Below, piece by piece: positions 1 to 64,000 of a stretch of 64,000 nucleotides of DNA (positions are counted from its first letter, which is position 1; each line of letters begins with the position of its first letter). The notes under the pieces were generated by a model that was given only the letters and a program-made list of their open reading frames with translations, was not told the DNA's origin and ran no database searches. Source of the DNA: Kangiella shandongensis (GTDB lineage Bacteria > Pseudomonadota > Gammaproteobacteria > Enterobacterales > Kangiellaceae); the NCBI RefSeq assembly GCF_020005365.1, contig NZ_JACNML010000003.1:248001-312000 (forward strand), written 5' to 3'. The position numbers and the translations under genes are program-made.

Positions 1-456
1 TATGATTGGTGTTAATAAAACTAAAACGATACATATATTCACTGCTTGTAGTGCATATGCTTGAATGTCTTTTACAAACTCAAATGTTGTAAAGTGCCTT
101 TCTATATAACGTCCTATAGTAAAAGCAATAGCTACAATCGTTAATACACAAACAGCAAATTCTTCTTTTAATACTTTGCCTGTCGTCACAGCCCTAAATG
201 CAACATAGAACAAAATTAATAAGTCAGTAACCACCCACGTGACATACCAGATGTACGCAGCAATTTCATGACTTCTTAAACTTGGACTTATACACCAGTT
301 AATAAACTGTACTATGACCAAAAATGCACAGAAGCTTACCAACCGCTTTTGTTTGGTAAGCAAGAGATGCATAAACAGGCAACCTACTAAAGAAAGAGTA
401 AAAATATCTTTAAGTAGCTGCCATAAGTTAAGTTCTACTACAAAATTATAGAGCAA
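1..456 (-). CDS. Multi-pass membrane protein of the duplicated cassette, copy A (partial)
   Basis: An open frame of 152 codons runs off the window edge. The translation begins LLYNFVVELNLWQLLKD and continues with several hydrophobic segments. It matches the protein at 2006-2599 along its whole visible length, with shared stretches such as KRLVSFCAFLV, QFINW, YIERHFT and LLTPII. I place the start at TTG 456: a stop codon lies immediately upstream in frame, AAGGA sits 7 bases before it, and the paralogue also starts with TTG at the same alignment position. About four or five membrane helices are likely. I do not recognise the family. Function is unknown; the link to the upstream peptide gene is inferred from co-duplication. 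Confidence 0.7.
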   Translation of the reverse strand, partial: MLYNFVVELNLWQLLKDIFTLSLVGCLFMHLLLTKQKRLVSFCAFLVIVQFINWCISPSLRSHEIAAYIWYVTWVVTDLLILFYVAFRAVTTGKVLKEEFAVCVLTIVAIAFTIGRYIERHFTTFEFVKDIQAYALQAVNICIVLVLLTPII

Positions 457-550
457 CTATCATTCCTTTTATTCTCAACTAATAAAACCATACCATTTCA
501 TTCCACTATATAAAGATAGCTGCTCAGTACCTAACACTTAAAAACTAAAA

Positions 551-1306
551 CTAACTTAGCTTTTGCTTCTCAGTCTCGTCAGGCTCGTCGTCTGGCTCAC
601 CACCACCGTTGCCGGTGAATGACTCAAGAGCTGCGAATCGAAGCTTTTGCTTCTCAGTCTCGTCAGGCTCGTCGTCTGGCTCACCACCACCGTTGCCGGT
701 GAATGACTCAAGAGCTGCGAATCGAAGCTTTTGCTTCTCAGTCTCGTCAGGCTCGTCGTCTGGCTCACCACCACCGTTGCCGGTGAATGACTCAAGAGCT
801 GCGAATCGAAGCTTTTGCTTCTCAGTCTCGTCAGGCTCGTCGTCTGGCTCACCACCACCGTTGCCGGTGAATGACTCAAGAGCTGCGAATCGAAGCTTTT
901 GCTTCTCAGTCTCGTCAGGCTCGTCGTCTGGCTCACCACCACCGTTGCCGGTGAATGACTCAAGAGCTGCGAATCGAAACTTTTGCTTCTCAGTCTCATC
1001 AGTCTCGTCGTCTGGCTCACCACCACCGTTGCCGGTGAATGACTCAAGAGCTGCGAATCGAAACTTTTGCTTCTCAGTCTCGTCAGGCTCGTCGTCTGGC
1101 TCACCACCACCGTTGCCGGTGAATGATTCAAGAGCTGCGAATCGAAACTTTTGCTTCTCAGTCTCGTCAGGCTCGTCGTCTGGCTCACCACCACCGTTAC
1201 CGGTGTAGGTCTCAAGAGCAACTTCTTTAGAATCCAACAAAGATTGTTGATCTTCTAGCGGTTCTACCATAGATAAATAGCAGATCATTGCGATAGATTC
1301 AAACAT
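551..1306 (-). CDS. Acidic tandem-repeat peptide/protein of the duplicated cassette, copy A
   Basis: The product is 251 residues from the ATG at 1306, which has GGAGG 8 bases upstream; an ATG ten codons earlier is less likely. It opens with MFESIAMICYLSM, a short hydrophobic stretch, then a linker of about 20 residues. Eight copies of TGNGGGEPDDEPDETEKQK follow. From the second copy on, each is preceded by F/LRFAALESF, giving a 28-residue unit. The 54-residue paralogue at 2602-2766 shares the first 13 residues almost exactly and has a single YTGTFGGEPEEEPDEDE unit, so the long form arose by expansion. Each unit joins an acidic Gly-rich part to a basic/hydrophobic part. Function is unknown. 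A secreted or processed multi-core peptide is one possibility; a repeat-rich surface or linker protein is another. Confidence 0.75.
   Translation of the reverse strand: MFESIAMICYLSMVEPLEDQQSLLDSKEVALETYTGNGGGEPDDEPDETEKQKFRFAALESFTGNGGGEPDDEPDETEKQKFRFAALESFTGNGGGEPDDETDETEKQKFRFAALESFTGNGGGEPDDEPDETEKQKLRFAALESFTGNGGGEPDDEPDETEKQKLRFAALESFTGNGGGEPDDEPDETEKQKLRFAALESFTGNGGGEPDDEPDETEKQKLRFAALESFTGNGGGEPDDEPDETEKQKLS
560..1207 (-). repeat. 84-bp in-frame tandem repeat (seven full units plus a degenerate first unit)
   Basis: The period is 84 bases (28 codons); for example the GAATCG landmark recurs at 634 and 718. The units are almost identical at the DNA level. The few differences include a C/A change giving Phe or Leu at the first codon of the unit and a P-to-T change in one unit. 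Such uniformity points to recent slippage or unequal recombination. Because 84 is a multiple of three, a change in copy number would alter protein length without shifting the frame. Confidence 0.95.
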
Positions 1307-1540
1307 AATAAACGCCTCCAAAGGGTAGTTTTTCAAGTAAATGTCATATAAAACAAAAATAACTAATGCATCACGGAATACGCTTCCGCCTAAGTGGTAC
1401 CATAACTTATTGCTTTTAAACGAGTATTATTATTTTAAAGAACCAGCGCTATGGTTTTGTGTATAAATATTAATCAATATAAATAAATAAAACTTTGAAG
1501 TAAATTTTACATTTAATAATTTCTTTTAATCTTTACATTG

Positions 1541-1583
1541 ATGCAAATATGAGAATAACGCATTGATATTAATGCAAATATGA
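1541..1583. repeat. Pair of 12-bp direct repeats, 31 bp apart
   Basis: ATGCAAATATGA occurs at 1541-1552 and again at 1572-1583. The 31-base spacing is about three helical turns, which would suit an operator, but no regulator is known for it. Confidence 0.45.
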
Positions 1584-1680
1584 CTTATCTAAGCAACTTA
1601 AAGATCTACTAGCTATGATTAGCAATAGTAATCAAAGTCAGTGGCAATGAGTGTGCGGTTAGAGAAAGGCTGCTAATCAT

Positions 1681-1706
1681 AAAAAAAGCGCTCACAGGCG
1701 CTTTTT
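1681..1706 (-). terminator. Intrinsic terminator after the 129-residue protein gene
   Basis: AAAAAGCGC and GCGCTTTTT form a 9-bp stem with a 6-base loop, followed by a T-tract on the minus strand. It lies 17 bases beyond the stop codon at 1723. The A-run on the other side makes it potentially bidirectional. Confidence 0.8.
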
Positions 1707-1722
1707 CTGGTTAAAAATGGTA

Positions 1723-2112
1723 TTAAATTTCCGTTACAGGCAACTGCTTTGTACCAGGCTCTTTGCTCTGTACTGGCTTTAGGAAGCCTCGAGACTGAAT
1801 AATACTTCTATTATTTCTCTCAAAAGTCTCAAGTTTCTGGTTCCAGGCCAGGATTTCCTGTAACTTGTCCCTTTCTGTCAGGTTGCTTGCTTCTACAATG
1901 GAGTACTCCTGTATTAAACGAAGGGCACTAACATCCGCTCTGCGGAATGCAGATAAGTCGACAACGTTACCTTCGCCCGCAAACAGGCCCTCTGCAAAAT
2001 CTTCGCTATAGGATTCGCTGCTTTCGTTTCGATAGACCTTCAGGATCAGCCAAAACAGCGCTGCTGCGAACGCTGCTAACACTAAACCGTAAGCCAAAAA
2101 TAGTGATGCCAT
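1723..2112 (-). CDS. Small membrane-anchored protein, unknown function
   Basis: The product is 129 residues. The first 27 form a hydrophobic segment (LFLAYGLVLAAFAAALFWLI), followed by a charged, soluble, probably cytoplasmic part with helical character and a conserved-looking VVDLSAFRRADVSALRLI stretch. The ATG at 2112 has AGGA upstream. The gene starts inside the 3' end of the upstream membrane-protein ORF, overlapping it by 107 bases in another frame, and ends just before a terminator, so it is likely the last gene of the copy B operon. I do not recognise the family. It lies outside the duplicated segment. Confidence 0.65.
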   Translation of the reverse strand: MASLFLAYGLVLAAFAAALFWLILKVYRNESSESYSEDFAEGLFAGEGNVVDLSAFRRADVSALRLIQEYSIVEASNLTERDKLQEILAWNQKLETFERNNRSIIQSRGFLKPVQSKEPGTKQLPVTEI

Positions 2113-2599
2113 TGATGTGTTTTCCTGCTATATGAATTAATGTTTTTATGATTGGTGTTAACAGCACAAATAAAATGCAGAGATTAATAGCAGTGTAAGC
2201 GTAGCTCTGCACATCTTTAATCATTGAGAACTCTGTAAAATGTCGCTCTACATAACGCAAAACATGAAACGTAATTGCCATTATTGTAAAAATACTTATC
2301 GCTAACTCCTCTTTTGTAACCGTTTTACTCGTTACAGCCCGATAAGCGATAAACAGCAGTATTAAGATGTCTGTTATCATCCATGAGATATACCATATAA
2401 ATTTCCCTTGCCCGTGTTGCATAAGCCAAGGACTTAACTGCCAGTTTATAAACTGAATTACGACTAGAAATGCACAAAAACTCACCAAACGTTTATGTTT
2501 GGTGAGCATCAAATGAAAAATTAAACAGCTTACTAAACCAATAGTAAACCAGTCTTTAAGTAAACTTTCTAAACCTAAATCTAAAACAAAGTTATGCAA
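2006..2599 (-). CDS. Multi-pass membrane protein of the duplicated cassette, copy B
   Basis: The product is 197 residues, starting at TTG 2599, 2 bases after the stop of the 54-residue peptide gene, which suggests translational coupling. Hydrophobic segments lie near residues 15-31, 40-55, 67-88, 97-115 and 136-158, so four or five helices are likely. It is a paralogue of the partial ORF at 1-456. The last 36 or so residues (about from GLRFSVSSV) are read from DNA that also encodes the start of the downstream 129-residue gene, and look like read-through into an alternative frame rather than a conserved domain. The family is not recognised. Possible roles as transporter, receptor or immunity partner of the peptide are inference only. 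Confidence 0.7.
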   Translation of the reverse strand: MHNFVLDLGLESLLKDWFTIGLVSCLIFHLMLTKHKRLVSFCAFLVVIQFINWQLSPWLMQHGQGKFIWYISWMITDILILLFIAYRAVTSKTVTKEELAISIFTIMAITFHVLRYVERHFTEFSMIKDVQSYAYTAINLCILFVLLTPIIKTLIHIAGKHINGITIFGLRFSVSSVRSSAVLADPEGLSKRKQRIL

Positions 2600-2980
2600 T
2601 ATTATTCTCTCTTCTTCTCATCCTCATCAGGTTCTTCTTCTGGCTCTCCGCCAAATGTGCCTGTATATTCCTCTAAAATAACATCCGTTGTTTCGATTGA
2701 AAGATGTTGATTTTGCTGTGGTTCCGCCATAGATAGATAACAGATCATTGCAATAGATTCAAACATAATAAACGCCTCCAAAAGGTAGTTTTTTCAAGTA
2801 AATGTGATATAAAACAAAAATATCTAATGAATTACAGAATACGCTTCTAACAAAGTGGTACCATAACTTGTTGCTTTTAAAAGAGTATTATTATGATAAA
2901 GAGCCTGCGTTATGGTTTTGTATACAAATATTAATCAATATAAATAAATAAAGCCGTGAAGTAAATTTTACATCCAATAA
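2147..2980 (-). repeat. Direct duplication, copy B
   Basis: This is the shorter partner of 1-1519: the same order of upstream region, peptide gene and membrane-protein gene, without the tandem expansion. It ends 9 bases before the start codon of the divergent rhombosortase gene, so that gene's promoter must lie within the duplicated DNA. Confidence 0.9.
2602..2766 (-). CDS. 54-residue acidic peptide of the duplicated cassette, copy B
   Basis: Starting at ATG 2766 with GGAGG 8 bases upstream, this reads MFESIAMICYLSMAEPQQ, a polar middle part, then YTGTFGGEPEEEPDEDEKKRE before a stop at 2602. It is too short for most gene finders. Support comes from the ribosome-binding site, from near-identity of the N-terminus to the 251-residue copy A protein, and from a matching C-terminal TG-x-GGEP acidic motif. 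The membrane-protein gene begins 2 bases later. It is probably the ancestral single-unit form. No family is recognised. With a short hydrophobic head and a Gly/acidic tail it could be a signalling peptide, a bacteriocin-like peptide or a small regulatory subunit. Confidence 0.7.
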   Translation of the reverse strand: MFESIAMICYLSMAEPQQNQHLSIETTDVILEEYTGTFGGEPEEEPDEDEKKRE

Positions 2981-2989
2981 ATTAACATT

Positions 2990-3601
2990 ATGCTAAATCT
3001 ATTAAAAAAATACGCTATCCCTTTGATTTTAAGTCACATTTGCATTGCCTTGGCTTTTGCATTACCTCAATCAGATTTATGGATGGCTTATGATCGGGAG
3101 CACATTATCTCAGGGGAATTTTGGCGCTTTTTCACACCGAACCTGGTTCACTTAAGTTTCAATCACACTCTTTTAAATTTGGCTGGTCTCTGGTTTACCA
3201 TGTTTTTGTTTATAAACCTGTTAAGGCAAGTTGACTGGTTAGCCTGGTTTACCCTCCTCTTCGTCGGCAATATTATCGGCCTTTATTTATGGGTACCGGA
3301 CTTACAGCACTATGTTGGTATGTCAGGAGCCTTATATGGATTAATAGCGGCAGCTGCGGTAGCGGAAGTAAGGCTTGGCGTAAAGCTCAGCGGGTTACTT
3401 TTGATTATTGTCGGCATCAAAATTTTCCTGCCACAGATAATAGGTGAGAATAATAGCTATAACGAATGGTTAGGGGGTAGTGTTATTGAGGAGGCCCATA
3501 TTATCGGTTTTGTAGAAGGCTTAATCATAGGGCTGGTCTGGCCAAAAAATCGACTTAACTGTCCTGAAGATTTCCTGGCCAGAACAAAACGTACTAAATA
3601 G
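2990..3601 (+). CDS. rrtA: Rhombosortase (rhomboid-family intramembrane serine protease)
   Basis: The product is 203 residues with about six membrane helices. Rhomboid hallmarks are present: HTLLN near residues 59-63, the catalytic serine in GMSGALYG (Ser112), and the catalytic histidine in EEAHIIGFVEG (His170). Length and motif pattern fit the rhombosortase branch, which removes the C-terminal GlyGly-CTERM anchor from exported proteins. No protein in this window carries an obvious GlyGly-CTERM tail, so its substrates lie elsewhere. It reads divergently from cassette copy B and its last 8 bases overlap the convergent comEA-like gene. Confidence 0.85.
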   Translation: MLNLLKKYAIPLILSHICIALAFALPQSDLWMAYDREHIISGEFWRFFTPNLVHLSFNHTLLNLAGLWFTMFLFINLLRQVDWLAWFTLLFVGNIIGLYLWVPDLQHYVGMSGALYGLIAAAAVAEVRLGVKLSGLLLIIVGIKIFLPQIIGENNSYNEWLGGSVIEEAHIIGFVEGLIIGLVWPKNRLNCPEDFLARTKRTK

Positions 3602-3890
3602 TAATTTTAGAACGGTTCTTCTCTAAGGTTTTAGTTCCGATCCCTTTAACTGCGGTAAGCTCGTTAACTGATTTAAAAGGCCCGAATTTTTTACGATAAT
3701 CAATAATCGCCTGGGCTTTTTTCAAACCCACTCCCTTTAGTACAGCTGCAAGCTGACTAGTACCAGCCTTATTAATATTGACTTTCATCACCTGTTGCTG
3801 ACTTGACGAGGTCTCTGACTTGGCAGCTTCAACAGAGTGAGCAGCAAATATCAGCATGAGTGATAGAGCAAGGGATGCTAAAAACTTCAT
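3594..3890 (-). CDS. ComEA-like helix-hairpin-helix DNA-binding protein
   Basis: The product is 98 residues with an N-terminal signal peptide (MKFLASLALSLMLIFAAHSVEA). From about residue 37 it has two helix-hairpin-helix motifs: VNINKAGTSQLAAVLKGVG and a second centred on LTAVKGIGTKTL. This is the arrangement of the periplasmic DNA receptor ComEA and of small ComEA-family proteins in Gammaproteobacteria. Binding to double-stranded DNA in the periplasm, possibly during DNA uptake, is known for the family and inferred here. It follows pyrF on the minus strand and has its own strong ribosome-binding site. Confidence 0.85.
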   Translation of the reverse strand: MKFLASLALSLMLIFAAHSVEAAKSETSSSQQQVMKVNINKAGTSQLAAVLKGVGLKKAQAIIDYRKKFGPFKSVNELTAVKGIGTKTLEKNRSKITI

Positions 3891-3923
3891 AATAATCTCC
3901 TTCTATATGGTTATTTTCCTTAG

Positions 3924-3946
3924 TTGCAGGTCCTTCAGACCTGCAA
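3924..3946 (-). terminator. Hairpin between pyrF and the comEA-like gene
   Basis: TTGCAGGTC and GACCTGCAA form a perfect 9-bp stem with a 5-base loop, 29 bases after the pyrF stop. There is no T-tract, so it may be a weak terminator or an mRNA-stabilising hairpin. Confidence 0.5.
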
Positions 3947-3974
3947 GAAGAAGATTAATCGTTCCATTTTATTT

Positions 3975-4676
3975 CTACAAGTGACTTACAAGAGAATCAG
4001 ATATCTCGCACAAAGCTTTGTAAGGATCGTCGGCTTGAGTAATAGGACGCCCAATGACCAGATAGTCAGAGCCGGCCTGAACTGCCTGCTCAGGAGTCAT
4101 CACACGACTTTGATCCCCTTTATCGCTTCCCTGAGGCCGGATACCTGGCGTTACCAGTGTAAAGTCCTGTCCACACTCTTGTTTTAGCTTTTCTGCTTCC
4201 CACGATGAGCAAACAACACCATCCAGCCCTGAATCACGCGCCATATGCGCTAAATAATTCACTTGCTCAGCCAGATCTCGTTTAAAACCTAACTCGCCAT
4301 ACACTTCATCATTCATGCTGGTCAACATAGTCACAGCAATCAATAAGGGACGGTGCTGGCACTCATCAAGGGCTTCACGCGCTTTTTCCATCATCACCCT
4401 GCCTCCTGACGCATGGACATTAATCATCCACACACCAAGCTCTGCAGCGGCCTGACAAGCTTTTGCCACTGTATTTGGAATATCATGGAACTTTAAGTCC
4501 AAAAAGACATTGTATCGGCGTTCTACCAGTTCTTTAACAAACTCAGGGCCAAAGAGCGTAAACATTTCTTTACCGACTTTTAACCCGCACATGGAAGGAT
4601 TAAGCTGTTCTACTAATGCTAATGCTTGCTCTTTGTCATGGTAATCGAGAGCAACTAGAATTTTAGGATCGGACAT
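3975..4676 (-). CDS. pyrF: Orotidine 5'-phosphate decarboxylase
   Basis: The product is 233 residues, normal for the bacterial enzyme that converts OMP to UMP in the last step of de novo pyrimidine synthesis. The active-site block [10 protein letters not shown] (residues 60-69, Asp60/Lys62/Asp65) is intact, as are LDYHD at residues 10-14, LKVGKE near residue 32, and the phosphate-binding TPGIRP and GRPIT motifs. It follows lapB by 20 bases, as in many Gammaproteobacteria where lapA-lapB-pyrF form an operon. Confidence 0.97.
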
Positions 4677-4696
4677 GATTCACCTGCTGTAAAGTA

Positions 4697-5866
4697 TTAC
4701 TCGCCTTCTATTCCTTTAATTGGTTTAACAGAACTCCATTCCTTGCAGCTTGGGCACTGCCAATATATAGCCTTGGTATGGAAGCCACAGTTTTGGCACT
4801 CATAACGTGGCTTACGTGAGATCAGTTTTTCTACAATATCATCCAATAACTGTAAGCTGGGCCTGGCGGAGTCTTGTGCATGCTCAATATGCAGAGCTAT
4901 TAGCCGCTGTAATCCTTTCAGTGAGGGACGCTCCTGTAAAAACTCACCAATGAGTAATGCGGCCGCTTTATCGCCTTTTTCTTTTTGTACGATTTTGGAA
5001 AGCTCTATTAAAACAGAAACCCCAGCTCCCTGCTCTAAACTTTTATTAAGAAACTGCTTATAGCCGCTAAAGTCTTTCGTTTCTTTGTATGCTTTAGCTA
5101 TCTTGGGTAAGGCTTCCGGTATAAAGGCGATATCCTGTTGTAGAATTCTCTGAAAAGACTTTATGGCTTGCTTGAAATTTTTTTGCTGTAAATAAATTTG
5201 TCCTTGGAGCAGGCTGGCGCGCACCGAGTCTGAGTTGATACTCAACGCTTTCTTCAGATTAGCTAAAGCCGCCTTACTGTCTCCTTCCCGACGCTTCTGA
5301 TCGGCGAGTTCACAATAAAAATGCGCTATCGGCTTAGTTTGCTCGACTCCCATACTCGACTGAAGCTCTTCGGCCACCTTGGCCGCATCATCCCAGTCTC
5401 TGGTTAACTGATGAATATGTAATAATTGGACTAGACAATCACTCTTATGAGCCGGATCGTCCAGTAACTCAGTAAATAGCTTTTCAGAGCGGTCATACAT
5501 CCCTACTGCATTATAATCTAAACCTAACTGGTAGAGTGCTGTATTTCTGTCTTTCCCTGACAGTTGGGGACGAGCTATCAGGTTCTGATGCAGGCGAATA
5601 GCTCGATCAACCTCCCCTCTTTTGCGGAAAAGGTTACCGAGTGCCAAATGGGTTTCCACAGTATCGGTATCAACTTTAAGGAGATCGATGAAAGTATCGA
5701 CAGCTTTGTCTGGCTGCTCATTGAGTAAGTAGTTTAGACCCTTAATATAATTACTGGATAAACTACCGTCTTTCTCACTTTTACGCTGCCTGCGCCCCAT
5801 TAAGAAACCCGATAATGCAGCCAGGGGCAGTAAAGCTAACACCCCGTACAAAAACCACTGTTCCAT
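4697..5866 (-). CDS. lapB: LPS assembly protein B (TPR/zinc protein, LpxC regulator)
   Basis: The product is 389 residues, the same length as E. coli LapB (YciM). An N-terminal membrane anchor (about residues 4-24) is followed by a long run of TPR helices and a C-terminal rubredoxin-like zinc site, CQNC...CPSC, near residues 359-377. LapB works at the inner membrane with FtsH to control LpxC turnover and so lipopolysaccharide synthesis. It starts directly after the lapA stop codon, which supports translational coupling. Confidence 0.96.
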   Translation of the reverse strand: MEQWFLYGVLALLPLAALSGFLMGRRQRKSEKDGSLSSNYIKGLNYLLNEQPDKAVDTFIDLLKVDTDTVETHLALGNLFRKRGEVDRAIRLHQNLIARPQLSGKDRNTALYQLGLDYNAVGMYDRSEKLFTELLDDPAHKSDCLVQLLHIHQLTRDWDDAAKVAEELQSSMGVEQTKPIAHFYCELADQKRREGDSKAALANLKKALSINSDSVRASLLQGQIYLQQKNFKQAIKSFQRILQQDIAFIPEALPKIAKAYKETKDFSGYKQFLNKSLEQGAGVSVLIELSKIVQKEKGDKAAALLIGEFLQERPSLKGLQRLIALHIEHAQDSARPSLQLLDDIVEKLISRKPRYECQNCGFHTKAIYWQCPSCKEWSSVKPIKGIEGE

Positions 5867-6166
5867 TTAAAAGGGGTCCTTGCCAGCGATAGGTTGTTGG
5901 CGAAGATGTTGTAGCTCTTTTTGAGCTTTTTCCAATTGTTTCTTTAATCTCGACTGACGGTGTCGATATTTATAGACAGCAAAAGACATGCCTAAGATAC
6001 CCAGGATCAGGCCGCAAAGCCCGGCCCAGAATACCACCAAAGAAACAGGAATTTCCGTAGTACCAAACAGATAGTTAATGGCAGTTTCTTGGTCGTTATT
6101 TAAAGCGAATACGGTGCTAACAAGCAGTACAGCTACGAAAAGGATAATGGCAAATAGTTTACGCAA
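5867..6166 (-). CDS. lapA: LPS assembly protein A (DUF1049)
   Basis: The product is 99 residues with two membrane helices (about residues 3-22 and 42-65) followed by a basic coiled-coil tail (YKYRHRQSRLKKQLEKAQKEL). This is the LapA/YciS architecture. It is encoded between ihfB and lapB, as usual, and abuts lapB. Confidence 0.93.
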   Translation of the reverse strand: MRKLFAIILFVAVLLVSTVFALNNDQETAINYLFGTTEIPVSLVVFWAGLCGLILGILGMSFAVYKYRHRQSRLKKQLEKAQKELQHLRQQPIAGKDPF

Positions 6167-6227
6167 AGTAGCTTAGCTCCAAGCGTTAAAGAACCTGCTG
6201 TGTAATAGCAAAGCCCTTGGTGGATAA

Positions 6228-6530
6228 TTATGGTTTTATCGGCTGATCCTTACCAGCGTCAACGCGTTCCCTCAACTCCTTACCTGGTTTAAAGTGCGGA
6301 ACATGCTTTCCTTGAAGCGAAACCGACTCACCAGTTTTAGGGTTTCTTCCGACACGCGGCGCACGATAGTGCAGCGAAAAGCTGCCAAAGCCACGGATCT
6401 CAATTCGCCCACCGTCAGATAGTGTTTCTGACATCTGGTCAAGCAACGACTTAACGACCAGTTCGACATCGCGAACCGACAGCTGAGGATTCTTATCCAC
6501 TAGACACTCGATCAGTTGTGATTTCGTCAT
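6228..6530 (-). CDS. ihfB: Integration host factor beta subunit
   Basis: The product is 100 residues of the HU/IHF family. It has the N-terminal TKSQLIECL helix, [10 protein letters not shown], and the DNA-intercalating arm GRNPKTGE. The ending KELRERV distinguishes IHF-beta from HU. With IhfA it bends DNA in recombination and transcription; position after rpsA is the classic one. Confidence 0.97.
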
Positions 6531-6634
6531 TGGTCTAGACCTCCATTTAATTGAATACCCATAGTATGGGGCATTTCAAAGCAAAAATCATCTAACTAGC
6601 TTAATTATATGGCATTTTTTACAAATTTCTAGGC

Positions 6635-6663
6635 AAAAAAAAGCCCAGCGTTAGCTGGGCTTT
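6635..6663 (-). terminator. Intrinsic terminator after rpsA
   Basis: AAAGCCCAGC and GCTGGGCTTT pair over 10 bp with a GTTA loop, and eight T residues follow on the minus strand. It lies 30 bases beyond the rpsA stop and before ihfB, so much of the ihfB transcription probably starts downstream of it or depends on read-through. Confidence 0.9.
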
Positions 6664-6692
6664 CATGATTTTACGAAAAATCAGCGGTAAAC

Positions 6693-8369
6693 TTACTCAT
6701 CATCACCAAGCTGTTCTTTCAATAAATCACCTAGCGTTGCAGGAGAAGAAGAACCTTTCTCGTTGCTGAACTCTTTGATTGCTTCAGCTTCTTCTGCAGC
6801 GTCTTTCGCTTTGATAGACAAGGTTAAATTACGGTTTTTCTTGTCTACGCCAACGAATTTAGCTTCGATTGCGTCACCAACGCTCAAGTGCTTGCTCGCA
6901 TCTTCAATACGCTCAGGCGCGATATCTGAAGCACGAACGTAGCCTTCTATGTTCTCAGCTAGTTCAACCGTTGCACCTTTCGCGTCAACGTCTGTGATAG
7001 TACCCTTAACCACAGTACCTTTCGGATGTTCGCTTAAGTACTCAGCAAATGGATCTGAATCAACTTGCTTAATACCTAGAGAGATACGCTCACGCTCAGC
7101 GTCTACTGACAACACAACAGCTTCAACTTCGTCGCCTTTCTTATAATCACGTACCGCTTCTTCACCAGAAACAGTCCAAGAGATGTCAGAAAGGTGAACC
7201 AAACCGTCGATGCCGCCTTCAAGACCGATGAAGATACCGAAGTCAGTGATTGACTTAATTTTACCAGTAACTTTGTCGTTCTTGTTATGAGTTGCAGCGA
7301 ACTCGTTCCAAGGATTAGGCACACATTGCTTAATACCTAGAGAGATACGACGACGCTCTTCGTCAATATCAAGAACCATAACTTCAACTTCGTCACCCAA
7401 GTTAACAACTTTAGATGGGTGGATGTTTTTGTTAGTCCAATCCATTTCAGAAACGTGTACAAGACCTTCAACACCGTCTTCAATCTCAACGAAACAACCA
7501 TAATCAGTCAGGTTAGTTACGCGACCTTGTAGACGTGCGCCTTCTGGGTAACGATCGTTGATATCAACCCATGGGTCAGAACCAAGTTGCTTAATACCTA
7601 GAGATACACGGTTACGCTCACGATCGAACTTCAATACTTTAACGTCGATTTCGTCGCCAACTTGTACCACTTCGCTTGGGTGCTTAATACGCTTCCAAGC
7701 CATATCTGTGATATGTAGAAGACCATCAACACCGCCCAAGTCAACGAATGCACCGTAATCAGTAAGGTTCTTAACGATACCTTTAAGCTCCACACCTTCC
7801 TCAAGGTTAGCAAGAAGCTCTTCACGCTCTGCACTGTTTTCAGACTCGATAACAGCACGACGAGAAACCACTACGTTGTTACGTTTCTGGTCAAGCTTGA
7901 TAACTTTGAACTCAAGATCAACACCTTCAAGGTGTGATGTATCACGTACAGGACGAACGTCAACCAAAGAACCAGGAAGGAAAGCGCGGATTGACTTAAC
8001 TTCAACCGTGAAACCACCTTTAACTTTGCCAGTGATAACACCAGTAACTGTTTCGTCTGCTTCGTGCGCAGCTTCAAGCACGCCCCAAGCAGCAATACGT
8101 TTAGCACGCTCACGTGATAGACGTGTTTCACCGAAACCGTCTTCAACTGCGTCTAAAGCTACTTCAACTTCGTCGCCAACGTTAACTTCTAAGTCACCCT
8201 TGTCATCAGTAAACTGTGTACGCGGGATAACGCCTTCAGATTTAAGGCCTGCGTTAACAACAACAACTTCATTATCAATATCAACCACTGTACCAGTGAT
8301 GATAGCGCCCGGACGCATTTCTACGTTCTGTAGGCTCTGTTCAAATAGTTCTGCGAAATTCTCGCTCAT
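6693..8369 (-). CDS. rpsA: 30S ribosomal protein S1
   Basis: The product is 558 residues (E. coli has 557), with six S1 RNA-binding repeats. Conserved blocks include [20 protein letters not shown] and repeated RISLGIKQ endings. S1 binds mRNA and the 30S subunit and is needed for initiation on most messages. It follows cmk by 130 bases, the standard cmk-rpsA-ihfB order, and ends at a strong terminator. Confidence 0.98.
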
Positions 8370-8499
8370 TCGTTTGTACCTAATACGCTCTGCTAAAATG
8401 TCTTAGCAAGAACTTGAGTTAAAATCACCATGCGACTATCCAGTTGCCATGGGTCAATGAGTTTTATTGGTTCATCATCCATGCGAACCAACTTTCCAA

Positions 8500-9186
8500 T
8501 CAAGCCTCAGAAACCCCTATAAAATCAAGGATTTGCTGAACAACCTCATCGATTGATAAGTCTGAGCTATCTACAACAAAAGCACCCTCTGCTGGCACCA
8601 ATGGGGCCACAGTGCGAGTGCGATCACGCTCATCTCTATCGATGATGCTTTTTAGAAGGTGCCGAATATTAGCATTTACGCCCTTTTCGATCAACTGTTT
8701 ATGGCGTCTTTCTGCCCGTATTTCGGGGCTTGCAGTCAAAAACACCTTATGTTCGGCATCGGGGAAAACCACGGTCCCCATGTCTCTACCGTCGGCTACC
8801 AGGCCCGGAGCTTGTCTAAACTGCTTTTGTCTGATCAGCAAAGCTTCTCGCACCTGCGGGATCGCCGCCACCTTTGAGGCCATAGCACTGGTTTCGTCCA
8901 AACGTAACTGAACACCAACGTCTTCGCCATTCAGCAACACTTTCTGCTCGCCTTCAGCTTGTGGTTCAAAGACCACATCCAGCTCCAACGCTGCCTTGGA
9001 AATCGCATCTACATCATCAATATCCAAGTTATTTTTAATCACGGACAAAGCCGTTAAGCGATACAAAGCACCGCTATCCAGCAGATGATAGCCCAGTTTT
9101 GTTGCCAGAATTTGACTAATAGTCCCTTTGCCGGACCCACTGGGACCATCGACGGTTATTACAGGGATCGTTGATGTGTCACTCAA
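8500..9186 (-). CDS. cmk: Cytidylate kinase
   Basis: The product is 228 residues. The P-loop GPSGSGKGT lies at residues 14-22, followed by DSGALYR and the [15 protein letters not shown] motif typical of bacterial CMP/dCMP kinases. It sits 9 bases after hisC. In many relatives aroA lies directly upstream of cmk, but it is absent here. Confidence 0.97.
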
Positions 9187-9195
9187 ACCGGACTC

Positions 9196-10296
9196 CTACT
9201 TTTCCATCTCGCGTAAGACTTTAATAAACTTGGCATTCTCCTCTTCCAGGCCAATGCTGACGCGTAGGTGATTTGGCATTTCATAATTCGCAACTGGACG
9301 AACAATAACACCCTGCTCCAGCATGTGCTGGTATATTGGGCCGGCCGGCTTACCCATATCAACCGTAATAAAGTTTGTCACGGAGGGTATATAATCGTAG
9401 TTAAGCTCTTTGAAGACAGCTTCAAGCTGCTGCATACCCGCTTTATTGACGTCCAGGGCTTTCTGTAGATATTCATGATCATCAAGCACGGCTTCAGCTG
9501 CTGCCAATGCCAATGAGTTCATGTTGAACGGCTGACGCGGACGGTTAATTAAACCCGTAACTTCTTCATTCGCCACCGCATACCCGGCACGAATACCCGC
9601 TAGACCATAAGCTTTCGAGAAAGTACGCGTCACGATTAAGTTAGGATAATCTTTAATCCAAGGAATGGTTTGCGGATAGTCTTTATCTTCCACATATTCG
9701 TAATAAGCTTCATCCAAAATAACCAATACGTCTTCTGGTACCTTGTCCATAAAAGCTTTTAATTCGCCAGACTTAACCCAGGTACCCGTAGGGTTGTTCG
9801 GATTAGCGATGAAGATCATACGAGTATTCGGCGTAATCGCTTCTGCTGTCGCTTCGAGATCATGGCCCCAGTCTTTCGCTGGAATCACCACTTTCTTAGC
9901 ACCAATGGCTTGCGTCACAATCGGATAAACAACAAAAGCATGTTGTGAGAAAATCACTTCATGCTCAGGTGCAACAAAAACACGAGCAATCAGTTCCAAA
10001 ACATCATTCGAGCCATTACCCAGCGTAATCTGATTAATATCAACACCGACACGTTCAGCAATTTTAGCCTTAAGATAGTAACCGTTCGCATCAGGATAGC
10101 GCGCTAATTCAGAAAACTCCTTCTCCATCGCCGCTTGCGCCTTGGCACTGATCCCTATCGGATTTTCATTACTGGCTAACTTAACGATATTGGTTATGCC
10201 CAGTTCTCTTTCTAATTCAGAGATTGGCTTACCTGGCTGGTATGGATGCAACTCTTGCACACCCGAGTTGGCTAATTTAATAAAATCACAACTCAT
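9196..10296 (-). CDS. hisC: Histidinol-phosphate aminotransferase (stand-alone copy)
   Basis: The product is 366 residues, a fold-type I PLP enzyme with SNENP near residue 42, ANPNNPTG near 164-171, DEAY at 195-198 and the PLP lysine in RTFSKAYGLAG (Lys228). This HisC2 type is often encoded next to serC, pheA, aroA and cmk and may act on aromatic as well as histidine precursors. A second HisC domain is encoded in the his operon (56333-58039), so this copy is not the operon's own. It is divergent from the S9A peptidase gene. Confidence 0.92.
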   Translation of the reverse strand: MSCDFIKLANSGVQELHPYQPGKPISELERELGITNIVKLASNENPIGISAKAQAAMEKEFSELARYPDANGYYLKAKIAERVGVDINQITLGNGSNDVLELIARVFVAPEHEVIFSQHAFVVYPIVTQAIGAKKVVIPAKDWGHDLEATAEAITPNTRMIFIANPNNPTGTWVKSGELKAFMDKVPEDVLVILDEAYYEYVEDKDYPQTIPWIKDYPNLIVTRTFSKAYGLAGIRAGYAVANEEVTGLINRPRQPFNMNSLALAAAEAVLDDHEYLQKALDVNKAGMQQLEAVFKELNYDYIPSVTNFITVDMGKPAGPIYQHMLEQGVIVRPVANYEMPNHLRVSIGLEEENAKFIKVLREMEK

Positions 10297-10316
10297 AACT
10301 GACCCCTCAGTATTTG

Positions 10317-10338
10317 TAACGCCAGACCATTGGCGTTA
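10317..10338. promoter_or_regulatory. Inverted repeat between hisC and the S9A peptidase gene
   Basis: TAACGCCA and TGGCGTTA flank 6 bases in the divergent intergenic region, 21 bases upstream of the hisC start codon. It could be an operator or 5'-UTR hairpin for hisC. No matching regulator is identified. Confidence 0.4.
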
Positions 10339-10493
10339 TGTGAATTCTTAAAACGGCCGCCATTATCCTTTAATTTCAAATGATTTTCATCCTTTGCCTG
10401 TTAAAACAGTCCCAAACCAACATACTACTGCAAATTGCCAAACATACTGCTAGTATAGTGTCGAATTATTAACCTCCAAGGATGCCCTTTCTA

Positions 10494-12692
10494 ATGAAAT
10501 ATATCATTGCTTTCCTATGCTTAATCGCATTAGTTGTCGGTATATATGTGATGACTGATAAAAAAGGTTCAGAAACCACCCCAGCTTCCACGACTGATAA
10601 GAGTCAAGCCACGACTAATCAGAAGGCTAAGCTAACGCTAGCCCCGCCAGTGGCTAAAAAAGTTCCCTACGAGATCACCACGCATGGTAACACTCGAATT
10701 GATAACTATTATTGGATGCGGGATGACACCCGTACGGATCCGGAGGTGATTGCTCATTTAGAGGCAGAGAACGAGTATAAAGAAGCAATGTTGGGCGGAA
10801 CTAAAGCATTACAACAAAAGCTTTATGATGAGATGGTAAATCGTCTTGAAAAAGACAAGTCTACCGTACCTTATCGTCTGGGTGACTATTATTACTACGT
10901 GCGTTTCACTTCGGAGCAAGAGTACCCTGTCTATGCCCGCAAAAAAGGCAACTTAGAAGCAGAAGAAGAAGTGCTGCTTGATGTTAATCAGTTGGCCAAG
11001 GGGCATGATTACTTTAACGTTGCTGCCGCAGAGGTTAGTCCTGATCACAAGTTACTGGCTTATACAGATGATTCAGTTGGCCGCCGCATATACACCATAC
11101 GTTTTAAAGACCTAAGCTCCAACAAAGCGCTTCAGGACACCTTAGTAAACACAACGGGAAGTGTTGTTTGGGCAAACGATAACGAAACTGTTTTTTACAT
11201 TAAAAAAGATCCGCAAACGCTGCTTGGGTACCAGGTATATCGCCATAAATTAGGAACCCCTCAAGACAAGGATGTGTTGGTTTATGAAGAAACCGACAGT
11301 AGTTATTACACCAACATCATGAAAACAACCGACGGCTCCTTGATAGAAATTGGCCATTACAGTACGGAAACAAAAGGACAAAGCTTTTTAGAGGCGGATA
11401 ACCCTACAGGCCAGTTCAAGAAGTTTTACCCACTGGAAGATGGGCATGAGTACTCGATTTATAAGACAGGGGATTATTTTTATATTTTAACCAATTATAA
11501 GGCTAAAAATTTCCGCTTGATGAAAGTCCGTAAGGACAAGCACGACAAGATAGATGCCTGGGAAGAAGTCATCCCCCACCGTGAAGATACTCAAATCACA
11601 GGAGTGACCCCATTTAAAGACTATATTGCTATCACCGAACGTCAGAATGGCTTGATGACAATCCGTATCATGAACATCAAAGACGGAAGCTTCAAGTCGG
11701 TCGAGTTCAATGACCCCGCCTATTCAGCGCAGTTCTCAACGAATAAAGACTTTTCAAGCCAATACTTACGATACGAGTATTCTAGCTTAACCACACCGGA
11801 CTCTATCTATCAGTTTAATATGGAAACCGGTGAAAGTACGCTATTAAAGCAAGACAAAATACTGGATAACTTCGATAGTACGAATTACAGCAGTGAGCGG
11901 CTGTTTATAGAGGCTCGCGATGGAGCCAGAGTTCCCGTATCACTCGTCTACAAGAACGACAAGTTTAAACAAGATGGTACGAACCCTCTCTATCAGTATG
12001 GTTATGGCTCCTACGGCGCCACCTTTGATCCCAGATTTCGCTCTAACTGGTTATCTTTATTGGATAGAGGGTTTGTGGTTGCCATTGCACATATCCGGGG
12101 CAGCCAAATGTTGGGCCGCCAATGGTATGAAGATGGAAAAATGTTCAATAAAATCAATACATTCACAGATTTTATTGATGTTACCGACGGTCTTATTAAA
12201 CAAAAATATGCAGCTCAAGATAAAGTTTTCATCGCTGGAGGTAGCGCAGGCGGCCTGCTGATGGGCGCGGTGGTTAATAGGGCGCCGGAAAAATACCGGG
12301 GTGTCGCCGCCCATGTGCCTTTCGTAGACGTGGTTACCACCATGCTGGATGAGAGTATTCCTTTAACCACCAATGAGTTTGACGAATGGGGCAACCCAAA
12401 AAATAAAGACTCATATGATTATATGCTGTCCTACTCACCTTACGATAACGTCAAGGCCCAAGAGTACCCTCATATGCTGGTGACTACTGGCCTGCACGAC
12501 TCACAGGTTCAGTACTTTGAACCCATGAAATGGGTTGCGAAGTTACGCGAATATAAAACCGGTGACAACCAGCTGCTTTTACATACGAATATGGAAGCAG
12601 GTCATGGCGGTACATCCGGGCGCTTTAGAAGACTGAAACAAACGGCAATGGAGTACAGTTTCTTTTTAGATATTTTAAAGTCACCGAACTAA
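10494..12692 (+). CDS. Oligopeptidase B-like S9A serine peptidase, membrane-anchored or exported
   Basis: The product is 732 residues. A hydrophobic segment (residues 2-18) and a Ser/Thr-rich linker precede a beta-propeller and a C-terminal alpha/beta-hydrolase domain. The catalytic serine is in AGGSAGG (about Ser584), the aspartate in LHDSQV and the histidine in AGHGG. The early YYWMRDD motif and RGS region match oligopeptidase B, which cleaves short peptides after basic residues. Typical PtrB is cytoplasmic; the N-terminal segment here suggests a periplasmic or membrane-tethered form. I prefer ATG 10494 to ATG 10482 because AAGGA overlaps the latter and lies 11 bases before the former. Confidence 0.9.
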   Translation: MKYIIAFLCLIALVVGIYVMTDKKGSETTPASTTDKSQATTNQKAKLTLAPPVAKKVPYEITTHGNTRIDNYYWMRDDTRTDPEVIAHLEAENEYKEAMLGGTKALQQKLYDEMVNRLEKDKSTVPYRLGDYYYYVRFTSEQEYPVYARKKGNLEAEEEVLLDVNQLAKGHDYFNVAAAEVSPDHKLLAYTDDSVGRRIYTIRFKDLSSNKALQDTLVNTTGSVVWANDNETVFYIKKDPQTLLGYQVYRHKLGTPQDKDVLVYEETDSSYYTNIMKTTDGSLIEIGHYSTETKGQSFLEADNPTGQFKKFYPLEDGHEYSIYKTGDYFYILTNYKAKNFRLMKVRKDKHDKIDAWEEVIPHREDTQITGVTPFKDYIAITERQNGLMTIRIMNIKDGSFKSVEFNDPAYSAQFSTNKDFSSQYLRYEYSSLTTPDSIYQFNMETGESTLLKQDKILDNFDSTNYSSERLFIEARDGARVPVSLVYKNDKFKQDGTNPLYQYGYGSYGATFDPRFRSNWLSLLDRGFVVAIAHIRGSQMLGRQWYEDGKMFNKINTFTDFIDVTDGLIKQKYAAQDKVFIAGGSAGGLLMGAVVNRAPEKYRGVAAHVPFVDVVTTMLDESIPLTTNEFDEWGNPKNKDSYDYMLSYSPYDNVKAQEYPHMLVTTGLHDSQVQYFEPMKWVAKLREYKTGDNQLLLHTNMEAGHGGTSGRFRRLKQTAMEYSFFLDILKSPN

Positions 12693-12706
12693 ATCAATAG
12701 GACTAG

Positions 12707-12735
12707 TTGCAGTTCTAGTTTTTCTAGAACTGCAA
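12707..12735 (+). terminator. Terminator-like hairpin after the S9A peptidase gene
   Basis: TTGCAGTTCTAG and CTAGAACTGCAA form a perfect 12-bp stem with a TTTTT loop, 14 bases after the stop codon. The following AGTTTTGTG is a weak T-tract. Confidence 0.65.
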
Positions 12736-12804
12736 AGTTTTGTGAAATAAGTCTCAAAAATATATTCCTTCTTTATTTTTTCAACTAAGGTTGCTTCTAC
12801 GTAT

Positions 12805-13593
12805 ATGGAAAGCAGCCACACAATGAAAACAATTCTCTATAAAGTTGGTAGAATAAAACTTATATTGATAATAACCCTCACTGCACTCATTATGGCGGTA
12901 GGGCTCAATTTTCTCTTTCAATCGTTTCAGGAAGTTAACTTTAGCTATACCTCTTTAATTCGCTCTGCGCTGATCCCTATCATCATAGCTCCGGTAATAT
13001 CCTGGTATTTAGTAGGTTTGTTTTTGCAGGTTATTGAATTGGAACAAACCATGAAACAGTGGGCCATGTTTGATCAGCTGACAGGGTTATTAAACCGTAG
13101 GGCTTTCCTGCATCGCGCCGAGCAAGAATATAAACGGGCTAAGCGCCACAAAGAGGAGTTTGCTATTCTGGTGTTGGATCTAGATCATTTTAAAATGATC
13201 AATGACCAGTACGGGCATAAAGCAGGGGATCTTATTTTGAAAGACTTTGGGAAGCTTGTCATGTCTAACATCAGACAAAGTGAGATTTGTGGTCGAATAG
13301 GCGGTGAAGAATTCGGCTTTATACTACCTAAAACCAGTCTGGAGCAAGGCTGTCTTTTTGCTGAGAAGCTACTTGATGCGATTCAAAACCGAATGGTAAG
13401 TTTTGAAAATAAGAATATCCAATATACAGCAAGTATCGGTATAACCATTTCCTATCCTGAGAATGATTTCAAAATAAATAACTTACTTCACAATGCTGAC
13501 CAAGCCCTTTATCAGGCCAAGTCAGCCGGTAGAAACTGTTTTCAGGTCGCACAACCAACTACAGAGTTTTCTCAAAGTGCTCCATGTAACTAA
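12805..13593 (+). CDS. Membrane GGDEF protein (diguanylate cyclase)
   Basis: The product is 262 residues. Two hydrophobic helices (about residues 18-38 and 52-74) bracket a short periplasmic part. A GGDEF domain follows, with the active-site motif GGEEF (in CGRIGGEEFGF) and the upstream DLDHFKMINDQYGH segment. The motif variant is compatible with c-di-GMP synthesis. I see no RxxD inhibitory site. The start is uncertain: ATG 12823 gives a shorter N-terminus that begins right at the first helix. The 3' end overlaps the convergent serC by 35 bases. Confidence 0.9.
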   Translation: MESSHTMKTILYKVGRIKLILIITLTALIMAVGLNFLFQSFQEVNFSYTSLIRSALIPIIIAPVISWYLVGLFLQVIELEQTMKQWAMFDQLTGLLNRRAFLHRAEQEYKRAKRHKEEFAILVLDLDHFKMINDQYGHKAGDLILKDFGKLVMSNIRQSEICGRIGGEEFGFILPKTSLEQGCLFAEKLLDAIQNRMVSFENKNIQYTASIGITISYPENDFKINNLLHNADQALYQAKSAGRNCFQVAQPTTEFSQSAPCN

Positions 13594-14647
13594 GTAACGC
13601 CTTCACACCATCGATACTCATGGCATTATAAATACTGGCACGCAAACCACCGAATGAACGATGTCCTTTAAGGGCAATGAGATGATTATCCTGAGCACCT
13701 TTAAGAAAACGCTCTTCTAATGACCTGTCGTCCAGCTGTATCGCCACATTCATAAAAGAACGCGAACCTCTGGCGACTGGCGAGTGGTAAAAAGAAGATT
13801 GATCAACGTAATCATAGAGCATATTTGCCTTTTCCAGATTACGTTTATGCATCTCTTCCACACCTCCTTGCCGAAGCAACCATTCAAATACCAGACCAGC
13901 AAAATAAATTCCAAAGCTGGGCGGCGTATTTGGCATAGAACCTTTGGCAGCAACATGGGGGTATTGGAAAAGGCGAGGAACTCTCTCGGTCTGGAAGCTA
14001 TCGAATAAGTCCTCTCGTACAATAACAACCGTCATCCCCGATGGACCAATATTTTTCTGAGCTCCAGCATATATCAGTGCATATTTTTCAATATCGATTG
14101 GACGCGACAATATATCCGAGCACATATCACTGACTAACTTACCTTTAAAGCACTCAGGATCTTGCTCAAACTGCACTCCGACAATGGTCTCATTGGAAGT
14201 AAAATGGAGGTATTTTGCGTCTTCATCCAGATTCCATTCCACCTCGGGCACCAGCTCCAGCAGTCCATCAGAATTTTTACGGATACCTTGCTCAACGTGA
14301 ATATTACCGAAGCGTTTGGCTTCATCAATACACATTCTCGACCAATGATCCATTTCCAGATAATTGGCGCTATCCCCCGGTGCCAGAAAGTTCATCGGTA
14401 CCATCGAAAACTGATGTGAGGCACTGCCGTGCATAAATAACACCTGATAGTTATCAGGGATCTTCAACAGTTTTCTAAGGTTGGTCTCTGTATTATGGAG
14501 GATCTCTTTAAAATCTGGCGTACGGTGGCCCAGTTCCATCACTGAGCAACCGTATCCGTTCCAGTTTAAAAGCTCTTCTTGCGCACGCTCTAATACTTCT
14601 GTCGGTATTGCAGCAGGCCCGGCACTAAAGTTAAATGCACGAGTCAT
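13559..14647 (-). CDS. serC: Phosphoserine aminotransferase
   Basis: The product is 362 residues, converting 3-phosphohydroxypyruvate to phosphoserine in serine synthesis and also acting in pyridoxal phosphate synthesis. FNFSAGPAAIP near the start, the PLP lysine in AGAQKNIGPSG and the C-terminal GGLRASIYNAM motif are all present. It lies 65 bases after gyrA, the common gyrA-serC order. In relatives pheA, hisC and aroA usually follow; here a GGDEF gene converges on it. Confidence 0.97.
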   Translation of the reverse strand: MTRAFNFSAGPAAIPTEVLERAQEELLNWNGYGCSVMELGHRTPDFKEILHNTETNLRKLLKIPDNYQVLFMHGSASHQFSMVPMNFLAPGDSANYLEMDHWSRMCIDEAKRFGNIHVEQGIRKNSDGLLELVPEVEWNLDEDAKYLHFTSNETIVGVQFEQDPECFKGKLVSDMCSDILSRPIDIEKYALIYAGAQKNIGPSGMTVVIVREDLFDSFQTERVPRLFQYPHVAAKGSMPNTPPSFGIYFAGLVFEWLLRQGGVEEMHKRNLEKANMLYDYVDQSSFYHSPVARGSRSFMNVAIQLDDRSLEERFLKGAQDNHLIALKGHRSFGGLRASIYNAMSIDGVKALLSYMEHFEKTL

Positions 14648-14712
14648 CTCACTCCCCTACTTTTTAGACTTTCATGCTACATTAACTGATCTGATTCAAT
14701 AAATCTAAGAAC

Positions 14713-17310
14713 CTATTCTTCTATCGAATCGTCATCCAGCTCAATATCCGCACTGTCTTCAAGCTCATCGTCGTCATCGACGTCGAGCTCAACGATTCGC
14801 TGCAAACCAACCAGGGTTTCATCATCATCCAAACGAATCAGACGAACACCTTGAGTATTACGACCCATGATCCGGATATCATCAACGCCCGTTCGGATTA
14901 AAGTTCCCCCTTTGCTGATCAGCATCACTTCATCTCCGTCAATCACGGGCACTGCCGAGACTACCTGGCCATTCCGTTCGCTCATCTGGATCGAGATAAC
15001 CCCCTGACCACCACGACCTCGTAGTGGGTGATCGTCCACGGAAGTACGTTTACCGTAACCATTTTCCGTAGCCGTCAAAATGGAACAATCTTCTTCAGCG
15101 ACCAACATTTGAATGACTTTGGCGCCATCCGGCAGTTTCATGCCGCGCACACCGCGAGCGGTTCGACCCATGGCACGCACCGCGTCTTCTTCAAAGCGTA
15201 TGACCTTACCGGCATCACTGAACAGCATAATTTCATCATCGCCCGATGTTTCTGCAACACCGATCAATTCATCATCGTCGGCAATGGTCAGGGCTATAAT
15301 GCCGCTAGTTCTAGGGCGAGAGAATTGCTCCAATGACGTTTTCTTCACGGTACCGTTAGTCGTTGCCATAAAGACATAACGGTCTTCTGAGAACTCACGG
15401 ATAGGTAAGATTGCACTGATTTTCTCATCTTTCTCAAGCGGTAACACGTTAACGATCGGTTTACCGCGAGAGCCGCGACCAGCATTTGGTAACTCAAAGA
15501 CTTTGAGCCAATAAACTTTACCGCGAGACGAGAAACATAGAATCGTATCGTGGGTCGAAGCGACCAGTAAACTGTCGATAAAATCTTCATCTTTCATCTT
15601 GGTCGCAGATTTACCACGCCCACCACGACGCTGTGCTTTATAATCAGACAGCGACTGGTACTTCACATAACCCTCGTGAGATAAAGTCACTACAACATCT
15701 TCTTCTGTGATCAGATCAGCAATCGTTAAATCGAGCTTGCTATCCAGTATTTCAGAGCGACGCTCGTCGCCAAAGCTTTCCTTAACTTCTTCCAGTTCTT
15801 CACAAATCACTTCCAATAAGCGTTCTTTGCTCATAAGAATATGTAGCAGCTCTTCGATTAGCCCCAACAAGTCTTTATATTCACTGATAATTTTATCGTG
15901 CTCGAGACCTGTGAGCTTATGCAGGCGAAGCTCTAAAATCGCTTTAGCCTGTTCTTCAGAAAGCTTGTAATAACCGTCATGGAAGCCAAACTCTGCCGCT
16001 AAATGCTCTGGACGGCAGGCTTCAGTACCAGCGCGAGCCAACATGTCAGCCACCTGACCAGGTGCCCACTGACGATGTATCAACTCTTCTTTAGCTTCTT
16101 TTGGCGTCGGCGACTTCTTAATCAACTCAATCACTTCGTCGATATTGGCCAAAGCAATCGCTAAACCTTCCAACACATGCGCTTTTTCACGCGCTTTGCG
16201 TAATTCAAAAATCGTACGACGAGTAACCACTTCTCGACGGTGCGTAATGAAAGCATCCAGAGCGTCTTTCAAGTTGAACAGTCGTGGCTGACCATTATCC
16301 AGCGCCACCATGTTAATCCCAAACACGTTCTGCATTTGTGATTGCGCATAAAGATTATTCAATACCACTTCAGGTACTTCACCTTTACGCAGCTCGATCA
16401 CCATACGCATACCGTCTTTATCCGACTCGTCACGCAGGCCTGTAATACCTTCAATTTTCTTGTCTTTAACCAGCTCAGCGATCTTTTCAATCAGACGAGC
16501 TTTATTAACCTGGTACGGTAATTCGGTGACAACGATGGAGTCCTTACCATTCTTCTCATCAGTCTCGATATGGCTGCGTGCACGCAAATAAATCTTACCA
16601 CGCCCCGTTTGGTAGGCATCTATAATACCCGCACGGCCGTTAACGATGGCGGCGGTTGGGAAATCTGGTCCTTGCACATACTCCATCAAATCCGTGATCG
16701 TAAGATCCGGATTCTCAATAAGCGCTAGACACCCATCAATGACTTCATTCAAGTTATGCGGTGGGATATTGGTTGCCATACCGACGGCAATACCCGACGA
16801 ACCATTAACAAGCAAGTTGGGAATTCTGGTCGGTAATACCGTTGGCTCAGACTCGGACCCATCATAGTTCTCTTCAAAATCGACGGTTTCTTTGTCTAAA
16901 TCGGCCAGCAATTGATGCGCCATTTTGGCCATGCGTACCTCGGTATATCGCATCGCCGCCGGCGAATCGCCATCGATAGAACCAAAGTTACCCTGACCAT
17001 CAACCAGCATGTAACGTAAAGAGAAAGGTTGGGCCATACGAACGATGGTATCGTATACCGCAGAATCACCATGCGGATGATATTTACCGATAACATCACC
17101 CACTACACGGGCCGACTTTTTATACGGCTTGTTAAAGTCATTGCCCAGCTCATTCATCGCGTACAGCACACGACGGTGTACAGGTTTTAATCCATCCCTA
17201 ACATCTGGCAGTGCTCGGCCAACGATGACGCTCATCGCATAATCTAAATACGATGTTTTTAGTTCATCTTCAATGTTAACCGGCAGGATCTCTTTGGCAA
17301 GTTCACCCAT
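14713..17310 (-). CDS. gyrA: DNA gyrase subunit A
   Basis: The product is 865 residues. The catalytic tyrosine lies in AAMRYTEVR (Tyr122). The quinolone-resistance region reads [11 protein letters not shown] with Ser83 and Asp87, the susceptible-type residues. The GyrA box QRRGGRGK opens the C-terminal DNA-wrapping domain, and the tail is strongly acidic. With GyrB it introduces negative supercoils. Confidence 0.98.
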
Positions 17311-17494
17311 TCTGAAAAACCCTTAAAATTCTGATAGTTATAATTAGAAATCTCAAAGACACTATGCTTCGATTTAAGCAAATAATTCTAACACAAGCCT
17401 CATTTTTTCGCTAATATTTATCACGATAACAGTATGTTTTTTAGACATTATGATGTTTATTTCACCACTCCTTATGCATCCTACTTTTGTCAGG

Positions 17495-17500
17495 TATAAT
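17495..17500 (+). promoter_or_regulatory. -10 element upstream of the mtaD-like gene
   Basis: A perfect TATAAT lies about 40 bases upstream of the TTG start at 17540. No good -35 is seen at 17 bases spacing, so activator help or an alternative context is possible. Confidence 0.5.
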
Positions 17501-17539
17501 AGCGCCTCTTAAGTCATTGAAATAACAAGCGAGTCCGCG

Positions 17540-18907
17540 TTGAGTCATAGCGAAGAAGCAGCAACCTTAAAGCATGTGGATCAAATCATCAGTCCTGAAT
17601 GGATGATTCCCGTCAGCAGTAAAGGTAAACGCAACGTGAAAGCGTTAACAGGCCTGTCCATTGCTATTAACCACAATAAAATCGTCGCCATTGAGCCAAC
17701 CCCACGACTGTTCAAGCATTATACAACTGACAGTCATACTGAGTTGCCAAATCAGGCTTTACTGCCAGGCTTCGTTAATTGCCACACACACGCAGCCATG
17801 AGTTTATTTAAAGGGCTCTCAGACGATCTTCCCTTGATGATGTGGTTGGAAAACCATATTTGGCCGGCGGAGCGCAAGTGGGTCGATGATGCTTTCTGCG
17901 AAGATGGTGTCACTCTGGCTATCGCTGAAATGTTACTCAGCGGCACCACCTGTTTCAATGACATGTACTTCCAGCCCAATATGACCGCAAAAGTAGCGCA
18001 AAAACTTGGGGTGAGAGCCACCATCGGCATGTTGATGTTTGACTTTCCCTCTGCCTGGGGTTCTGGCTGGGAAGACTACCTGAAGAAGGGACTGAGCTTA
18101 CGCGATGATTACAAGCATAGCGAACTTCTTACTTTCGCTTTTGCCCCTCACGCTCCCTATACCGTTTCCGATGAGCCACTCAGTAAAATTGCAACGCTAA
18201 GTAACGAACTGTCGCTCCCCGTTCATATGCATGTGCATGAAACCGCGCACGAGATCAAGGAAAGTTTATCCCAGCATGGCAAGCGTCCCCTGAAAAGGCT
18301 TCAGGAGCTGGAGTTAGTTAACCCCAACCTGATCGCCGTTCATGTAACGCAGCTGCATCGCAATGAAATTGAGACCATTGCCAGCCACGGCGTATCTGTA
18401 GTGCACTGCCCACAGTCCAACATGAAGTTGGCCAGCGGGATCAGTCCGGTTCAAGACCTGCTGACAGCCGAAATTAATGTCGCTCTGGGAACCGATGGTA
18501 ACGCTAGCAATAATGATTTAAATATGTTCTCAGAAATGAAAACTGCTTCCCTGCTTAGCAAGGTCTATACCGGCTCTGCTCAGGCATGCTCTGCGGCTGA
18601 TATTCTCTACTCTGCCACCATGGGTGGAGCAAAAGCGTTGGGTATGGAAAAGCTATGCGGTTCTATTGAGGTAGGTAAAGCCGCCGACTTGACTGCAATC
18701 GACTTGAATACCATTCAGGCACAGCCACTCTATGATCCGGTATCACAGATCGTATATACTGCAGGACGTGAGCAGGTAAGCCACGTATGGGTCAATGGCA
18801 GGCTCCAGGTAGAAAATGGCCACTTATGTCGGCTGGATAACTCGCAACTCATCAGTATGGCTAAAAACTGGCGTGATAAGATTCAACATTCGAAGGCAAA
18901 CGCATGA
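17540..18907 (+). CDS. mtaD: 5'-methylthioadenosine/S-adenosylhomocysteine deaminase family
   Basis: The product is 455 residues of the amidohydrolase superfamily. Metal-binding [16 protein letters not shown] follows the beta-strand, then HVHET, AVHVTQL with a metal histidine, and [11 protein letters not shown] with the catalytic aspartate. These match the TrzN/MtaD subgroup, which deaminates methylthioadenosine or S-adenosylhomocysteine. I use the TTG at 17540 because family similarity ([13 protein letters not shown]) begins well before the first in-frame ATG. The stop overlaps the ubiG start by 4 bases. Exact substrate is inferred. Confidence 0.88.
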
Positions 18908-19635
18908 CACAGACCGAAAACCAAAGTTCTTCACGAGCCAATGTCGATCCCCATGAGATCAATAAGTTTGAACAGATGGCATCTCGCTGGTGGGATAAAG
19001 AAGGTGACTTTAAACCATTGCATGACATCAACCCGCTTCGACTTAAGTTCATTATGGATCAAGTTGGGGATCTGCAAGGCAAAAAGATTCTCGATGTTGG
19101 ATGTGGTGGAGGTATTCTTACCGAATCACTAGCCAAAGAAGGCGCCACCGTCACCGGTATTGATATGGGCGAAATGCCACTACAGGTCGCGAAGCTGCAT
19201 AAGTTGGAATCTGGTGTTGATGTCGAATATTTGCAGTCTACGGCAGAAGAGTTTGCCGAGAAACATGCTGGAGAATTTGACGTGGTAACTTGCCTGGAAA
19301 TGCTGGAGCATGTGCCTGAACCCAGCTCCATCATCAAGGCTTGTAAAAAACTGGTTAAACCGAGTGGTGATGTTTTTTTCTCAACCATCAATCGTAATCC
19401 CAAAAGTTTTCTGTTTGCCATCGTCGGTGCCGAATATTTACTACAGATGCTGCCCAAAGGGACACATGACTTTAAAAAGTTTATTCGCCCGTCAGAATTA
19501 GAAGCATGGAGCCGTGAGCAAGGACTTAGCTTTAAAAGTATTGAAGGCATGCACTTCAATCCTCTAACGAAAAAGTACTGGATGAGCGATAACGTCGATG
19601 TGAATTATATTGCTCATACTCAACCCAACGACTGA
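18904..19635 (+). CDS. ubiG: Ubiquinone biosynthesis O-methyltransferase
   Basis: The product is 243 residues of a class I SAM-dependent methyltransferase, with motif [16 protein letters not shown], acidic residue of motif II in VTGIDMG, and EMLEHVPEP. These and the N-terminal [19 protein letters not shown] block are characteristic of UbiG, which does both O-methylations in ubiquinone synthesis. The gene is overlapped by mtaD and followed 2 bases later by the phosphatase gene. Confidence 0.97.
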
Positions 19636-19637
19636 TC

Positions 19638-20330
19638 ATGAAGAAACAGAACATTAAAGGCGTCTTTTTTGATCTGGACGGTACACTGCTTGATACCGCT
19701 CCTGATATGGCATTAGCGCTGAATATCCAACGAGAGCACCACGATTTAGAGCCGATACCTTACTCTGAGATCCGTCCACACGTGTCCCACGGTGCTCTCG
19801 CCATGCTTAAAATTGGCTTTGGCATTGACATTAACAGCACTAACTACCAGGCTATGCGCGAACAATACCTGCAACTATACGCAGAGAATCTGGCAGTTAA
19901 TACCGCTCTTTTCGAAGGGTTGGCAGAGTTTCTGCTGGAACTGGAAGCTAGCGCCATCAAATGGGGCGTTGTCACCAATAAACCCGAGTTTTTGACCAAG
20001 CCTTTGCTCAACAATCTGCAGCTTGACCACCGCTGTTCAAGTATTATCAGCGGCGACACCGTCAGCCCAACCAAACCGAATCCACAACCACTATTTGCTG
20101 CATGTAAAGAATCAGAATTGCTGCCAGCTCAGTGCCTGTATATTGGCGATGCCGATCGTGACATCATGGCCGGAAGAGCTGCGGGGATGAAAACCGTGGC
20201 AGCAGACTGGGGTTATATTTTGCCAGAAGACTCGGTTCATACCTGGGGGGCAGACAAAGTGATTAGCAGCCCACAGGAATTTAGAGATTACTTTTGGCAG
20301 AATTTTACGGCGGCGACATCATCTACTTAA
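19638..20330 (+). CDS. mupP: HAD phosphatase, probably MupP (or Gph-like phosphoglycolate phosphatase)
   Basis: The product is 230 residues of the HAD superfamily with all four motifs: FDLDGTLLDTAPD, VTNKP, the lysine in TKPNPQPL, and GDADRD. By sequence alone it could be phosphoglycolate phosphatase. The position after ubiG, with a YciK-type reductase gene further on (26372), matches the Pseudomonas ubiG-mupP-yciK arrangement, where MupP dephosphorylates MurNAc-6-phosphate during peptidoglycan recycling. That assignment is inferred from context; amgK and murU are not in the window. Its last 4 bases overlap the convergent EAL gene. Confidence 0.8.
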   Translation: MKKQNIKGVFFDLDGTLLDTAPDMALALNIQREHHDLEPIPYSEIRPHVSHGALAMLKIGFGIDINSTNYQAMREQYLQLYAENLAVNTALFEGLAEFLLELEASAIKWGVVTNKPEFLTKPLLNNLQLDHRCSSIISGDTVSPTKPNPQPLFAACKESELLPAQCLYIGDADRDIMAGRAAGMKTVAADWGYILPEDSVHTWGADKVISSPQEFRDYFWQNFTAATSST

Positions 20331-23300
20331 TTACCGGTACTTTTCTTTAACTGAGGTAACTCCATTATTTCCTGTTTAATCAGTGGCGTTACCTCTTCAG
20401 CCGGTACAGGGCGGCTGAATAAATAACCCTGTACCAGATCACAGTCATATTGCTTCAGCAACTCTAATTGCTCTTCGGTTTCGACGCCCTCAACGATAGA
20501 GGTCAACCCGAAACTTCTTGCCAGACGAATAATATTTTTAATAATGAGTTTATTATCGTGCTTATTTTCCTCAGCAGTAAGACTGACTTTTTGAATAAAT
20601 GACTGATCAATTTTGACCTGATTAACCGGTAACGAGGTTAAGTGGCTGATGGATGAGTAACCGGTACCAAAGTCATCAAGACTAATCGTTACCCCCATGC
20701 TTTTAAGCTCCTGCAGCATACTGACAGAGCTTTTCATGTCGGCCAATGCTGCACTTTCAGTGACCTCGATATCCAGCAAACTTGGCTTCACATCATACTG
20801 CCTCAGCGTTTCTGAAAGGTTTTGCTTTAAATCCTCTCGCAATAAATCTTTTACAGATAAGTTAACCGAGACTTTAACTGGGCAGCCGGCCTTGGACCAA
20901 AGACTGATTTGCTCTATAGCTTTTTGAACAACCCAATCGGTCAGACGGTATATTAAACTGGTTTCTTCCGCAATCCCGATTATCAGCTGCGGTGAGATAA
21001 ACCCTTTTTTAGGATGATTCCAGCGTAATAAGGCCTCCAGCGAATCAATCTTACCCGTTTTTAAGCACACTTTCGGTTGATAGTAGAGCATCAACTGTTC
21101 CTGGTTGAGAGCGTGTACAATTTCCTTTTCCAACATTAACTTGTCACGAGCGGTTTCAGTCACTTCAGACTGGTAGAAAGCAAAAGGCGCCGCTATTTCC
21201 TTAACACGGCGAGCCGTAATTTCAGCTTTATTCAGCAGCTCTTCTGCTTGCGCACCATCATCGGGAAAGCGCACTACGCCCGCTCGCAACGAGACTTTGA
21301 CTTCCGAGCCACCGACCATTATCAGTTTATCGAACTCAGACAAAATACTCTCAACTAACTTACTGGCTTCAAAAGCATCTCTCTGATTTAAAACAATCGC
21401 AAACTCATCGTCTCCTGCTCTGGCAATAAAATCAAAATCTTCGGTATAACGACGGAGAATACCAACTACATACTGTAATACTTCATCACCCATCCAATGC
21501 CCTAGAGCATCATTAATAATATTTAACTGGATAACATCAAAATAAATTAGCGTAACATTGTAGTGATAGCTGTTGGCCTGAGTGATATAGCGCTTTAGTT
21601 GCCGTTTCAAAAAGCGGCGATTGGGCAGCTCTGTTAAACTGTCATAATTCGAAATCTTGTATAACGACTGCTCTGAAATTTTCTTGTAACTGATATCCCT
21701 GAAGTTACTGATAATTCCTTCGACATTTGGATCATCAAGCAGATTAATAAATGTATTTTCTACCCAGACAGGCTCTCCAGACTTTTTAAGAATACGATAC
21801 TCAGGAATGCGATACACTCTACCAGGATGTTTTAAGACCCATTTCCAGGCGTTTTTTGCCAGTTTAAGATCATCAGCATGAACAAAGTCCGTAGCCTTAA
21901 GACTCTGTGTATCCGCTGCGCTATAACCTAATAATTTTAAGGCACTATTAGACGAGAACTTCACATGACCTTCAATATCATACAGCGCAATACCATCGAA
22001 AGCGTTTTCAACCAAAGCTCGGTAGTAATTCTCTCTCTGTTCCAGCTCTTTTTCGAGCCGGTACTGTTCAGTAATATCTCTTACTGATCCGAGTTCCAAT
22101 AACGGCTTGCCATAATCATCGCGTTTGAAAATCAAACAATGATTTTGCAACAGTCGATACTCTCCCTCGGCATTTTTTACTCTGGCTTCTGCCTCTACGG
22201 TTTCTCCCGGTTGCGAATCCAAAACTCTTTCGGCACGCTGCTTCATACTTGCCAAATCATCAGGGTGCGTCAAAGCCAGAGCATCTTTCCACGATGTCAG
22301 CTCGTTGTCAGAATAGCCCAGCAGTCTGGTTAGACGTTTTCCGCCCATCAATAGCTTATCCTGAACCAGATCATAGGTATACATCACATCGGGGGACATC
22401 CGTATCACTTCCTGTAAAAAAGCCCGGCTACTCTCCAGTTTCTCGGTCACCTCCCGCCTTTTGGAGATATCCCGAGCGACCGCAATAATATTGCCATCAT
22501 CCAAACGAGCGAGTTTTACTTCGACATAAAAACGAGAACCTCCTTTGCGAGTATGAATACCCTCTACAACAGCGGTCTCGTCATGTTTCAGCTTTTTATA
22601 AAAATAAGTTGCCGCCTTTGAACCCGACAGGCTTTCAACTTTTTGTATACGCTGCCCGATTAATTCATTTTTAGCAAAACCCAGAGACAAAACAGCACTA
22701 TGGTTCAGATCAATAATTTTTCCCGATGGGCTGACAATAAAGACGGGATCCCCGAGCTGTTCCAGCAGCATTGAAAAGTAAGACTCTTTGGATTTAGCCC
22801 ACTGATCAGAGTAATTAATCTGCTCAAGCTGGAACTGCCGTTCTTCGTTCAGGAGCTGATTTGCTAAAAAGGGAGCAATCAGATGAGCAACGTCTTGCAC
22901 TAATTGTTGCGTCAACTCTTCGAAATAGCCCTCATGATCATCCTCCAAATCTATCACAGCCAATAACTTTCCCTGATAAACCACGGGCACGGCTAATTCT
23001 GAAACATTCCCCTTGATATACTCGAGCCAGAAATCACAGTCTTTACTGTTGGCAATATTCATGGCGCGCTTTTCTTCCGCAGCATGCCCAACGACTCCGG
23101 CACCTAAAGCGATGGGCTTTAGCTTATAAGACTCGAGCTTAATGCTATTGCGGTTTGTATAAGAGATACAGATGAGCTGGTTATGCTGGGGCTCAAATCG
23201 AAAAAAGGCACAGTCAAAGCTTTTGATATGTCCTTGTAGCGCCTGCACAATGATATCTGCGGTCTGCTGAACGCTCCCGCTCGTAAGTAAAGACTGTGAC

Positions 23301-23341
23301 AAGCTGAATAGAAAGTCGTTATCGGTAGTGAGATTACTCAT
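20327..23341 (-). CDS. GAF-PAS-PAS-PAS-GGDEF-EAL protein (probable c-di-GMP phosphodiesterase)
   Basis: The product is 1004 residues with no membrane segment. A GAF domain (about 10-165) precedes three PAS domains (about 185-560). The GGDEF domain (about 570-730) has the degenerate motif AGDDEF, with the first Gly changed to Ala. The EAL domain (about 745-990) keeps LEALLRW, NLSVKDL, EVTESA, DDFGTGYSS and VEGVET, so phosphodiesterase activity is likely while cyclase activity is doubtful. The sensor domains imply control by small ligands, redox state or light. It is followed on the same strand, upstream, by the sensor kinase gene. Confidence 0.93.
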   Translation of the reverse strand: MSNLTTDNDFLFSLSQSLLTSGSVQQTADIIVQALQGHIKSFDCAFFRFEPQHNQLICISYTNRNSIKLESYKLKPIALGAGVVGHAAEEKRAMNIANSKDCDFWLEYIKGNVSELAVPVVYQGKLLAVIDLEDDHEGYFEELTQQLVQDVAHLIAPFLANQLLNEERQFQLEQINYSDQWAKSKESYFSMLLEQLGDPVFIVSPSGKIIDLNHSAVLSLGFAKNELIGQRIQKVESLSGSKAATYFYKKLKHDETAVVEGIHTRKGGSRFYVEVKLARLDDGNIIAVARDISKRREVTEKLESSRAFLQEVIRMSPDVMYTYDLVQDKLLMGGKRLTRLLGYSDNELTSWKDALALTHPDDLASMKQRAERVLDSQPGETVEAEARVKNAEGEYRLLQNHCLIFKRDDYGKPLLELGSVRDITEQYRLEKELEQRENYYRALVENAFDGIALYDIEGHVKFSSNSALKLLGYSAADTQSLKATDFVHADDLKLAKNAWKWVLKHPGRVYRIPEYRILKKSGEPVWVENTFINLLDDPNVEGIISNFRDISYKKISEQSLYKISNYDSLTELPNRRFLKRQLKRYITQANSYHYNVTLIYFDVIQLNIINDALGHWMGDEVLQYVVGILRRYTEDFDFIARAGDDEFAIVLNQRDAFEASKLVESILSEFDKLIMVGGSEVKVSLRAGVVRFPDDGAQAEELLNKAEITARRVKEIAAPFAFYQSEVTETARDKLMLEKEIVHALNQEQLMLYYQPKVCLKTGKIDSLEALLRWNHPKKGFISPQLIIGIAEETSLIYRLTDWVVQKAIEQISLWSKAGCPVKVSVNLSVKDLLREDLKQNLSETLRQYDVKPSLLDIEVTESAALADMKSSVSMLQELKSMGVTISLDDFGTGYSSISHLTSLPVNQVKIDQSFIQKVSLTAEENKHDNKLIIKNIIRLARSFGLTSIVEGVETEEQLELLKQYDCDLVQGYLFSRPVPAEEVTPLIKQEIMELPQLKKSTGN

Positions 23342-23375
23342 GAAATATCCTTCACTACATCATAGTTCAGAATAA

Positions 23376-25376
23376 CTAGCGCGTAAAATACTTATTCTTC
23401 CAACTGACAACGATACTGACCCCGCCGTTGTCGCTATGATTTTTTGCCACGATATGCCCATTATGGAAATTAGCAATAAGTTTTGCCAAATACAAACCAA
23501 GCCCCAGGTGCCCCCCCGAGTTTTTACGACTCGAATGCATTAAACTAAAGACCGACTTTAAAGCTTTCTTATCAATGACGGGCCCTCGATTACTCACTTC
23601 AAAGATTAAACGGGAATCATCCTCCCGTAAGCAAATTACAATCGGCGCAGATCTATCATCAAAGTCAACGGCATTGGTTATCAGTTTATCAACCATTTGC
23701 ACAAACAAATCTCTGGAACCTTTTAGCGATACTCCGGATACCTGTGAATTGTATTTGAATTGATGCTCTGGCCAATTGGTCGCATATGCCTGAGAAACAC
23801 CTTTGAGTACATCATCAACATCAAACGTATGCTTATCAGCACTCTTAATAGCCTGCTCTAAACGTGTTGCTTCACTGAGTCGACTCAATGTCTGGCTCAT
23901 TCGACTGGCGCCGGACTGTGCAGAGCGTAGCATCTGAGCATCTAATTCAGACAAGCTGTCAGCACTCAGGTTGTCCAGCGAACTACGAATAATTGCGATC
24001 GGCGTCCTCAGCTCATGATTCAGCCTCGCCACTAATTTTTCTTGATAATCATGATGCTGCTTTAGTCGCGTCGTTAACTGCGAAAAAGTATTGGTCAGAT
24101 CGGCGACCTCATCATCGTAATACTCCTCCCGTTTTATGACATGGCGGATCTGTCCCTGTTCTGATACGGCTTCTTCAGTAATATCTCGTAGCTCCACAAT
24201 ACGACGGCTATAGTCTTTACTCGAACGATACAACCACCACACCATCAAAACCCAGAAGAGTAGCATTAATAACAGCATCCTCAACCAGAAATCTCTCAGA
24301 TAGAGCTTCTGATTGATGGCTGAAGACTCGACAATTAGAGCGCCAACAATGGCATCACCGTCGTATAAAGGCTCTAAAATTCTTGAATAAGCAGTCAGGT
24401 TTCCCGCATCGACCAGTTGTTCCTGCGCCTGCCCCAGTAATGTTTTATCCAGCTCTTCACTGGATAAACTGACTTTAGAGCCCCGGGTTTCAATCGGGCT
24501 TAAATCACTTAACCATAAGCGATTACGCCAATGGCCCTTAATACTTTGGTGGGGCTGACCATAGCCATAAACAATGTCACCCTGTAAATTGGTCACCATC
24601 ACACGGTAGTCATCAGCTTTCAGTCGCGATAAAGCGCCAACGCTTAGCATGCTGTTCAAGTCAGCCAACTCAAAATTAGTAAAAGAATACAATCCTTGTA
24701 ACTTAGGGGATGAGCCTTCTTTATCCACATCATGGATTTCAGCATTAAAGGTTGTTCCCACCAGTTCTCTGGGGACTCGGACCTCTAACTGATAACCTTG
24801 AGATGATTCCTGCCAGACCGCATAAACCGAATTGACCTCCCGGTAACCACTACTGGTCTGCCGCAACGCCGCAACGCGCCCAGGCGCTATCGGCGAGAAC
24901 TGTAAGCGATAGGCATTTAGCTGGACTTCGATCTTATCCGACTGCCCGCCCAGTTCGAGATTCTTACGGTACACCACCTCATCGTCTTCCACATCAAACA
25001 GTAAGAAGAAATGTTGTTGGTCTTCAACCAGATTCAATTCGGCAGATTGCCCAAAATTCTGTATACGGTTGCCAAAACCGTGATAGGGGTACCATTCATC
25101 AGAGTAGCCATCGATCAAAATACCGGTTTCTCGTAAAGCGACATGCAAGGTTGGCTTAGAGTTATCGGTATCCAGTTTATGACGAAAGTTATTGTCGTGT
25201 TGTATCAGCTGCTCGAAAAAACTACGCAAATTATTAGCTTGCTGAATGGCCTGCTGAAAGTTGTCGCGCTCTAAATCACTCTCAAACTTACTGTCGATCA
25301 ACCAGCTGGCTAACGGAATCAGTAAAAAAACGCAGCTAATCAGTAAAATACGCCATTTGAGAGATAAAGATTTCAT
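23376..25376 (-). CDS. Sensor histidine kinase of the proteobacterial dedicated-sortase-system type
   Basis: The product is 666 residues. An N-terminal membrane helix (about 10-26) is followed by a large periplasmic region beginning with a CBM9-like fold (IDGYSDEWYPY near residue 92). A second helix (about 363-382), a HAMP-like linker, HisKA with the phospho-histidine in LNHELRTPIA, and an HATPase domain with SNRGP and HLGLGLYLAK follow. Arrangement and partner resemble the TIGR03785 kinases found beside a proteobacterial sortase and its target. No sortase lies within the window. The start codon shares one base with the stop of the response regulator gene, so the two are co-translated. Confidence 0.85.
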   Translation of the reverse strand: MKSLSLKWRILLISCVFLLIPLASWLIDSKFESDLERDNFQQAIQQANNLRSFFEQLIQHDNNFRHKLDTDNSKPTLHVALRETGILIDGYSDEWYPYHGFGNRIQNFGQSAELNLVEDQQHFFLLFDVEDDEVVYRKNLELGGQSDKIEVQLNAYRLQFSPIAPGRVAALRQTSSGYREVNSVYAVWQESSQGYQLEVRVPRELVGTTFNAEIHDVDKEGSSPKLQGLYSFTNFELADLNSMLSVGALSRLKADDYRVMVTNLQGDIVYGYGQPHQSIKGHWRNRLWLSDLSPIETRGSKVSLSSEELDKTLLGQAQEQLVDAGNLTAYSRILEPLYDGDAIVGALIVESSAINQKLYLRDFWLRMLLLMLLFWVLMVWWLYRSSKDYSRRIVELRDITEEAVSEQGQIRHVIKREEYYDDEVADLTNTFSQLTTRLKQHHDYQEKLVARLNHELRTPIAIIRSSLDNLSADSLSELDAQMLRSAQSGASRMSQTLSRLSEATRLEQAIKSADKHTFDVDDVLKGVSQAYATNWPEHQFKYNSQVSGVSLKGSRDLFVQMVDKLITNAVDFDDRSAPIVICLREDDSRLIFEVSNRGPVIDKKALKSVFSLMHSSRKNSGGHLGLGLYLAKLIANFHNGHIVAKNHSDNGGVSIVVSWKNKYFTR

Positions 25377-26068
25377 TATGCCTGGTTCCAGCGATACCCC
25401 ATGCCATAAACGGTCTCAATAGAGTCAAACGACTTATCGATACGCTGGAATTTCTGGCGAATACGCTTTATGTGTGACGTAATGGTACTGTCGTCTACGA
25501 CGGCTTTAACCGCCTGCATTAATTGTTCACGATTTTTCACGTGCCCTGGGCGAGATACCAGCGCATTGACAATCCAAAACTCACTGACCGTCAAGTCGAC
25601 GAGCGTACCGCTCCATTTTACGCTGAGGCGCTCATTATCAATTTCAAGCGAACCCACCTGGTGAATAGCATTAGCATTCGGCGCTTCCTGCAACGACTCA
25701 AGACGTCTAAACAGCGCTGAAATTCGAGCCAAAAGATGTGGTAGGCTGATATCTTTAGTCAAGTAATCATCAGCCCCTAACCTTAGTCCAGAAATAATGT
25801 CCAGATCACTATCAAGCGCAGTTAGAAAAATAATCGGCAACTGGGTCGATTGTTGTCTCAGGCTCCGGCATATTTCAAAGCCAGCTTCCTGTTCATTGCC
25901 TAACCCGATATCAAGCAAAACTAAATCGGGTAAACGATTGGCAAAAGCGTGTTCGGCTTCATTTTTGGTCTCATAAACGACAACTTCATAACCCGCTTTT
26001 TTTAACGCCATACTGTAGTTTTGTTGTAATAATGGTTCGTCTTCGACAACGGCTATACGCTTTCCCAT
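25376..26068 (-). CDS. OmpR-family response regulator of the dedicated-sortase-system type
   Basis: The product is 230 residues. The receiver domain has the acidic pair in VEDEP and the phospho-acceptor in LVLLDIGLG (about Asp54), plus a conserved lysine in LTKDISLPHLLARI. The winged-helix DNA-binding domain (about 130-228) contains EFWIVNALVSRPGHVKNR and TSHIKRIRQKFQ. These stretches match what I know of the TIGR03787 regulators paired with the sortase-type kinase. It is the first gene of the two-gene operon. DNA targets are unknown; the inverted repeat at 26208 in its upstream region is a candidate. Confidence 0.87.
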   Translation of the reverse strand: MGKRIAVVEDEPLLQQNYSMALKKAGYEVVVYETKNEAEHAFANRLPDLVLLDIGLGNEQEAGFEICRSLRQQSTQLPIIFLTALDSDLDIISGLRLGADDYLTKDISLPHLLARISALFRRLESLQEAPNANAIHQVGSLEIDNERLSVKWSGTLVDLTVSEFWIVNALVSRPGHVKNREQLMQAVKAVVDDSTITSHIKRIRQKFQRIDKSFDSIETVYGMGYRWNQA

Positions 26069-26371
26069 ACATGTTCCTAATATTTCACTTATCTATCGGT
26101 TTATACCCAACCACTGCATCAGGGGCGATATCAGTGGAAACTCAAAGCATTTTAGACAATGCGTCACCGGAAGGGAATGGCCCTCACCTCTCCACAATCA
26201 ATAACAAGGTATTTAAGTAGTTTAAATACCCTTTGAAGAAGCCTGTAATAGGCCACGAATTGGACCGCAATGCAAGCTCTGAAAGTCACAATTTATAAGT
26301 TGATTGGGTATACGAGCTAATATAAGGTAAAATAACTCCACACAATAATCCAACCAATTTAAGACTTTTTG
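26069..26371. promoter_or_regulatory. Divergent intergenic region with an inverted repeat
   Basis: I see no gene in these 303 bases between the response-regulator gene and yciK. GGTATTTAA (26208-26216) and TTAAATACC (26222-26230) form a perfect 9-bp inverted repeat with a 5-base centre. It could be an operator, perhaps autoregulatory for the adjacent two-component system, or a hairpin. Confidence 0.45.
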
Positions 26372-27118
26372 ATGCAAAACTACCAACCCGCTACCGATTC
26401 TCTAAAAGACAAGGTCATTCTGGTCACTGGTGCCACCGACGGCATTGGTAAAGAAGCCGCCCTAGACTACGCCAAACACGGTGCAACTGTGGTTTTACTA
26501 TCTCGTGACACCCGTAAACTGGAAAAAGTATACGATGAAATAGAAGCTCTGGGCTACCCAAAACCAGCTTTTCTACCGGTCAATTTACAGGATAACAACC
26601 CTGAAACGTATCAGAAAGTGGCGCACGTCATTGAGGATGAATTCGGTAGGTTAGATGGACTGCTGCATAATGCCGGCGATCTGGGCTTACTTAGCCCTAT
26701 TGAACATTTTGACGAAGAAACCTGGTTTAGAGTCATGCAAGTCAATGTCAATGCTGAATTTTTGTTGACAAAATACTGCATCCCTCTTCTCAAGAAAGCA
26801 AACAATGCCTCGCTTGTTTTCACCTCTTCCGGCGTTGGTCGCAAAGGGCGCGCCTATTGGGGGGCTTATGCCGTCTCTAAATTTGCTAACGAAGGCATGA
26901 TGCAGGTCTTGGCCGATGAGTTGGAAAACACTTCAATCCGGGTCAATAGTCTCAATCCTGGTGCAACCCGTACCAAAATGCGTGCTAATGCTTATCCTGG
27001 AGAAAACCCAGAGACTTTGCCGACACCGCAAGATATCATGCCAGCCTATTTATGGCTCATGGATGAGGCATCGACCGATGTCAACGGGCAAGCAATCAAT
27101 GCAAGGGACTTTATTTAA
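26372..27118 (+). CDS. yciK: YciK-type short-chain dehydrogenase/reductase
   Basis: The product is 248 residues from ATG 26372. It is a classical SDR: TGATDGIGKEAAL cofactor motif, HNAG, the catalytic serine in FTSSGVGRKGR, and Y-x3-K in YAVSKFA. Closest by feel to YciK, usually encoded after mupP in Pseudomonas and elsewhere. The substrate is not known. It is separated from mupP here by the EAL gene and the two-component system, and followed 18 bases later by ppx. Confidence 0.87.
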   Translation: MQNYQPATDSLKDKVILVTGATDGIGKEAALDYAKHGATVVLLSRDTRKLEKVYDEIEALGYPKPAFLPVNLQDNNPETYQKVAHVIEDEFGRLDGLLHNAGDLGLLSPIEHFDEETWFRVMQVNVNAEFLLTKYCIPLLKKANNASLVFTSSGVGRKGRAYWGAYAVSKFANEGMMQVLADELENTSIRVNSLNPGATRTKMRANAYPGENPETLPTPQDIMPAYLWLMDEASTDVNGQAINARDFI

Positions 27119-27136
27119 ACAGCTTAAGGACACCTT

Positions 27137-28684
27137 TTGAAGAACGCCACTCTCAGCCAGAAAGCGCCTTCTGTTGCCGGTAAACCTGCTGGTAGCTCGC
27201 CTGTGTCTCAATTTGCGGCGATCGATCTAGGCTCTAATAGTTTCCATTTGGCCATTGCACAGTTCGATGGCCACACCCTGCGTGTCATTGGACGCCTAAA
27301 GGAAAAGGTCCAGCTGGCTGCAGGCCTTGATCAAAACCACAAACTTTCAGATGAAGCCATACAACGCGGCCTCAATTGTTTGCAGCTATTTGCTGAACGT
27401 ATTCGCGATATTGATCGCTCCTATGTAACGGTCGTCGGCACCTACACGCTGAGGAAAGCTATAAATGCCGCAACCTTTGTCAAACAGGCTGAATCCATAC
27501 TGGGCCATACTATTGACATTCTTCCAGGCAGGGAAGAAGCACGTCTGATTTATGATGGGGTATCGCATAACCATCCTGATCTAAAGAAAGCACTGGTCAT
27601 TGATATTGGAGGCGGTAGTACTGAAATTATTTTAGGTGAACAGTTCAAGCCTGAAATTATGGATAGCTTATCGCTAGGCTGTGTCACCAGCAAAAAGTTT
27701 TTCCCTGATGGGAACATTACAGAAGATAATTTTAATGAAGCCGCTATGAACGCGGCAATTGAGGTCTCTGAGGTTAAAAAGTTCTACGATAAAATACACT
27801 GGGAGCATTGCCTTGGTGCTTCTGGAAGTATTGAGTCGGTTTATAAAGTGCTATTCGACTTAAACTTGGCTCAAGGATTTATCACCTTTGACCATCTGAA
27901 AATCTTAAAGCAAAAGCTCATCGATATCGGTGACTTCAACAAGGTTCAGTTTTCAGGTCTCACCGAGAGTCGCAAGAGTACCTTTACGAGTGGCGTGGCT
28001 ATTTTATACGGGTTGTTCGACACGCTGAACATCGACAAGATGCATATAGCGGATGCATCCCTCAGAGAAGGGATATTATTAGAGCTGGTGGAAGAATTAA
28101 AAGGGAATGATATTCGCCACCAGACCGTCCATAGTCTGATGCATCGCTTTAACGTCGATCAGGAGCACGCCTTTCAAGTTAAACAAAGTGCCCAACTCAT
28201 TTTCGAGCAGACAGCTGATCTGTGGGGAATTTACGATCCCATATACAAAAACTATCTGGACTGGGCCTGTGACCTTCACGAAGTCGGTCTATCCATCAGT
28301 TTCTCCAAGCTGCGAATGCACAGCGCTTACATAGTCCAGTATGGCGATATGCCGGGTTTTAGCCAGCAGACTAAAGACTCCCTTGCTGCAATCATCGCCA
28401 ATCAAAAGAAAAAGCTCTACCCTGAGCAGCTGGATAATAAATACGATCCTCAGCCTGCGCTATTAGCTATCGTCAGAATTTTACGCTTAGCCATTTTATT
28501 TAATGTTAAACGAGATAATCACAACATTCATGAGCTCCATTTTATCCCTGAAGGTCAGCAGGGTTTAGTCATTCAAATCCCTGAGCGATGGGCCAGCGAA
28601 CACCTCTTAGTTATTGCCGAATTGAACCGTGAAGCAGGCTATTTAAGCGACCACCAAAAATCACTGACCATTGAAATTGTTTAA
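27137..28684 (+). CDS. ppx: Exopolyphosphatase (Ppx/GppA family)
   Basis: The product is 515 residues. It starts at TTG, with AAGGA 8 bases upstream. The ASKHA-fold phosphate loops AIDLGSNSFHLAI and VIDIGGGSTEIILG are present, followed by a C-terminal HD-type helical region (HEVGLSISF near residue 380). It hydrolyses terminal phosphate from polyphosphate, or from pppGpp in GppA. The convergent neighbour ppk makes polyphosphate, which favours Ppx. The stop codons overlap by 4 bases. Confidence 0.93.
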   Translation: MKNATLSQKAPSVAGKPAGSSPVSQFAAIDLGSNSFHLAIAQFDGHTLRVIGRLKEKVQLAAGLDQNHKLSDEAIQRGLNCLQLFAERIRDIDRSYVTVVGTYTLRKAINAATFVKQAESILGHTIDILPGREEARLIYDGVSHNHPDLKKALVIDIGGGSTEIILGEQFKPEIMDSLSLGCVTSKKFFPDGNITEDNFNEAAMNAAIEVSEVKKFYDKIHWEHCLGASGSIESVYKVLFDLNLAQGFITFDHLKILKQKLIDIGDFNKVQFSGLTESRKSTFTSGVAILYGLFDTLNIDKMHIADASLREGILLELVEELKGNDIRHQTVHSLMHRFNVDQEHAFQVKQSAQLIFEQTADLWGIYDPIYKNYLDWACDLHEVGLSISFSKLRMHSAYIVQYGDMPGFSQQTKDSLAAIIANQKKKLYPEQLDNKYDPQPALLAIVRILRLAILFNVKRDNHNIHELHFIPEGQQGLVIQIPERWASEHLLVIAELNREAGYLSDHQKSLTIEIV

Positions 28685-30828
28685 TGAGCCAGTTTCTCAA
28701 GCAGCACCTGTTGAACTTTAGTCTCTGCTGAACAGTTTGAATCAAAAAGCCGATAGTCACCGCCCGTTTGCAGCATCCAGCTCTGCCTTTTATCCGCCAG
28801 CATTAAATTCAGCTCATCCATCATACGTTGCTTTAAATCGGCCTGTAAGATGGGAAAGCAGGTTTCGACACGATGGTATAGGTTACGCTCCATCCAGTCC
28901 GCTGATGCAGCATACAGATTCTCTTCACCGTTATTGTAGAAATAATACACCCGGGAGTGTTCCAGGAAACGTCCAATAATGGAGCGTACGCGAATATTCT
29001 CGGATACACCTTTTATGCCGGGAGACAAACAGCACACGCCACGTACAATTAAATCAATGTCAACGCCAGCGATGGATGCTCGGTATAGAGCTTCTATCAG
29101 AGACTGATCGGTTAACGAGTTCAGCTTGATAATCATGCGCCCCTTTTTTCCTGCCAAAGCATGCTGGGTTTCACGATCCACGGCAGCCAGTAAGTTTTTG
29201 TGTAAAGTAAATGGCGCATGCCAGAGCTGATTTAGCTCGTAAACCTTGCCCATCCCGGTTAATTGCTGGAATACTTTATGCACATCTTCACAAATCTGTG
29301 GATCGCTGGTTAATAGACTGTAATCGGTATAGAGACGAGCATTACCGGCATGATAGTTACCGGTCCCTAAGTGCACATAACGCGTCAGCTTTTTACTTTT
29401 CCCTTCCCTGCGCACTACCAGCGACATTTTGGCATGTGTCTTATACCCAACCACACCATAAACCACCAGAACACCGGCCTCCTGCAGTTTCTGTGCCAGC
29501 TCAATATTATCCGCTTCATCGAAACGAGCTCGCAGCTCAACCACCGCCGTTACTTCCTTACCAGCATGAGAAGCATCAATCAATGCTTCAACTATCGCCG
29601 ACTGACTACCGGTGCGATACAGGGTTTGCTTGATAGCCAGTACCGCGGGATCTGAAGCGGCCTGCCGCACTAGATCAATGACGGGCTGAAAACTTTGATA
29701 CGGGTGATGCAGCAAAATATCCCGTTCCGCCATGATCTCATACACCCCTCGACGAGCGATATCAGAGGGCACTTTTGGAGTAAAGCCCACAAACTTCAAG
29801 TCCGGCCTGTCCACCAGCTCAGGCAATGACATAAGTCGATTCAAATTGACAGGCCCATTTACCCGATACAGCTCATCTGAAGTTAAGTTACACTTCTGTA
29901 GTAAAAAATTTGTTATTTTATTCGGGCACGATTCACTAACCTCCAAACGGACCGCAGCACCAAAGTTCCTCGATTGCAGTTCTCGTTTTAAGGCACTGGC
30001 TAAATCTTCGATGGTGTTTTCCTCCAGCAATAAATCACTATCCCGCGTTAAGCGAAACTGGTAGCAACCGTGGATATCCATGCCCGGGAATAAATCTTCA
30101 GCGAACTCAGAAATGATCGAAGATAAGTATACAAAATTATGCTCTTTCGTTCCCCCAACCTTTTCAGGGAGTTCGACAATACGAGGCAGAGATCGTGGCA
30201 TATGCAGGACAGCATATTCCAAATCACGCCCAAAGGCGTCATTACCATGCAGATGTAACAGGAAATGCAGACTTTTGTTTACCAGACGAGGAAATGGATG
30301 CGCCAGATCGAGGCTGATCGGACTGATAACTGGCATCACCTGATGTTTAAAATACTTTTTCAGCCACTTATATTGCTCATCATTCCATTCATTGGAGGGA
30401 AGAAACTGTATCGACTCCTCGGCCAGTTTAGGTAAAAGCTCTTGATTAAAAATACGATATTGCTCATCAACCAGTTTATGTGCTCTTTCTGTAATCTCCC
30501 TGAGGACTTCTTCTGTCGATGCGCCGTTTAAACTCGGCTTGGTATCGCCACGGGCCAGATCATGCCTAAGCCCCGCGACTCGAACTTCAAAAAACTCATC
30601 CAGATTACTACTACAAATAAAAATGAAGCGAATTCGCTCAAGAAGAGGAATGCTCGGGTCTAAAGCTTGTTGTAAGACTCGCCAGTTAAAAGCCAATAAA
30701 CTCAGCTCTCGGTTTAAGTAATACTGCGAGTCAGATAGATTCATTCCCCTGAGTGTATCAAAGGATAGAGGAGCAGTCTCTCCTGGTGGTATTGGCAAGG
30801 TAGAAGCCTTGGATAGAGTCTTTTCCAT
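28681..30828 (-). CDS. ppk1: Polyphosphate kinase 1
   Basis: The product is 715 residues. The N-domain begins YLNRELSLLAFNWRVL. The phosphorylated histidine lies in YKTHAKMSLVVRREG and the second conserved histidine in RYVHLGTGNYHAGNARLYTD. This is the standard PPK1 that makes polyphosphate from ATP at the membrane. It converges on ppx. The start at 30828 lacks a clear ribosome-binding site; the next in-frame ATG, in MNLSDSQ about 28 codons later, is an alternative. Confidence 0.96.
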   Translation of the reverse strand: MEKTLSKASTLPIPPGETAPLSFDTLRGMNLSDSQYYLNRELSLLAFNWRVLQQALDPSIPLLERIRFIFICSSNLDEFFEVRVAGLRHDLARGDTKPSLNGASTEEVLREITERAHKLVDEQYRIFNQELLPKLAEESIQFLPSNEWNDEQYKWLKKYFKHQVMPVISPISLDLAHPFPRLVNKSLHFLLHLHGNDAFGRDLEYAVLHMPRSLPRIVELPEKVGGTKEHNFVYLSSIISEFAEDLFPGMDIHGCYQFRLTRDSDLLLEENTIEDLASALKRELQSRNFGAAVRLEVSESCPNKITNFLLQKCNLTSDELYRVNGPVNLNRLMSLPELVDRPDLKFVGFTPKVPSDIARRGVYEIMAERDILLHHPYQSFQPVIDLVRQAASDPAVLAIKQTLYRTGSQSAIVEALIDASHAGKEVTAVVELRARFDEADNIELAQKLQEAGVLVVYGVVGYKTHAKMSLVVRREGKSKKLTRYVHLGTGNYHAGNARLYTDYSLLTSDPQICEDVHKVFQQLTGMGKVYELNQLWHAPFTLHKNLLAAVDRETQHALAGKKGRMIIKLNSLTDQSLIEALYRASIAGVDIDLIVRGVCCLSPGIKGVSENIRVRSIIGRFLEHSRVYYFYNNGEENLYAASADWMERNLYHRVETCFPILQADLKQRMMDELNLMLADKRQSWMLQTGGDYRLFDSNCSAETKVQQVLLEKLAH

Positions 30829-30928
30829 GAAGGGGGTACCAATTCAAAAATGACTCCTCGAATATAGCAATTTTGTATTAGAGCCACAGCGTACTTATAT
30901 GACACTTTTGTGACTCTAACGTTCCCAA

Positions 30929-31756
30929 TCACCCCTTTTTCCAAATATTTTTGCGCTTGCTACCACGTGGTTTCGGCTGTGACTTACGAGCCTGTACTTC
31001 AAGGTCAACGAGCTCAGCAAGTTGCTGAATCTGTGTTTCATTTAAATCCATCCAGCGACCACGACTTAAACTCTTAGGCAAGTCAATCGGTCCATATTGA
31101 ATCCGTATCAGCCGCGATACGTCAACGCCCTGTGACAGCCACAATTTCCGCACTTCTCGGTTCTTACCTTCAGATAAACCGACTTCGTACCACTGGTTAG
31201 AGCCTTCGCCACCGCCCGGCTGAATATAATTGAAGTGGCACATATCGCCATCAATCAAAACTCCAGACTTAAGGTTCTCCAACATTTCATCCGTAACCTG
31301 CCCGTGAATGCGCACCGCATACTTACGTTCAACCTGGTACGAAGGATGCATTAACCGATGGGCCAGCTCGCCGTTATTGGTAAATAACAACAGTCCCGTT
31401 GTGTTGATATCCAACCTGCCGATACTAATCCATCGTCCAAACTTGGTATTGGGTAAGCGATCAAAAACGGTTGGCCGCCCTTCCGGATCTTTCTGTGTCG
31501 ATACTTCATCCAATGGTTTGTGGTAAGCGATAATGCGAGTATACACCTCGTCCGAAGGCTTAATTTTAATGACTCGGCCGTCAACTCGAATGGTGTCCTT
31601 GTCTGTCGCCCTTTCTCCAAGCTCAGCAATTGAACCATTAACACTGACACGACCATTGGCAATCCATTTTTCGATTTCCCGTCTGGAACCTAAACCGGCA
31701 TTAGCCAGAATTTTCTGTAACTTTTCAGATCTGTTATCAGATCGCTGCTTTGACAT
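30929..31756 (-). CDS. rluB: 23S rRNA pseudouridine(2605) synthase
   Basis: The product is 275 residues. The N-terminal S4 domain (EKLQKILANAGLGSRREIEKWI) is followed by the catalytic GRLDINTTGLLLFTN motif with the essential aspartate, then a basic C-terminal tail (QPKPRGSKRKNIWKKG). This is the RluB subgroup. It follows scpB and a CheY-like gene, close to the common scpA-scpB-rluB order. Confidence 0.94.
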   Translation of the reverse strand: MSKQRSDNRSEKLQKILANAGLGSRREIEKWIANGRVSVNGSIAELGERATDKDTIRVDGRVIKIKPSDEVYTRIIAYHKPLDEVSTQKDPEGRPTVFDRLPNTKFGRWISIGRLDINTTGLLLFTNNGELAHRLMHPSYQVERKYAVRIHGQVTDEMLENLKSGVLIDGDMCHFNYIQPGGGEGSNQWYEVGLSEGKNREVRKLWLSQGVDVSRLIRIQYGPIDLPKSLSRGRWMDLNETQIQQLAELVDLEVQARKSQPKPRGSKRKNIWKKG

Positions 31757-31849
31757 AGTGATGAACTTATCTTGAGTATTAGGCTAATTTTAGGCTTTTA
31801 ACCGCAAACAGTCGAGCAAGAACTCGACTAAATCCCCAAAGAATAAGAT

Positions 31850-32377
31850 TTAGGAAGCCAGGCGTTGTATCCGTCTGTGATCGTCGATAAAGTTTTCAAG
31901 GCGATGAAAAACGTCATATCGAGTAAATGGTTTTTTGATAAAATCATCGGCACCAATACGTTCAGCGTAGTATCTTTCCGTTGCCAGGGCGTTGCCACTA
32001 ATCATAATAACCGGTATATGCTGGGTCAGCGGACTTTTACGCAGTGCTCGCAGTACCTGAAAACCATTAATACCGGGGAGAACTATATCAAGAAAAATAA
32101 GATCTGGGAGCTGCTTTTTAATTAACTGAATACCAGATTCACCATCGTAAGCAACAGAAACATCGTACCGATTCTGCTCCAACATTTTTTTCAACATGCT
32201 GCAAACAGTCTTGGAATCATCGATGATTAGCATCCGGGTGCCCGCCAGAGCATTAATCCGCTGACGGTGACGTCTTTCGACAAAGCTATCCTGCTGACCG
32301 ACGACTTCTGCTCGATGCGTCGTTAAACTGGTACGAATTTTACTTAAAAGACTCAAAGCAACCTCACCACAAGCCAT
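31850..32377 (-). CDS. Single-domain response regulator with an N-terminal extension
   Basis: The product is 175 residues. About 48 N-terminal residues of no recognised domain precede a CheY-like receiver: LIIDDSKTV, DLIFLDIVLPGINGF with the phospho-acceptor, MISGNA and FIKKPF. The receiver resembles those of the PilG/PilH twitching or chemosensory systems, but no such partner is nearby. It sits between scpB and rluB. There is no output domain, so it probably acts by protein contact. Confidence 0.85.
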   Translation of the reverse strand: MACGEVALSLLSKIRTSLTTHRAEVVGQQDSFVERRHRQRINALAGTRMLIIDDSKTVCSMLKKMLEQNRYDVSVAYDGESGIQLIKKQLPDLIFLDIVLPGINGFQVLRALRKSPLTQHIPVIMISGNALATERYYAERIGADDFIKKPFTRYDVFHRLENFIDDHRRIQRLAS

Positions 32378-32470
32378 TGATTTTCTTAATGGTGAGAAAA
32401 GTATAGATAAAATTGATTATGAAAACCTAGTATTACTTATCAGTTTGATAAATTCAGGCTATGGAATAAG

Positions 32471-33328
32471 TCAATCTTGCAACTCAGTCGGCTTTAAACT
32501 CGGTTCACTCTCTTCTTCTCCTTCTGACGACACCTGATCTTCCTGTTTGTGCTCGTCTTTGTCATCATCAGGAAACATCGTCTCGGCTTCATCATCTGCA
32601 CTCGACTCAGCCTGCTCTTCTGGTTCCGGACTGTCAGACTCAGATTCATCTATCCCCCCAGACGTTTCATCCTTAGTATTCTCATCGAACTCTCCATCAT
32701 TGTCCGTATTTTCTTGAGAGGTATCGTCTTCCGTTTGCTTCGAACTTTCCCCCTCATCCTCGTCCTGCTCAAACTTTAGCTCAGGATTCAGGTTATCCAG
32801 ATCCTTGATTTCAGCCAACGATGGCAACTCATCCAGACTTTTCAGGCCAAAATAGTCTAAAAACTGCTTGGTTGTCGCATACAGAGCAGGTTTACCCGGC
32901 ACATCACGGTGCCCAACCACGCGAATCCACTCGCGCTCCAGCAACGTTTTAACGATTGAACTACTGACACCAACGCCACGTACCTGCTCAATATCACTCC
33001 TTGTGGTGGGTTGGCGGTAAGCGATTAACGATAGAGTTTCAAGCAAAGCTCTGGAGTAACGAGAAGGTCTTTCTTCCCATAGTTTAGCCACCCACTCCGC
33101 GTACTCTTGACGGGCCTGATAACGAAAACCTGTAGCGACCTCAACCAGCTCAATGCCCCGCCCTGTAGCTTCTTCCTGTAACATGGACAACGCTTTGGTT
33201 ACATCAGTGGTTTGCACTTTATCCTCATCGGAAAAAAGCTGGACCATGCGCTCTTTAGATAAAGAACTGCCGGCTGCCATCAATGCAGCTTCAATAATGC
33301 ATTTTATTTTATCGATACTCATACTCAT
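32471..33328 (-). CDS. scpB: Segregation and condensation protein B
   Basis: The product is 285 residues. The first 180 hold the paired winged-helix domains of ScpB (IKCIIEAALMAAG, LLETLSLIAYRQPTTRSDIEQVRG, GHRDVPGKPALYATT). After that comes an Asp/Glu/Ser-rich tail of about 100 residues, seen in many gammaproteobacterial ScpB proteins. With ScpA and SMC it forms the condensin complex. Its start overlaps the scpA stop by 4 bases. Confidence 0.95.
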   Translation of the reverse strand: MSMSIDKIKCIIEAALMAAGSSLSKERMVQLFSDEDKVQTTDVTKALSMLQEEATGRGIELVEVATGFRYQARQEYAEWVAKLWEERPSRYSRALLETLSLIAYRQPTTRSDIEQVRGVGVSSSIVKTLLEREWIRVVGHRDVPGKPALYATTKQFLDYFGLKSLDELPSLAEIKDLDNLNPELKFEQDEDEGESSKQTEDDTSQENTDNDGEFDENTKDETSGGIDESESDSPEPEEQAESSADDEAETMFPDDDKDEHKQEDQVSSEGEEESEPSLKPTELQD

Positions 33329-34251
33329 GCTTGATCGCTTGTAGTCTCTATATCGGCCAAAGCCTCATCAATGTCTTCTTCACCTTCTATACTGCCACTG
33401 GTCTTCGCTCTGACATGAATGGGCCCATAACCATCGGATTGAATAATCTCCAGCAAAGACTCCTTGGTTAACTCCATGATAGCCAAAAAGGTCACGACTA
33501 CGCCAGCTCGCCCCTCCTGCGGATCGAATAACTTGGCAAAGTCGGTAAAGCTTTTCGCCGATATACGCTCCAACACTTTTCCCATCCGCTCGCGCACGGA
33601 TAACGCCTCAAACTTAACCTGGTGACTGGAGAACATTTCTGCCCGCTTCAATACGTCTCGCAATGCGACCAGAAGCTCTTTCATATCAACTTCTGGCTCC
33701 GGCTTGATGATATTCATATCGGGCTTTTTAACATTGACTGAATAGACATCCCGGCCCATACGTGGCAATTCATCAATATCTTCTGCGGCTTGCTTAAACT
33801 GCTCGTACTCCTGTAAGCGTCGAATCAGATCAGCTCGTGGATCTTCCTCATCCTCATCCTCAACTTCTGGGCGAGGCAATAAAACGCGGCTTTTAATCTC
33901 AGCCAACATAGCAGCCATCACCAGATACTCAGCAGCCAGCTCAAGCTGCAATGCCTTCATCAATTCCACATATTCCATGTATTGCTCAGTAATGTGAGCA
34001 ATCGGAATATTGAGAATATCGAGGTTCTGGCGTTTAATAAGGTAAAGCAGTAAATCTAAAGGTCCTTCAAAAGCCTCGAGAAATACTTCCAACGCATCGG
34101 GCGGGATATACAGGTCTTGCGGAAACTCCTCAACCTGTTCACCATCGACCAGAGCAAAAGGCATTTCCTCCTGTACATGATCAGGATCTGAATGCTCTTG
34201 CTCAACAGCCTCTTGCTTTTCTTGGTTTGACTCGCCCGTCGACTCTGTCAT
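33325..34251 (-). CDS. scpA: Segregation and condensation protein A
   Basis: The product is 308 residues, a kleisin. The N-terminal block FEGPLDLLLYLIKRQNLDI and MEYVELMKALQLELAAEYLVMAA are diagnostic, and the C-terminal winged helix contains VTFLAIMELTKESLLEI. The first 50 residues are acidic and not part of the core. It lies 15 bases downstream of trpS and overlaps scpB. Confidence 0.96.
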   Translation of the reverse strand: MTESTGESNQEKQEAVEQEHSDPDHVQEEMPFALVDGEQVEEFPQDLYIPPDALEVFLEAFEGPLDLLLYLIKRQNLDILNIPIAHITEQYMEYVELMKALQLELAAEYLVMAAMLAEIKSRVLLPRPEVEDEDEEDPRADLIRRLQEYEQFKQAAEDIDELPRMGRDVYSVNVKKPDMNIIKPEPEVDMKELLVALRDVLKRAEMFSSHQVKFEALSVRERMGKVLERISAKSFTDFAKLFDPQEGRAGVVVTFLAIMELTKESLLEIIQSDGYGPIHVRAKTSGSIEGEEDIDEALADIETTSDQA

Positions 34252-34266
34252 CTACTGTGGTCTCGT

Positions 34267-35484
34267 TTATTTATAGGAAAGCCCCATCGCCTGGCGCACA
34301 TCGTCCATGGTCTCGCGCGCAACATCTCGCGCTTTATCACACCCTTCGGATACAATGTTACGAACAATCTCTGGGCTTTCTTCATATTCTTTTGCACGCT
34401 CAACAAATTGTTGTTGTTCAGCGCATACACCATCGATCACCGGTTGTTTACACTCAACGCAACCAATCCCCGCTGTGGTGCAACCTTTTTGAACCCACTC
34501 TTTAACTTCATCAGAAGAGTAAATCTTGTGGAACTCCCAGACAGGACACTTCTCTGGGTCACCCGGGTCGTCACGGCGAACTCGTGCCGGATCGGTCGGC
34601 ATGGTACGAATTTTCTTCTCCACCGATTCTCGAGGTTCACGCATGGAAATCGCATTGCCGTAAGACTTGGACATCTTGTGTCCATCCAGACCAGGCATTT
34701 TCGAAACTGGCGTCAATAACGCTTTTGGCTCGGGTAAGATCACTTTTCCCGCACCATCAAGGTAACCGTATAGACGCTCACGATCATTGAGTGAAATATT
34801 GGCCTGAGATTCAACCAGTGCCTGAGCAGTTTCCAGCGCAGCATGATCGCCCTCTTCCTGAAACTTCTTGCGCAAGTTTTTATATAACTTAGCGTTCTTC
34901 TTACCCATTTTCTTAATAGCCTGGGTCACTTTGTCCTCAAAGCCTGGCTCTTTACCGTAAAAGTGATTAAAGCGACGCGCCGCTTCACGAGTCATTTCAA
35001 CATGCGGCACCTGATCGGCCCCGACAGGTACATTGCCCGCACGATAAACAAGAATATCCGCGGCCTGTAACAATGGGTAGCCAAGAAAACCGTAAGTTGA
35101 TAAATCCTTGTTTTTCAACTTTTCCTGCTGCTCTTTATAAGTCGGTACTCGCTCCAACCAGCCAAGAGGAGTCGTCATCGACATCAACAGGTGCAGTTCC
35201 GCATGCTCTGGGACTCGCGACTGCACAAAAATAGTCGACGCACTTGGGTTAATACCCGCTGCCAACCAGTCAATAACGGTGTCCCAAACGTACCCTTCAA
35301 TATGTGAAGTATCATCATAATTTGTGGTTAAGGCATGCCAATCAGCCACCATGAAAAAGCACTCATACTCATGCTGCATTTGTGCCCAGTTTTTTAAAAC
35401 ACCGTGATAATGCCCAAGATGTAACGGTCCCGTAGGACGCATGCCTGATAGTACGCGCTGTTGACCAACTGCTATAGAACTCAA
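34267..35484 (-). CDS. trpS: Tryptophan--tRNA ligase
   Basis: The product is 405 residues of a class I synthetase. The HIGH-type motif is GPLHLGHYHG near residue 18 and the KMSKS motif is GHKMSKSYGN. The protein is longer than the 334-residue E. coli enzyme because of a segment in the C-terminal half with four cysteines (GIGCVECKQP and nearby). This longer form is common in Gammaproteobacteria outside the enterics. It is the first gene of the trpS-scpA-scpB run. Confidence 0.96.
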   Translation of the reverse strand: MSSIAVGQQRVLSGMRPTGPLHLGHYHGVLKNWAQMQHEYECFFMVADWHALTTNYDDTSHIEGYVWDTVIDWLAAGINPSASTIFVQSRVPEHAELHLLMSMTTPLGWLERVPTYKEQQEKLKNKDLSTYGFLGYPLLQAADILVYRAGNVPVGADQVPHVEMTREAARRFNHFYGKEPGFEDKVTQAIKKMGKKNAKLYKNLRKKFQEEGDHAALETAQALVESQANISLNDRERLYGYLDGAGKVILPEPKALLTPVSKMPGLDGHKMSKSYGNAISMREPRESVEKKIRTMPTDPARVRRDDPGDPEKCPVWEFHKIYSSDEVKEWVQKGCTTAGIGCVECKQPVIDGVCAEQQQFVERAKEYEESPEIVRNIVSEGCDKARDVARETMDDVRQAMGLSYK

Positions 35485-35634
35485 TGGATTTCCTTTGAAA
35501 TTTTTTATAGAAAATACTTAAGACTGCCCATTATAACGAGAACATTCAAAAACGCTATATTTCTGTCCTTATCTCTGCCTACACCAACAAAACTTCAAGT
35601 AGTTAGCAAAAACAGTATAAAAAACATTCAGCTG

Positions 35635-35662
35635 TTGACAAAACAAAATACGTGCATATACA
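35635..35662 (+). promoter_or_regulatory. Sigma-70 promoter of the marR operon, predicting a leaderless message
   Basis: TTGACA (35635-35640) and TATACA (35657-35662) are separated by 16 bases. The marR ATG at 35671 lies only 8 bases beyond the -10, so transcription would start within 1-3 bases of the ATG. No ribosome-binding site is visible before that ATG. Confidence 0.7.
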
Positions 35663-35670
35663 CTTAAAGT

Positions 35671-36048
35671 ATGAAGAATGCACCAGAATTCATTGAAACT
35701 AAAGATTGTCATTGCCTTGAAGCCAGGCGTAAAGCCAGAGCCTTGACTCGTCTGTATGAAGAAAAGCTACGCCCTTTTGGACTGCGAGCAACTCAATTTT
35801 CCGTACTGGCAACATTAAAGCTCAAGGGGCCCATGCCCGTCACTGAGCTGGCTGACTTTCTGGTGCTGGAGCGCACCACCATGACCCGTGGTGCTGCCGT
35901 GATGGCAAAGCACGGCTGGATCAAGCCAGCGCCCTCGGAAGATGCCCGCGTTAGAGCCTGGCAACTGACAGAGCAGGGCCGACAGAAACTGGCAGAAGCC
36001 TTTCCTGCCTGGAAAGAAGTTCAGCAACAAATTGATAAAGGTCAATAA
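35671..36048 (+). CDS. MarR-family transcriptional regulator
   Basis: The product is 125 residues with a winged helix: GLRATQFSVLATL, MPVTELADFLVLERTTMTRGAAVMAKHGWI (helix-turn-helix plus recognition helix) and a wing around SEDARVRAWQLTEQGR. An early DCHCLEARRKA segment with two cysteines could sense electrophiles or oxidants; that is inference. It heads an operon of GST, DUF1428 and VOC genes, which suggests control of a detoxification response, likely with autoregulation. It is expressed from a near-consensus promoter. Confidence 0.9.
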   Translation: MKNAPEFIETKDCHCLEARRKARALTRLYEEKLRPFGLRATQFSVLATLKLKGPMPVTELADFLVLERTTMTRGAAVMAKHGWIKPAPSEDARVRAWQLTEQGRQKLAEAFPAWKEVQQQIDKGQ

Positions 36049-36077
36049 CTTACTAACAGTAGTCAAAGGAGTATGAA

Positions 36078-36689
36078 ATGAAGCTGTACTATGCACAAAC
36101 CGCCAACTGTTATAAAACATGTGCAGTGGCGAAACATTTACAACTTCCAGTAGAGTTTATTCACGTAGATCTAGGACAGCTGGAACATAAAACGCCTGAT
36201 TTCCTCAGTAAAAATCCAAATGGTAAGGTGCCGGTTCTCGAAACGGATAACGGAACCCTGTGGGAGTCCACCGCCATCATGTGTCATTTTGCCCGCCAGG
36301 CAAAATCCGACTTATGGCCAGAGGATGAACGGCAGGTCGATGTAATGCGTTGGTTGAGTTGGGATATGGATAACTTCCTGCCTACTGCCGGTGTTTATTA
36401 TTTTGAAAACATCATTAAACCCCAGTTCGGCCTGGGCGAGCCGGATCAGGACGCAATAAAGAGTGCTGATAAAGACTTCTATCAGCATGCAAAAATTCTT
36501 GAGGACCATTTAGAAGCTCAAGAATTTCTTGTCGGTGACAGCCTGACCTTAGCCGATTTATCAGTCGCCGTCTTGCTACCTTATGCCGACAAGGCACAAA
36601 TCCCGCTCAACGGTTTTAGCAACATACAGCGTTGGCACGATAATTTAATGCAACTACCTGCCTGGCAGGCCCCTTTTCCAACAACTTAA
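36078..36689 (+). CDS. Glutathione S-transferase
   Basis: The product is 203 residues. The N-terminal thioredoxin fold has NCYKTCAVAKHL and the cis-proline/glutathione site NPNGKVPVLE, then WESTAIM. The C-terminal helical domain contains LVGDSLTLADLSVAVLLP. It has a strong AAGGAG site before its ATG and follows marR by 29 bases. Conjugation of electrophiles to glutathione is the family function; the substrate is unknown. Confidence 0.93.
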   Translation: MKLYYAQTANCYKTCAVAKHLQLPVEFIHVDLGQLEHKTPDFLSKNPNGKVPVLETDNGTLWESTAIMCHFARQAKSDLWPEDERQVDVMRWLSWDMDNFLPTAGVYYFENIIKPQFGLGEPDQDAIKSADKDFYQHAKILEDHLEAQEFLVGDSLTLADLSVAVLLPYADKAQIPLNGFSNIQRWHDNLMQLPAWQAPFPTT

Positions 36690-36702
36690 AAGGAGATGAG
36701 TT

Positions 36703-37065
36703 ATGTCACTTTATATCGATGGATATGTTTTACCCGTACCGAAAGACAACCTGGACGAATACATCGAAATGGCCAGACGCGCAGGTAAGGTCTGGAAAGA
36801 ATACGGCGCACTTAAAGTTATCGAGGCCGTGGCCGACGACGTACCTGAAGGAGAAGTCACCTCTTTCTCACAAAGCGTTAAGTTAAAAGATAATGAAACA
36901 GTTATTTTTTCCTACATCCTTTACGAGTCACGTGAAGCACGGGACGAGATCAATGAAAAAGTCATGAAGGATCCCCGCCTGGCTGACATGATGGATCCCA
37001 AGAACTTGCCGTTTGACGGTATGCGCATGTTCTGGGGCGGATTTAAACCTATTGTAGAACTGTAA
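36703..37065 (+). CDS. DUF1428 family protein
   Basis: The product is 120 residues. YIDGYVLPVPKDNLDEY at the N-terminus, an FSYILYESREARDE segment and the C-terminal GMRMFWGGF are typical of DUF1428, small dimeric alpha-beta barrel proteins of unknown role. Co-expression with GST and VOC genes behind a MarR gene suggests a part in stress or xenobiotic handling. Confidence 0.88.
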   Translation: MSLYIDGYVLPVPKDNLDEYIEMARRAGKVWKEYGALKVIEAVADDVPEGEVTSFSQSVKLKDNETVIFSYILYESREARDEINEKVMKDPRLADMMDPKNLPFDGMRMFWGGFKPIVEL

Positions 37066-37091
37066 AACTTAATCAATACAAGGAGTAGATT

Positions 37092-37562
37092 ATGAGTAAC
37101 AAACCTGAACAGTTAAGAGCCCCGATTGCACACCTGGTATGCGAGCCATGTAAAGAAGCGATAGACTTTTATTGCCAGGCCTTTGGCGCAGAAGAGTTAC
37201 AACGAGTCCCGAGTCAGGACGGCAACAAAATCATGCACGCTTGCCTCAAACTTGACGACGGTTTTGTTTTTCTTATGGATGACTTCCCGGAGTTCTGTGA
37301 AGGCAAGTCACAAACCCCAAAGGCATTAGGCGGTAGTCCTGTAACAATCCACCGCTACGTGGATGACTGTGACAAGGCATACAAGCAAGCGCTCGATGCT
37401 GGCGCCACAGCACGGATGGAACCGGAAGATACCTTCTGGGGAGATCGCTATGGTGTGCTAGTCGACCCATTTGGTCATAGTTGGTCAATAGCTCATCATA
37501 TCAGAGACCTAAGTGACGATGAGCTAGAGAAAGCAATGGCTGAAGAGTTTAGTGGAGGATAG
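37092..37562 (+). CDS. VOC-superfamily protein, PhnB-like glyoxalase fold
   Basis: The product is 156 residues. HLVCEPCKEAIDFYCQAFGAEEL at the start, LDDGFVFLMDDFPEF in the middle, and DRYGVLVDPFGHSWSIAHH at the end match PhnB-type VOC proteins. These bind small molecules with or without a metal. Sequence alone does not give the substrate. It has an AAGGAG site and sits 26 bases after the DUF1428 gene. Confidence 0.88.
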   Translation: MSNKPEQLRAPIAHLVCEPCKEAIDFYCQAFGAEELQRVPSQDGNKIMHACLKLDDGFVFLMDDFPEFCEGKSQTPKALGGSPVTIHRYVDDCDKAYKQALDAGATARMEPEDTFWGDRYGVLVDPFGHSWSIAHHIRDLSDDELEKAMAEEFSGG

Positions 37563-37564
37563 TC

Positions 37565-38040
37565 ATGGCAAATAAAATCACCACAAATTTATGGTTTGAT
37601 GATCAAGCCCAAGAAGCAGCTGAGTTTTATACATCTATTTTAAAAACTCAAGAATCAACCACATTGCTCGTTACCGCAAAGCAGGCTTTAAGTTACACGG
37701 CCGCCCTGAAGGAAGTGTTATGACGGTTGATTTTGAGCTTGATGGTGATCATTTTGTGGGGCTGAATGGCGGCCCCATATTTCAATTCAATGAAGCAATT
37801 TCTCTTATTATTAATTGCAAAGATCAGGCAGAAGTAGCTTATTTCTGGGAGAAGCTGACTGCCGATGGCGGCAAACCTAGTCAGTGTGGCTGGCTTAAGG
37901 ATAAATATGGAGTCTCATGGCAAGTCGTCCCCGAGACTCTAAAGGACGTTCTCAATGATGATTCAGAACGAGCCGAACGAGCCATGATAGCACTGATGCA
38001 AATGCAAAAAATCGATCTGGAAACACTGCAAAATGCCTAA
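37565..38040 (+). pseudogene. PhnB/VOC-family gene with a frameshift in an A-run
   Basis: The gene has GGAGG before ATG 37565 and reads MANKITTNLWFDDQAQEAAEFYTSILK, then hits a stop at 37721. The correct family sequence continues one base back: KNSRINHIARYRKAGFKLHG and RPEGSVMTVDFELDG, on to QCGWLKDKYGVSWQVVP and a stop at 38038-38040. The shift lies at 37639-37648, TTTTAAAAACT, where one more A would restore the frame. The site also contains the heptamer T-TTA-AAA in phase for a -1 slip. It may be a pseudogene, a sequencing error in the A-run, or recoded. An internal ATG at 37720 overlaps the first stop. Confidence 0.85.
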
Positions 38041-38049
38041 GGAGAAACG

Positions 38050-38436
38050 ATGAACCAAATATACTTCGAAATTCAGGCCAGCGAGCCAAAACGGGCCATT
38101 CAATTTTATAATGCAGTTTTTGGCTGGCATTTTGACAAAGTAGAAGGTCTCCCTCTCAATTATTGGAAAATAAATGCTAAAAGTAACTCTGGAGGCTTGC
38201 TGCAAAGACCAGCCGATAAACCACCGATGGAATGTGGCACCAATGCCTTTGTCTGCTCCTTTGAAGTCAAAAACTTTGACGGAGTCGCACAGGTCATTGA
38301 GAAACAAGGCGGCACGGTAGCTTTACCTAAATTTGCTATCCCGCAAACCTGCTGGCAGGGATACTTTATCGACACAAAAGGTAATACTTTTGGCATATTC
38401 CAGCCTGATGATAGCGCCGGCAATGTTAAAGGCTGA
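38050..38436 (+). CDS. VOC-superfamily (glyoxalase/bleomycin-resistance-like) protein
   Basis: The product is 128 residues with the VOC pattern YFEIQASEPKRAIQFYNAVFGW, FVCSFEVKNFDGVAQVIEK and GYFIDTKGNTFGIFQPD. AAGGAG precedes the ATG. It is the last gene of the marR operon. The enzyme or binding role is unknown. Confidence 0.88.
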   Translation: MNQIYFEIQASEPKRAIQFYNAVFGWHFDKVEGLPLNYWKINAKSNSGGLLQRPADKPPMECGTNAFVCSFEVKNFDGVAQVIEKQGGTVALPKFAIPQTCWQGYFIDTKGNTFGIFQPDDSAGNVKG

Positions 38437-38577
38437 CAAGCTAAAATTCTCTTAGTAATGGATCTAACGCCCCCAGTCACCAAATTGAAAGTTGCTTAAA
38501 AACTAAACATGTGAGGTCTTTTCAGATATACTAGCCTCGATTTTCTATAATAATATTGAAATAAGAGGGACATAATA

Positions 38578-39138
38578 ATGAAGCGAATAATCGCTCTTGC
38601 TTTTGCCACCCTAGTACTTTTAACCGTAGGCTGCGCATCTAAGTTAAGTAACTTTTCGAAAAAAGGTGTACTACAACCTGAAGAATCAATGGGTATCGTC
38701 GTAATTGCCTATGAATCTGACACATCAATTCATAGCCTGATATTTTCTGGGTCAGGGAAGTACAAATTAGAACATACTCTTTATGATAACGATCATAATT
38801 TTGTAGTAACTAGCATGCCAGCCGGAACTTACGATATCACTCGAGTCAAAATATACAATAAGTATAATTTCATATCGCTTGGTTCAAACCAAGATGAAAA
38901 TTGGAAGATAAATATAGAACCAAACAAAATAAACTATATTGGCCACTTTAGCATAAACAGAATAGGCCGAGGTTACCGGGTACAAACCAAAAACAGCTCA
39001 ACATTGGCGCTGGATTTCTTGAAAAATAACTTCAATGAACTTCTTAAAAGATATCCTCTAGTCTACGCTAAGGATGGACCAGAAGATGAGTTTTTTGAGT
39101 ACGTTGAAAACTTAAAGGGGGAGAAAAATGATACTTAG
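38578..39138 (+). CDS. Lipoprotein, unknown function
   Basis: The product is 186 residues. A type II signal peptide ends in the lipobox LTVGC at residues 15-19. The rest looks like a beta-rich domain (MGIVVIAYES, TSMPAGTYDITRVKIYN, NYIGHFSINRIGRGY), similar in style to small outer-membrane lipoproteins that present a DUF2846-type fold, but I cannot assign a family. Base composition is more AT-rich than the housekeeping genes around it. It overlaps the next gene by 11 bases. Confidence 0.82.
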   Translation: MKRIIALAFATLVLLTVGCASKLSNFSKKGVLQPEESMGIVVIAYESDTSIHSLIFSGSGKYKLEHTLYDNDHNFVVTSMPAGTYDITRVKIYNKYNFISLGSNQDENWKINIEPNKINYIGHFSINRIGRGYRVQTKNSSTLALDFLKNNFNELLKRYPLVYAKDGPEDEFFEYVENLKGEKNDT

Positions 39139-41284
39139 AACAATAATATTAACAGCCATATTAGCATTAAGCTCTCAAACAGTTAACTCTAAGCTTATAA
39201 AGGCTAATGAAATATTTTCCTCCAGTCAGTTTAAGAACTTTGTTATATCACCTAACGGTAAAGCGCTCATTGGCAAAAGTTTCCTTGATGGATACCATCA
39301 GTTGTTTGCCTTAAAATCGGGTGAAAAAGAGGCTACCGAAATCTTTAAACTGTCCAACTCCAACAACATGAAGATCATGGACTTTAACTGGCTGGACAAT
39401 GACACCGCGTATGTCAGTTATATAGGCTCTTTTAATAGAATGTTTACTCGCTTTATTGATTTTGAATTCAAAGAAAATAGCTTTGATATTGACTACTTCA
39501 ATATAGAAAGCTTTGGGTTTGTTGTTAACCCTATGCCTGATATCGAAGATAAAGCTCTATTTTCGAAAATAGAGAAAGATGACGATAAGTTTGAGCTAGT
39601 CAAATTAGATCTTAAGCCATTACGTAGTCTAAGAAAGCACAATAAAAAGGCGCATAAAAAAGTTTTCAACAACTTTCAGGTTCTAAGCGAAGATCTAGAT
39701 GATACATTTGAGTTTTATGTTTCAAATGACAGTTATAGTCTAGAAATGGTTGGGCAATACTATGATGATTATACTGCTTATTCAATTTTCGATGAGTCAG
39801 AAAATGAGTGGAGGGAGTTTTTTAAAGTCAGTAAAAATAAAGACGATAGTACTAACCACTCTAAATTAGATGTTTTCAAGCCTATTTCTAAAATAAACGC
39901 CCAATACATAGTAGCGTTATCAAATTTGAACAGAGATAAAGTCGCTGTCGTAAAGTTTGATACAAAGCAACAAAAAGCCGTTGAAGTTATTTATCAGTCT
40001 AAGAGTTACGACATCAAAGGTGCCAACTATAATTCCAAACTAAATAAATTAACTTCGGTTACTTATGTTGAAAGAGGTGTAAACAAACAAAAGTTTTTAG
40101 ATAAGGCTGAACAACAGCTTCAAGCAAAGCTCCATGACAAAATTGGACTGGACTCTGTTTTTATTATTGATAGATCTACAGACAGCTCGAACTTAGTGAT
40201 ATTTGCATATGATGCATCACATCCAGGAAAGTTTTATCACTATAATGAACAAAGGGATAAACTCAGGTTCTTGCAAAATGCAAAGCCAGATTTACATCCC
40301 TATCATTTTGTAAAAGCCAAGCTATTAACAGCAAAAAGTGATCTCAACAAAACGATCGAAGGATTTTTATATTTACCTGAGAATAAATCAAATAATCCCT
40401 TAGTTGTGATGCCTCATGGTGGCCCAATTGGGGTCCAAGACCTTAATGAGTTTGATCGTGGGATTCAATTCTTAGTGAACCGTGGATATGCTGTTTTAAC
40501 AATGAACTTCCGTGGTAGCTCCGGCTATGGTAGAGCATACATGAGTGCAGGACGGGAACAGTTTGGTAAAGGAATTGAAGCTGATATTAACGTGTTGACC
40601 CAAAAAGCACTTAAGTTGCCACAAATAGACGCTGATAATGTATGTATTTATGGTAGCAGTTATGGAGGCTATTCAGCTGTAACTTCCACAATTCTCTACC
40701 CGAACACCTATAAATGTGCTATTTCCGCATTCGGTGTTTTTGATTTGCCATTACTATATAGTGCATCAAACTTGCACCATGCACAGGAAATCAAAGATGC
40801 TATTGGCTTTGTAGTGGGTGATATTGATACTGAGTACAAAAAGCTAAAGGACAGCTCTCCTTTGTATCGTGCAGAGGATATTAAAGTGCCTACATTGTTG
40901 TTCGCAGGAACAAAAGATGAGGTTGCCTATGCAGAGCATAGTCGGCGCTTAAATTACGTACTTAATCAATTAGAAGCAGTTGATATTGAATATTACGAAT
41001 ACCCAAGAGCAAAGCATGGCCATCTAAACTGGTATGGCGATATTCATCAGTACCTTACCATAATAAACTTTCTAAACCAGATCATAGGTTCTGATAAGAG
41101 TTATTCCGAGGAAGATAAGAAAGTACTTGCTGCTGATAATTACACACTGGGAATGCTTTATTATCATGGGAATTTTATAGAAAAGGACACGACCAAGGCT
41201 AAAAATTATCTCCGATTAGCCCATAGTTATGGTGACGATAGAGCGGCGCAGTACTTAAGACGGTTAGGAGTATATAACTTTTAA
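39128..41284 (+). CDS. S9-family peptidase with a C-terminal Sel1-like segment
   Basis: The product is 718 residues. A signal peptide (about 1-21) precedes a beta-propeller and an alpha/beta-hydrolase domain with MPHGGPIG (oxyanion), the nucleophile in GSSYGGY (Ser511), the aspartate in AGTKDEVAY and the histidine in RAKHGHLNW. This is the acyl-aminoacyl-peptidase/dipeptidyl-peptidase type. The last 50 residues (YTLGMLYYHGNF...AKNYLRLAHSYGDDRAAQYL) form a Sel1-like repeat, not usual for S9 peptidases. It is probably periplasmic. It forms a two-gene unit with the lipoprotein gene and is AT-rich. Confidence 0.9.
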   Translation: MILRTIILTAILALSSQTVNSKLIKANEIFSSSQFKNFVISPNGKALIGKSFLDGYHQLFALKSGEKEATEIFKLSNSNNMKIMDFNWLDNDTAYVSYIGSFNRMFTRFIDFEFKENSFDIDYFNIESFGFVVNPMPDIEDKALFSKIEKDDDKFELVKLDLKPLRSLRKHNKKAHKKVFNNFQVLSEDLDDTFEFYVSNDSYSLEMVGQYYDDYTAYSIFDESENEWREFFKVSKNKDDSTNHSKLDVFKPISKINAQYIVALSNLNRDKVAVVKFDTKQQKAVEVIYQSKSYDIKGANYNSKLNKLTSVTYVERGVNKQKFLDKAEQQLQAKLHDKIGLDSVFIIDRSTDSSNLVIFAYDASHPGKFYHYNEQRDKLRFLQNAKPDLHPYHFVKAKLLTAKSDLNKTIEGFLYLPENKSNNPLVVMPHGGPIGVQDLNEFDRGIQFLVNRGYAVLTMNFRGSSGYGRAYMSAGREQFGKGIEADINVLTQKALKLPQIDADNVCIYGSSYGGYSAVTSTILYPNTYKCAISAFGVFDLPLLYSASNLHHAQEIKDAIGFVVGDIDTEYKKLKDSSPLYRAEDIKVPTLLFAGTKDEVAYAEHSRRLNYVLNQLEAVDIEYYEYPRAKHGHLNWYGDIHQYLTIINFLNQIIGSDKSYSEEDKKVLAADNYTLGMLYYHGNFIEKDTTKAKNYLRLAHSYGDDRAAQYLRRLGVYNF

Positions 41285-41299
41285 AAAGAATTAATGATT

Positions 41300-41326
41300 A
41301 AAGGGGCATTCTAGCCCCTTTTCTTT
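41300..41326 (+). terminator. Intrinsic terminator after the S9 peptidase gene
   Basis: AAAGGGGC and GCCCCTTT form an 8-bp stem with a 6-base loop (41308-41313), followed by TCTTTC. It serves the plus-strand gene and, being A-rich on the left, may also stop yciO transcripts from the other side. Confidence 0.8.
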
Positions 41327-41949
41327 CATTCAAATACCGACACATCACCCGCGCCGTGACGCAATACCTCTGGGTATCCTGAAGTCAGGTCAACCACTGT
41401 CGTTGGCTCATGCCCGCAGTAGCCACCATCAATCACAACATCGACTCGGCCTTTCAGCAGCTCGTAAATTTCATAAGGCTCTAAAATCTGTTTGTCATCC
41501 TGCTGTGGCAGGATCAAGCTGGAACTCATGAGTGGTTCACCCAGATCTTCCAAAACTGCCTGTGCAATCGGGGTTTCTGGAACTCGGATACCAATCGTTT
41601 TCTTTTTGGGGTGTTTTAAGCGGTTGGGCACCTCGTTGGTTGCTCGTAGAATAAAAGTATATGGCCCGGGAGTATTATTCTTTATTAAGCGGAAAGCCGT
41701 ATTATCGACACGAGCATAAGTAGCCAGTTCCGATAAGTCGCGACAAACCAGAGTGAAATTGTGTTTTTTGTCGAGATCACGGATTCGTCGAATACGGTCT
41801 AGAGCCGCTTTATCGCCAATATGACAACCAAGTGCATAACCAGAGTCGGTTGGATAAGCAACTAAAGCGCCTTGGCGAATCATAGCCACCACTTGGCTGA
41901 TCAGCCGAGGCTGCGGATTTTCGTTATGAATTTCAATTAGTTGAGTCAT
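41326..41949 (-). CDS. yciO: YciO-type Sua5/TsaC-family protein
   Basis: The product is 207 residues. GALVAYPTDSGYALGC, KHNFTLVCRDL, PGPYTFILRA and GIRVPETPIAQAVL match the Sua5/YciO/YrdC domain. TsaC makes threonylcarbamoyl-AMP for tRNA t6A; YciO is a paralogue with related but weaker activity. I choose YciO from overall pattern and the next-door rnm gene. Confidence 0.92.
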   Translation of the reverse strand: MTQLIEIHNENPQPRLISQVVAMIRQGALVAYPTDSGYALGCHIGDKAALDRIRRIRDLDKKHNFTLVCRDLSELATYARVDNTAFRLIKNNTPGPYTFILRATNEVPNRLKHPKKKTIGIRVPETPIAQAVLEDLGEPLMSSSLILPQQDDKQILEPYEIYELLKGRVDVVIDGGYCGHEPTTVVDLTSGYPEVLRHGAGDVSVFE

Positions 41950-41965
41950 GTTATCAATTTACCGT

Positions 41966-42820
41966 TTAGTCGGATGTAGTCCAGGCCGGGGATTCCCAGA
42001 CAGGAGTCACCTGTTCTGGCAGTGGTGCAAATTTACCTAATAAAGCCCAGGGCTTACTGGGTGAGTGGAAATCTGAACCCTGTGAGGCCAACAGGTTAAA
42101 CTGTACACTCCAATCTGCAAGTAAATTCTTCTGTCCCGGATGAATGTTCGGATAGCAGACCTCAATACCCTGCCCGCCAACATTTTTAAATTGTTGAATA
42201 AGCTGCTTTAATTTATTCGACCCCATACCGTATCGTGTTGGGTGGGCCAAAACCGGAATCCCCCCAGCCTGCCGGATCATAGCGACTGCATCTTCGATAT
42301 CAAACCAATCGTCTTTAACGTAGGCCTTACCGCCTTTTGCCAAATAGTGCTTAAAGGCTGCGCCAAAGGTTTTCACCTCTTCTCGCTCTAATAAATACTG
42401 CGCCAGATGGGTTCGGCAAACCATTGGCTGGCTATCAAGCATATACTCAACATCCGGCTGAGCGCCCTTGATACCAGCGACCTCCAATTTTTCTGCCATC
42501 TGTAATGCGCGCTCATGGCGCTTTTTCTGGATATTATTGAGAAAGCTATTTAACCCGGCATGTTGATGATCAATCTGCAAACCAACGATGTGTACGCTAT
42601 CTTGCTTTTTCTTACCGACAGCAGCCGAAATCTCTACCCCTGGAATCAGCTTGAGCTCTAACTTACCTGCCTTTGACACAGCATCAGCAAGCGACGCAAC
42701 AGAGTCATGATCGGTGATTGCCAGCTCCTGAACTCCGCGCTCTGAAGCGAGCTGTAGAAGCTCTGAAACCGTTAAATCACCGTCTGAGGCTATGGTATGG
42801 CTATGAAGATCTCTTAACAT
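41966..42820 (-). CDS. rnm: PHP-family phosphoesterase/5'-3' exoribonuclease (RNase AM, YciV/TrpH)
   Basis: The product is 284 residues from ATG 42820. PHP metal-binding motifs are present: DLHSHTIASDG, ITDHDSV, PGVEIS, and later PVLAHP and SDFH. The E. coli homologue processes 5S and other rRNA 5' ends and degrades 3',5'-bisphosphate nucleotides. It reads in the same direction as yciO, 16 bases upstream of it. Confidence 0.93.
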   Translation of the reverse strand: MLRDLHSHTIASDGDLTVSELLQLASERGVQELAITDHDSVASLADAVSKAGKLELKLIPGVEISAAVGKKKQDSVHIVGLQIDHQHAGLNSFLNNIQKKRHERALQMAEKLEVAGIKGAQPDVEYMLDSQPMVCRTHLAQYLLEREEVKTFGAAFKHYLAKGGKAYVKDDWFDIEDAVAMIRQAGGIPVLAHPTRYGMGSNKLKQLIQQFKNVGGQGIEVCYPNIHPGQKNLLADWSVQFNLLASQGSDFHSPSKPWALLGKFAPLPEQVTPVWESPAWTTSD

Positions 42821-42906
42821 CACAAATGTATTAAATAATCGTTACCGCTAGTTTGCCTACCTTTTGCGATAAGGTAAACTTAGCAGGCCAAATAACGAGT
42901 ATTTTT

Positions 42907-43473
42907 ATGACATTTATTAAAGAAAACTATCCTATCATTGGTTTTATTGCTGCTTATTTAAGCACCAAAAACCTGATCCTGGCGGCAGCCATATGGAGCG
43001 GTTTAACCCTCATCCAGATGATTGTTCATTACCTGACGAAAAAAGAAGTGAAAAAAAGTCATATCTCCCTATTCTTTGTTGGTCTGGCACTCGTCGCGCT
43101 GGCCTACTATTTTGATGATGATGACTTCATTAAGTGGAAAACCAGTATCGTCGTTTGGGCAGGTTCTGCGTTTATTTTAATCAGGCAGCTGACGTCGAAG
43201 AAATACATTATCAAAGACTTAACCAAGTCGAGCGGACTAATTAAAGATAGCGCTCCCGAATCGCTGCTAATTAAAATCAACTGGTTATGGGTCATCGTTC
43301 TGGCCGCTTATGGCGGGCTCAACCTCTACGTTGCTTTTAATTTTAGTACTGACTTCTGGTTTTACTTTAAGCTTATCAGCTTATTTGTGATACTCTTTGG
43401 CCTGCTCATTATCAGCATGGTGCTCTTAAGAGATCACCTGCACATAGAAGAAGAGCAACCCAATCAAAAATAG
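42907..43473 (+). CDS. yciB: Septation protein A family (YciB/IspZ)
   Basis: The product is 188 residues from ATG 42907; an upstream TTG in frame would add 18 non-conserved residues. It has about five membrane helices, an N-terminal FIKENYPIIGFIAAYL and a C-terminal FWFYFKLISLFVILFGLLII. It diverges from enteric YciB but length, topology and the adjacent yciI and bolA genes support the call. YciB is an inner-membrane protein linked to cell division and envelope synthesis. Confidence 0.85.
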   Translation: MTFIKENYPIIGFIAAYLSTKNLILAAAIWSGLTLIQMIVHYLTKKEVKKSHISLFFVGLALVALAYYFDDDDFIKWKTSIVVWAGSAFILIRQLTSKKYIIKDLTKSSGLIKDSAPESLLIKINWLWVIVLAAYGGLNLYVAFNFSTDFWFYFKLISLFVILFGLLIISMVLLRDHLHIEEEQPNQK

Positions 43474-43482
43474 GAACGATCG

Positions 43483-43782
43483 ATGCTTTATATGATCTAT
43501 TCGGAAGATGTCAAAAATTCACTGCCATTAAGGGCAAAAACGCGCTCTGCTCACATTGAACGATTAGAGCGCTTAAAAGAACAAGGTCGGCTGATCATGG
43601 CTGGTCCATTACCCGCGATTGATGCCAATGACCCGGGTGAAGCTGGCTTTTCTGGCAGTCTGGTTGTTGCTGAGTTTGAGTCTATAGACTCTGCACAGGA
43701 GTGGGCCAATACCGATCCTTATCTTGACGCAGGCGTCTACCAAAACGTCACTGTAAAACCCTACAAAAAAGTATTACCTTAA
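43483..43782 (+). CDS. yciI: YciI family protein
   Basis: The product is 99 residues. MLYMIYSEDVKNSLPLRAKTRSAHIERL and the dimeric alpha-beta barrel pattern LIMAGPLP...AQEWANTDPYLDAGVYQNVTVKPY with a conserved aspartate and histidine are YciI-like. It follows yciB by 9 bases, as in many relatives. The biochemical function is not established. Confidence 0.93.
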   Translation: MLYMIYSEDVKNSLPLRAKTRSAHIERLERLKEQGRLIMAGPLPAIDANDPGEAGFSGSLVVAEFESIDSAQEWANTDPYLDAGVYQNVTVKPYKKVLP

Positions 43783-43801
43783 CAACAAGGCTCTATTGAT
43801 T

Positions 43802-44080
43802 ATGACACAACAAGCACCCGATAACACCGCACGCATCGAAAAGATGCAACAACTGATCTCAGAAGCATTACAGCCGGAACAGCTGGAAATCATTGATGAT
43901 AGCCATAAACACATTGGCCATGCCGGTGCCAAAAGCGGTCTTGGCCACTTCACCGTCATTATCAAAAGTGACGCACTCGAAGGAAAACGCATGCTGCAAC
44001 AGCACCGCTTAGTCTACGATGCCCTTGGAGACATGATGCAGACCGATATTCATGCACTGGCGATTAAAGTTATTAAATAA
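43802..44080 (+). CDS. bolA: BolA/IbaG-family protein
   Basis: The product is 92 residues from ATG 43802. The BolA fold signature includes LEIIDDSHKHIGHAGAKSGLGHFTVII and the C-terminal HRLVYDALGDMMQTDIHALAIKV. BolA proteins bind monothiol glutaredoxins and act in iron-sulfur metabolism and in stress and shape control. Encoded next to yciI, a standard arrangement. Confidence 0.93.
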   Translation: MTQQAPDNTARIEKMQQLISEALQPEQLEIIDDSHKHIGHAGAKSGLGHFTVIIKSDALEGKRMLQQHRLVYDALGDMMQTDIHALAIKVIK

Positions 44081-44091
44081 CAGGAGTATTT

Positions 44092-44343
44092 ATGCACTTC
44101 CTTGAAGTCAGGGTTAAAACCGCATTCATTGTTCACGGTTACGACGACAATAATCAGGAAATCACGGAAGAAGTGAAAGAAGAAGCGTTCACGACAAAAG
44201 TAGTCGCCGTGGAGCGCATCCAGTCCATCAGTGAACAATATATTCTGGTCAAATCATCTCATGGCCGCGACATGTACTGGGAGTACGAAGGCAACATGGA
44301 AGCTCTTAAGTTCAAGTTATCCAATGCAGGACTGTTGCTATAA
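44092..44343 (+). CDS. Small conserved-looking hypothetical protein
   Basis: The product is 83 residues, with AGGAG 6 bases before ATG 44092. It has no signal peptide or membrane segment; predicted beta-strands (FLEVRVKTAFIVHGYD, AFTTKVVAVERIQSI, YILVKSSHGRDMYWEYEG) alternate with acidic turns. I do not recognise it. It follows bolA by 11 bases and may be co-transcribed. Confidence 0.7.
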   Translation: MHFLEVRVKTAFIVHGYDDNNQEITEEVKEEAFTTKVVAVERIQSISEQYILVKSSHGRDMYWEYEGNMEALKFKLSNAGLLL

Positions 44344-44379
44344 CCCATTCAACTTTTCCACGGAATCAGTAAAACCACA

Positions 44380-45099
44380 ATGGAACTCACAACGACAAAA
44401 ACGGCCCCTTCCAAACCTTGCTTAATTCATGCTTTTATCGCGACTGATATTCGAAATACCGTAAACCGCGGTAAGCGTTTTATTTCAGGAAAGCATGTAG
44501 AGTATGTAGCAAAAACACAATACCAAATCCCTGACTCAGCAAACTGCTTAAAAGCGTTAAAGCTGGTACAGCTGCATAGTCCGGGATTTTTGCTTAATCA
44601 CTGCCTGAGGAGCTACGCTTTCGGTGTCGCTATGGCACATAAGGTCAAAAGCAACTTCGATAAAGAAGTCTTTTTCCTCGGCTCTATCATGCATGATCTA
44701 GGTCTGATTGAACCATTTGATGGGCCTGAGACCTTCGAGCTGGAAGGCGCTAAAACGGCTCGTAACTTTTGCCTGGAACATAAGATCGATACCAGCAAAG
44801 CCGATATGGTGCATGAGATGATAGCCTTACACACCTCCGTCGGTATCGCCCATAAACGAGAGCCTGAAATTGCTCTGTTGCACTATGGTGCAGGTGCCGA
44901 CGTTCTCGGCTTATGGTTACATGACATTCATAAGAAAACGCTCGAAGAGATCTTAAGCGAGTACCCCAGACTCGATTTCAAAGGAGGCATGTCAAAACTT
45001 ATAGCCAGTCAGATCGAACGCAAACCTCACAGCTTTATGAAAACCATGGTTGACTTGGGTTTTATTAAAAATATGCAAAAAGCACCGTTTAATAGCTAA
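44380..45099 (+). CDS. HD-domain phosphohydrolase, cyanamide hydratase-like
   Basis: The product is 239 residues. The HD metal motif is in LGSIMHDLGLIEPF, with an earlier histidine in LLNHCLRSYAFG and later HEMIALHTSVGIAH. This pattern is that of the HD family that includes fungal cyanamide hydratase and related bacterial proteins. The substrate is unknown. A good ribosome-binding site is not seen. Confidence 0.82.
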   Translation: MELTTTKTAPSKPCLIHAFIATDIRNTVNRGKRFISGKHVEYVAKTQYQIPDSANCLKALKLVQLHSPGFLLNHCLRSYAFGVAMAHKVKSNFDKEVFFLGSIMHDLGLIEPFDGPETFELEGAKTARNFCLEHKIDTSKADMVHEMIALHTSVGIAHKREPEIALLHYGAGADVLGLWLHDIHKKTLEEILSEYPRLDFKGGMSKLIASQIERKPHSFMKTMVDLGFIKNMQKAPFNS

Positions 45100-45108
45100 G
45101 GTGATTTA

Positions 45109-45948
45109 ATGAAAATTCTATTTCTGGTATGCGCAATACTACTAGCCTCTCCTGTCGTTTCATCCATTAAAACTACCGAAGTTGCCAGTTACCAGGTTGA
45201 GTACGAACTGGAAGGCTCTGGCGACGTTATCATTTTACTCGAGGCAGGAGGCTCTGCAGGACTTCAGGACTGGGATCCGATTTATGAACAACTGACTAAA
45301 TATGCCAAAGTCCTTCGCTATTCCAGAATCGGTAATGGCAACTCCAGTCCGGTAAAAAAGAATTACAGCTCAGAAGAATACGCTGAAGAAGCACATCAGC
45401 TATTAGCAGCTTTAAATATCGAGCAAAAAGTGGTCTATATCGCCCACTCTTACGGAGCCTATGTGGCCCGGGTATTTGCTGCTAAATACCCACAAAAAAT
45501 CTCTGCGCTCATGCTGATAGAACCGGCATCAGAACATGACGTCGATATCATGCGGCAAATTGATCTCGTAAAAGCAGAAAAAGAAATAGCTCAGGTCAAA
45601 CTCGACGATATGAAAAACGGTATCTCGAATCAGTACCTGGACTTCTGGGCTAAACGACCACTGCCCGATTATCCCCAAATTCCGGATGTGCCTGTGACAG
45701 TTATCGCCTCGATTAAAACCTATGAAAAGCCACCACTACTGTTCTTTACCGACGAAGCCCGACAGATGTGGGGACAACTACACAAAGAATGGGCAGAAGC
45801 CTTTCCACAGGGTAAAGCCGTACTAACAGATAAAAGTTATCACTTCCCGCAAAATGATGAGCCGGAGATGGTGGTTAAAGAGATTTTGCTATTGTTAGAT
45901 AGAGCAGCTCAAAAGATATCAAACCACCCTCCATCAAAAGAGCGATAA
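45109..45948 (+). CDS. Alpha/beta hydrolase, probably exported
   Basis: The product is 279 residues with a signal peptide (about 1-19, LFLVCAILLASPVVS). The hydrolase fold shows ILLEAGGSAGLQDWDPI (oxyanion region), the nucleophile in YIAHSYGAYVA, and a likely catalytic histidine in KSYHFPQNDEPE. AAGG precedes the ATG and the gene follows the HD gene by 9 bases. Substrate unknown. Confidence 0.86.
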   Translation: MKILFLVCAILLASPVVSSIKTTEVASYQVEYELEGSGDVIILLEAGGSAGLQDWDPIYEQLTKYAKVLRYSRIGNGNSSPVKKNYSSEEYAEEAHQLLAALNIEQKVVYIAHSYGAYVARVFAAKYPQKISALMLIEPASEHDVDIMRQIDLVKAEKEIAQVKLDDMKNGISNQYLDFWAKRPLPDYPQIPDVPVTVIASIKTYEKPPLLFFTDEARQMWGQLHKEWAEAFPQGKAVLTDKSYHFPQNDEPEMVVKEILLLLDRAAQKISNHPPSKER

Positions 45949-46041
45949 AATATAAACTGTTACGCACAAATAAAAGTTACGGCTTGACTTAAGCAGAAAT
46001 AACTGAAAATATATCTTAAAACAATCTAGGAAAAGATCGTT

Positions 46042-46746
46042 ATGGAAAATGAAAAGAGTTTGTCGGACTGGGCCCGCCAAAGATTACTGCATATTTACAA
46101 TAATCATGATAACAAAGTTGGCAGTCAGCTTAAAAAACAAGAGCCCGAAAAATACAAAGACTTTGAATCAACTGACTGTATTACTTATGTCCTAAACGTT
46201 CTGGAATATGCCTTTAATAAGAAAGGAAATACCGAAGCTGCTAAACAGGTATGGCTCAAAGGTTCAAAAGGAACAAATCTAGCTCGATATCTAGTAGATA
46301 ATCACAACTGGAAGGGTATCTACATAAACCCTGATGTTAGCCACCCAAAAGACAAAAGTGACGAGCATACCTATACAGCAGTTATTGCTAACAAAAAATG
46401 TGAGTACTACCGAATACCGGTATCTTATAAGGTAACAAACTATAATACGACGAGTAAAACTCATCCTTCATTCCAAAAACTGAATAAAAACAAAAAGCAA
46501 ACACCTCTTGATTCAGTTAGTATTTTGAGTCTGGAAAATGTGAAATTCGGTTTTGGGATTTCTCGTGGAGGCATGCACACTTGGTTATACTCCAAAGGAA
46601 AAGTTTATGAGGTGCATTGGGACTCGGTGGGAGACGGCTTATTCGAGGAAATATCTTTAAGAAACTACTCTTGGCTTAGTGGAGCAATATTTATCCCTTC
46701 CGCCCAAGCAAGTTTATTAACGAACGAACAACTGAAGTGTGGCTAA
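46042..46746 (+). CDS. Possible cysteine amidase/peptidase of NlpC/P60-like type
   Basis: The product is 234 residues without a signal peptide. A cysteine in STDCITYVLNVLEYAF (Cys46) starts a helix in the manner of papain-like NlpC/P60 enzymes, and a histidine in GGMHTWLYSKGKVYEVHWD (His179) begins a strand pair as expected for the second catalytic residue. There is no strong family match. The gene is AT-rich, has AGGAAAAG before the ATG, and is followed one base later by a lipoprotein gene. A cytoplasmic-to-periplasm amidase effector with a lipoprotein immunity partner would fit, but no secretion system is seen here. Confidence 0.6.
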   Translation: MENEKSLSDWARQRLLHIYNNHDNKVGSQLKKQEPEKYKDFESTDCITYVLNVLEYAFNKKGNTEAAKQVWLKGSKGTNLARYLVDNHNWKGIYINPDVSHPKDKSDEHTYTAVIANKKCEYYRIPVSYKVTNYNTTSKTHPSFQKLNKNKKQTPLDSVSILSLENVKFGFGISRGGMHTWLYSKGKVYEVHWDSVGDGLFEEISLRNYSWLSGAIFIPSAQASLLTNEQLKCG

Positions 46747-46747
46747 C

Positions 46748-47152
46748 ATGATGAAAAAGTTACTTTTATTCTTTTTTTCAGTATTATACTTACAGTCTTG
46801 TACTTATAATACCGCTACAGCTACTCCCCTAGTGCTTGAATTTGAAAATTTTGGACCTGCTGCCATGTCTGAACCATTACTAGGGCAAAGCTGGTGGCAG
46901 TGGCAAAACCATGGTGACTCAAGACCTAGAAGTTACGACATTAAAGTAGTAGTTTATCGTTCTCAATCCCTTAACGAGATCAAAGCTGAATATAGTGTTT
47001 CTAAAGAAAATTTAAAAGATTATAGATATATAGCTTATTCAGAGTCGATAGACTACCTTGACGAAAACATAAAAGATAATATCCTGCCTCGAGTAACACA
47101 GAAACTAAAGAATACGAGGAGTAAAATCTTAAAGCACTTTGAACAAGAGTAA
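46748..47152 (+). CDS. Small lipoprotein, possible partner of the cysteine hydrolase
   Basis: The product is about 134 residues from ATG 46748; a GTG three codons earlier or the next ATG is also possible. The signal peptide KKLLLFFFSVLYLQSC ends in an LQSC lipobox. The mature part is short, polar and unassigned (LLGQSWWQWQNHGDS, YDIKVVVYRSQSL). The start overlaps or abuts the upstream stop codon, so the two genes are probably translated together. Confidence 0.65.
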   Translation: MMKKLLLFFFSVLYLQSCTYNTATATPLVLEFENFGPAAMSEPLLGQSWWQWQNHGDSRPRSYDIKVVVYRSQSLNEIKAEYSVSKENLKDYRYIAYSESIDYLDENIKDNILPRVTQKLKNTRSKILKHFEQE

Positions 47153-47220
47153 GTTTTATTTAATTGGTTAGAAGAATGTTCACCGCTTTTGTTATCGGCT
47201 TTATTTCCTTAAATCATCCC

Positions 47221-48264
47221 TTACCGTTTCGGCAAATACCGTAACGGATCAACGGGCTTACCTTTAAACCGAATCTCAAAGTGTAATTTAGGAATATCCG
47301 AGTCAGTATTACCAACTTCAGCAATCTTTTGACCAGCCTTAATGATTTCATTTTCCTTCACCAATAGGCGCTTGTTGTGGGCATAGGCACTGATAAACTC
47401 GTTATTGTGCTTCACAATAATCAAGTTGCCATACCCTCTCAGCCCCCGTCCAGCATAAACCACTAATCCTGGCGCAGCTGCCCGCACCGGCTCTCCCATG
47501 TTGCCTGCGATATCAATGCCCCGTGTGTTGCTTTTACTCGAGAAACGTTTGATAACACGCCCCATGTTCGGCCACATCCAATATTTCACGCTCTTACTGG
47601 TAAAGCTTTGCGCTTGGGCCGGTTTACGGCGTGTTTTCTTAACCGGTTTAGCCTGCTCTGTTCGCGACTGATTACTGACTGGCTTTTTGATTTCTGTTTT
47701 TGCTGACGTAGCTTTCGTTTCTTTTGATTTTTTCGGCTGTTTCTGTTTTGCCTGCGAAGAGCTTTTCTTCTGCGTAGTCGGACGCGATACAGTCGTCGTA
47801 GGTCGAGATACTTCTTGGACTGGTGTTCGTCGTGCTATTACGCGATTTCCCGTTGGCGTTGCATTGGCATTATCACTTTTCGCAACTTGAGAATCACTGA
47901 CCACACGACGACTTTCTATCTGGCGCGTTTTTTCTAAATCCAGCTTTTGACCTGGATAAATCGTATAAGTAGCATCAATATTGTTCACTTCAGCCAAGGT
48001 GTGATAATCGAGACCGTAACGAAAAGCAATGGAATACAGGGTATCGGCTGGCTTTACAAAATAAAACTGTTGACTGTTATCAACTTCCGATGGCGGATAA
48101 AAACTATGCAGTTCGGCGCCATTACCGGTGGCATCGCGCTCTTCTACCGGGGCTAAACGAGGATTACCACATCCCTGCAACAAATAAACTAATAACACCA
48201 GCGCCACAATCCATAGCGAGCGAATGGCCGATCGTTTGAGAATGTCTTTGGTCTCTTTTTGCAT
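47221..48264 (-). CDS. nlpD: LysM/M23 murein hydrolase activator lipoprotein
   Basis: The product is 347 residues. The lipobox is LLQGC (residues about 28-32). A LysM domain (FVKPADTLYSIAFRYGLDYHTLAEVNNI) and a basic linker precede an M23 domain with GIDIAGNMGEPVRAAAPGLVVYAG and LHFEIRFKGKPVDPLRYL. NlpD activates AmiC at the septum. The M23 metal-site histidines are degenerate (GIDIAG where enzymes have HxG), as in the EnvC/NlpD group. rpoS, which normally follows nlpD, is not here. Confidence 0.95.
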   Translation of the reverse strand: MQKETKDILKRSAIRSLWIVALVLLVYLLQGCGNPRLAPVEERDATGNGAELHSFYPPSEVDNSQQFYFVKPADTLYSIAFRYGLDYHTLAEVNNIDATYTIYPGQKLDLEKTRQIESRRVVSDSQVAKSDNANATPTGNRVIARRTPVQEVSRPTTTVSRPTTQKKSSSQAKQKQPKKSKETKATSAKTEIKKPVSNQSRTEQAKPVKKTRRKPAQAQSFTSKSVKYWMWPNMGRVIKRFSSKSNTRGIDIAGNMGEPVRAAAPGLVVYAGRGLRGYGNLIIVKHNNEFISAYAHNKRLLVKENEIIKAGQKIAEVGNTDSDIPKLHFEIRFKGKPVDPLRYLPKR

Positions 48265-48318
48265 TAACGTGCTAATCCCTATCGCAGTAACCTTTTGTAA
48301 ATTAAGACTATTTAGCCA

Positions 48319-48906
48319 TTAATTGGCAACGTTGTAAATGATGTAAGCCAAAACACCTAAAATCACAACGCCCCAACCAATCCAGTCTACATATTGACGC
48401 AATTTATGCTGCATTTGTTCCCCACCCCATTTAATTAATCCACTAATCAGGAAAAACTGTGCACTACGAGCAACAATTGAGGCGATAACAAATGGAACGA
48501 AAGCCATACCCAAAGCCCCGGCGGTTAAGGTAAATATCTTATAAGGTACTGGCGAGAACCCTGCAATCAATACGACCCAGACACCGTATTTCGCGAACCA
48601 TTCCAAGGCGCGATCATGAGTCTCGGTATATCCGAGCTCATTAATCCAGGGTAATACCCATGACTCAAATGCAAAAGCGCCAATAAGGTAACCAACAACA
48701 CCTCCAAGAACCGAAGTGACCGTTGCTATTAACGCTAATGATAAAGCGCGATCAGGCTTGGACAACGCCATCGGTGCCAGCATTGCGGCTGTTGGAATGG
48801 GGAAAAAGATGGATTCTATAAAGCTAATAAAGCCTAAGAAAAAAACAGCATAACGATGTCGGGCCCAACGCATGCAAGCGTCGTACAGTTTGGTAAATAT
48901 GTTCAT
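48319..48906 (-). CDS. yqaA: YqaA/DedA-family inner membrane protein
   Basis: The product is 195 residues with about four helices. FIESIFFPIPTAAMLAPMA and VLGGVVGYLIGAFAFE with FSPVPYKIFTLTAGALGM are YqaA (SNARE-associated/DedA-like) signatures. It overlaps pcm by 4 bases. Members of the larger DedA group move lipids; the precise role of YqaA is not settled. Confidence 0.92.
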   Translation of the reverse strand: MNIFTKLYDACMRWARHRYAVFFLGFISFIESIFFPIPTAAMLAPMALSKPDRALSLALIATVTSVLGGVVGYLIGAFAFESWVLPWINELGYTETHDRALEWFAKYGVWVVLIAGFSPVPYKIFTLTAGALGMAFVPFVIASIVARSAQFFLISGLIKWGGEQMQHKLRQYVDWIGWGVVILGVLAYIIYNVAN

Positions 48907-49571
48907 CGCTCAATGCCGCTGACTAAAGGTACAAAGCGTACTTTTTCAATTAATGTTTTCTCGAACTGATTGCCCTTACGCTGAACCAACATAAGGTCTT
49001 GTGCCATTTCGGTAGAGCCTACCGGAATCACCATTCGCCCTCCGTCAGCCAGTTGCTGCAACAGTTTTTCCGGGATGTCTGGCGGCGCTGCAGTGACAAT
49101 GATGGCATCATAGGGTGCGTATTGCTGCCAGCCATTAAAACCATCGGCTAACAGGTATTTGACGTTGTGTTGTCCGATACCGGTTAATGTCTTCCTGGCC
49201 TGCATATGCAATGCGCGGATGCGTTCTACCGTGAACACGGTTTTAGAGACTTTAGCCAGGATCGAGGTTTGATAACCACATCCTGTACCAATTTCCAGCA
49301 CCTTGTCCATACTGCCGCTTTCCATTAATGCTTCCGTCATTTTAGCGACAATATAGGGCTGCGAGATGGTTTGCCCCATGCCAATCGGCAGAGCTGTATC
49401 TTCGTAAGCTCGGTGCGATAACCCCTCGTCAACAAAAAGGTGACGCGGGGTTAACTCTATAATTTTTAAGAGCTCTTCATTTTTTATTCCTTCGGCCCTT
49501 AAACGTTCCACCAAGCGTGTGCGTGTACGTGCTGAAGTCATGCCAATACCCGAAATGTGTGTTGCATTCAT
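48903..49571 (-). CDS. pcm: Protein-L-isoaspartate O-methyltransferase
   Basis: The product is 222 residues. PIGMGQTISQPYIVAKM, VLEIGTGCGYQTSILA (SAM motif), VFTVERI and DAIIVTAAPPDIPEKLL are diagnostic. It repairs isoaspartyl residues in aged proteins. The surE-pcm-yqaA-nlpD order is conserved in Gammaproteobacteria. Confidence 0.97.
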   Translation of the reverse strand: MNATHISGIGMTSARTRTRLVERLRAEGIKNEELLKIIELTPRHLFVDEGLSHRAYEDTALPIGMGQTISQPYIVAKMTEALMESGSMDKVLEIGTGCGYQTSILAKVSKTVFTVERIRALHMQARKTLTGIGQHNVKYLLADGFNGWQQYAPYDAIIVTAAPPDIPEKLLQQLADGGRMVIPVGSTEMAQDLMLVQRKGNQFEKTLIEKVRFVPLVSGIER

Positions 49572-49591
49572 ATATTTATTATCTGTATTTG

Positions 49592-50344
49592 TTAGCTTGT
49601 CATTGTCTTAAGGAAATCTTCAAGTTCGTCAAAGCTATTGTACGCCGTTAAATCGACGTTGATTGGTGTGACAGAGACATAGCCGTTTAAAACCGCATGA
49701 AAATCAGTACCTTCCCCCACATCCTGGCCTTCAGGCAGCGGTCCTAACCAGTATATCGGACGCCCTTTTGGATCCTTATCCAAGATAATAGTATCAGCAC
49801 GATGACGATTTCCCAAGCGCGTTAACTTAATTCCCTTTAATTCCTCATAAGGAACATCTGGCACATTGATGTTAAGCACCCGATTTTTCTCCATGGGATG
49901 CTCTTTCAAACGCTTGATGATATCGATAGCGACCTTAGCTGCAGTCACATAGTGTTTACAGTCATGTCCTAGCAAAGATATTGCAATAGCAGGATAACCC
50001 AGAGCACGACCTTCCATCGCGGCGGCAACCGTTCCCGAATAAAGCGTATCATCACCCAGATTAGCTCCCGTATTGATACCTGCCACCACCATATCTGGCG
50101 CTTCCGGCATAATATGATGAGTGCCCAGATGAACACAGTCAGTGGGCGTTCCTGTGACAGAATAAAAGCCACGTTCCGTTTCATAAGACCGGATTGGCTT
50201 ATCCAGAGTTAACGAGTTACTGGCACCGCTACAATTTCGATCCGGGGCAACGGTCGTTACTTCCGCAATTTTCGACAAATAATCGAATAAGGTATTAATT
50301 CCCGGAGCAAAAAAACCATCGTCGTTACTTAGTAATATTTTCAT
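49592..50344 (-). CDS. surE: 5'/3'-nucleotidase SurE
   Basis: The product is 250 residues. The metal-binding [13 protein letters not shown] at the N-terminus, [30 protein letters not shown] and [24 protein letters not shown] define SurE. It removes phosphate from nucleoside monophosphates. It is encoded between truD and pcm. Confidence 0.97.
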
Positions 50345-50369
50345 AAATTTATCATTCAGTTATTGTTGC

Positions 50370-51407
50370 TTACTGCACCACCCTAACTAACTCACGCAGC
50401 AGGCTGGTGGCAAAAGCACCTTTAGGTAAATCAAAGGATAGTGTTACGGTCGTGTCATTATGCCATTTTGAAGTGACATTTTGAGGAAAGCACATGAGAG
50501 CTCGCCGCTCCTCGTTAAATCGCTTATTCGCCAACTTTTGTACTAATACCTCATAGTCGGCCAGCATTTCGTCTTCGAACACCCTGGCTTCATTCAATGG
50601 CTGTCGCCTGGAGCCGGGCATTGGGCCTGTTAGCAGAATATCATTCTCCTTAAAGCGAACTTGCTCAGCTTCCAGATCTTCGATAATGAAGCCTTTCTCG
50701 GAGCCGCTAAGCATGACGAAATCTCCCTCGAGCAGGGTTGAAATTAATCCATCCTCAATACGCTTAGACAAAACATGGTTGAACAGGAAAGACCGCACCG
50801 CAGAGAATAAGAGTCCTTGCAGGTTACGGTTTTTCAGCTTCTTATTGGAAACCAGCAAGTCAATACCGCGTTCGAGGTTAGCCCCATCATGACCAAAACG
50901 CTGCTCACCAAAATAATTCGGAAATCCCCTTTGTGCAATTTGCTCTAGACGCTGATCAAACTCTTTCGATGAACCAATATAATCTCTCAGCGTGATATCA
51001 AAATGATTGAATTTTACCGCACCGATTCTAAGCTTCTTGTCATGACGCGTCGCCTGCAGAACCAGCACTTCATCATCATTAAATTCTTGCCAATTGATCT
51101 CTTTCAGCAGTGGGAGCTGTACACTGAACCACTGACGCGCCACCGCGAAACGATCTTTTTTCCCGGCATAACCGATATCGGTAGGCTTAACATCAGCAAA
51201 TCGTCTAAGCTTGTGACAAACAATATCGGTATTCACATTACGTTTTTCGATATAAAGATAATGATGCGCGCCCTCGCCTGATAGCTCAAAACGAAGCGCT
51301 TCTTCGACCACGAAATCTTCCAGTTTCGACTTAAAAGTCACTTCTCCCAGCAACGTCCCATAAAGTCGCTGCCAGTCATAGCACTGGGTTTGCTCAAGAT
51401 TACTCAT
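50370..51407 (-). CDS. truD: tRNA pseudouridine(13) synthase
   Basis: The product is 345 residues. The catalytic aspartate is in [28 protein letters not shown] and [16 protein letters not shown] are TruD signatures. The start overlaps the ispF stop by 4 bases. Confidence 0.96.
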
Positions 51408-51883
51408 GATAATTTCTGCAACAGGCAGACCGCATGCACGGCGATGCCCTCTTTTCGTCCAACAAATCCAAGTTTTTCCGTGGTCGTAGCTTTAATGTTC
51501 ACTTGTGACAGCTCAGCATCACTGATGGTTGCGATAACACTTTTCATGCCTTCGATTTTGTCCGCCATTTTAGGAGCCTGAGCAACAATGGTGACATCAA
51601 GATTACCCAGTTGGTAACCTTCTTTCCCAACCAGCGCCATAACTGACTGCAATAATTCTTTACTGTCAGCGCCCGCAAACTCATCGCTGGTATCCGGGAA
51701 GTGGTGACCGATATCACCTTTGGCGATAGCTCCTAACAGCGCGTCACAAACCGCATGAAGCACCACGTCCCCATCAGAGTGGGCGACTAATCCTTGCTCC
51801 CCTTCAAACAGCACGCCACCGAGAATAAGCGGCTTGTCGCCGCCAAACTTATGAACGTCATAACCATGACCGATTCTGAACAT
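51404..51883 (-). CDS. ispF: 2-C-methyl-D-erythritol 2,4-cyclodiphosphate synthase
   Basis: The product is 159 residues from ATG 51883 ([14 protein letters not shown]). Metal-binding DVH near residue 9, [21 protein letters not shown] and [10 protein letters not shown] are intact. It acts in the MEP isoprenoid pathway. ispD, normally its upstream neighbour, is replaced here by hisD, 20 bases upstream, so ispF may depend partly on his-operon transcription. Confidence 0.96.
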
Positions 51884-51903
51884 ATAAAGACCCACTAATT
51901 CAA

Positions 51904-53127
51904 TTAACTGGATCTTACCGCCATACTCTTCTTATGCCAAACCAATTGCTCAGCCTCTGCTATTTTTTCCCCAATAGAGGATAGGGTTTTGCGCCCTGCT
52001 TCATGAATGGCCTGCACCGACTGCACCTTCATAAAACTCAATACGCTCAGGCCACTGGAGCGGTTCGCAGAGCCCATGGTTGGTAAGGTGTGGTTTGGGC
52101 CTGAGCAATAATCACCGAAAGCAACCGCACTGTTCTCTCCGATAAATAAAGAACCGAAACTCGATAAGTCATTTTGATCGATGCGGTTATCGGCTAACAG
52201 CAGGTGCTCTGGGGCATATTGATTACTGAAATTCACCATATCCTCGACGGTATTCGCCTGTAGCAAAACAATCTGTCCCTGCTCTAATAGTTGATTCAAT
52301 TCAGTGTCCTCTGACAGCTGCTGCTCAATACTACCCAGCAGCTCGACACTGTCGGTCACTAGCAAGCTCTGTGCCTGCGGATCATGCTCTGCTTGCGCTG
52401 CCATATCGGCAATAAGCCACTGCTGATTAACCGATTCATCGGCTAAAATCAGCAATTCACTGGGCCCGGCTGCTACGTCAATTTGTACTGTTGTACTTAA
52501 TAACTGCTTGGCCGCATTAACATACTGGTTACCGGGGCCTACGATCATTTGTACCGGAGCGATCTCATCGTAACCATAGCCTAGGGCAGCGATAGCCTGC
52601 GCCCCGCCCAACTTCAAAAATTGTGTCGCCCCAGCATAGCTTGCCGCCGCTAGAATAGCCGGGTGATCCGATGGCGAACAGGCAATACGCTCCTTACAAC
52701 CTGCAACTTTTGCTGGAATTAACGTCATCAAAGCCGTAGAAATTAGCGGATAACGACCGCCCGGAATATAAGCTCCAATACGCTCAATTGGCTGATAGCG
52801 AAAACCGAACTCACCACACTCATCAATATAAGTCTTATCGCGAAGTTGCTGTCGCTGAAATTTGGCAAATGCCTCTATACGCCGCCCAGCAGCAACGATG
52901 GCCTCAAGTAAATCATCGTCGAGACCATATTGGTCGTATGGCTTTAACTCCATCAGGATCGGCCTAAAACCGTCGAAGCGCTGACTGAGCTCATCAATAG
53001 TGCTGTCACCATTTAAACGTATCGCCTCTAACAGCTCCTTAACTTGAGAAAGAGTCTTTTCCTGACTGCTGTTTAAATCACGCTGCCAACCCTGACATGG
53101 CATAATCCTGCTTGTATTAACCTGCAT
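51904..53127 (-). CDS. hisD: Histidinol dehydrogenase
   Basis: The product is 407 residues from ATG 53127. [58 protein letters not shown] and [14 protein letters not shown] are standard HisD blocks. It oxidises histidinol to histidine in two steps, at a zinc site. It is the last his gene of the operon; its start lies within the hisA-IE 3' end, an 11-base overlap. A start six codons earlier is possible. Confidence 0.96.
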
Positions 53128-54367
53128 TACGCGCCCCCAACTCATTTATGATTTCTTGCGCGGAAACCCCTTTTGCCTTGGCATTAACTAAAGCAAAGAA
53201 GATTAAGTCTGCCGCTTCCCAGCGAACCTCGTCCAAATTTTTCGCCTCAATCAACTCTTGACACTCTTCATTGAGCTTTTCGATTTGCAACTCTTCACTG
53301 GCAAATAATTTTTGCGTAAATGAGCGTCCATTAACCTTGGACTCAAATTCGCTAAGACGACGTTCGAATACCTGGTTCAGTGTATTTAAGTCAAACTGGC
53401 GGCTCTGGGTAGCGAAGCAGCTATAGCGTTCAAAGTGACAGGCATTACCTGACTGCTTTACCTTAAACAGCAACGTATCGCCATCACAGTCATAATCAAT
53501 ATTGACCAGCTCCTGTGTATTACCGCTGGTTAAACCTTTCTGCCATAACTCTTGCCGCGAGCGACTGTAATACACACCAGCTTTTCGCTCTATCGCCTGC
53601 TGTAGGGATGCTTTACTTGAATAAGCCAGCATTAAAACCTGACTGGTTTCAGCGTCCTGAACCACGGTTGGGATTAATTCAGTTTTATCGAAATCGAGAC
53701 AACTGAATAAGGCATCATCCAGACTAAGCTTACCGGTATACACTGACATGCCAATTTGACTGTTACCGCCCAGCTGATTAATAAACCCAACGTCTTCTAA
53801 TGTGGTAATACCGCCAGCCACAGTGACTGGTATTTTTGCAGCTTTCACCACTTGTTGAATTCGCTCCTGATCAATGCCTTGCAACAGCCCTTCTTTTTGG
53901 ACCTGGGTGTATAAAAACTCGGAACAGTTGTCTTGAATTTCTTCAATCAGATCCAATACTTTTATGCTATCTGTCGACTGCCAGCCATGCGTAACCCAAT
54001 CATCGCCTTTGGCATCAATCGCAAAAATCAGCTGCGAGGCGGGAAGCTTTTTCACAAAGTCGGCGCGACAGGAGGTTCCGAGAATAACCTTTTTGGCACC
54101 GGCCGATAAATAATCTCGGGCAGTTTCATAATCGCGAATACCACCACCAACACGGCAGGGATATTTTTTTATTAACTGCTTAATTAATGCTTTATTGCTG
54201 CCACGTCCCAGCGCCGCGTCTAAGTCAATGATGGCGACTTCACCATACAGCGAAAATTGTTCCAATAACCCAAAGACATCCGCTTCTTCAACAATCTTGC
54301 GTTCCGGGTTTCCCTGCTCCAACTGAACGGCCTTGCCATCCAATAAATCAATACTAGGAATTAACAT
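53117..54367 (-). CDS. hisA/hisI/hisE: Trifunctional HisA-HisI-HisE fusion protein
   Basis: The product is 416 residues. Residues 1-225 are HisA: SIDLLDGKAVQL with Asp7, RVGGGIRDYE, ILGTSC, FAIDAKG with Asp118, and VAGGITTLEDV. Residues 226-325 are HisI (PRA-CH): VLMLAYSS, YYSRSRQELWQKG, TSGNTQ, the metal site DCDGD and the cysteine pair in GNACHFERYSCF. Residues 326-416 are HisE (PRA-PH): EECQELIEAK and WEAADLIFFALV. Together they cover steps 2-4 of histidine synthesis. HisI-HisE fusions are common; having HisA on the same chain is unusual in my knowledge. HisA's usual TD-x3-DG stretch reads TQVQKEG. No stop or frame break separates the parts. Confidence 0.95.
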   Translation of the reverse strand: MLIPSIDLLDGKAVQLEQGNPERKIVEEADVFGLLEQFSLYGEVAIIDLDAALGRGSNKALIKQLIKKYPCRVGGGIRDYETARDYLSAGAKKVILGTSCRADFVKKLPASQLIFAIDAKGDDWVTHGWQSTDSIKVLDLIEEIQDNCSEFLYTQVQKEGLLQGIDQERIQQVVKAAKIPVTVAGGITTLEDVGFINQLGGNSQIGMSVYTGKLSLDDALFSCLDFDKTELIPTVVQDAETSQVLMLAYSSKASLQQAIERKAGVYYSRSRQELWQKGLTSGNTQELVNIDYDCDGDTLLFKVKQSGNACHFERYSCFATQSRQFDLNTLNQVFERRLSEFESKVNGRSFTQKLFASEELQIEKLNEECQELIEAKNLDEVRWEAADLIFFALVNAKAKGVSAQEIINELGARNAG

Positions 54368-54391
54368 CTAAATTCTCCTCACCCCGTTTCA

Positions 54392-55168
54392 TTAACGGGT
54401 TAAAATATTCTGTTTGCTCAAGGCCTGCTTTACATCGCCCACTCTGAACTCACCGCGATGAAACATTCCTGCAGCTAAAGCCGCATCACTGCCCGCTTTA
54501 TAGGTATCGATAAAATGCTGAGCATTAGCCGCACCGCCAGAAGCGATCACTTGAATATTTCTTTCTGTGGCCACACGAGACATTAATTCATTATCAAAAC
54601 CTATACCGGTTCCATCACGATGCATGGCCGTTAATAAAATCTCGCCAGCTCCCCGCTCCTCGACTTCTTTGAACCAATCAAAAGCGTTGATATCCGTCTT
54701 CACATGGCCTCCTCTGATATAGACCGCATAGTCATCAACATCATTTTTATTCACATCTATAGCGACCACCAGGCACTGTGAACCAAACCCTTCCGCTATC
54801 TGGTTGATAAGCTCTGGGGTCTTTACTGCCGCAGAATTTAAAGCCACTTTATCAGCACCAGCCTTCAAAAACTGCGCCACATCCTGATAACTGTTTAGGC
54901 CACCACCCACGGAAAATGGGATCGACAAGTTCTTCGCTACTCGAGTTACTGTCTCCAGAGCATTGGCACGGTTTTCAAGAGTGGCTTTAATATCAAGAAA
55001 GACAATCTCATCAGCTCCCTGCTCCTGATATTTCAGAGCCAGCTCAACGGGGTCGCCCATATCCATTAAACCTTTAAAATTGACGCCCTTAACCACGCGT
55101 CCGTTAGCGACATCGAGACAGACAATGACTCGCGGGATCAGACCGTTTGAACCGATTAATTCAGACAT
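54392..55168 (-). CDS. hisF: Imidazole glycerol phosphate synthase, cyclase subunit
   Basis: The product is 258 residues of a TIM barrel. The catalytic aspartates lie in VCLDVANGRVVKG and VVAIDVNKN; SVGGGLNS, KVALNSAAV and VIASGGA are further signatures. It pairs with HisH. The start overlaps hisH by 13 bases, favouring matched synthesis of the two subunits. Confidence 0.97.
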   Translation of the reverse strand: MSELIGSNGLIPRVIVCLDVANGRVVKGVNFKGLMDMGDPVELALKYQEQGADEIVFLDIKATLENRANALETVTRVAKNLSIPFSVGGGLNSYQDVAQFLKAGADKVALNSAAVKTPELINQIAEGFGSQCLVVAIDVNKNDVDDYAVYIRGGHVKTDINAFDWFKEVEERGAGEILLTAMHRDGTGIGFDNELMSRVATERNIQVIASGGAANAQHFIDTYKAGSDAALAAGMFHRGEFRVGDVKQALSKQNILTR

Positions 55169-55761
55169 TGCTTCATCATCTCCTCGCCCACAGGCCCTGA
55201 TTTTTCGGGGTGAAATTGAAATGCCCAGATATTCCCCTGGTTAACTGCAGCCACAAACTGTTCACCATAGTTAACTGTGGCAGCAGTGACATCAGAAGTC
55301 TTAACGCCATAACTGTTAACAAAGTAAACAATTTGCTGATCAAGGAACGCATTATCAGCATTGATCTTCGACCAACCGACCATGGGTTGTTTAGGGCTAT
55401 TCAAACGCTCGACTCTTCCTTTAAAAATACCCAACCCACTCACACCGGGATCTTCTGCTGATGACTCAAACAATACCTGTAGGCCAACACAAATTCCTAA
55501 CAGCGGTTTGTCGGCTTTAGTCCACTCAAGAATCACTTTATCCAAACCGGTCGAGGTCAGCTGACTCATCACCTGTCCAAACCGTCCCTGTCCAGGGATC
55601 AGCAATGCGCTGATACTAGTGTCCAACTGTTGTGGCTGGTTAATCATTAACGGCTCAAAACCGATACGTTTCAAGCAGGCAAACAAACTAAATAAGTTGC
55701 CCGCCTGCGTATTAATCACGCCAATCCTTTGTACTTTTTGCTTGATGCTGATCTGGCTCAT
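55156..55761 (-). CDS. hisH: Imidazole glycerol phosphate synthase, glutaminase subunit
   Basis: The product is 201 residues from ATG 55761, which overlaps the hisB stop as ATGA. The class I glutaminase triad is visible: the cysteine in LGICVGLQVLFE (usually GxCLGMQ) and the His/Glu pair in FQFHPEKSG. It gives ammonia to HisF. Confidence 0.96.
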   Translation of the reverse strand: MSQISIKQKVQRIGVINTQAGNLFSLFACLKRIGFEPLMINQPQQLDTSISALLIPGQGRFGQVMSQLTSTGLDKVILEWTKADKPLLGICVGLQVLFESSAEDPGVSGLGIFKGRVERLNSPKQPMVGWSKINADNAFLDQQIVYFVNSYGVKTSDVTAATVNYGEQFVAAVNQGNIWAFQFHPEKSGPVGEEMMKQCLN

Positions 55762-56336
55762 AAGCACCCCTTAGTACTGTTATCACGTTCGCCCACTTGT
55801 AAAGCTTCGCGCAAGGCAAATGCCAGGCCTTTAAAGCTGGCTTCAACCAAATGGTGATTATTATCAAAGTACTCCGTTTTGATATGCAGCGTTATGGCGC
55901 TGTTAATGGCAAAGGTATAAAAAAAGTGCTTCCACATTTCGGTACCGATTCCGCCTAAACTTTCCCGCGAAAAAGGCAAGTCAGTGATGGCGTAAGCGCG
56001 GCCACACACATCAACCGCCACCATCAATAAGCTCGCATCCATTGGTAACAGTCGTTGTCCATAACGCACTATTTTTCCCTGCTGGCGCCATGCCTGATTG
56101 AAAGCCTGACCTAAACAGATCGCCACATCTTCTATTAGGTGATGGTCATCAACCTCCAGATCTCCTTTTGACTTTAGCGTTAAGTCCCAGCCGGCGTGAG
56201 TCGCCAGCTGATTTAGCATATGATCAAAAAATGGCAAGCCGGTGCTGATATCCACCCTTTGCTGTCCATTGATGTCCAGCGATAAATTAATTGATGTTTC
56301 TTTCGTTTGACGTTGCAGCTTAATAACACCACTCAT
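55758..56336 (-). CDS. hisB: Imidazoleglycerol-phosphate dehydratase (monofunctional)
   Basis: The product is 192 residues. Metal-binding motifs DDHHLIEDVAICLG and NHHLVEASFKGLA, plus FFDHMLNQLATHAG, identify the IGPD domain. It lacks the N-terminal histidinol-phosphatase domain of the E. coli bifunctional HisB, so that activity must come from elsewhere, probably the HAD domain on the upstream HisC protein. It overlaps both neighbours by 4 bases. Confidence 0.97.
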   Translation of the reverse strand: MSGVIKLQRQTKETSINLSLDINGQQRVDISTGLPFFDHMLNQLATHAGWDLTLKSKGDLEVDDHHLIEDVAICLGQAFNQAWRQQGKIVRYGQRLLPMDASLLMVAVDVCGRAYAITDLPFSRESLGGIGTEMWKHFFYTFAINSAITLHIKTEYFDNNHHLVEASFKGLAFALREALQVGERDNSTKGCL

Positions 56337-58039
56337 AGTAAAGACTCCAACTGATTGACATCGTTTAATACCAAGTCTGCGCCATATTTGTATAAACTGT
56401 CATTGCCGATACCAATGGCAATGGCACCTGCACGATTAGCCGCCGCCATATCATCAGGAGTATCACCAAGCATCCAACCGTTTTCCTTAGAGAAGTAACG
56501 CAGTGCTTTAAGTATTCCTTCAGGACTTGGTTTCGACTGTTCTACATCATCATCGCTTATCACTAAGCTATTTCTTGCGCCAATCATCTGCACTCCTTCC
56601 ACAGCTTCGTCCTTTGGCCGACCAGTGACCACCGCAGCTTTTATTGTTCGGCTATTAGCAATAAACAACTCTGTCAGTAATTGTTGGCTGATAATTGGCT
56701 TTTCTAACGACTTATAACCTTTTGTATCTCCACTCCCCTGGTAGAAACTTTGAAAAACTTCAGTCACTTGCTGCAAACCAACTTCAGTGCCTTGTTCATT
56801 AGTCAATTCCTGAGCTAACACCCAGTCATTATTAAACCCGCCCTGACCGCGTAGGCGCTCAATATCATCCTGCGTAACCACGTTGCCTGATAACTTCTCC
56901 ACCGTCGCCTTGATGGCCGCATCATAGCTCTGGCTGGTATCGATCAAGACGCCATCCATATCGAAACAAATCAATTCGGGCTTAAGCGCTAATCGAAGCG
57001 CATTGAGTAAAGGCTTAAGGTAAAAGGGAATGGTTATCCTCAGAGCGCTTACAGCTTTGTCGTTGACCGTTAATCCCGAAAGATTAGTTTTGATAACAAT
57101 ATTTCGTTTTTCACAGGCCGCTTTTATCAATCTCAATTTGCTGTCACACCCCTGAATAAATACAAAATTGGCGCTACTATCGACCAGCTGTAAGCCGCTC
57201 GAAAATAGCAACTCGCCCACCAGCTCCCGGTTTTGAGCAATCATCTTGCTGTAATTACTAACCTCGAGTTTGGCGCTTTCTGTGAAGGCTTTCTTGGCTA
57301 CCTCGATAGTCGGCGCCGGCAAGTTAAATGGCATAGCCAAAGATGCAAACTGCTTGATTATTTCAGCCTGTCCCAGTAAGTAACCGCAGCGAATGCCTGC
57401 GAGACCAAATGCTTTCGATAAGGTGCGTAAAATAACGAGGTTGTCGAACTGCTGAATCAGTTCTAGAGAACTATCGTATGCCTTACAGGCGAACTCAATA
57501 TAGGCTTCATCAAGAAAAACCTGGGCTCCCTTTGATTTAGCTTGCTGACAAACCTCAACCAAACCATCGTAAGGGATCAACTCACCAGTTGGGTTATTTG
57601 GACTGGTCAAAATTAAAATGGCTCCCTCAGACAGGCAACCAACTGCAGTATTTAAATCAATCCTCATGTCTGCCAGTGGTTCAATTAGATCGATGGAGCT
57701 GCTCCAGTTATTCTTACCGACTAGATACTGGCTAAATGCAGGTAGCGGTAAAATTAACTGACGTTTTTGTAGACAGGCGTACTTAAACAACAGTTCAATC
57801 GCTTCATCACCGCCGTTAGTCAATAAAAGCTGCTCCTGATTCAAGCCATAAAAATTACTGACCTGAGTCTGTAAACCACTTTTATCTGGATACCGCCATA
57901 AACACTCAGTAGATATTGCTTCCTCCTCTAACCATAACGGACGACTATCTGAACGCTCGTTAAAGTCCAACTTAAGAGGCTGTACTGCGCCCCTTACCTC
58001 CTGATAGAAGTCGTCTTGGTTTTTGTATAAAGGTTTCAT
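56333..58039 (-). CDS. hisC: HisC-HAD fusion: histidinol-phosphate aminotransferase and probable histidinol phosphatase
   Basis: The product is 568 residues. The first 350 or so are a PLP aminotransferase: LTNGGDEAIELLF, LTSPNNPTGELI, DEAYIEF and the lysine in RTLSKAFGLAGIRCGY. From about residue 352 a complete HAD phosphatase follows: FDMDGVLIDTS, VVTGRPKDEA, KPSPEGI and GDTPDDMAAAN. Known HAD proteins of the TIGR01548 type occur fused to HisC or HisB and were proposed to be the histidinol-phosphate phosphatase. Since hisB here is monofunctional, the fusion probably carries the two consecutive steps imidazole-acetol-phosphate to histidinol-phosphate to histidinol. The phosphatase role is inferred. 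It overlaps hisG and hisB by 4 bases each. Confidence 0.93.
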   Translation of the reverse strand: MKPLYKNQDDFYQEVRGAVQPLKLDFNERSDSRPLWLEEEAISTECLWRYPDKSGLQTQVSNFYGLNQEQLLLTNGGDEAIELLFKYACLQKRQLILPLPAFSQYLVGKNNWSSSIDLIEPLADMRIDLNTAVGCLSEGAILILTSPNNPTGELIPYDGLVEVCQQAKSKGAQVFLDEAYIEFACKAYDSSLELIQQFDNLVILRTLSKAFGLAGIRCGYLLGQAEIIKQFASLAMPFNLPAPTIEVAKKAFTESAKLEVSNYSKMIAQNRELVGELLFSSGLQLVDSSANFVFIQGCDSKLRLIKAACEKRNIVIKTNLSGLTVNDKAVSALRITIPFYLKPLLNALRLALKPELICFDMDGVLIDTSQSYDAAIKATVEKLSGNVVTQDDIERLRGQGGFNNDWVLAQELTNEQGTEVGLQQVTEVFQSFYQGSGDTKGYKSLEKPIISQQLLTELFIANSRTIKAAVVTGRPKDEAVEGVQMIGARNSLVISDDDVEQSKPSPEGILKALRYFSKENGWMLGDTPDDMAAANRAGAIAIGIGNDSLYKYGADLVLNDVNQLESLL

Positions 58040-58884
58040 AGCGCTTTCCTGATTGGTGTTTCAAGAATATCGGTGGCACCCGCCGAAATCAGCTGCGGTA
58101 ACAAGTCTTTTATCAACTTACGTTCAATCGCCGCCTTAATTGCGAACCCTTCCTCATTATATAACTCACTAACGGTTGGTGAGCGCATGGCAGGCAATAA
58201 ATCGACCACCTGCTGCACATTATCCTTACTACAATTCATTTCCAGTAACACACGTTTGCGTCCATTCATCACGCCGCGCATTAATAGCAACAAGTCATCG
58301 ATTTGTTTTTTCTTTTCAGGATCCTGAAGCGTCTCTTTATTCGCAATAAACTGAGTCGAGCTTTCGATTACTGTATCAACAATTTTTAACCGATTGGCGC
58401 GAATGGTCGAACCAGTGCTGGTGTTATCAATGATCATATCGGCATCTTCTGGAGGGAAGACTTCGGTAGCACCATAAGCTCGCAGCAACTTAAAAGGAAT
58501 TCCGAGTTTGGAAAGGTAATCATTAGCAATCTTCTTATACTCTGAAGCGACAATAATATTTCGCTGCTTCACTTCCTCCCAGTTCCAATTTTCGGGAATA
58601 CACGACACCAGGCGTACCGGGTTAAAACCCAAGTCCATTAAAACCTCAACATCAGCTTCCTGCTCAATAACCCAGTCCATGCCAGCAAAGCCAATATCAT
58701 GTTGTCCCAAAGCCACCATCTCTGGAATATTCTGGCTTTTCAACAACTTCACTTCGATGTCACACCCATAAAGCGTTGGTCGATAATTGCGGCTATCTCC
58801 TACTAAGGTCAAACCCACCTCTGATAACAGGTCTTCAACCTTGTTGAACAGCTTCCCTTTCGGGACCACCATTTTTAATGTCAT
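58036..58884 (-). CDS. hisG: ATP phosphoribosyltransferase, long form
   Basis: The product is 282 residues from ATG 58884, with AGGAG about 8 bases upstream. It is the long, hexameric HisG: LKMVVPKGKLF, DIGFAGMDWVIEQ, the phosphoribosyl site DNTSTGSTIRANRL, and a C-terminal ACT-like histidine-binding domain (about 205-280) for feedback inhibition. First enzyme of the pathway and first gene after the leader. Confidence 0.96.
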   Translation of the reverse strand: MTLKMVVPKGKLFNKVEDLLSEVGLTLVGDSRNYRPTLYGCDIEVKLLKSQNIPEMVALGQHDIGFAGMDWVIEQEADVEVLMDLGFNPVRLVSCIPENWNWEEVKQRNIIVASEYKKIANDYLSKLGIPFKLLRAYGATEVFPPEDADMIIDNTSTGSTIRANRLKIVDTVIESSTQFIANKETLQDPEKKKQIDDLLLLMRGVMNGRKRVLLEMNCSKDNVQQVVDLLPAMRSPTVSELYNEEGFAIKAAIERKLIKDLLPQLISAGATDILETPIRKAL

Positions 58885-58920
58885 CACTACTCTCCTAAAA
58901 ATCTACATATACCTGAAAAC

Positions 58921-58954
58921 AAAAAAGCCCGTTGTCCTTTCGGAGCAACGGGCT
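58921..58954 (-). terminator. his attenuator 2 terminator
   Basis: AGCCCGTTG and CAACGGGCT pair over 9 bp, extended past a one-base bulge by TCC-GAAA-GGA, followed by six T residues on the minus strand. It lies 36 bases before hisG. Its 5' arm can instead pair with GAGCGACGG inside leader peptide 2 (58999-59007 against 58943-58951): nine pairs, one of them G-U, as an antiterminator. Confidence 0.9.
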
Positions 58955-58986
58955 GGAAACCTATTAATGAGTATTTTAATCAAGCA

Positions 58987-59055
58987 TTACTCATCCCACC
59001 GTCGCTCGCGCAGTGTATGATGGTGATGATGATGTAACTGGCTGATTAATATCAC
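58987..59055 (-). CDS. hisL: his operon leader peptide 2 (six consecutive histidines)
   Basis: This 22-residue ORF starts at GTG 59055, with AAGG 8 bases upstream. It reads MILISQL, then six His codons (CAT CAT CAT CAC CAT CAT), then TLRERRWDE and a TAA at 58987. A run of His codons just ahead of a terminator is the hallmark of his attenuation: with scarce His-tRNA the ribosome stalls on the run and the antiterminator forms. A protector pairing between CATC/CACC in the His run and GGTG/GATG further on is also possible. Confidence 0.88.
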   Translation of the reverse strand: MILISQLHHHHHHTLRERRWDE

Positions 59056-59097
59056 TTTAATAACCTTTTCTAAAACCTGAACTTATCTCTAAACCAT

Positions 59098-59128
59098 AAA
59101 AAAAGCCCCGCTCAATTGGCGGGGCTTT
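59098..59128 (-). terminator. his attenuator 1 terminator
   Basis: AAAGCCCCGC and GCGGGGCTTT form a perfect 10-bp stem with a 7-base loop and a run of seven T residues on the minus strand (59098-59104). The 5' arm region CCGCCAA (59116-59122) can pair over seven bases with TTGGCGG at 59174-59180 in leader peptide 1 as an antiterminator. Confidence 0.92.
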
Positions 59129-59156
59129 CAGGAAATCTTTAATCTCGACTACATTA

Positions 59157-59231
59157 TTAAAGACAACAGCTCACCGCCAACGCATTTACGTGGTGATGAT
59201 GGTGATGGCGAGTGTTCAATAATGTATTCAT
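59157..59231 (-). CDS. hisL: his operon leader peptide 1 (six consecutive histidines)
   Basis: This 24-residue ORF starts at ATG 59231, reads MNTLLNTR, then six His codons (CAT CAC CAT CAT CAC CAC) at 59190-59207, then VNALAVSCCL and TAA at 59157. It resembles enteric HisL in length and layout. CGCCA at 59206-59210 can pair with TGGCG of the antiterminator segment as a protector. No ribosome-binding site is seen, and the promoter places the transcript start next to the ATG, so it may be translated leaderless. Confidence 0.88.
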   Translation of the reverse strand: MNTLLNTRHHHHHHVNALAVSCCL

Positions 59232-59239
59232 ATGCAGTG

Positions 59240-59268
59240 ATTAAAACTTATCCGAATGAACCTGTCAA
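59240..59268 (-). promoter_or_regulatory. Sigma-70 promoter of the his leader
   Basis: On the minus strand TTGACA (59263-59268) and TTTAAT (59240-59245) are separated by 17 bases. The predicted start lies about 59232-59234, just ahead of leader peptide 1. It is the only strong promoter I see upstream of the his operon; none is evident between the two attenuators. Confidence 0.8.
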
Positions 59269-59289
59269 TCCTTTTGAAATAATAAAAAG

Positions 59290-59754
59290 TTATATCTCTC
59301 TGGTCATAAATAAGCTGTATGGATCCTTCTTATACTCTGCAAAAGGTCCGCACTCCTCAAAGCCATACTTGCGGTAGAGTCGGACTGCTGGCTGAAAAGC
59401 CTCGTTGGTTCCAGTCTCCAGGCTAATTCGACGATAGTCCCGCTTTTTACCCGCGGCTAACATTGTAGTCAGAATCATATTAGCAACGCCTTCTCTTAAA
59501 AAAGCCTTAGCCGTACGCATCGATTTAATCTCAGCATGCTCAGGCGATAATTCTTTCAAGGCACCACAACCGATGATTTCCTCATTCTGCCAAGCACTCC
59601 AGAAGGTAATAGCCGGCTCCTTTAACTCCGACTCCTCGAGCGCATGAATACTCTCCGGTGGAGAGTATTCGTACATTTCTTTGCGATGTTCTAATAATAA
59701 CGTGATAACCTTGCCGTCTCGTAAATTATCGACTTTAATCATACAATCACGCAT
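59290..59754 (-). CDS. GNAT-family N-acetyltransferase
   Basis: The product is 154 residues from ATG 59754; ATG 59742 is also possible. The GNAT fold is seen in EEIIGCGALKEL, AEIKSMRTAKAFLREGVANMIL (acetyl-CoA-binding region, with REGVAN in place of the usual RGxG) and LYRKYGFEECGPF. The substrate is unknown. It is the last gene after amtB-glnK, with no terminator visible before the his promoter, so some read-through into the his leader is possible. Confidence 0.85.
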   Translation of the reverse strand: MRDCMIKVDNLRDGKVITLLLEHRKEMYEYSPPESIHALEESELKEPAITFWSAWQNEEIIGCGALKELSPEHAEIKSMRTAKAFLREGVANMILTTMLAAGKKRDYRRISLETGTNEAFQPAVRLYRKYGFEECGPFAEYKKDPYSLFMTREI

Positions 59755-59774
59755 CACTCTCACTTCTAACCTCA

Positions 59775-61383
<1,609 letters not shown>

Positions 61384-61455
61384 AAGTTCCCCCAAAGTTC
61401 CTATTTATAAATAACACGGTGACAAAGGAGTTAGAACAGTGGAGCCACCTAGTTA

Positions 61456-61472
61456 TGCACCGTCATGGTGCA
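61456..61472 (-). promoter_or_regulatory. NtrC-type binding site upstream of amtB
   Basis: TGCACC-GTCAT-GGTGCA is a perfect palindrome that equals the NtrC consensus (TGCACY-N5-GGTGCA). It lies 73 bases upstream of the amtB ATG. The sigma-54 promoter is not clear: TGGCTC around the -24 position is near 61444, but the -12 element is poor. Confidence 0.75.
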
Positions 61473-61493
61473 ATACGGGCTCAAGAAATAGAA

Positions 61494-61515
61494 AAGGCAC
61501 CAAAATGGTGCCTTT
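61494..61515 (-). terminator. Terminator of the metallopeptidase gene that also resembles an NtrC site
   Basis: AAAGGCACC and GGTGCCTTT form a 9-bp stem around AAAAT, with TTTTCTATTT on the minus strand after it, 26 bases beyond the metallopeptidase stop codon. The core GCACC-N5-GGTGC also fits the NtrC half-site pattern, and its centre is 40 bases from that of the site at 61456. Confidence 0.6.
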
Positions 61516-61540
61516 AATTTATAGATTAACGGATTAAAGG

Positions 61541-64000
61541 TCAGTAGGGCCAGGTGCCACTGCCATCGATCAGCTGGCGCGACTTATCCAGTCCTAGACA
61601 GTAGTCTGATTCATTGGCTAAGTAGAAGTAGCGCGGTAATACCGAAAAGCCATAGCTCGCCACCTGCTGTTCAGCTGCGTCAGAGAAATCGAGTCCCCAC
61701 AGCGAGAAGTAGTCCCGGGTATCTCTTTTCATGGCAAAAGCACTGCTGATCAACATCCAGTCATTACTGCTAATACTATTCGCCTGCTCACGCGTCCACC
61801 CGGCAAAGCCAAGGTTGTCTCGCATCGCGTTCCAGTCAGTATCATTGCCACGCGCTTTACGAAACTCTCGCTCCAGAATATGCAGTCGTGGCCACAACTG
61901 CCAACCATCACCCAAAGCGCCATCTCCCTGCGCCGACATCATTAGCTGCAGATAGAATGCAGCACCTCGACTCCAGCTGGATAAGTTAGCACTCTGCATG
62001 TAGGCAAAGGGATCGGCTTCATTACGACTTTGCTGTAGGTGGTTAAAGAGCTCTTCAAACGGTAAGCTCTGACAACTCGGCGCATTTCCCGTCTCAAGGT
62101 GGAACTGACTCTTAGCGTAGTAAGAGTATGGATTGGTTGTAGTATGAACTTCCCAGCCACTAAAGCGGAATAAGGAGCGTTCCAGTCCGTGGCCAATTTC
62201 ATGGATATCGCCATGACCGACCGGGTTGAAAGACCAGTAGGCATCGTATGGGTTGCCCGAGCAACCATAGCCGCAATTTGCCTGATCCGCGTTCATGTGT
62301 TTTACCTGATCGATGGACGCAATAGTCAGGTTATGGTTTTGTGTAAAGCTTGTCACTTCAGTGTTCAGATCAATACCAGGGCCTGAGTAACCCGCCAGGC
62401 CCAGTGCAAAATTATGAGCATAGCGCATGGTAGCCAGGGCAACGCTGTTAGCATCAGGCCATAATGGGTCGCTTAACGTTTCCTGCATTTTCTCTGTGGT
62501 CGAATGCACTTCAAAGCTCGGTGTGATCAGCTCAGCCCAGTCATAGTTTTCGGCGTTAACGGCTTGAGCAAAAGCTGCACTGTCGGCTTCTTCACGCCAC
62601 ACCGGGTGTTGCCCAATAGTGGCAAACTCAAACTTCACCGCAACATCTTTTACATCAAACCCAACCTGAACCGGTCCACCATGAGTCGAAATCAGGCTTA
62701 ATGTCTCACCCGGTTTAATTTCGATGTCCGTTGTACGCAGGAATTTGGGACGATTGTAGGAGTTTTCGTTAAATTCGTGCGTCGCGCCGCTACGTAGAGT
62801 ATTGATAAAAATTTTGGTCTGTACGGCATTGGAGTCCTGTCGTGTCACTTCAAACTTTTGACCTGGCAAGGCGTAGACACCAGCGGTTCTAAATGGTGGC
62901 TTGCTGGTTAACTCTACCACTTTGCTTGACGGCGTAATATGGCTGAAGTCACTACGACTGAAGTTACCTAAGTCGGCCTGTGCAGGAGCAATATCTCGAT
63001 TCATATAGACCGCATGATCAGCATACATTGACTTTAAGAAATCGGTAGTCGGAGTCGCTATCTTATCCATCGGATATTGAACCGACTGACGGTAAAAGTC
63101 CGCCAGCAGCATTAGAATTTTCTCATAGCGATAATGTGTTGATGAGAATATCGAAATTTTTTGTCTATCCAGGCGACGGAAATAGTTTTGAACAACTTTA
63201 GCAGCCTGTAAGAAGTTGGAGTCATAGTTGGACTCGGCCGGACAGCTTTTATCGTCACAAAGACCGAGGTTAATATTAAAACTCTGGTTTTTGAATTGGC
63301 TAAGCAGATCTTTTACACTAGCAACATCTTCAGGCAATACGGCGTACTGACTGGAGCCATCATACTGGCTCAGAGACTGGCGTTGCCAGTAATTATCGCC
63401 CTCATAGTAGACATTAAATAATGGAAATAATGTCTGAGCTAACTCACCATTATTGCCGTCATGGTGCAGGTAGAGCACAGATACACCAGATTCCATTGCC
63501 TGTTTAACCGCATTTGCTACTGCAGAGGCACTGGCACCATCCAAGACCTGCGAGACAATCAGTAAATCAGTGTCCTCGCTAATACAACCGCTCAAAGCAG
63601 CACCATTACACTCGGTGGCTGCATTAAAAGTTGCGGTATCCGGGTAATAGTTTTGCAACCACTCCCGGGTAGCGATCTGATCCGGAAAATAATAGCTTTG
63701 ACCTAAGTGAGCCATGGCTACTTTAAAAGGCTGAGCGTCCAGGTCATCACGTCTGGTTAACCAGCTTAAGCTATTTTGTAGAAACTGCTGCATCTGGGTG
63801 TTCACAGACGCAGGATTACTCTTCCAGGTTCGCATCGGGTTACTGCCCAAAACAAAATAGCGTGTGTCCTCGGCTTTACCCACGATTCCCAATGTTCTGT
63901 TATTAACCGAATAACTGTCATTGGTTACGGCATTGGATATCAGTATTGGGTGGTTAAAGCCAAAAGTGCCGCTCAATAATGCTGCATCATGCGTTGGATC
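61541..64000 (-). CDS. ImpA/M60-like zinc metallopeptidase (3' part; start outside window)
   Basis: The open frame of about 819 codons reaches the window edge without a start, so the N-terminus is missing. The zinc site HEIGHGLE lies in GHGDIHEIGHGLE, about 590 residues into the visible part, with upstream YSGPGIDL, GCSGNPYD and a downstream EELFNH. The layout resembles the Pseudomonas ImpA group (MEROPS M88 and relatives of M60), secreted enzymes that cleave O-glycosylated proteins. A C-terminal GlyGly-CTERM or other sorting tail is not present; the protein ends in GSGTWPY. Family known, target unknown. Confidence 0.8.
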   Translation of the reverse strand, partial: DPTHDAALLSGTFGFNHPILISNAVTNDSYSVNNRTLGIVGKAEDTRYFVLGSNPMRTWKSNPASVNTQMQQFLQNSLSWLTRRDDLDAQPFKVAMAHLGQSYYFPDQIATREWLQNYYPDTATFNAATECNGAALSGCISEDTDLLIVSQVLDGASASAVANAVKQAMESGVSVLYLHHDGNNGELAQTLFPLFNVYYEGDNYWQRQSLSQYDGSSQYAVLPEDVASVKDLLSQFKNQSFNINLGLCDDKSCPAESNYDSNFLQAAKVVQNYFRRLDRQKISIFSSTHYRYEKILMLLADFYRQSVQYPMDKIATPTTDFLKSMYADHAVYMNRDIAPAQADLGNFSRSDFSHITPSSKVVELTSKPPFRTAGVYALPGQKFEVTRQDSNAVQTKIFINTLRSGATHEFNENSYNRPKFLRTTDIEIKPGETLSLISTHGGPVQVGFDVKDVAVKFEFATIGQHPVWREEADSAAFAQAVNAENYDWAELITPSFEVHSTTEKMQETLSDPLWPDANSVALATMRYAHNFALGLAGYSGPGIDLNTEVTSFTQNHNLTIASIDQVKHMNADQANCGYGCSGNPYDAYWSFNPVGHGDIHEIGHGLERSLFRFSGWEVHTTTNPYSYYAKSQFHLETGNAPSCQSLPFEELFNHLQQSRNEADPFAYMQSANLSSWSRGAAFYLQLMMSAQGDGALGDGWQLWPRLHILEREFRKARGNDTDWNAMRDNLGFAGWTREQANSISSNDWMLISSAFAMKRDTRDYFSLWGLDFSDAAEQQVASYGFSVLPRYFYLANESDYCLGLDKSRQLIDGSGTWPY

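Follow-up and report, generated by a model that had tools for sequence, protein, structure and literature searches.

The window analysed here is a 64 kb stretch of Kangiella DNA with a his operon on its minus strand. The first gene of the regulated operon, hisG (58036-58884; PF01634 and PF08029), has its Shine-Dalgarno sequence at 58890-58898 and is followed by the genes for a HisC-like/HAD fusion, by hisB, hisH and hisF, by a hisA/hisIE fusion and by hisD (51904-58039, all on the minus strand). On the side opposite hisG the leader region is flanked by a GNAT acetyltransferase gene (59290-59775). The nearest named relative, according to a scan of genome contigs, is Kangiella taiwanensis, whose HisG is 91% identical. 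The minus-strand frame at 56333-58039 encodes a HisC-like aminotransferase fused to a C-terminal HAD-type hydrolase domain and adjoins a HisB without the phosphatase part; the predicted fusion protein is possibly the histidinol-phosphatase. HisA, HisI and HisE are also joined in one protein, of 416 residues (53117-54367, minus strand).

Read on the minus strand from the GNAT gene towards hisG, the leader contains a promoter, a first leader ORF (ORF1), terminator 1, a second leader ORF (ORF2), terminator 2 and the ribosome binding site of hisG. The promoter is composed of the -35 element TTGACA (59263-59268) and the -10 element TTTAAT (59240-59245) at a spacing of 17 nt, which gives 11 of 12 matches to the consensus, a score equalled by 0 of 100 shuffled sequences. 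The -10 element ends 8 nt 5' of the ATG of ORF1, so that a leaderless start is predicted. ORF1 (59157-59231) encodes MNTLLNTRHHHHHHVNALAVSCCL, with the His codons at 59207-59190. Within it lies the antiterminator arm (strand 2) of unit 1, TTGGCGG at 59174-59180, which can pair with CCGCCAA at 59122-59116, in the 5' arm of intrinsic terminator 1 (strands 3:4 plus T tract, 59098-59128, -19.2 kcal/mol). Unit 2 repeats this plan: ORF2 (58987-59055) starts with GTG and encodes VILISQLHHHHHHTLRERRWDE, its His codons lie at 59034-59017, and its strand 2, GAGCGACGG (58999-59007), is complementary, with one G-U pair, to CCGTTGCTC (58951-58943) in intrinsic terminator 2 (58921-58954, -20.0 kcal/mol).

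The earlier note, based on the letters alone, had claimed two leader ORFs with six consecutive His codons each, a stem-loop with a T tract behind each ORF, and an alternative pairing of each terminator 5' arm with a segment inside its own ORF. All three were recovered, the alternative pairings as predictions. ORF1 and ORF2 contain exactly six His codons apiece, and these are the only runs of at least six CAY codons on either strand of the window. A simple terminator scan returned terminator 1 and lacked terminator 2; a separate script called both. The 326-nt leader folds with z = -5.1, a value equalled by 0 of 100 shuffles. Chance occurrence of the His runs was ruled out, since just two such runs occur in the window and they are conserved, and a duplication introduced by the assembly was ruled out as well, because the two units are not alike in sequence and other genomes show the same layout.

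Conservation was followed in a family search covering 40 genomes, 36 of them with hisG. The window's genus contributed 20 of these, the source genome included, and 19 of the 20 had hisG. The two units were present in all 19 genus genomes with hisG, so the search of related hisG leaders that the earlier note had proposed found the second His ORF kept throughout the genus. At least three consecutive His codons were found in both leader ORFs in 18 of the 19 loci; in the nineteenth (L083, identical with L009) the second unit is present and the first reads HHSNHH, recognized by eye and also picked up under a looser rule. No two-unit leader was found among 18 upstream regions from other relatives with the same HisG type (L081, L082 and L084-L099), which came from 12 of the 17 other family genomes with hisG and from 6 genomes of other families of the order.

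The initial scan also returned two units in L022, L023 and L062. The family of the genome holding L023, Marinicella marina, is referred to below as the Marinicella family; 33 of its genomes were searched, 30 with a HisG match. In four of these the sole HisG is a distant one that lacks an upstream His ORF, and L126 was left out since the start of its hisG is missing. Among the 25 upstream regions with the window's HisG type, 14 contain two His ORFs, 10 contain one, and one (L123) is cut by the contig end. That contig starts 225 nt upstream of hisG with GGGGCTTTTTTT, which looks like the closing part (3' arm and T tract) of an earlier terminator; beginning as it does inside such an element, L123 is probably a truncated two-unit leader and not a true single one. 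Both terminators were called in 13 of the 14 Marinicella-family doubles, with only the first called in L119, and hence in 32 of the 33 two-ORF loci, the second terminator of L119 being the exception. L123 and L119 are placed among the singles in the duplex-energy, mask-folding and shuffle counts given below, and L123 is treated as single in the tree and codon-phase counts.

The same rule was applied to 40 control hisG upstream regions from other families of the order, picked from the listed matches for a spread of families, and it returned no region with two His-ORF-plus-terminator units. Exactly one unit was present in 36 of the 40, in line with the statement of the earlier note that enteric his operons have one; three of these 36 carry an additional distant His-rich frame upstream, with no terminator. 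In one further control a His ORF was present but no terminator was called behind it, and three controls had no His ORF. At the level of the class, where the set consisted of the 30 best HisG matches of 194 genomes with a match and is thus not a random sample, 0 of 30 regions had two units and 29 had no His ORF. The rule therefore makes no doubles where one unit is expected. A class-wide search run with an overly strict cut-off had returned the source genome as its sole match (1 of 369).

The promoter found in the window is a common feature of these leaders. A consensus score of at least 9/12 before the first or only ORF was obtained in 46 of 58 loci, with p ≤0.05 in 42 of 58, while 4 of the 62 loci had too little upstream sequence to be scored; since the loci are related, these counts are not independent. 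In 43 of those 46 (43/58 loci) the ATG lies 6-8 nt beyond the end of the -10 hexamer. Because the -10 element lies so close to the start codon, ORF1 is predicted to be leaderless, with a 5' UTR of 0-2 nt on the assumption of a start site 7 nt beyond that element. The predicted leaderless nature of ORF1, like the weak ribosome binding site of ORF2 described below, had been overlooked in the earlier note.

A leaderless attenuator transcript that acts in trans has a precedent in rnTrpL/peTrpL of Sinorhizobium meliloti, as described in the accessible part of PMC7298713, and the short unit 1 transcript might by analogy owe its retention chiefly to a function in trans, exerted as a small RNA or a peptide, unit 2 being the operative attenuator of hisG. 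This appears most improbable, as unit 1 has every part of a cis attenuator in line with hisG, and the 10 Marinicella-family single-unit loci with enough upstream sequence are all promoter-bound and of the unit 1 type.

Two attenuators can act in series only on transcripts that pass through both, and the earlier note had pointed to an internal promoter between the units as a feature that would make the first irrelevant to hisG. No such promoter beating shuffles was found in the 33 two-ORF loci: in the 46 nt before the second ORF 4 of 33 reached 9/12 and none beat shuffles, and over the whole stretch from the first His run to ORF2 16 of 33 reached 9/12, which is the chance level, and again none beat shuffles. 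The scan was based on the consensus, so non-sigma70 and weak promoters escape it, and one that did so could yield a share of hisG messages on which unit 1 has no bearing. The window does contain a 9/12 match, TTGGCG-16-AATAAT (59180-59153), inside unit 1 and before terminator 1, which is also present in the six nearest genus loci. A transcript started there would skip the His codons of ORF1, yet it would still meet terminator 1, and the shared match consists of the antiterminator arm itself and scores at chance level (p 0.25 to 0.51). With a near-perfect promoter before the first ORF in most loci, an undetected internal start is considered very unlikely. Since no candidate between the ORFs beats shuffles (0/33), polymerase is predicted to arrive at unit 2 solely by reading through terminator 1.

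The ability of each unit to switch was assessed by mask folding, in which nascent transcripts ending at the loop of the terminator in question were folded while a ribosome hid its footprint; the value read out, here called occupancy, was the extent to which upstream sequence paired with the 5' arm of that terminator. In the genus (n = 19) the predicted medians for a ribosome positioned at the first His codon versus at the stop codon were 0.94 versus 0.00 for unit 1 and 0.86 versus 0.09 for unit 2; the corresponding medians for the Marinicella family (n = 13) were 0.95 versus 0.02 and 0.79 versus 0.11. The median contrasts, 0.66 to 0.94, exceed the shuffled means of 0.15 to 0.26. For this control the segment from the His codons to the terminator was shuffled 40 times per locus, giving mean contrasts of 0.20 and 0.26 for units 1 and 2 of the genus and of 0.24 and 0.15 for those of the Marinicella family. 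The real contrast was reached by at most 2 of the 40 shuffles in 15 of 19 genus loci for unit 1 and 11 of 19 for unit 2, and in 12 and 10, respectively, of the 13 Marinicella-family loci. Under a strict rule, with occupancy below 0.1 at the stop codon and above 0.5 at the best stall, 17 of 19 (unit 1) and 11 of 19 (unit 2) passed in the genus, and 11 of 13 and 6 of 13 in the Marinicella family.

Fold prediction of both alternatives, suggested in the earlier note, thus gives a clean switch in unit 1 of the window (0.91 with the ribosome stalled, 0.00 at the stop) and switching of both units in the medians; for unit 2 of the window itself the predicted switch is only partial, half relieved, at 0.76 stalled versus 0.49 at the stop. 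In the ribosome-free state termination is predicted to be favoured in both units of the window (0.08 and 0.06), a property that differs between lineages.

By duplex energy, 21 of the 32 unit 1s and 24 of the 32 unit 2s showed complementarity between the ORF arm and the terminator arm of the same unit beyond that of shuffles (p <0.05), and the same test on the ORF arms of the single-group units gave just 7 of 30. The arm preferred the terminator of its own unit over that of the other in 25 of 32 loci for unit 1 and 30 of 32 for unit 2. In the window locus (L063) the complementarity of unit 1 was equalled by 0 of 300 shuffles; that of unit 2 was marginal (p = 0.04). In the alignments of the 19 genus sequences 92.9% (unit 1) and 95.8% (unit 2) of the cells of the antiterminator helices are paired, far above slid versions of the same helices, and double-sided covariation was absent from them, the result being no better than column shuffles. 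In terminator 2 a double-sided change affects one pair in 7 of the 19 sequences, and in terminator 1 two pairs show compensatory change, in one sequence each. Conservation supports the predicted antiterminators, and covariation does not decide the matter.

The main doubt about unit 2 concerns its translation. The Shine-Dalgarno sequence of ORF2 has a median energy of -2.7 kcal/mol in the genus versus -7.3 for hisG, and reaches -4 or better in 2 of 19 loci versus 19 of 19 for hisG; in the Marinicella family the medians are 0.6 and -2.9, and -4 or better is reached in 0 of 14 versus 3 of 14. Given such a weak signal, ORF2 may be translated poorly. Since hisG of the Marinicella family is itself weak in this respect, the weakness there is no sign of absent translation. 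When the 19 unit 2s are aligned, positions one and two of each of the final four His codons show no variation, while the third position does vary and is nearly always C or T. This alignment is independent evidence; the codon table aligns each His run on itself, and so has His at the last three positions by construction.

It could accordingly be proposed that histidine is sensed by unit 1 only, and that a poorly translated unit 2 either provides a brake that is fixed or untuned or responds to translation in general and not to His-tRNA. The low Shine-Dalgarno medians of ORF2 in both groups, the weaker switching predictions for unit 2 and its loss in at least one Marinicella would fit this proposal. 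It is, nevertheless, judged rather unlikely, as an in-frame second His ORF has been kept over 19 genus and 14 Marinicella-family loci, strand 2 of unit 2 prefers its own terminator arm in nearly all of the loci compared, and only 3 of 14 Marinicella-family hisG genes reach -4 or better themselves.

The interpretation that we regard as probable, from the sequence and from modelled folding, is that one transcript carries, one after the other, two complete ribosome-mediated transcription attenuators that control the his operon and each sense charged tRNA-His. A single promoter would serve RNA polymerase, with transcription beginning essentially at the ATG of ORF1. With His-tRNA plentiful, the ribosome would reach the stop codon of ORF1 and cover the antiterminator arm, so that terminator 1 would form; with His-tRNA scarce, it would stall in the His codons of ORF1, the antiterminator would form, and the polymerase would go on to unit 2. 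There the same decision would be taken again before hisG. If the two gates are independent, readthrough would be the product of two probabilities, giving a lower leak and a steeper response than either gate alone. What the sequence itself provides is the anatomy of the leader, its conservation, a predicted folding switch and the failure to detect a promoter serving only unit 2; we infer that the two terminators are active in the cell, that ribosomes translate ORF2 early enough, and that the arrangement serves steepness or low leak.

The distribution of single and double leaders is compatible with more than one history. On a HisG tree of 72 rows, among them six identical pairs, built by a quick method, at least six changes between one and two units are required, and the branch uniting the genus with the Marinicella family has a support of 53. 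Both one old origin of the two units followed by losses and several separate origins are possible on this evidence. In one Marinicella locus with a single unit, L102, the sequence behind the terminator matches the sequence following terminator 2 of L101, a close relative with two units, with a score of 49 (shuffled mean 11.9; 0 of 200 shuffles as high) and does not match the spacer after terminator 1 of L101 (score 12; 129 of 200). This is as expected if unit 2 had been deleted by recombination between the terminators, and L102 appears to have lost it in this way. The same comparison gave a weaker match for L113 (22; 0 of 200), and no match or an undecided one for L110, L111 and L114.

The codon phase of the pairing core also bears on descent. 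The strand 2 core is in codon phase 0 in the unit 2s of 19 of 19 genus and 12 of 13 Marinicella-family loci, and in another phase in the unit 1s of 18 of 19 and 13 of 14, respectively; among the single units of the other relatives it is in phase 0 in 8 of 18, and 5 of 18 could not be placed. The phase-0 core common to the unit 2s suggests, without proving it, their common descent. A recent duplication of unit 1 into unit 2 is unsupported, as the pairing cores differ in codon phase, and this difference fits the earlier statement that any duplication must be old.

A more specific version of the serial model is offered only tentatively. In it the two stages would read the same signal by two modes of initiation, leaderless in stage 1 and internal, with little or no Shine-Dalgarno sequence, in stage 2, and hisG would be expressed only if both ribosomes stall, as an AND of two readings of starvation; unit 2 would be an old element that Kangiella has in common with the Marinicella family and that has repeatedly disappeared when the similar terminators recombined.

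Attenuation by amino acids is usually viewed as a single race between ribosome and polymerase. If one leader holds two such races, both over the same codon, the gain and the leak of attenuation would be quantities that vary in nature. Close relatives carry one unit or two and L102 appears to have lost its second unit cleanly; the effect of the second stage should therefore be measurable in matched natural leaders. The predicted leaderless start of ORF1 raises the question of how leaderless initiation keeps up with the polymerase in a regulatory race.

Leaders of possibly similar function were also seen outside the Proteobacteria. In four Melainabacteria/cyanobacterial MAGs (L044, L046, L047 and L050) a conserved peptide ending in AARNHGHHHHHH(H)S precedes hisG; behind this peptide come GGAGCGGA and a terminator whose 5' arm contains CCCGCTC, and these regions are a possible his leader-peptide attenuator. 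In L052 (Vampirovibrionales) an ORF with HTHHHVAHHHGHH, again followed by a terminator, lies upstream of hisG.

The attenuator of the enteric his operon (hisL) comprises one poly-His leader unit. The enteric element (Rfam RF00514, His_leader) and the Kangiella leader are alike in the poly-His leader ORF, the antiterminator/terminator switch (predicted in Kangiella) and the position before hisG, and differ in that the former has one unit and the latter two. A search with RF00514 gave no match at the gathering threshold: unit 1 scored 25.3 bits against a cut-off of 49, and unit 2 was unlisted at E ≤10. An ordinary enteric His_leader was ruled out on these results. Unit 1 (59098-59237, minus strand) scored 33.5 bits with Leu_leader and 32.2 with Trp_leader, both below threshold yet above its His_leader score.

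The earlier note had stated that tandem his attenuators of the peptide type were not known to it, and the literature search agreed, returning no leader in which two leader-peptide attenuators respond to a single amino acid. Proteobacterial attenuators were reportedly surveyed by Vitreschak and co-workers in 2004, and that survey may contain one. The accessible part of PMC1262725 contains no tandem case.

Serial repetition of sensors for one amino acid is familiar from tandem T-boxes and riboswitches, in which the sensor is an RNA that binds tRNA or a metabolite; in Kangiella it would be a translating ribosome. Tandem T-boxes are placed before histidine transporter operons in five Enterococcus species, according to the accessible text of PMC9413887, and a second terminator is described for some rimP leaders in that of PMC2965389. 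As far as the accessible part of PMC7298713 goes, the attenuator transcript of trpL in S. meliloti starts at the ATG of the leader ORF, as predicted for ORF1, and trpL is a single unit responding to tryptophan in an alphaproteobacterium. Synthetic attenuators placed in series are stated, in the portion available of PMC3753616, to improve dynamic range; these are engineered and controlled by antisense RNA. For ermB, the accessible text of PMC8274638 describes two leader peptides needed for one inducer, with translational attenuation, ORFs that overlap in sequence and a macrolide as the signal, stalling on the second ORF not being demonstrated there.

The closest parallels, described here from the accessible parts of the sources, are two operons with paired attenuators. 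The mefA/msrD macrolide operon of streptococci carries two ribosome-mediated transcription attenuators on one transcript (PMC10314930). As proposed for the Kangiella leader, both answer the same signal and the second has an intrinsic terminator; the signal is a macrolide acting through arrest peptides, not cognate codons, and the second attenuator lies behind mefA and controls msrD only, so that the first gene is not gated by both (PMC10314930). In mgtCBR of Salmonella two serial leader ORFs lie in one leader and each acts on transcription elongation, as proposed for Kangiella, but their signals differ (ATP and proline) and the stem-loops are unlike intrinsic terminators, whereas the Kangiella units would read the same codon twice and have an intrinsic terminator each (PMC3641672). 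Paired attenuators on one transcript are thus already known from mgtCBR and mefA/msrD, and what appears to be new in the Kangiella leader, against the literature searched, is the presence of two predicted units for the same amino acid within a single leader.
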